Positions 1 to 20,006 of a stretch of DNA of 20,006 nucleotides are shown here, piece after piece. The translations under genes and the position numbers were made by a program. Position 1 is the stretch's first letter; each line of letters begins with the position of its first letter. Source of the DNA: a virus. The notes beneath the pieces are model-generated. The model had not been told where the DNA came from. It searched no databases and saw nothing but the letters and a program-made list of their open reading frames with translations. The stretch spans positions 1-20,006 of the IMG/VR virus record IMGVR_UViG_3300042429_000993; one strand, 5' to 3'.

Positions 1-999
1 TGTTACTGTAGTAGCTGTTCTTGTGTTGTTTGTTTGTAAGTATTCAAGATCATCATGGGCAACATCTACAATAGTAATATTATTTGAACCTTCTACAAAT
101 GATGTACCACCACCTGCATTTGCTCTCAAACCAATAACCTCTACTTTTTCAGCATCGCCTGTTGTTGTTTCTAAACCGAATACAACTTGAGATGTTGAAT
201 AAACCATATCACTATTGGCTAATTCTTTATTAATAGAATCAGGAATTATATAACCATTTAATGTAATATTAAATGTTGTTTTTGCAGCTCTGTCACCATC
301 AGATTCAATAGCTACTGTTGTAGCAAATGAATCAATTTTTGATCTAAACTGAAAACGTTTTGGGTCACCCCAATATGAATCTGAAGCAAACTGAATTGCC
401 TCTACTATTTTATTGTTTTGTTCTACGAAGTTTGTAAATACAACGCATTCGTAAGTTACAGTTACATAATCAGGTACTACTGATACATAATACTGTTTTG
501 ATGGTTGTCTATTTGTTAATATAGAAAAACTATCATAATGGTTTCTTGCATTATATTTGGTTTCAAATACTTGAAACAAATGTGCTTTATTACCATCTAT
601 TTTATTTCCTAAACTTCTATTTTTTTCAATGTTAGTACGTCTAAATACTATAATAGGAACTCTAACCTTATTGTTAGAATCTCTTAAAAAACCATCTTGT
701 TGAATTGATTTCCATCTTTCAGGTGTACCAAATATAAGAGGAACATTAATCATTTCCCCATCTTGAAATACTTGAGGTTTAATTGTGTTATTAAAGTAAT
801 ATATTATTGCTCCATCTAAATCTTCTAAACCAACATGAAAATCTTTTGTTTTATCACCTTTTCTAGTGTACTCTTTAGCACGATTGTTAGTAAAAGAAGT
901 AGTAGATTGTGGCTTGCCTATTGATTTATCATAAGCATCAATTTGTCCTTGAGCGGCCTCAAAAGGTTTAGCAACATCTATGGATCTTTTTCTAGACAT
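1..999 (-). CDS. 15: gp15-like tail completion/sheath stabiliser, partial
   Basis: The frame is open from an ATG at 999 to the left window edge with no stop, so at least 333 codons are present and the C-terminus is missing. In T4, gp15 caps the tail tube and sheath and joins the tail to the head neck. The translation has the gp15 arrangement: an early segment with NVPLIFGTPERW and RVPIIVFRRT (T4 has RVPITYASKEHF), then a central block YVTVTYECVVFTNFVEQ followed by an insert and TTFNITLNGYIIPDS, matching T4 IYELSIFTRYEDD and EWSLTFEVNGWMYPP. The recovered piece is already longer than T4 gp15 (272 aa), so this version is enlarged. Its ATG shares one base with the upstream stop (TAATG). Its place after gp13- and gp14-like genes matches T4 order 13-14-15. 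The family call rests on recalled sequence, without an alignment. Confidence 0.72.
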   Translation of the reverse strand, partial: MSRKRSIDVAKPFEAAQGQIDAYDKSIGKPQSTTSFTNNRAKEYTRKGDKTKDFHVGLEDLDGAIIYYFNNTIKPQVFQDGEMINVPLIFGTPERWKSIQQDGFLRDSNNKVRVPIIVFRRTNIEKNRSLGNKIDGNKAHLFQVFETKYNARNHYDSFSILTNRQPSKQYYVSVVPDYVTVTYECVVFTNFVEQNNKIVEAIQFASDSYWGDPKRFQFRSKIDSFATTVAIESDGDRAAKTTFNITLNGYIIPDSINKELANSDMVYSTSQVVFGLETTTGDAEKVEVIGLRANAGGGTSFVEGSNNITIVDVAHDDLEYLQTNNTRTATTVT

Positions 1000-1334
1000 T
1001 ATCTTCTATTCTGATTTTGTAATTGCATAAATTTATCTAAAGCGTTCATCGCTCTAAATAATTGGTTATACAATTTATTAATTTCTTTAGCTGTGTTTTT
1101 GATATCTGGGTCAGAAGAAAACATATATACATCAAATTCTCTTTTATTTTGAATAATGTCTTTTTTAATTTGATCCATTTTAGGCAAATTAATTACTTGA
1201 GAAGCAGTAGTTTCAGGGCGGTCAGGATCTGTAGGTAATGGTACCAAAAGAGATCCTTGTTTAAATAATTCTCTTTTTTGCTCTGGAGACAACTCGGCAG
1301 CTGTTAATTCAGCTAAAATATCTAATAGTTTCAT
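999..1334 (-). CDS. Small helical protein between gp14- and gp15-like genes
   Basis: This gene encodes 111 aa that I do not recognise. The N-terminus (MKLLDILAELTAAELSPEQK) looks helical. A Pro/Asp-rich linker around residues 30-45 follows, and then a long charged helix, probably coiled-coil, to the end (KEINKLYNQLFRAMNALDKF). No catalytic motif, signal peptide or membrane segment is visible. It starts two bases after the previous stop and its own stop overlaps the ATG of the gp15-like gene, so the block 1675-1 is probably co-translated. From position alone it could be a neck or tail-completion accessory or chaperone; that is inference. Confidence 0.75.
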   Translation of the reverse strand: MKLLDILAELTAAELSPEQKRELFKQGSLLVPLPTDPDRPETTASQVINLPKMDQIKKDIIQNKREFDVYMFSSDPDIKNTAKEINKLYNQLFRAMNALDKFMQLQNQNRR

Positions 1335-1336
1335 AA

Positions 1337-1675
1337 TTAATATTGACCTATTTTTTCAATTGTTTGTATTCTAGGAATAAACTGCAATAAACCATCTACT
1401 TTATGGGTAGTGGATGCTGCAATTTTAATTTTTTGGATGTCATCTTGTGGTGTTGTTGTTACAATATATTTTAATTTCAACAAAGAAAATTCAGATGTAT
1501 TATTTGCTTTTGCATCTAAAAAATCACTTTGTTGTACTGTTACAACTACAACACCAGGCAATGCTCTAACTTCATTATATATCAATACTTGATTAAAATT
1601 TGAATTTGTCTTAATCAGTACATCTATTCTATATATAGATAACATTTCATTTAATATGTTACTTAATTTTGTCAT
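1337..1675 (-). CDS. Small neck-region protein, possible ferredoxin-like fold
   Basis: This gene encodes 112 aa when read from the ATG at 1675. That start forms an ATGA overlap with the stop of the gp14-like gene. A longer reading from 1717 would add 14 residues but overlap the upstream gene by 46 bases, so I prefer the shorter form. The middle has alternating strands and helices (an IYNEVRALPGVVVVTV segment, then SLLKLKYIVTT, then a helix and DGLLQFIPRI). This is reminiscent of a beta-alpha-beta ferredoxin-like fold, which is inferred from pattern only. No catalytic residues stand out. Its position between gp14- and gp15-like genes suggests a virion neck/tail role. I cannot name the family. 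Confidence 0.72.
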   Translation of the reverse strand: MTKLSNILNEMLSIYRIDVLIKTNSNFNQVLIYNEVRALPGVVVVTVQQSDFLDAKANNTSEFSLLKLKYIVTTTPQDDIQKIKIAASTTHKVDGLLQFIPRIQTIEKIGQY

Positions 1676-2259
1676 GACGGAATTATATTCAGTTTTGTTG
1701 TTCTTGTTAAAGAGCAAGTTAAAATATATATAATAAGATTACCAGTGCTATTTGATGTTTGTGAAGTAACGGGAGATCCAGCTGTTGTAAAAAACTGAGA
1801 ATCTACTGCACTTACTTCATAATATCTGTCTCTATCTACTAATATATCTCCTACTTCAGGATTAAAATTAAATTGCTCAACTGTTATTCTTGGTATACTT
1901 ACAGTTATATTTTGAGATGGATCTGGTCCATAATCAGCATCACTGTATGTAAGACCTCCTCTTTCAATTAAACATTTTACCTCCATTGGAGGGTAATACC
2001 ATTTCTCTAATGACTCACCATAAATATTAGTTGTAGTATTATCTAAATCATATTTAAAGTATCCAACCTTCATACCAGCAAAATTAATTGCTTGCAACAC
2101 TGCATTTCCTGCTGGACCTGCTGGTGGTGCTGGAGATGGAGGTGCTGGTGGTGGCGTTGGTGAAGGAGAAGGAGATGCTCCTACTCCACCTCCCTTTGGT
2201 GGTGGTGCAACATATGGTGGTGCTACTGTTCCTCCATCTTTTATAATTCCTTTAGCCAT
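1672..2259 (-). CDS. 14: gp14-like neck protein with Pro-rich N-terminus
   Basis: This gene encodes 195 aa. T4 gp14 forms the neck with gp13, closing the filled head and receiving the tail. Residues about 10-50 are a low-complexity Pro/Gly/Ser stretch (APPP, SPSPSP, PPAPPSPAPP). The remainder has a gp14-type pattern: MKVGYFKYDLDNTTTNIYGE, then NITVSIPRITVEQFNFNPEVGDILVDRDRYYEVSAVDSQFF split by short loops, then YILTCSLTRTTKLN. In T4 the corresponding part reads [30 protein letters not shown] and a final beta strand. The start ATG overlaps the gp13-like stop (TAATG) and the stop overlaps the next start (ATGA). The assignment rests on this resemblance plus gene order; T4 gp14 itself is 256 aa. 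A generic tail connector is the alternative. Confidence 0.6.
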   Translation of the reverse strand: MAKGIIKDGGTVAPPYVAPPPKGGGVGASPSPSPTPPPAPPSPAPPAGPAGNAVLQAINFAGMKVGYFKYDLDNTTTNIYGESLEKWYYPPMEVKCLIERGGLTYSDADYGPDPSQNITVSIPRITVEQFNFNPEVGDILVDRDRYYEVSAVDSQFFTTAGSPVTSQTSNSTGNLIIYILTCSLTRTTKLNIIPS

Positions 2260-4256
2260 TATTTAATATAAATTGGTAATGGAATAGATGCTAAGGTATC
2301 TTTTAAGAAACCTGCTTCTTGTTGTTTTCTTTCAAGTTGACTCTTACGAGAAACTTCATTTAACATTTCCTTTAATTCTATAATTAAATCTTCTTTTTCT
2401 TTTCTAGCATCTGTAATTAATTCAGAACCATTTATTGGCCCCATACCTTGAATACTTGTACTAGAATATTGAATACGAATATGTGCTTCAACCTCTCTAG
2501 ATAATGCTAAAGTATATTTGAATATCCACATTCTACCAATTGTATTAATGTTCATGTATACAGGATTTCTGTAAGGAACATTCATTATATCAGTAACAAC
2601 ATTCTTTCTTTTATCTCTTAATATATTATTTTTATTACTTTTCTTAACATATTCAAAGAATAAATTTAAATCAATAGATGGTCTTGGGAATATTCTTAAT
2701 TGGTTGTTTTGTAATTCAAATGAATATCCTGAACGTCTAATAGTATCATTTAATTCAATTGATTGAATTTTTTGTAAATCAAAGTTCATAGGCATTAACA
2801 AAAAGTTAATACCAGGAGAAAATTGACCAAAGCCAAAGGTTTCAAGTAATGATTGAACACCAGTACCTGTACCTGCATATGGATCAAAATACCTAGCAAT
2901 TGCTGGAGGTTGTTCATAGAATACTCTTCTAACCTCAATTGTATCTCCATTTTCTAATGATGCTGATGTTGCAGCCCAAGCATTTAAATCATAATTTTGT
3001 TGTCCTGGAATTAAAGATAATATACCTTTTTTAACTTCAAAATTACCACCAACATTAGCTTCAGCACCATAACCATCAGCAATAACTGATGTTATAGTTG
3101 TTAAATTATTGCTTAATATTTTATCATTAAAGGTTTCAACTGTTGTTTGAATATAAACAGTTGGTATTGTGCCATTTGATCCAGTAAATCTTGCTCCAGT
3201 ACCTGAAATGTTAGGTGTTGTTGTAAAGAAATAGATATGAGAATATCCATCAGGAATACTATAAGTAGATCCTGAAGTTACTCCTGTAAATTGTGCAAAA
3301 GTTCCATTAATTCTAAAATTAGTAGGATTAGCATAAGATAATGAAGAGGAAATATTTAAAGTTGTTGCAGTAGATCCTGTAGTAAATGTCATAGATGTAC
3401 CAAATGAAGCAGAAGATACTGCTGTTAATTTAGCTGCTATGTTTGCTGCCGTTAATGCTGCTGTACTTCCCGTTACAATATAAAAATTAGTATCAGTATC
3501 AGGTAAACTACCAGAACCAATATTAAAAGTTGTAATAGTATTATTACTACCTGTTACAACAAATGATGTTGAACCTGAAGTAATACTAGCACTAACTGCA
3601 TTCCATGATGAAGTAGCAGCATTGTAATATGGTGTAACAACTGTAGCACCACCAACTCTATTAAACTGATTATATACGAATTGGCTTAAATCCATTATAA
3701 GATCACCAGTTCCTGTATATGTTGGATCATTAAATCCAGATCCCAAAGTAAATGAGTTGATATAGCTAAAATCAGGCGCGATAAAATCGTTTACAGAAGC
3801 TGAAATAACCCAAATCTCATTATCTACAACAGAGGCTGAGTAAGACTGATTAAAATTTACTTCAGCATAATTTGCTGGTCTTGGTGCTGACCAAGTTACA
3901 GGAGATCCAATATCATCACTTAATATATGTGTGTATCCAATATTTGAAAATGGAGAGGTTTCTGAACCTTCCATATTAATATAGTTGTCTCTAATTTTAT
4001 ATTGATAAACCAAATTACCATAAGTGGTAACGGCTTCTTCAAAAGCAGCATAAATTGTCAAATCACTGATATTCAGTGTTGACAAAGATAGGCCTGTTCC
4101 TAAACGTTGTGCTACGTACTTTGCAGCACTTTTAGCATCACGTAAGAATTCAGGATCATCTGTATAATATTCGAAAGGACAATTGCCCTTTACATTAGAG
4201 AGATATGATACGTCACCGCCGTACGTATCGTATAGTGCCATTAAATTTACTGCCAT
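2259..4256 (-). CDS. 13: gp13-like neck protein, greatly enlarged
   Basis: This gene encodes 665 aa against 309 aa for T4 gp13, a head-completion neck protein. The C-terminal part is clearly gp13-like: MWIFKYTLALSREVEAHI, a spacer, then GPINGSELITDARKEKEDL and a final LASIPLPIYIK. T4 has WVKDYATALAKELNGQIL, then [20 protein letters not shown] and PPFGILVG. The N-terminus has the helical opening seen in this family (LNISDLTIYAAFEEAVTTYG). Between about residues 130 and 405 lies a Ser/Thr/Gly-rich segment made of short beta-like pieces (VTGSTAALTAANIAAKL, FTTGSTATTLNISS), which probably forms extra surface domains. The gene follows PhoH by 40 bases and is preceded by an ATATTTAT element 22 bases before its ATG. 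No Shine-Dalgarno sequence is visible. Confidence 0.78.
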   Translation of the reverse strand: MAVNLMALYDTYGGDVSYLSNVKGNCPFEYYTDDPEFLRDAKSAAKYVAQRLGTGLSLSTLNISDLTIYAAFEEAVTTYGNLVYQYKIRDNYINMEGSETSPFSNIGYTHILSDDIGSPVTWSAPRPANYAEVNFNQSYSASVVDNEIWVISASVNDFIAPDFSYINSFTLGSGFNDPTYTGTGDLIMDLSQFVYNQFNRVGGATVVTPYYNAATSSWNAVSASITSGSTSFVVTGSNNTITTFNIGSGSLPDTDTNFYIVTGSTAALTAANIAAKLTAVSSASFGTSMTFTTGSTATTLNISSSLSYANPTNFRINGTFAQFTGVTSGSTYSIPDGYSHIYFFTTTPNISGTGARFTGSNGTIPTVYIQTTVETFNDKILSNNLTTITSVIADGYGAEANVGGNFEVKKGILSLIPGQQNYDLNAWAATSASLENGDTIEVRRVFYEQPPAIARYFDPYAGTGTGVQSLLETFGFGQFSPGINFLLMPMNFDLQKIQSIELNDTIRRSGYSFELQNNQLRIFPRPSIDLNLFFEYVKKSNKNNILRDKRKNVVTDIMNVPYRNPVYMNINTIGRMWIFKYTLALSREVEAHIRIQYSSTSIQGMGPINGSELITDARKEKEDLIIELKEMLNEVSRKSQLERKQQEAGFLKDTLASIPLPIYIK

Positions 4257-4278
4257 TATAAACTAGTATTTATCATGT

Positions 4279-4286
4279 ATAAATAT
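4279..4286 (-). promoter_or_regulatory. ATATTTAT element before gp13-like gene
   Basis: On the minus strand the sequence ATATTTAT lies 22 bases before the gp13-like ATG, in the gap after phoH. It is one of eight intergenic copies in this window, all in the same orientation. A second AT-rich box, GATAAATA, close to the T4 late-promoter sequence TATAAATA, lies between it and the start codon. A promoter role is inferred. Confidence 0.4.
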
Positions 4287-4296
4287 TGAACATATC

Positions 4297-4965
4297 TTAC
4301 TTTCCGTATTCAAATTCTAATATTTTACCCACTAAGTCGGAACGATGATTTTCTTTCAACTTAATCCACTTAATTTCCTCGATTTTTTTAGATAATTCGA
4401 TAACATAGCTTAAGCCGTTGATTTCACCCGTTGATGACTTGATATCCGTTTGTTCATTGTCGCCGTTGATAACGATCTTACCATTTTTACCTAAGCGTGT
4501 CAATATGGCTAGCATTTCACCTTTGGTTAGGTTTTGTGCCTCCTCGACTATTAAAATATCATCAACTGTTTTACCACGGATAAACTGAACGGGGAGTGCT
4601 TTGACTTTACCGTCTTCAATTAGTTTAAATACTTCATTTTTATCAGAACAACATTTGTTTAGATTTTCGACTAGTGCCTCCATGTATGGATCAAATTTAC
4701 CATTTAAATCGCCTGGTAGGAATCCTAAACTTCTACCAACCTCAATGGCTGCTCGTGTATTGTAAATACACCCAATTTGTTTTTTCTTAAGGAAATCTAA
4801 TGCTGCTTGAGCACATACTAAACTTTTACCCGACCCGGCTCTTCCTGTTATAACTACTATTTGATTTTCAACTATTAACCTTTTTGCTTCTTTTTGTTCT
4901 TCATTTAATTGTAACGCATTTATTGACTTGATGTCTGTTTTTCTCTCACGTGTAGGTTCCTTCAT
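4297..4965 (-). CDS. phoH: PhoH-like P-loop ATPase
   Basis: This gene encodes 222 aa, a typical length for the single-domain phage PhoH. Walker A is GRAGSGKS (residues 41-48), Walker B is DDILIVEEAQN (about 135-145), a sensor-like GDNEQTD lies at 168-174, and the closing ENHRSDLV is also typical of PhoH. The family is an SF1-related ATPase. In bacteria it belongs to the phosphate-starvation regulon, and it is very common in marine phages, where its function is still uncertain (RNA or nucleotide metabolism has been proposed). The gene stands alone between the tandem terminators after gp23 and the neck genes, with its own ATATTTAT element 21 bases upstream, so it may be transcribed independently of the capsid genes. 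No Shine-Dalgarno sequence is visible before the ATG. Confidence 0.93.
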   Translation of the reverse strand: MKEPTRERKTDIKSINALQLNEEQKEAKRLIVENQIVVITGRAGSGKSLVCAQAALDFLKKKQIGCIYNTRAAIEVGRSLGFLPGDLNGKFDPYMEALVENLNKCCSDKNEVFKLIEDGKVKALPVQFIRGKTVDDILIVEEAQNLTKGEMLAILTRLGKNGKIVINGDNEQTDIKSSTGEINGLSYVIELSKKIEEIKWIKLKENHRSDLVGKILEFEYGK

Positions 4966-4986
4966 AAATATAAATGTTGGTTTCCG

Positions 4987-4994
4987 ATAAATAT
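4987..4994 (-). promoter_or_regulatory. ATATTTAT element before phoH
   Basis: ATATTTAT on the minus strand ends 21 bases before the phoH ATG and immediately follows the gp23 terminator. This is where a new transcript would be expected to begin. It supports reading the element as a promoter part, but there is no direct evidence. Confidence 0.42.
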
Positions 4995-5004
4995 TAAATA
5001 AAAA

Positions 5005-5027
5005 AGCCCGACCTTACGGGTCGGGCT
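5005..5027 (-). terminator. Intrinsic terminator after gp23 (second of two)
   Basis: A perfect 9-bp stem, AGCCCGACC paired with GGTCGGGCT, with a 5-base CGTAA loop, is followed on the minus strand by a run of T (CTTTTTTATTT). This is a strong rho-independent terminator for the capsid transcript. The other strand lacks a good T run. The stem and loop are nearly identical to the terminator at 15650-15673. Confidence 0.88.
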
Positions 5028-5036
5028 CTTTATTGT

Positions 5037-5056
5037 TTTAACCTTACGGGGTTAAA
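5037..5056 (-). terminator. First hairpin after gp23, tandem with main terminator
   Basis: A 7-bp stem TTTAACC/GGTTAAA with a CCGTAA loop starts 14 bases after the gp23 stop codon and 9 bases before the main terminator. The loop and inner pairs repeat the ACC...CGTAAGGT core of the two strong terminators. It lacks a long T run, so it may be an auxiliary terminator or a 3' end-stabilising hairpin. Confidence 0.55.
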
Positions 5057-5070
5057 TATGTTTAATTAAA

Positions 5071-6663
5071 TTAAACAGTTTCTAAACCATGAACGATCAC
5101 TTTACCATAGAATTCTGGACGAACCATTTTCTTAGCGTAACGAGTCATTAAACCTTTACGTGGAGTAAATGTTGTTGGATCGTATACTAATGGAGTCATC
5201 ATTACAGGAATGTATGGAGCAAAAACAGCACCAGTTTCTAAGAACTGAGCACCTTTGTAACCCATCAAGATTAAGTTCTCAGTGAAATAAGGGTTTTTAT
5301 ACACCTTGTAACGACTGTTTAAAGAACCGATCTTTTGGATACCGAAGTTGAATTCTGCTTTGTCGCCATCACCATCAGAAGCAAATCCTGGGATTGATTC
5401 TAAGATAGTAGCTACAGTTGGAGAAACAACTAAGAAATTTGCTCCACCTCTCATTGTTAATTGGTGAATTTTGTTTGATACTTTTTGTAACTTAGTACCT
5501 AAAGTTTGGAACCAACCACCTTGAGTGTTGTAGAATGTGTTTGTTAAAGAAGCGAATGAAGTACCATTCCAAGCTACGTTATTTTGTGCAGACCAGAACT
5601 CAGTTGTAGAAGTTGGTACATTTTTGATCAACATTTCTAATAATTCCAAATCAATCTCCATAGAGATGTATTGGCTCATTAAGCTAGTTAATTCAGCTTC
5701 AGCATCGATTGAATGATAAGCATTCAAATCTTGTGCGAATTCTGGAGTCCATTGTGCTTTTAACTTACGAGTTTTAGCAACAACTGCCTCAGATTTCATA
5801 TTCACATCTAAAGATGGGATAGAGATTTGAGAAGAACTGTTAGCGTTAGGAACTGAATAATCAGCTCTATCTTCGAAATCACCACGAGCGTTATCTCTGT
5901 TAGCTTTATTGTAGAATAAAGTTACAGTACCATGAGCTGGAGAACCAGTTGCGATGAAAATTAAAGAACTACCAGATACTTGAGTGTACTCAGGTAAAAT
6001 TGTAGTTTCGTCAAAGTTAGAACCACTAATAAAGCAAGCTCTTACAGCTTCTAAATCTTGGTCTGTTTGAGCAGCACCGTTAGTTACAGTGATCTTCTTT
6101 AAAGAACCTGTAGCTACAGATGAATCATAATTAACATCAGCTAATGATGAGATTGATGAAGTTGCAGCTGTTAAAGATGCAGAGAATTGGTTGATTGAAT
6201 AACCAAACTTACCAACACCATATAAACCTTTTGTAGTGTCAGTTGACTTTAAGTCAGTTGTAGCACCATATAAAGATCCGTCAAATCTTTTCTTATCTGT
6301 ACCATATTTGAAGTCAAGATAGAAAATAAGACCTGAAGGTAAGCTCATAGATTGAACTGATACGAATTCTTTTGCGCTAATGTCACCGAATACACGACGA
6401 ACTAACGGTAAAGCAACTCCAGCCCAGTTTTCACCGAAACCAGCAGTGAAAGTTGCAGCACCACCACCGATACCAGTTTGGTTGCTTTCAACTACTAATT
6501 GCTTAGCTTGGTTTTCTAATAAAATAGCCATGTTGTTTTTCTCAACTTCGCCTTTAAGACCTTCTAAAAGGCCAGACTTAGTCCACTTAGAGACTAAAGT
6601 GTTAGCTGTATCCATTACGCGAGCGTATGGGTTAGCTGATTCTAATAATTGTTGTACGTTCAT
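5071..6663 (-). CDS. 23: Major capsid protein (gp23-like)
   Basis: This gene encodes 530 aa (T4 gp23 is 521 aa), the HK97-fold precursor that forms head hexamers around the scaffold. The family's central signature is present: a TRKLKAQWTPEFAQDLNAYH segment followed by IDAEAELTSLMSQYISMEID, comparable to T4 LELMQDLRAVHGVDAESELSAIL. The C-terminus (MVRPEFYGKVIVHGLETV) also fits. In T4 the protease gp21 removes 65 residues. Here a likely cut lies after E59 (LVVE/SNQTG), just before a Gly-rich GIGGGAATFTAGFGENWAG segment; T4 has LTE/AEIGG at the same place. The Ser/Thr-rich region near residues 150-270 probably holds the insertion domain. The gene follows the scaffold and is closed by two terminators. 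The leader is A-rich with no Shine-Dalgarno sequence. Confidence 0.95.
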   Translation of the reverse strand: MNVQQLLESANPYARVMDTANTLVSKWTKSGLLEGLKGEVEKNNMAILLENQAKQLVVESNQTGIGGGAATFTAGFGENWAGVALPLVRRVFGDISAKEFVSVQSMSLPSGLIFYLDFKYGTDKKRFDGSLYGATTDLKSTDTTKGLYGVGKFGYSINQFSASLTAATSSISSLADVNYDSSVATGSLKKITVTNGAAQTDQDLEAVRACFISGSNFDETTILPEYTQVSGSSLIFIATGSPAHGTVTLFYNKANRDNARGDFEDRADYSVPNANSSSQISIPSLDVNMKSEAVVAKTRKLKAQWTPEFAQDLNAYHSIDAEAELTSLMSQYISMEIDLELLEMLIKNVPTSTTEFWSAQNNVAWNGTSFASLTNTFYNTQGGWFQTLGTKLQKVSNKIHQLTMRGGANFLVVSPTVATILESIPGFASDGDGDKAEFNFGIQKIGSLNSRYKVYKNPYFTENLILMGYKGAQFLETGAVFAPYIPVMMTPLVYDPTTFTPRKGLMTRYAKKMVRPEFYGKVIVHGLETV

Positions 6664-6690
6664 TTTTGAATGAATTTTGTTTTTAATAAT

Positions 6691-7731
6691 TTAATATTTT
6701 GTTATACCTGCTAATTTCTGCATTCTAGCCATGTGTTCGTTAATTTCAACGATTTGTTTGCTAGGAGCATTGCCAGCTGGTTTTGAAGCGAATCCTTTAA
6801 TGATTCCTTCTTTAACTATACTTTTAGAAGTTTCTTTAGTTTCTAAAGACTCGTTAAGAGCTTCGAATACTAATTTAGCTTCGTTTGGTGTAGTTGCTTT
6901 ATCAAAGGCATTAATTACTTTGATTTTGTTGTCTTCAGATAAATTTTTAGCTTTGAATATTTTGTTAACATATAATAACTTAGCGTTCAATAAGTTAACT
7001 TCATTCAATTCACTACGTAAAATTTCGATTGTAGCTACTGCTTCGTCTAATTCTTTTTCGTCTTTTTTAGCTTTCTTAGCTTCATCTACTACATCTTCAG
7101 TTGCTCCGTTTTCATCTAAAGCGTCTAATTCTGCAAGTAATTCTTCTAAGTTAATTTCATCTTCTGATCCAGCATCATCCATACCCATTGAGTCATCGCC
7201 GTTACCAGCATCATTTATATCAATTTCTTCTGCGTTTTCATCTTCTTCAGTTTCAGCTTCTTCAGCTTCTAATTCAGAATCAACGATGTCTTTGATAATA
7301 CTTTTTAAATCTTCAATAGATAAATCAGCTACTGATGTTTCTTCAGATTCGCCTTCTTTAGATTCTTCATCTTCAGTTGGTTCTTCTTCAGTTTCTTCTT
7401 CAGATTCTTCATCTTCTTTAGCTTCATTAATTTCATCTTCAGAACCTTCTTCAAGTTCTAATTCTGCTAAAAATTCGTCTAAATTGAATTCTTCGTCTAA
7501 AGAAATTTCTTCTTCAATCTTTTCGCCATTTTCATTGGCGTCTGCGTCTTGTGTTTCTGCAATTGGTTCTTCATCTTCATCTTTTGCCATTTCTTCTAAT
7601 TTAGAAGCTAACATTGATTGTAAATGAGGAGTCAAAGTTTCTTCAAGAGCAGCTTTTGCATTAACTAACGCAGCTTCGCGGATAGTTTTTGCTTCAGCAA
7701 TCGCTTGCTTAAACAATTCTTTGTTTGTCAT
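6691..7731 (-). CDS. 22: Prohead scaffold/core protein (gp22-like)
   Basis: This gene encodes 346 aa, lies directly upstream of gp23, and is extremely acidic. Glu/Asp-rich tracts fill residues about 50-215 (EEDEESEEETEEEP and similar), flanked by an Ala/Glu helical N-terminus and a long helix near 220-310. This is the expected character of a T4-type core scaffold, which directs capsid shape and is then cut up by gp21 and expelled. Candidate (I/L)xE cleavage sites are frequent, starting with IAE/A and IRE/A near residues 12-20. The C-terminus ends in NEHMARMQKLAGITKY, a tag shared with two other proteins here. An AAGGA sequence sits four bases before the ATG, one of the few possible Shine-Dalgarno sites in the window. 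The call rests on position and composition because scaffold sequences diverge quickly. Confidence 0.85.
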   Translation of the reverse strand: MTNKELFKQAIAEAKTIREAALVNAKAALEETLTPHLQSMLASKLEEMAKDEDEEPIAETQDADANENGEKIEEEISLDEEFNLDEFLAELELEEGSEDEINEAKEDEESEEETEEEPTEDEESKEGESEETSVADLSIEDLKSIIKDIVDSELEAEEAETEEDENAEEIDINDAGNGDDSMGMDDAGSEDEINLEELLAELDALDENGATEDVVDEAKKAKKDEKELDEAVATIEILRSELNEVNLLNAKLLYVNKIFKAKNLSEDNKIKVINAFDKATTPNEAKLVFEALNESLETKETSKSIVKEGIIKGFASKPAGNAPSKQIVEINEHMARMQKLAGITKY

Positions 7732-7818
7732 TTGTCCTTAAATTTTTTTTCGGAAATAAGCTTATTAGAGTGGGAAGCTTAATAGGGAGTTTGTATAATA
7801 CCTGGAACTACAATAAGA

Positions 7819-7845
7819 ATGGGTAGTCCATTTTAGGCTACCCAT
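7819..7845 (-). other. Hairpin in the leader of gp22
   Basis: An 8-bp perfect stem ATGGGTAG/CTACCCAT encloses an 11-base loop, about 90 bases before the gp22 start. There is no T run on the minus strand, so it looks more like an RNA-processing or stability element than a terminator. It is the strongest secondary structure in the 147-base gap between the 68-aa gene and gp22. Confidence 0.5.
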
Positions 7846-7851
7846 AAATAT
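7844..7851 (-). promoter_or_regulatory. ATATTTAT element in the gp22 leader region
   Basis: This minus-strand ATATTTAT copy overlaps the edge of the 7819-7845 hairpin and lies 112 bases before the gp22 ATG. That is much farther than the 21-24 bases seen at other genes. It would give gp22-gp23 a long structured leader if the element is a promoter. Confidence 0.3.
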
Positions 7852-7862
7852 ATGTAGATATG

Positions 7863-7881
7863 TAAAACCGCGAGGGTTTTA
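7863..7881 (-). terminator. Possible weak terminator after the 68-aa gene
   Basis: A perfect 7-bp stem TAAAACC/GGTTTTA with a CTCGC loop begins on the stop codon of the 68-aa gene. The T residues lie within the stem rather than after it, so termination would be weak or partial. It separates the protease unit from the highly expressed gp22-gp23 unit. Confidence 0.45.
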
Positions 7882-8085
7882 TTTATTTTTTAATTGTTCT
7901 CTGTACCACATGGCTCCATCTATAAAATGACCTAAAGGAGAACCTTCATTATTTAAAGTATCTTCATATTTTATAGCAGCATCTCTGATTTCACTATCAG
8001 ACAATTCAATACTATTTAATTTATTCTCTTCAATCATGCCAGCTAAATGCTGCATTCTTTTAATTTCGTTGATTGGTGTTTTCAT
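7879..8085 (-). CDS. 68-aa RMQxLAGI-tagged protein between gp21 and gp22
   Basis: I start this at the ATG at 8085, giving 68 aa (MKTPINEIKRMQHLAGMIEE at the N-terminus). A longer reading from 8112 would add nine hydrophobic residues and overlap the protease gene. The N-terminal tag NEIKRMQHLAGM is shared with the extreme C-termini of gp22 and the 363-aa protein. The rest (IELSDSEIRDAAIKYEDTL, then GHFIDGAMWYREQLKNK) is helical with no known domain. An IEE/N site follows the tag and would fit the (I/L)xE rule of the T4 protease. In T4, internal head proteins carry short N-terminal targeting peptides that are clipped by gp21, so an internal or core protein is a reasonable guess. I have no homologue in mind. 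Confidence 0.75.
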   Translation of the reverse strand: MKTPINEIKRMQHLAGMIEENKLNSIELSDSEIRDAAIKYEDTLNNEGSPLGHFIDGAMWYREQLKNK

Positions 8086-8089
8086 ATAA

Positions 8090-8097
8090 ATAAATAT
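8090..8097 (-). promoter_or_regulatory. ATATTTAT element at the gp21 / 68-aa junction
   Basis: The minus-strand sequence TAATATTTATTTATATG joins the gp21 stop (TAA) to the next start. The ATATTTAT copy begins on the last base of the stop and lies only 4 bases before the ATG. The spacing differs from the others, so this may be a chance match in AT-rich DNA. Confidence 0.22.
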
Positions 8098-8702
8098 TAA
8101 CACAAAGGACAAACGCCAGTTGCATTACAGATAATTTCTGTAACTATACCACTTATCTTGCTATAATCTTTTGTTGGTTGTTGTTTACCTTCAGATAATT
8201 TCATATATGCGTTAGGTGTACTTGGTACTGATACCAAATCCCAACATAATAATTCAAAATCGTCTTGTACTTCTACTGTTTCACCAATTTGCTTAACTGA
8301 ACCCATACCGCGTGATGATATACCTAATGGAATACCCGCTAATATAATTTCTTGAGCAATTTTACCTGATGGAGTGTTTAATAATGTTAATTCACCCATA
8401 ACATCGTTTCCTTCCCACCAAACTTTTGTAATTAAGTGAGATACGTTTCCTAAGTTAACAATAGTTGATTCGGGGTGATCTAATTCACCCATAGATGTAT
8501 TAGATTGTACTTGTGTTTTAATGTAAATTTCTACTTGTTTTTTTAAAACTTCTGGTGGATAAACACGACCATTGCCGTTTTTAACTCCAGATTCTTGTAG
8601 TTTACCTTTAATACGCATTCTACCAGCCACAACGTCTTTAGACTCAGATAGAGTCATTTTAGCAATGTGAAATGGTGTATGATCTACTAATAATTGTTTC
8701 AT
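8097..8702 (-). CDS. 21: Prohead maturation protease (gp21-like)
   Basis: This gene encodes 201 aa (T4 gp21 is 212 aa), a serine protease of the herpesvirus-assemblin-like fold that cuts scaffold, core and gp23 inside the prohead, classically after (I/L)xE. The catalytic His is in MGELDHPES (H76; T4 has GELNHPP). The catalytic Ser is in GIPLGISSRGMGS (S129/S130; T4 has GVSSRGLGS). DLVSVPSTPNAYM near residues 155-168 is also conserved, as are NGNGRVYPPEVL and VWWEGNDVMGELTLL. The C-terminal tail has three cysteines (C192, C198, C201), unusual for this family and of unknown meaning. The gene starts one base after the 350-aa gene and lies upstream of gp22 and gp23, as in T4. Confidence 0.95.
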   Translation of the reverse strand: MKQLLVDHTPFHIAKMTLSESKDVVAGRMRIKGKLQESGVKNGNGRVYPPEVLKKQVEIYIKTQVQSNTSMGELDHPESTIVNLGNVSHLITKVWWEGNDVMGELTLLNTPSGKIAQEIILAGIPLGISSRGMGSVKQIGETVEVQDDFELLCWDLVSVPSTPNAYMKLSEGKQQPTKDYSKISGIVTEIICNATGVCPLC

Positions 8703-8703
8703 A

Positions 8704-9756
8704 TTATTTACTAATGTCGTTTATGTCGCTAAATCCTTCTCCGTATTTTGAAATAGTTGTATTGCCATTGTTTTGAAACTTAACTACTACAAGTGCTTTA
8801 CCTTCTTTAGATTTTAACACATCGTATACAACTCCTTCTTGACCAGATTTTGATTTAACTTTATCGTTATCTTTAAATCCAGTACCATTATCACTAACTG
8901 AATCATATCCAGCTATATCGTCATAATATCCTTCGTTTAATGAATTTTCTTCTTCAAGAACTTCACGAACGATTTCTTCTAATGATGCTTTAAATTTCTC
9001 AAATGCAGCACCTAAATCTTTTTCACCAGTTCTAAATTGAGATGGTTTTGGAGTTAAGATATAAGCAATTTTCATTCCTGTATCTTCATCTTCATCAGTA
9101 TCTTCTTCAATATCAAATTGAATTGATAATTTTTCATAAACACCTTCAGGCATTCTTTCCCAATATCCAAATTTTAAAACTGCATCTTCATCATGATTTT
9201 GCAATGTAATATCACCTGCGAATTGTTTTAATTGATTGTTTAAATCAATAAATTGAGCAGCTTGTTTTACTGCTTCATTTGGTTCTTCGTTAGGAGCTAG
9301 ATTTAAACCAGTCTCATCTAAATTTTCTTTAACAACTTCTTTAACTTTTTTCATACCATTTTCGGTATCAATGTCGCTAGGTTTTTTTTTAGATTTTTTA
9401 ACCTTAATTTTTTCAGGTTCAACTGCTTGGCCACTTAAATTTAATTGGCTATAATAAGAAGAATTTTTCTTCAAATTAGCATAAACAGTTTTTTTAGCTT
9501 TTTCAACATCACCTTCGTGCTTAGCTACTTCTACCTTTAAACCTAAATCAACTTCAACTGGATTGCAAAGGTGGTCTGTATTTTCTGCTTTAGCTTCACT
9601 TAATAAACCCTTATTTTTAAGGATTTTAACTGAATCATCAAAGTTAGTTACGTTAGTAATGTATTGAGGGAAAGTCATACGAATATTTCTCATGAAATTC
9701 GCTTGAGACATATTACCTTCTCTTAACTCGTTATATTGTGTTTGTGTACTTTTCAT
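8704..9756 (-). CDS. Prohead-core-region protein with IREV tag and KOW/SH3-like end
   Basis: This gene encodes 350 aa, of unknown function, and precedes the protease at the place of T4 prohead-core genes 67/68. Residues 1-55 form a compact helical module (YNELREGNMSQANFMRNIRM, then FDDSVKILKNKGLLSE). A Lys-rich patch lies at 115-126 and an acidic patch at 216-226. Residues 258-270 read SLEEIVREVLEEE, a tag shared with two other proteins of this region and containing VRE/LEE motifs that resemble protease sites. Residues about 293-340 (FKDNDKVKSKSGQEGVVYDV, then ALVVVKFQNNG) look like a small KOW/SH3-type beta barrel. I infer a core or scaffold component. The start follows the 40-aa gene by ten bases, with AAGGAAG about 14 bases ahead of the ATG. 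Confidence 0.8.
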   Translation of the reverse strand: MKSTQTQYNELREGNMSQANFMRNIRMTFPQYITNVTNFDDSVKILKNKGLLSEAKAENTDHLCNPVEVDLGLKVEVAKHEGDVEKAKKTVYANLKKNSSYYSQLNLSGQAVEPEKIKVKKSKKKPSDIDTENGMKKVKEVVKENLDETGLNLAPNEEPNEAVKQAAQFIDLNNQLKQFAGDITLQNHDEDAVLKFGYWERMPEGVYEKLSIQFDIEEDTDEDEDTGMKIAYILTPKPSQFRTGEKDLGAAFEKFKASLEEIVREVLEEENSLNEGYYDDIAGYDSVSDNGTGFKDNDKVKSKSGQEGVVYDVLKSKEGKALVVVKFQNNGNTTISKYGEGFSDINDISK

Positions 9757-9766
9757 TATTATTATT

Positions 9767-9889
9767 TTATCTTCCTTGACCTTTATATGCTTTAGGGCGT
9801 GGAGTATGTTTATTATATTTTTTCTTTGCTGTGCCTACTTTACGTTTACCAAATGATAACTTATTGTTGTTGCCTACTAATCTTGCCAC
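9767..9889 (-). CDS. 40-aa basic protein with GTG start
   Basis: This is a short gene that is easily missed because it begins with GTG. Its first base is the last base of the preceding stop codon (TAGTG), which suggests translational coupling. The 40 residues read MARLVGNNNKLSFG, then KRKVGTAKKKYNKHT, then PRPKAYKGQGR. The protein is strongly basic, Gly/Lys/Arg-rich, and has almost no acidic residues. It fills an otherwise empty 132-base gap between two core-region genes. I infer nucleic-acid or scaffold binding, since a basic peptide would suit an acidic prohead core, but no family is recognised. Support comes from the exact stop/start overlap, the full open frame and the tight packing all around it. 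Confidence 0.72.
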   Translation of the reverse strand: MARLVGNNNKLSFGKRKVGTAKKKYNKHTPRPKAYKGQGR

Positions 9890-10995
9890 TACTGATTTAA
9901 ATTTTTAATTTTATTATTAAGATGATTTACCATTTCTGCTATTTGAGAAACATTCTTTTGAGTTGCTTTCCAATATGAAATACCACCTTCATCTTCACTT
10001 AATTCTTGTTTCATGCGTGATGTATATTCAACAATACGATCAATTTCAGCTAACTTACGTTTTACCTCACGAATTGCTTTATGCAATTGTTCAGATTTAG
10101 TTCTGTGGGTTACTTCTTTTTTGAATTTACCGTAGGATACTTCACTTAGTATACCTGCTTCAATCATATCATTTAATTTCATTTCTTCTATTTTTTGTAT
10201 ATTACTAGGTATTACATTTGTAGCAGGTAAACCTTTAAGATTTTTTAGTCGTACTAAACCATTAGGAAAAATATTTATTACTTCCCATTCTTGGTTTTCG
10301 TATTTAACTTTATCACCTACTTTAAATTCACCCACAGCTTCAAATATTTTTTTATAATCAAATAATTTTGAGTTTTTAGGTCGCTTTAAATCAGCTACTG
10401 TCCAACCCATTTTCTTTAAAAATTTAACTGCTCTATTCTCACCTTTCTTTTTACCACCAAACGCAAACGGTGTTGCATAATTTTCACCTGAACCCGCACT
10501 AAAAGAAGCACCACTACCTGTTGCATTTTCCTCACTCATCATTATTTCACGAGCGTATGCTTTAATGGCAGATTTTAATGCTGCTTTTTTTTCTTCAGAT
10601 ATTCCTGCTACTGTTCTGCCTTTATAAGTATTTTTTAAATAATTAACCATTTCAGCATTCATATTGAAATTAGACTCCAATGGTTTATCATCTGGTTTTG
10701 ATTCTATTGTCTTTGACATCATTTGCATGAATCCATTTTCAACAGTATCATCTACTATAGCAGACATGCTATCATCTATATCTAGTTTATCTAACCAAGT
10801 GTTTGTTTTTTTAGAATCTGGTTTTGATATTGCTGCTCTTATAAATTCAAATGTTGTTTTAGCAGCTTCAGCCCCAGGTATAAACCCCATTAATGTTCCT
10901 AAAGCTATATTACCTATTTTTTCTCCTTTTTGTTTGAGGGTAATAGATTTAATAACTTTTTTTAAATCACCATATGTGTTTAATTCTAATGCCAT
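9889..10995 (-). CDS. Prohead-region protein bearing a gp23-cleavage-like segment
   Basis: This gene encodes 368 aa; I do not recognise the family. Residues about 20-60 have a Gly/Ala-rich hydrophobic stretch (IGNIALGTLMGFIPGAEAAK) that could insert in or lie on a membrane. Residues 153-174 (MSEENATGSGASF, then SAGSGENYA) repeat the sequence at the gp23 maturation site almost position by position, including the Glu that would be cut. A basic patch GGKKKGENRAVKFLKKMGW follows. Residues about 221-266 (VGEFKVGDKVKYENQEWEVI onward) resemble a KOW/SH3-like barrel. The last 90 residues are helical and probably coiled-coil (QLHKAIREVKRKLAEIDRIV). The start shares a base with the previous stop (TAATG). 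I infer a structural or core protein processed by gp21, possibly a fusion of several modules. Confidence 0.8.
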   Translation of the reverse strand: MALELNTYGDLKKVIKSITLKQKGEKIGNIALGTLMGFIPGAEAAKTTFEFIRAAISKPDSKKTNTWLDKLDIDDSMSAIVDDTVENGFMQMMSKTIESKPDDKPLESNFNMNAEMVNYLKNTYKGRTVAGISEEKKAALKSAIKAYAREIMMSEENATGSGASFSAGSGENYATPFAFGGKKKGENRAVKFLKKMGWTVADLKRPKNSKLFDYKKIFEAVGEFKVGDKVKYENQEWEVINIFPNGLVRLKNLKGLPATNVIPSNIQKIEEMKLNDMIEAGILSEVSYGKFKKEVTHRTKSEQLHKAIREVKRKLAEIDRIVEYTSRMKQELSEDEGGISYWKATQKNVSQIAEMVNHLNNKIKNLNQ

Positions 10996-11258
10996 TATTT
11001 ATAGCCTAACTTAGTTAATACTTGTTCAACTTGACTTCTAATAGCAGATTTACTAATCTTTCCTGGTTCAAACCCTAAAGTTTGAAACCAAATTTCAAAA
11101 GCTCCTGGGAACTTCTGAATGTTATTAATATTTTTAGATTTGCTAGCTAAAGTAGTTGCAGATGCTTGTGCTCTACCTAAAGCCGCTACATCACTTGGGA
11201 TATTAGTTGCCTCTTCTACTACTTCTCTTATAAGAGATTGTAATTGTTGTTTAGTCAT
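10995..11258 (-). CDS. 87-aa IREV-tagged small protein
   Basis: This gene encodes 87 aa with no recognised domain. The N-terminus TKQQLQSLIREVVEEA carries the same amphipathic tag as the 363-aa protein (KKSELQDIIREALLEV) and the 350-aa protein. It offers VEE/A or IRE/V bonds of the sort cut by T4-type proheads proteases. An Ala/Ser-rich spacer follows, then a small globular-looking region (FPGAFEIWFQTLGFEPGKIS) and a final helix with SQVEQVLTKLGYK. Both ends overlap the neighbouring genes by one base (TAATG), so it is translated with them. Its size and place resemble T4 gene 67, an 80-aa core protein. The sequence similarity to gp67 is not evident to me, so this is positional inference only. 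Confidence 0.75.
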   Translation of the reverse strand: MTKQQLQSLIREVVEEATNIPSDVAALGRAQASATTLASKSKNINNIQKFPGAFEIWFQTLGFEPGKISKSAIRSQVEQVLTKLGYK

Positions 11259-12112
11259 TATTTAACGGATTTTATTTCTGCCACTAATTGTTGATAAGTC
11301 AATAATGAAATGATGTCTTCATCTCTTACACTTTGATTCTTATCTAATGGTTTAATCAAATTAACTACTTCGTTAATTTTGATTTTAATGGTATTGTCTT
11401 GAATAGTTTCGGTTAATTTACCTAATTCTTTCTTAATACCTTCTATTTTATCGTTAACGAAATCTTTTAACTTTGTAGTACTAGACACATTATTAATAAA
11501 TTCTTTTAACACTGACTTTTGTTCTGGTTGTAATTCACCATACTTTTCGTTGAATTTTTCAATCAACATTTTGTATGCTAACATACGAGTACCTTTATCC
11601 ATAGCACTATATTCTTCCATTACGCGATCTTTAACCTCTTCTTTATTTACTTCTCTGCGAGTAATATGTTCAAGTAAAGTTACTTTATTATCAATGACAC
11701 TTGTTGGATCTATAAATTCTAATGTAGAATATGCTTCCATTAATGTGTAGACAGCAGCGTGTTGCTTGTAATTATTTACTTTAGCTTTAAAGAATTCTTC
11801 TAAATTGTAATGTGACTTAATTTCTTTAATTAAGTTATACTTTTCTTTACGAAGAGCAGTACGGTTTAAGCGACCATGTAATTCTAGAGTGGTGTTGATC
11901 AATGATTCAGCTTTACCTTCAGATATTGCTTTATTAGCAATTAAGGTTTGATATAATTTATATTCTTTAGCTAATTCTGATTTACTAAAATACTTTTTAA
12001 TCAACGGCAATGACGCTGAGTCTTTGCCAGAGATCGTATCGGAAGTTACTTGTCTTAACAGTAATTCAAATAAAATTCCAGTATTTTTATATTTGTTGTG
12101 TTTTATTTTCAT
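11258..12112 (-). CDS. Conserved-looking helical protein downstream of portal
   Basis: This gene encodes 284 aa, mostly charged and helical, with no membrane segment. The N-terminus (HNKYKNTGILFELLLRQVTS) looks like a short conserved module. I believe related openings occur next to the portal gene in other marine T4-like phages, but I cannot name a function. Long helices fill residues about 60-250 (KSVLKEFINNVSSTTKLKDF and similar). An ATATTTAT element followed by TTACATAC lies 22 bases before its ATG, and there is no Shine-Dalgarno sequence. It is the first of a run of overlapping genes that continues to gp21, at the position of T4 genes 67/68. I infer a prohead assembly or core role. Confidence 0.8.
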   Translation of the reverse strand: MKIKHNKYKNTGILFELLLRQVTSDTISGKDSASLPLIKKYFSKSELAKEYKLYQTLIANKAISEGKAESLINTTLELHGRLNRTALRKEKYNLIKEIKSHYNLEEFFKAKVNNYKQHAAVYTLMEAYSTLEFIDPTSVIDNKVTLLEHITRREVNKEEVKDRVMEEYSAMDKGTRMLAYKMLIEKFNEKYGELQPEQKSVLKEFINNVSSTTKLKDFVNDKIEGIKKELGKLTETIQDNTIKIKINEVVNLIKPLDKNQSVRDEDIISLLTYQQLVAEIKSVK

Positions 12113-12134
12113 AGAAAGTATGTAATCACTACGT

Positions 12135-12142
12135 ATAAATAT
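12135..12142 (-). promoter_or_regulatory. ATATTTAT element after portal gene
   Basis: This minus-strand copy starts two bases after the portal stop codon and ends 22 bases before the ATG of the 284-aa gene. A TTACATAC sequence lies between, similar to ATACATAC before the portal and the 363-aa gene. It could start transcription of the prohead-core genes. Confidence 0.4.
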
Positions 12143-12143
12143 G

Positions 12144-14006
12144 TTATTTTTCTATACCCTTGATATTATTTTCGTTTAATAGATCGGATTCTACAGGTTT
12201 AGTAACTTCATATAAAGTTATAGTTTTGGCTTCTGCCGCTTCTCTAGCTCTTTTTAATTCAGATAGGGCTAACGGTGAACCGCCTTTATATGCTTGTTGC
12301 ATTGGTTGTTTATCTTGAGTAGAAGACATATTGTATTCCTTACTACCAATTGGATCTTTACCAAATGAACTTTTCTGAGTACCAAATATAGATGCTTTTT
12401 GTGTTGGGCGCCCAACTGGATCTTTTTCATCATATCCAACAGGCACTGCGCCTTGTCCATTTCTGCCCTTACCATATAATGAAGCTAAATCATGTGGAGT
12501 ACCGAATGATCTACCAGTTTTAGCTGGGTCATTGCCTTCATTTTCAACTTGTTGAAGTCTAAATGCACGTTTTTTATCTTCTAACACTAAATCACGCATC
12601 TCATCGTATTGATCTTCGCTGAATTGGAATATTCTATCGTATATAAAGTCGGATGGGATTAAACCTGTATCAAGAGCATCTTTAGCAAGTGATACTTTTT
12701 CTTTCCACATTGCTACTTGTTCTTGTTGGTAGATGATTGATGGAGGCGTTAATGTTAATTCAAATCCTGTTAATTCATCACCATCAAATCCTTGAGTATA
12801 TAAATGCACTAATGCAATTTTATACAATTCAGATACAAGTACCTTTTGCACACGCTCAATTGTACGAGCAAAACGAATATCTTCAGCAGCTAATGTAGCT
12901 TTACCAGTTAAATCTTTTTCAAATCCGAAGAATGCTTTAGGCACCTTAAGCGCTGCTAACATTTCATCACGTAAGAAATTCACGTCTTCAATACCATTGT
13001 ATTCTAAACCTTTTAAGGTGTCGATTTTAGTATTTTGGTTTGCACCTCTTACTGGGATAATAAAATCTTCAAGTGAATTCTGGATATTATAACGTAAATT
13101 GTAATCACCAGTTTGGGCATCCATAAATGGAGTCTTTTTCATTTTATTGGTGATACGCTCCATGTAGTTATCCACTTCATGTGCTGGTATTCCACCAACG
13201 TCTACGTAGAAGACACGCTTTTCAGGCGATCTCATAATACGATGTATTAACATCGCATCTTTCATTAATGTATATTGTTTGTAAACCTTACGAGCTGGTT
13301 CAATAAATGAACGTCCATAAGGTAAATAGTTAGCATCCGCGTATAATCTAAAGTGAGCTATTTCATAATTCTCAAAACGCTTTTTCATATTGCTTTTATC
13401 CATATGGACAGTACTAGCTAATGCGTTTGGATCATATTCAAAATAAACCTCAAATGGGTTGTTAGGATTTAGACCTTCTCTTCTAGCCAATTCATATGAT
13501 GATAAAGGCATAACATTGTATACCCCCATCTCACTGTTAATTTCTAAAAATAAATAAAAATCACCATATTTACACATCTGGCGAGTCCAAGGCCAAAGGT
13601 TAAATTCAATATTTAAAATATCGTAGAATAAGTTATAAAGTACTTTTTGTACTTTTTCATTAGATGAGCGAATTTGTAAAATCTCACCCGCTTCATTTTT
13701 TAATGTAGTTTCATCAGACACAATATCAAGAGCAGAAGCGATAATAGATTCTGAATCCATTGCTTCATAGTCATTATATAGCTGTGTTCTTAATGTCTGA
13801 TAGTTAATAGCAGGATTGAACATAGCAGACATGCTAGTTCTATGTAGACGCGTAAAACGGTCTACTAAGCTATTTGTTTGTGCACTTCCATAGGCTTGAG
13901 TACGGTCTGTGTCTACCACTTTTAATTGTCCACCACCAACGTTTCTTATTACAACGTCAGTTGAAAACAATCGTCTCAGCCTTGAAAATAAATCTGTATT
14001 AGCCAT
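12144..14006 (-). CDS. 20: Portal vertex protein (gp20-like)
   Basis: This gene encodes 620 aa (T4 gp20 is 524 aa). Twelve copies form the ring at one head vertex that nucleates prohead assembly, docks terminase and later joins the neck. Family signatures are clear: a YEAMDSESIIASALDIVSDE segment near residue 85, PWTRQMCKYGDFYLFLEI, YGRSFIEPARKVYKQYTLMK, and RIMRSPEKRVFYVDVGGIPA (T4 has RAPERRVFYIDVGNLP). DEMLAALKVPKAFFGF follows. The roughly 120 residues from about position 500 onward are Gly/Gln/Ser/Lys-rich low complexity and account for the extra length. The start is preceded at 24 bases by an ATATTTAT element and an A-rich leader without Shine-Dalgarno. The gene follows terminase by 33 bases. 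Confidence 0.95.
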   Translation of the reverse strand: MANTDLFSRLRRLFSTDVVIRNVGGGQLKVVDTDRTQAYGSAQTNSLVDRFTRLHRTSMSAMFNPAINYQTLRTQLYNDYEAMDSESIIASALDIVSDETTLKNEAGEILQIRSSNEKVQKVLYNLFYDILNIEFNLWPWTRQMCKYGDFYLFLEINSEMGVYNVMPLSSYELARREGLNPNNPFEVYFEYDPNALASTVHMDKSNMKKRFENYEIAHFRLYADANYLPYGRSFIEPARKVYKQYTLMKDAMLIHRIMRSPEKRVFYVDVGGIPAHEVDNYMERITNKMKKTPFMDAQTGDYNLRYNIQNSLEDFIIPVRGANQNTKIDTLKGLEYNGIEDVNFLRDEMLAALKVPKAFFGFEKDLTGKATLAAEDIRFARTIERVQKVLVSELYKIALVHLYTQGFDGDELTGFELTLTPPSIIYQQEQVAMWKEKVSLAKDALDTGLIPSDFIYDRIFQFSEDQYDEMRDLVLEDKKRAFRLQQVENEGNDPAKTGRSFGTPHDLASLYGKGRNGQGAVPVGYDEKDPVGRPTQKASIFGTQKSSFGKDPIGSKEYNMSSTQDKQPMQQAYKGGSPLALSELKRAREAAEAKTITLYEVTKPVESDLLNENNIKGIEK

Positions 14007-14030
14007 TTTTTTATTTTAGTATGTATATCA

Positions 14031-14038
14031 ATAAATAT
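14031..14038 (-). promoter_or_regulatory. ATATTTAT element before portal gene
   Basis: This minus-strand ATATTTAT lies 24 bases before the portal ATG and one base after the terminase stop codon. It is followed by GATATACATACT, which shares the TACATAC core seen before the 284-aa and 363-aa genes. Confidence 0.4.
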
Positions 14039-14039
14039 T

Positions 14040-15617
14040 TTAACCAAGCACCCATCGCGTGTCTTCTGAATTTCCGTGGATATCGTTTATTTGATATGGA
14101 TTACCACCAGGTATCCATTGTCCACCTCCATACATCTCTCCACCAGTCTTTTTAAAGTTTAATAAACTAGCGGAAGCCAAGTCACGACCCATTTGAGCAA
14201 AACGTGATGCAGTATCACGAATAAACAACCCCATCGATAATGCTAACACCAAATCATCGTTATACCCGTTTTGCGCTTGTCCTTTACCATGCATCCATAT
14301 GAATACTCTTAATTCTTCAAGTAAACGTTTTGAATAGAATGTATAAGACTTGTCTCGAAGGTACGACTCCATTTTTGAGATAACAAGTGGTCTTGTCTTT
14401 GCTGAAGTAGTGAATCCGGGAACGGTTTGCCCCGAATCCATCTTGGATAAATATTTCTCAGCACTTAATTCACCATATGAGCGAGGTGAATAGTATAAAT
14501 TAGCGTATTCTCTGTCTATTATAGTATTTACAACATCCCAACCGATATTAGCATTTTCCACCACTAAAAGCGCATTATTATATTCTGTAGCCACCGATAC
14601 TAACATGTTTCCATATTCACGTGTGCCTATTAGTGATTTAAACTCAGCCACCTGTGTACATGACTCAAGATCAATAACTTGGAATGATGAATAATCGCTT
14701 CCGTCGCCACGGGCAACGTCCGCAGATACAATATAATTTTTATTATAATCTGGGTATTGCCATATCCAAAAATCACCTCCCATGAATCGACGTTCAATAG
14801 GATCCATAATAAATCCTTCGTAATATGCTAAAGTTTCAGGATCAACTACTGTAGCTCCTGATCCTAAAAAGTCACAATCATATTCCTGCGCAAAATCTCT
14901 TGCAGTCATATTTTCTCTTTCATTCAATAACCAAGCATCATCTCTATCAGGATGAACATCCCATTTTAATTGAATAGGTTTAAAGCTATTTTTTCCTAAT
15001 TCTGATTCAACCCAAGTTTTATGAAACCAATTACCCACACCGTTTGGAGAAGATAACGCTACACAACCACCACCTGTTGAGATAGTAGGTTTAACTGCGG
15101 TATATATCTTATCAATACCTTCAATGAAGGCAGCTTCATCCATAATCAACCAAGATACAGCAAATGAACGACCAGCATCACTTGATGCTGATGTTGCTTT
15201 AATAAAAGATCCGTTTGCTAATTTTAGTGATGTTTGGTTTTTTGCTTCTGGTTTAGCTCCTTTTAACCATGAAGGTAAGTTGTTAAACATGAATTGAACC
15301 TTTTCAACCATGTTTTGTGCTGTTAATTGCTTAGTAGCAATACATAATATTGCTTTATCTTTATGAAATAACATTAACCATAAAGCATACCCAGCACATA
15401 AAGTAGAGACACCTAACTGACGAGATTTGTTAATAATGTTATAATCGTTGTTTCTAAAGGAATGCAATACTGCTTCCTGAAATGGATATAGATGGAATAA
15501 TATTCTACCCTTTATTGGGTGTGTAATAAAACAATATTTTCTAAAGAAATGAACAGGATCACTCGCACATTTCACATATTCCTGTTTAATTATATCCTTT
15601 ATATTTTGTTCACTCAT
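14040..15617 (-). CDS. 17: Terminase large subunit (gp17-like)
   Basis: This gene encodes 525 aa (T4 gp17 is 610 aa), the ATP-driven packaging motor and headful nuclease. The ATPase domain has a P-loop-like KSRQLGVST (residues 64-72), Walker B WLIMDEAAF (156-164, D160/E161) and coupling motif ALSSPNG (187-193). The nuclease domain shows the acidic triad positions D300 (NYIVSADVARGDGSDYSS), E364 (LVVENANIGWD) and D464/D465 (GYNDDLVLALSMG). The P-loop has Val where T4 has the usual Lys (SRQLGKTT), with a Lys at the beginning of the loop instead; this arrangement occurs in some terminases. No small-subunit gene is visible in the window. The gene follows a strong terminator and an ATATTTAT element, so it probably starts its own transcript. 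Confidence 0.96.
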   Translation of the reverse strand: MSEQNIKDIIKQEYVKCASDPVHFFRKYCFITHPIKGRILFHLYPFQEAVLHSFRNNDYNIINKSRQLGVSTLCAGYALWLMLFHKDKAILCIATKQLTAQNMVEKVQFMFNNLPSWLKGAKPEAKNQTSLKLANGSFIKATSASSDAGRSFAVSWLIMDEAAFIEGIDKIYTAVKPTISTGGGCVALSSPNGVGNWFHKTWVESELGKNSFKPIQLKWDVHPDRDDAWLLNERENMTARDFAQEYDCDFLGSGATVVDPETLAYYEGFIMDPIERRFMGGDFWIWQYPDYNKNYIVSADVARGDGSDYSSFQVIDLESCTQVAEFKSLIGTREYGNMLVSVATEYNNALLVVENANIGWDVVNTIIDREYANLYYSPRSYGELSAEKYLSKMDSGQTVPGFTTSAKTRPLVISKMESYLRDKSYTFYSKRLLEELRVFIWMHGKGQAQNGYNDDLVLALSMGLFIRDTASRFAQMGRDLASASLLNFKKTGGEMYGGGQWIPGGNPYQINDIHGNSEDTRWVLG

Positions 15618-15633
15618 ACACTAACTGTTGTAT

Positions 15634-15641
15634 ATAAATAT
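15634..15641 (-). promoter_or_regulatory. ATATTTAT element before terminase gene
   Basis: This minus-strand copy lies 16 bases before the gp17 ATG and about 8 bases after the terminator stem. As at phoH, the element comes immediately after a terminator, where a fresh promoter would be needed. Confidence 0.4.
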
Positions 15642-15649
15642 ATAAAGAA

Positions 15650-15673
15650 AACCCGACCTTACGGGGTCGGGTT
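15650..15673 (-). terminator. Intrinsic terminator before terminase gene
   Basis: A 9-bp stem AACCCGACC/GGTCGGGTT with a CCGTAA loop is followed on the minus strand by TTTTCTTTATA. It ends the transcript of the coiled-coil membrane protein and upstream genes. The sequence is nearly the same as the terminator after gp23. Confidence 0.85.
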
Positions 15674-15761
15674 AGAGAGCTATAATACTGAGACTATAGC
15701 GGGGCATGTTTTCGCATTGGTCTAAGAATGCTTAACGGAGTGAATACCTAAGGCAGCACTA
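15674..15761 (-). other. Hairpin-rich non-coding gap
   Basis: This gap between the coiled-coil protein stop and the terminator has no supportable gene. It contains two small inverted repeats: CTATA/TATAG at 15680-15699, and GCATT/AATGC at 15714-15731 with an 8-base loop. It looks less AT-rich than the coding sequence around it. It may be only a 3' untranslated region, or a small structured RNA. I see no tRNA cloverleaf. Confidence 0.35.
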
Positions 15762-16457
15762 CTATTTTGCTAACATTAAGTAAGCTAATCCACCAATTAC
15801 TACATAGCTTCCTATGCGTTGAAATTTAGATTTAACTTTTAACTTATTGTATTGTAATTCTATTTTTTGATATTGTCCTTCCCATCCAGCAATTTCTTTA
15901 TCTTTATTAGTTAAGATTAATCTAAATTTATCTTCTTTACTAATATATTTGCTGATAACACTGTCTTTAACAGTTACTTTTGCCTCTAATGTAGCAATTG
16001 AGCTATCTTTTAATACTATAATTTGTTTAGCACCATCTAATTCTACTAAATCCTTAGCAGCGCTAACCAATACTGGTTGTGCTACTGGTAATGGATTAGA
16101 AATTGTATCTGCTGGGTATCTTGTATTGTAAAAAGATACTAATTGATGTTCTTGTAAATTATCAATGTTGTTTTTTTCAATTTCAATAGTTTCAACAATT
16201 TTAATTACTTTTGTTTTTTGGTGTTCTATTTTGTATTGTAACTCAACAGCTACCATATCTAAAGAATCAATCTCAGCATCATCTTTAGCGATTTCTGCAT
16301 GTAATGAATCATTTACTTTATTTAAGCTATCTACCTGAGCTAAGAATGCTTTGTGTTCAACATTGCTTCCACATTTTTCGAATAACACACTACCTATTAA
16401 TACAGTTACTACTGCAAATATAATGATTGGTAATGATTTTTTTAGTTTTAATAACAT
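15762..16457 (-). CDS. Membrane-anchored coiled-coil protein, spanin-like
   Basis: This gene encodes 231 aa. A short basic start (MLLKLKK) is followed by a clear transmembrane segment (residues about 9-26, LPIIIFAVVTVLIGSVLF). Two long stretches of heptad-like charged helix follow (about 38-112 and 140-206). A short break lies between them (FYNTRYPADTISNPLPVAQP), and the protein ends in a hydrophobic segment IGSYVVIGGLAYLMLA. This is the layout of an inner-membrane spanin such as Rz, which helps disrupt the outer membrane at lysis, but the second hydrophobic end is unusual for Rz. No overlapping outer-membrane lipoprotein gene is evident. A lysis or envelope role is inferred. Alternatives include a superinfection or membrane scaffold protein. 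The gene lies last in its transcript, before a terminator. Confidence 0.8.
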   Translation of the reverse strand: MLLKLKKSLPIIIFAVVTVLIGSVLFEKCGSNVEHKAFLAQVDSLNKVNDSLHAEIAKDDAEIDSLDMVAVELQYKIEHQKTKVIKIVETIEIEKNNIDNLQEHQLVSFYNTRYPADTISNPLPVAQPVLVSAAKDLVELDGAKQIIVLKDSSIATLEAKVTVKDSVISKYISKEDKFRLILTNKDKEIAGWEGQYQKIELQYNKLKVKSKFQRIGSYVVIGGLAYLMLAK

Positions 16458-16461
16458 ATTT

Positions 16462-17553
16462 TTATTTTTTTATTCCAGCGTAATATTGTAATCTACTTTT
16501 AAATGCTTCGTCGATTGGTTCTTCCTCTGTTGTTGGATTTTCAATTTCTGGTTCCTCTGTTGGTTTAGTTTTAGCTAATTTAGGATGTTCAGCTTCAATT
16601 TTAGCAATTCTATCATCTAATGATGTTTTTAAAGCACGTAAACGTGTTAATTCATCTGATGGTCTATCATTAATGTCACCTGCTGTTCCTTTAGCGCGTT
16701 TTAATTTTAATATATTGCTTTTAGTTGCGGCTAAACGGCGTTCTAATTCTCTATGTTGTAACCAAGCTTCATAATCAACATCAGAAGCACTAGAGGCATC
16801 AGATGTTGCTTTTTCAAAGTCAGTCATTTCTGGTTCTTCATCTTCACCTGATGCTTTTGCAGCAGCAAATGATGCATCAACTTCTTCATCAGACATTTCT
16901 TCTTTTCCTGAAATACCCAATGCGTCTAATTCCGCTTGTGAGAATCCACCAGCACCACCTGCTGTTGTTTCTTCCCCACTATCTGTAGTTGTAGTTGGTC
17001 TTGTTGTTGGACGTTGTGCAATTTGTTCTTCTGAAGGAACAATAATCCCTGCATCAACTAATTCCATAAAGTCTTTGTTGATTGGATTTTGTTTATCATA
17101 TCCCATTTCACCAGCTACATTCATTTTTGATACAGCAGATCCTGCAGCTTTAATAGCAGCAACGATTTTTGCTTTCTTACCAGCCATAGCAGTAATTTGC
17201 TCGTCAGTAACATCATCAGCTAACTGATAGCGAATACCTACGTTTGCCATTTCATCTAATTCTGTTGAAGACATACCTGGCTTTGATAGTTTAGAAAGTT
17301 TTATTTGAGCGGCTTGTATATTCTTATTAACGGCATTTACTTCAGCATCCTTTCCCGGTTTATCCACTGGGGCAACTTGTTGGGAAGTTAGTTCTTGTTT
17401 TTTCTTATTAAGTGCTGCTATTTTACTTTTTTCGGCATTCAATGCAGCAGTTTGAGCATTTTTATCTTCGGCAGCACCTTCATCAATTACTTCTAATAGG
17501 GCTTCACGGATAATATCTTGCAGTTCTGATTTTTTCATGGTATCTTTGTTCAT
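16462..17553 (-). CDS. Acidic protein carrying both head-module tags
   Basis: This gene encodes 363 aa from the first ATG. A second ATG at 17538 would begin exactly at the tag MKKSELQDIIREALLEV and is 24 bases from an ATATTTAT element, so it may be the true start. The N-terminal tag matches the 87-aa and 350-aa proteins. The C-terminus AFKSRLQYYAGIKK matches the RMQxLAGI tag of gp22 and the 68-aa protein. Between lie Ala/Lys/Gln-rich helices, a Thr-rich linker (PTTRPTTTTDSGEETTAGGA, near 190), an acidic segment and a final coiled coil (ELTRLRALKTSLDDRIAKIE). No enzyme motif is seen. I infer a virion-internal or scaffold-associated protein, although it sits upstream of the terminase rather than among the core genes. 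Confidence 0.78.
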   Translation of the reverse strand: MNKDTMKKSELQDIIREALLEVIDEGAAEDKNAQTAALNAEKSKIAALNKKKQELTSQQVAPVDKPGKDAEVNAVNKNIQAAQIKLSKLSKPGMSSTELDEMANVGIRYQLADDVTDEQITAMAGKKAKIVAAIKAAGSAVSKMNVAGEMGYDKQNPINKDFMELVDAGIIVPSEEQIAQRPTTRPTTTTDSGEETTAGGAGGFSQAELDALGISGKEEMSDEEVDASFAAAKASGEDEEPEMTDFEKATSDASSASDVDYEAWLQHRELERRLAATKSNILKLKRAKGTAGDINDRPSDELTRLRALKTSLDDRIAKIEAEHPKLAKTKPTEEPEIENPTTEEEPIDEAFKSRLQYYAGIKK

Positions 17554-17562
17554 ATTGTATGT

Positions 17563-17570
17563 ATAAATAT
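17563..17570 (-). promoter_or_regulatory. ATATTTAT element before the 363-aa gene
   Basis: This minus-strand copy starts on the kinase stop codon (TAATATTTATACATAC). It is 9 bases before the ATG at 17553, but 24 bases before the internal ATG at 17538. The latter spacing matches the other genes. Confidence 0.38.
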
Positions 17571-18088
17571 TATAAATTTTGTAAAATTGTAGCGATACGT
17601 TCCTCAGTTGTACCCTCTACTGTAATTAATCGTTGTGGTTTATATTCCTCTAAAGACAATTTAATAACTTCATCAATTTTACGTCTATAATGTAAATCAG
17701 TAGTTCTAACACCATTATCTTCTATACTAACACCACGAGGATCAACATAAATAACTAAATCATATTGATTACGAAACATCATAGCTGCTTCAACAAATGT
17801 ACGTTTATCAAATTCATCAATTGATTTAGCACCCAATGTAAATGCACAAACATCCCATATTGTTCTGTCTGTAATAATATTTGGATATAATAATTCAGTA
17901 GCACGTTCAGCTAAAAATACAAACTGACCATTTAATGTAGAATCTGTATTTAATGGAATACCTAAATCACGTAGATATTTACTACGCTCAGTATACACAC
18001 TATAATCTTTAAGCTGGTCTAGTTCACCTAATGCTTTAGCTAATGTAGTTTTACCTACAGACATTGTACCTGTTAATCCTATTCTCAT
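17570..18088 (-). CDS. P-loop kinase, AAA_28/NadR-like
   Basis: This gene encodes 172 aa, a small soluble nucleoside-kinase-type P-loop protein. Walker A is GTMSVGKT at residues 7-14. The segment ERSKYLRDLGIPLNTDST, followed by FVFLAERATELL and ITDRTIWDVCAFT, is the arrangement I associate with the AAA_28 family and the ribosylnicotinamide-kinase domain of NadR. DLVIYVDP and a late Arg-rich DLHYRRKIDEVI segment could be the base-binding and lid regions. In phages such proteins may salvage NAD precursors or phosphorylate nucleosides; substrate cannot be told from sequence. The start overlaps the stop of the 86-aa gene (ATGA). No Shine-Dalgarno sequence is evident. Confidence 0.85.
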   Translation of the reverse strand: MRIGLTGTMSVGKTTLAKALGELDQLKDYSVYTERSKYLRDLGIPLNTDSTLNGQFVFLAERATELLYPNIITDRTIWDVCAFTLGAKSIDEFDKRTFVEAAMMFRNQYDLVIYVDPRGVSIEDNGVRTTDLHYRRKIDEVIKLSLEEYKPQRLITVEGTTEERIATILQNL

Positions 18089-18345
18089 TTGTTTCTTTCG
18101 TTTATTTTTTTCATTTGACGAGCATTACGCTTATCATCTCTAGATTGCTTAGCTATTTTATTCCAATTTTTTTGCTTATCAGCACCATCTTTATACTTAA
18201 TCTCTACAGAAATAGGTCCTCTAGAAAATTTATCCAAATCGAATGTCCACGTTTCCATAGTACTCTCATCCTCATACGTTTTAGTATATTTACGTGGTTT
18301 TTCTTCTTGTACTATTTCTTTTGGTCTACCTCTTCTTTCTTCCAT
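18085..18345 (-). CDS. 86-aa highly charged protein with AT-hook-like start
   Basis: This gene encodes 86 aa, not recognised. The first residues MEERRGRPKEIV contain an RGRP core like an AT-hook DNA-binding motif. A short beta-like stretch (MYKD-type; ETWTFDLDKFSRGPISVEIK) occupies the middle. The last 30 residues are very basic and helical (AKQSRDDKRNARQMKKINER). Nucleic-acid binding is a reasonable inference, but the single RGRP core is weak evidence. The gene overlaps the kinase start by four bases (ATGA), so the two are probably expressed together. Confidence 0.68.
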   Translation of the reverse strand: MEERRGRPKEIVQEEKPRKYTKTYEDESTMETWTFDLDKFSRGPISVEIKYKDGADKQKNWNKIAKQSRDDKRNARQMKKINERNK

Positions 18346-18372
18346 ATAATAAAGATATGATTTTTACTCTGC

Positions 18373-18621
18373 TTAAACCCTAGCACCTGCTGCTTTACCA
18401 GCAGCGGTTTTGTAGAATGGTTGGCCATTAACGTCTTTCTTTCTATCTTCCCATTGATCTTTGGTATATCTCATTCCAAATAACCAATACTCAGCGGCAC
18501 GTTTATTTCCCTGAGGAATATAGGCCGGCCCGTCCCAGTTATGCATTTTATTTACTCCATCTACTTCTATAGAATAGACTAAAGAATTATCTTTTGTTCT
18601 AATTCGAATTGTTTCTGACAT
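18373..18621 (-). CDS. 82-aa protein with WDGPAYI / YWLFGMRYT motif
   Basis: This gene encodes 82 aa of unknown function. It has a strand-rich N-terminus (IRIRTKDNSLVYSIEVDGV), then HNWDGPAYIPQGNKRAAEYW, LFGMRYTKDQWEDRK and an Ala/Gly-rich basic tail KTAAGKAAGARV. The pattern W-x-G-P-A ... YW-x-x-G-x-R-[YH] resembles the single-unit repeats of MORN-like phage proteins (for example xGPAxxx...WYxNGxxH). This is resemblance only. The gene starts one base after the oxidoreductase stop, suggesting the same transcript. Confidence 0.72.
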   Translation of the reverse strand: MSETIRIRTKDNSLVYSIEVDGVNKMHNWDGPAYIPQGNKRAAEYWLFGMRYTKDQWEDRKKDVNGQPFYKTAAGKAAGARV

Positions 18622-18622
18622 T

Positions 18623-19936
18623 TTATTTTATTAAGTTTTCTGCAATATAAATTCCGTGTGCTCCTGATACTGTAATACCACGAGCGCTCAATGCGTCACC
18701 TGCAAAGTGTACATTTGGATATTCGTTTAATGATAAATCTGTGTAATTAACTAGTGGTTCAGGTGATAAATACTTTACTTCAGGTACATACATACCCCAA
18801 TCGTCACCAAAATTAAATATATTATTCATACTATCAATAAAATTAACAATATAGGCTAAATATTCACCATATGCTACAGCTAATGGTCCTAAACTATCTA
18901 TCTGATGAGATGATACTGTATTACCTTCTGATGTTAATCCTGGAGTACGAGTTTTATTAGGTGAATAATATAATCCTTTTCCATCAACTTGTAGTTGTTG
19001 TACTACATCTCTACTCCACTTAAATGGATCTTCAATACCTTTAATTTCCATTAAAATACCAAAGTTTGTCATTTGGTTTTCAAATTCTTTTCCTTTTTTA
19101 GCATGACCATTATAACTAAGGTCGCCATAGGTTTCCTCAACAGCCACATAAGCCGCATTATTATTAGTACAGAATGAGCGAATAGACACATCATCAAATT
19201 TTTGATATAATTTAAAGTCATAAGACACATCAATTAATTTCTGAAAGTATTTCTGTGGTGCTTCAAATCGAACACCAATTTGTACTGATTTAGGTTCATT
19301 AGGTAATTTATAGTCATCAGCTAACTGTTGAGCAAAATCAATACCTGATTTGCCTACTGCAAAGATAAGTTCATCATAATAGGTAAATCGATAATCAAAA
19401 TGGTGATATCCATCTTTACTTAAAGTATGACTGTGTAACATTTTATTATTAAAATCAATCTTATCTACTTGTTCTAGCCATTCAAATTTAACACCCTTAT
19501 CTAACAAATATTGATACCAATTTTTAGCAATTTCATGTAAATAATTTGAACCAATATGCCATACAAGCGACATACGCAAATCAAAATATGGTTTAATAAA
19601 GTCAGGTTCTGTTTTAGGATCAGAACATGAAATTTCATTTGGTTTAGGATGAAAACGAGTAAAGTTAGCTACTACCTCTTCCATTAACGACATAGCTTTT
19701 TCCTCACCACAATACTTAGCTAATTGTCCACCTTGTACTGTTGATACTACTAATTTACCATCTGACCAACCACCAGCACCTAACATACCAGTCATTACCT
19801 CTTCAGGTAAGCGGTTAATAGGGTCGTTGCCCTTGTCTAGAATTGTGATTAGACTACCATCATAGCCATTATCTACTAATTTGGTTGCAGCATTAATACC
19901 TGCAACGCCTGCTCCAATAATTACAATTTTTTTCAT
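18623..19936 (-). CDS. FAD-dependent oxidoreductase, COG2509-like
   Basis: This gene encodes 437 aa. The N-terminal dinucleotide-binding motif is IVIIGAGVAGINAA (G8-x-G10-x-x-G13). A SDGKLVVST segment at 58-66 follows, then QIGVRFEAPQKYF (about 209-221), a SIRSFCTNNNAAYVAVEE segment (about 251-268), and a C-terminal FAD-closing motif FAGDALSARGITVSGAHGIY (411-430). This order matches the poorly characterised COG2509 dehydrogenases (SDGKL, GVRVEHPQ, RTFCMCPGG, GD...G). The reaction is unknown; these proteins are flavin-dependent redox enzymes of the cytosol. The usual CMCPGG stretch is replaced by CTNNNAA here, so the chemistry may differ. It is probably an auxiliary metabolic gene of the phage and leads the small operon ahead of the 82-aa gene. 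Confidence 0.82.
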   Translation of the reverse strand: MKKIVIIGAGVAGINAATKLVDNGYDGSLITILDKGNDPINRLPEEVMTGMLGAGGWSDGKLVVSTVQGGQLAKYCGEEKAMSLMEEVVANFTRFHPKPNEISCSDPKTEPDFIKPYFDLRMSLVWHIGSNYLHEIAKNWYQYLLDKGVKFEWLEQVDKIDFNNKMLHSHTLSKDGYHHFDYRFTYYDELIFAVGKSGIDFAQQLADDYKLPNEPKSVQIGVRFEAPQKYFQKLIDVSYDFKLYQKFDDVSIRSFCTNNNAAYVAVEETYGDLSYNGHAKKGKEFENQMTNFGILMEIKGIEDPFKWSRDVVQQLQVDGKGLYYSPNKTRTPGLTSEGNTVSSHQIDSLGPLAVAYGEYLAYIVNFIDSMNNIFNFGDDWGMYVPEVKYLSPEPLVNYTDLSLNEYPNVHFAGDALSARGITVSGAHGIYIAENLIK

Positions 19937-19962
19937 ATCTATAAATTTAAGTTATTATTTTG

Positions 19963-19976
19963 ACATTTCCAAATGT
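19963..19976. repeat. Small inverted repeat upstream of oxidoreductase gene
   Basis: ACATTT and AAATGT flank a central CC, about 27 bases before the oxidoreductase ATG. It could be an operator-like half-site pair, but a chance inverted repeat in AT-rich DNA is just as likely. Confidence 0.25.
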
Positions 19977-19979
19977 AAG

Positions 19980-20005
19980 GTGGCCCACCTTTAAGGGTGC
20001 GCCAC
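19980..20005. other. Imperfect GC-rich hairpin at right edge
   Basis: GTGGCCCACC and GGTGCGCCAC can pair with one C-C mismatch around a TTTAAG loop. It is among the most GC-rich segments of the window. There is no T run on the minus strand, and the plus-strand flank lies outside the window. It may be the end of an upstream transcript or a structured RNA. Confidence 0.4.
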
Positions 20006-20006
20006 A

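Follow-up and report, generated by a model that had tools for sequence, protein, structure and literature searches.

The segment that carries the predicted maturation cleavage site of the major capsid protein gp23 was found a second time in an unrelated protein of 368 residues, here called P, encoded in the head-gene block of the window, the 20,006-nucleotide stretch of viral DNA analyzed. Sequence comparisons confirm that the shared segment is real and more than a chance resemblance. P probably belongs to the prohead core and is probably cut by the gp21-type protease at E155|E156, which would separate an N-terminal domain (domain A) from the core part of the protein. Head maturation of the T4 type is known already, and the extended site common to two unrelated head proteins is a variant of it.

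The minus-strand head-gene block of this T4-like phage encodes, in order, the terminase, the portal, proteins of 284 and 87 residues, P, a 350-residue protein, the gp21-type protease, a 77-residue protein, a gp22-like acidic protein, gp23, a PhoH-like protein and others (Table 1). The terminase and PhoH-like protein were assigned by eye and by the matching annotation of Flavobacterium phage immuto. The gene order 20-...-P-...-21-22-23 resembles the 20-67-68-21-22-23 order of T4, and as in T4 the core genes are positioned between portal and protease, the interval that holds genes 67 and 68 in T4. The score of the window gp23 against Pfam Gp23 was 252.6 bits, above the curated cut-off of 24.4. 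The His/Ser/Asp triad of the gp21 homologue is intact when aligned with H85/S140/D168 of T4. Flavobacterium phage immuto is the nearest cultured relative by gp23 (57.6% identity), and the uncultured relatives match, by our own assignment, the 'Far-T4' phages of an earlier study (PMC4360716).

Table 1. Features of the head-gene block, with window coordinates and the basis of each assignment.
Feature	Coordinates	Strand	Basis
Segment shared with gp23, P residues 155-174, EENATGSGASFSAGSGENYA	10474..10533	-	Pairwise BLAST and pattern scans; predicted disordered arm
gp23 cleavage-site segment, E59-A81, ESNQTGIGGGAATFTAGFGENWA	6421..6489	-	E59 aligned with T4 gp23 E65; predicted mature N-terminus S60
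Predicted gp21 cleavage bond E155|E156 (M-S-E|E-N-A-T-G)	10528..10533	-	Invariant Glu column; P3 mostly L/M/I
Domain A, residues 1-136, mobile	10588..10995	-	Fused at the N-terminus of various core proteins, or stand-alone
Predicted amphipathic helix, residues 134-154, MDLKEYIKSLVREMLDE	10534..10596	-	AlphaFold helix 134-153 and 135-154; N-terminus in short relatives
T-P-x-A-F box, residues 175-179	10459..10473	-	Column counts; conserved in P only, not gp23
SH3/Tudor/KOW-like insert, residues ~225-263	10207..10323	-	Strands with pLDDT ~80; weak Foldseek Tudor/KOW matches
Conserved C-terminal helical core domain, residues 274-368	9892..10176	-	Near-invariant in 58 relatives; helices 301-332 and 337-367
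368-residue protein (P)	9889..10995	-	ORF; prohead-core gene block, portal–prohead protease interval
gp23-type major capsid protein	5071..6663	-	Pfam Gp23 1.1e-74; PHROG 138 3.5e-68
gp21-type prohead protease (Peptidase S77)	8097..8702	-	Pfam 4.3e-33; triad alignment
gp22-like acidic scaffold candidate	6691..7731	-	Position directly before gp23 and composition; without family match
350-residue core-block protein, FKASLEEIVREVLEEE helix in C-terminal half	8704..9756	-	Weak match to P-module HMM
87-residue core-block protein, start MTKQQLQSLIREVVEE	10995..11258	-	Relatives fused to domain A in other phages
gp20 portal, marker of T4-type head gene order	12144..14006	-	PHROG 213 3.1e-56

The first-pass annotation of this DNA had placed the common pattern at residues 155-174 of P (10533..10474) and residues 59-81 of gp23 (6489..6421), and both positions are exact. 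The pattern holds in both proteins, except that G-x-G and F are separated by two residues in P and by five in gp23 rather than by the three to five originally given. Pairwise BLAST of P against gp23 with filters off returned an E-value of 0.001, the alignment starting at residue 134 of P and residue 39 of gp23. The two proteins had been described as otherwise dissimilar; a profile of the P family found nothing more in gp23, but the helix of about 20 residues that precedes the segment aligns weakly by BLAST. The placement of the gp23 segment at the position of the T4-type cut was borne out, since E59 aligns with E65 of T4 gp23 (FLTE|AEIGG), a known cleavage site.

Relatives of P were encoded by 68 and subsequently 80 IMG/VR loci, and 86 distinct proteins were aligned. 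Glu occupies the E155 column in 82 of them; the exceptions are two proteins that do not reach the column and two fusions of domain A to other proteins, so that all 82 true P-family members reaching the column have Glu. A filtered alignment with an invariant Glu was left out of the evidence because its rows had been selected for that residue. The P3 column contains L (63), M (16), I (4), F (1) and V (1), with L, M or I in 83 of 85 rows, a composition that, as far as an alignment can tell, suits the T4 rule by which gp21 cuts after L/I-x-E (PMC9026906). The P3 residues of the window proteins, M in P (M-S-E) and V in gp23 (V-V-E), are hydrophobic and neither L nor I, which counts against the main reading. 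Downstream of the bond both families have S/N at P2', T/S at P4' and mostly G at P5'; among the major capsid proteins P2' is S/N in 59 of 59 and P5' is G in 58 of 59.

The octamer [LIVMF]xEx[SN]x[TS]G was present in 50 of 51 major capsid ORFs (1.2 expected after shuffling) and in 54 of 75 P ORFs (0.2 expected), and in none of approximately 1,017 other ORFs of the head-gene neighbourhoods, where 5.6 were expected from shuffled residues. Ten matches first scored as other ORFs were fragments or remote members of the gp23 and P families and were reassigned. The ORFs are related across loci and are not independent trials; what stands out is the retention of the motif in two unrelated families and its absence from the proteins encoded around them. 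The strict octamer was missed in 21 P ORFs, some of them fragments and mostly with A or S instead of G at P5', also a point against the main reading. P contains 11 [LIM]xE triplets, most of them in the conserved C-terminal domain, and the triplet alone therefore predicts little. The reading, as first suggested, that both proteins are processed at the same kind of bond is well supported because gp23 E59 corresponds to T4 E65, the E155 column is invariant, the gp21 triad is intact and the octamer is restricted to the two families. That the resemblance is an accident of a common Gly-rich linker, the alternative already raised in the first-pass annotation, is scarcely credible: the stretch, rich in Gly, Ala and Ser, aligns pairwise at an E-value of only 0.001, but the motif is confined to two families with an invariant Glu, and scans of whole genomes located the arm solely in gp23 and P.

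In those scans the pattern F..G.GEN was limited to gp23 and P in the window, and it occurred exactly twice, once in each protein, in the near-complete relatives G002 (171 kb) and G003 (133 kb). It occurred once in G001 because gp23 of that genome has one extra Gly. There were no matches in eight genomes of other clades and none with a reversed-pattern control. The broader arm pattern F.[ASTP]G.G[EAQ] was likewise confined to gp23 and P when every ORF of G002 and G003 was scanned. The extension F.AG.GEN[WY]A is limited to these two proteins and to the clade of the window, every genome of which encodes TGxGGG(A/T)A(T/S)F.AG(G)FGENWAG in gp23 and TG.GA[ST]F.AG.GENYATP in P. Other clades have gp23 arms such as NSENWAG, ESWNG, EAWNG and EGWNG and shorter P arms such as GEAYATP, GGYLTP and GPIMTP. 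The confinement of the long match to one clade would be expected had a piece of the gp23 gene recently been copied into the core-protein gene without functional meaning. Such a copy is very unlikely given that every clade member keeps both versions and that almost every clade has the short core motif in both families; duplication or gene conversion of DNA was rejected as the source, the two stretches differing at many third positions.

The simplest reason for the extension within the clade would be that both mature N-terminal arms meet one partner, either a protease exosite or the interior of the shell. For the T4 and phiKZ proteases, hardly any requirement apart from P3 and P1 has been reported (PMC9026906), and a long requirement on the P' side would therefore be unusual, which counts against the main reading. 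The clade match runs approximately 19 residues past the bond, beyond the known requirement of the protease, which favours the earlier suggestion that the C-terminal part of cleaved P presents a capsid-like N-terminal arm and enters the shell lattice instead of, or beside, the arm of gp23. In line with that suggestion the arms of P (TGTGASVTPGVGAGVAT) and gp23 (TGTGGTFAPGTGEQWAG) are both long and similar to each other in a separate lineage, G012. Similarity of arms from the same genome slightly exceeded that of permuted pairs (p = 0.04 local and 0.009 global, averaged over 16 clades that are not independent; p = 0.11 and 0.02 when the clade of the window was removed), which is suggestive only. 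Docking of this kind is nonetheless unlikely and still speculative, the full-length match being limited to the window clade. In most relatives the P arm is much shorter, ends in YxTPxAF and is no closer to its own gp23 arm than to other gp23 arms, the own-genome rank often being middling. Furthermore, additional conserved [LI]xE triplets lie in the C-terminal domain, and its possible degradation makes docking less plausible. The idea that the two arms co-evolve strongly across the clades as a whole was rejected, since the permutations gave only modest support and the clades lack independence.

The architecture of P is that of a fusion. Many relatives lack domain A and start at the helix (MDLKEYIKSLVREMLDE|MS...), and fused forms often retain an internal Met at the helix (ENKEMDLKEYIK...), indicating that the upstream domain was added before a complete protein. 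Domain A was found before P, before relatives of the 87-residue protein, before other small proteins and alone, and its place is taken by another N-terminal domain in several loci (L010, L019-L023, L050 and L069). The SH3/Tudor/KOW-like insert is lacking in many relatives (e.g. L008 and L021), and even close relatives differ in whether they have it. Two AlphaFold models of P were poor overall (mean pLDDT 50 and 63); in both, the predicted helix ends at residue 153 or 154 and residues 155-174 are disordered from E155 onward (pLDDT < 50). In L031/L178, L174 and L202 domain A is joined in-frame to proteins like the 87-residue core protein of the window (SINDLPGVFEVWFSSLG...), so that the neighbour gene here is a fusion partner elsewhere. 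The stand-alone domain A of L225 (3965-4414) and L233 (3956-4417) has a short N-terminal helix of its own, MIKLKPIVSQIILEAE and MLKLKPIVNQILAEE respectively, that ends in E (IILE|A-type) and looks like a T4-type targeting sequence with its cleavage Glu.

The most probable maturation pathway is one in which P, with its amphipathic helix and the flexible arm that follows, would be cut by gp21 at E155|E156 as gp23 would be at E59|S60. The recognition core common to both substrates would be [hydrophobic]-x-E|x-[S/N]-x-[T/S]-G, which extends the L/I-x-E rule of T4. Cleavage would free domain A (residues 1-154), an interchangeable domain that is probably head-internal cargo and is probably packaged or ejected; the C-terminal core part may be kept or degraded further like the core proteins of T4. 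It is also possible, and proposed here only tentatively, that helix, extended gp21 site and docking arm form a portable maturation cassette common to a capsid and a core protein. Within the core protein the cassette would link interchangeable cargo to the scaffold, a single cleavage event would both mature the shell and release the cargo inside the head, and the arm would be recognized by a common partner. A different outcome, in which the site is one of many gp21 cuts that reduce P to peptides in the manner of gp22, gp67 or gp68 and neither half has a mature role, is rather doubtful. The abundance of [LIM]xE triplets and the degradation of T4 core proteins (PMC9958956) are in its favour, but domain A can stand apart as a module, occurring alone or with its own N-terminal helix, which suggests a role of its own.

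The closest known system is head maturation in T4, where the gp21 substrates are gp23, gp24, IPI-III, Alt, gp22, gp67 and gp68. The phage of the window resembles it in the gp21 homologue with its triad, the gp23 Glu at the T4 E65 position and the hydrophobic-x-Glu site. In contrast to T4, where the rule is only L/I-x-E, the likeness of two unrelated substrates here continues downstream through x-[S/N]-x-[T/S]-G, and over approximately 19 residues in one clade. The capsid targeting sequence (CTS) of the T4 internal proteins IPI-III likewise consists of a short helix with a cleavage Glu after it, and their mature domains are variable and interchangeable. The T4 CTS is N-terminal and about 10 residues long, whereas the helix and site of P are internal (134-156), behind a domain of 133 residues; they resemble a CTS fused to the C-terminus of cargo, and the short relatives have them N-terminally. 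A short N-terminal targeting helix cut at x-x-E is absent from P, and a similar start was seen in the stand-alone domain A of L225 and L233. T4 Alt loses propeptides at both termini (PMC9026906); as a packaged protein with a gp21 site close to its C-terminus, it offers a precedent in cleavage pattern for the release of a domain from the N-terminal side. Prohead cleavage in the giant phages phiKZ and SPN3US (S/A-x-E) likewise has Glu at P1 and many head substrates, but the P3 preference differs and no shared downstream arm is reported there.

Homology searches placed P in no described family. Neither PHROGs nor Pfam contained a family above threshold; PHROG 28485 against the C-terminal domain (E = 0.011) is merely a lead. 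Comparison with solved structures gave nothing convincing, and Foldseek with the low-confidence model gave only weak Tudor/KOW matches, to the insert. Domain A had no family match. Homology to T4 gp68, despite the similar gene position, was rejected (hhalign probability 0.2%), a further point against the main reading. A tblastn search of annotated phages with P gave no matches, nor did megablast of the head block. With a short P relative as query, Flavobacterium phage immuto was the only convincing tblastn match; Microcystis phage Mel-JY01 was found through gp23 and its P protein by local blastp. The extended motif was not described in the literature searched, an absence that does not show that no description exists.

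The restriction of an extended motif to two head proteins, in place of the weak L/I-x-E triplet, offers a sequence-level predictor of prohead-protease sites for the abundant and mostly uncultured T4-like phages. The findings also point to a natural system in which varied domains are linked to a head-core protein through a cleavable connection, and these phages may bring proteins into the host in this way. A cultured phage, Flavobacterium phage immuto (laboratory host Flavobacterium sp. LMO8), carries both sites in their short form, with the predicted cuts after QIVSE in gp23 and after EVLEE in its short P relative immuto26A_199, and would allow cleavage to be examined directly.

Scanning of whole genomes with the octamer gave one extra match each in G002 and G003. 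In G002 (locus L274, 8982-9482) an ORF of 167 residues has an N-terminal MQKLAGI tag followed by LEEISLSG and may be a third substrate with the extended site. A second recurring tag, R-x-Q-x-[LY]-A-G-[IM] (RMQKLAGITKY, RMQHLAGMIEE, RLQYYAGIKK), was observed at the ends of head-block proteins, in the window at the C-terminus of 6691-7731, the N-terminus of 7879-8112 and the C-terminus of 16462-17553. Across the whole genomes of G002 and G003 it was carried by three to four proteins each, where shuffling predicted 0.0, and it may be another head-targeting tag.
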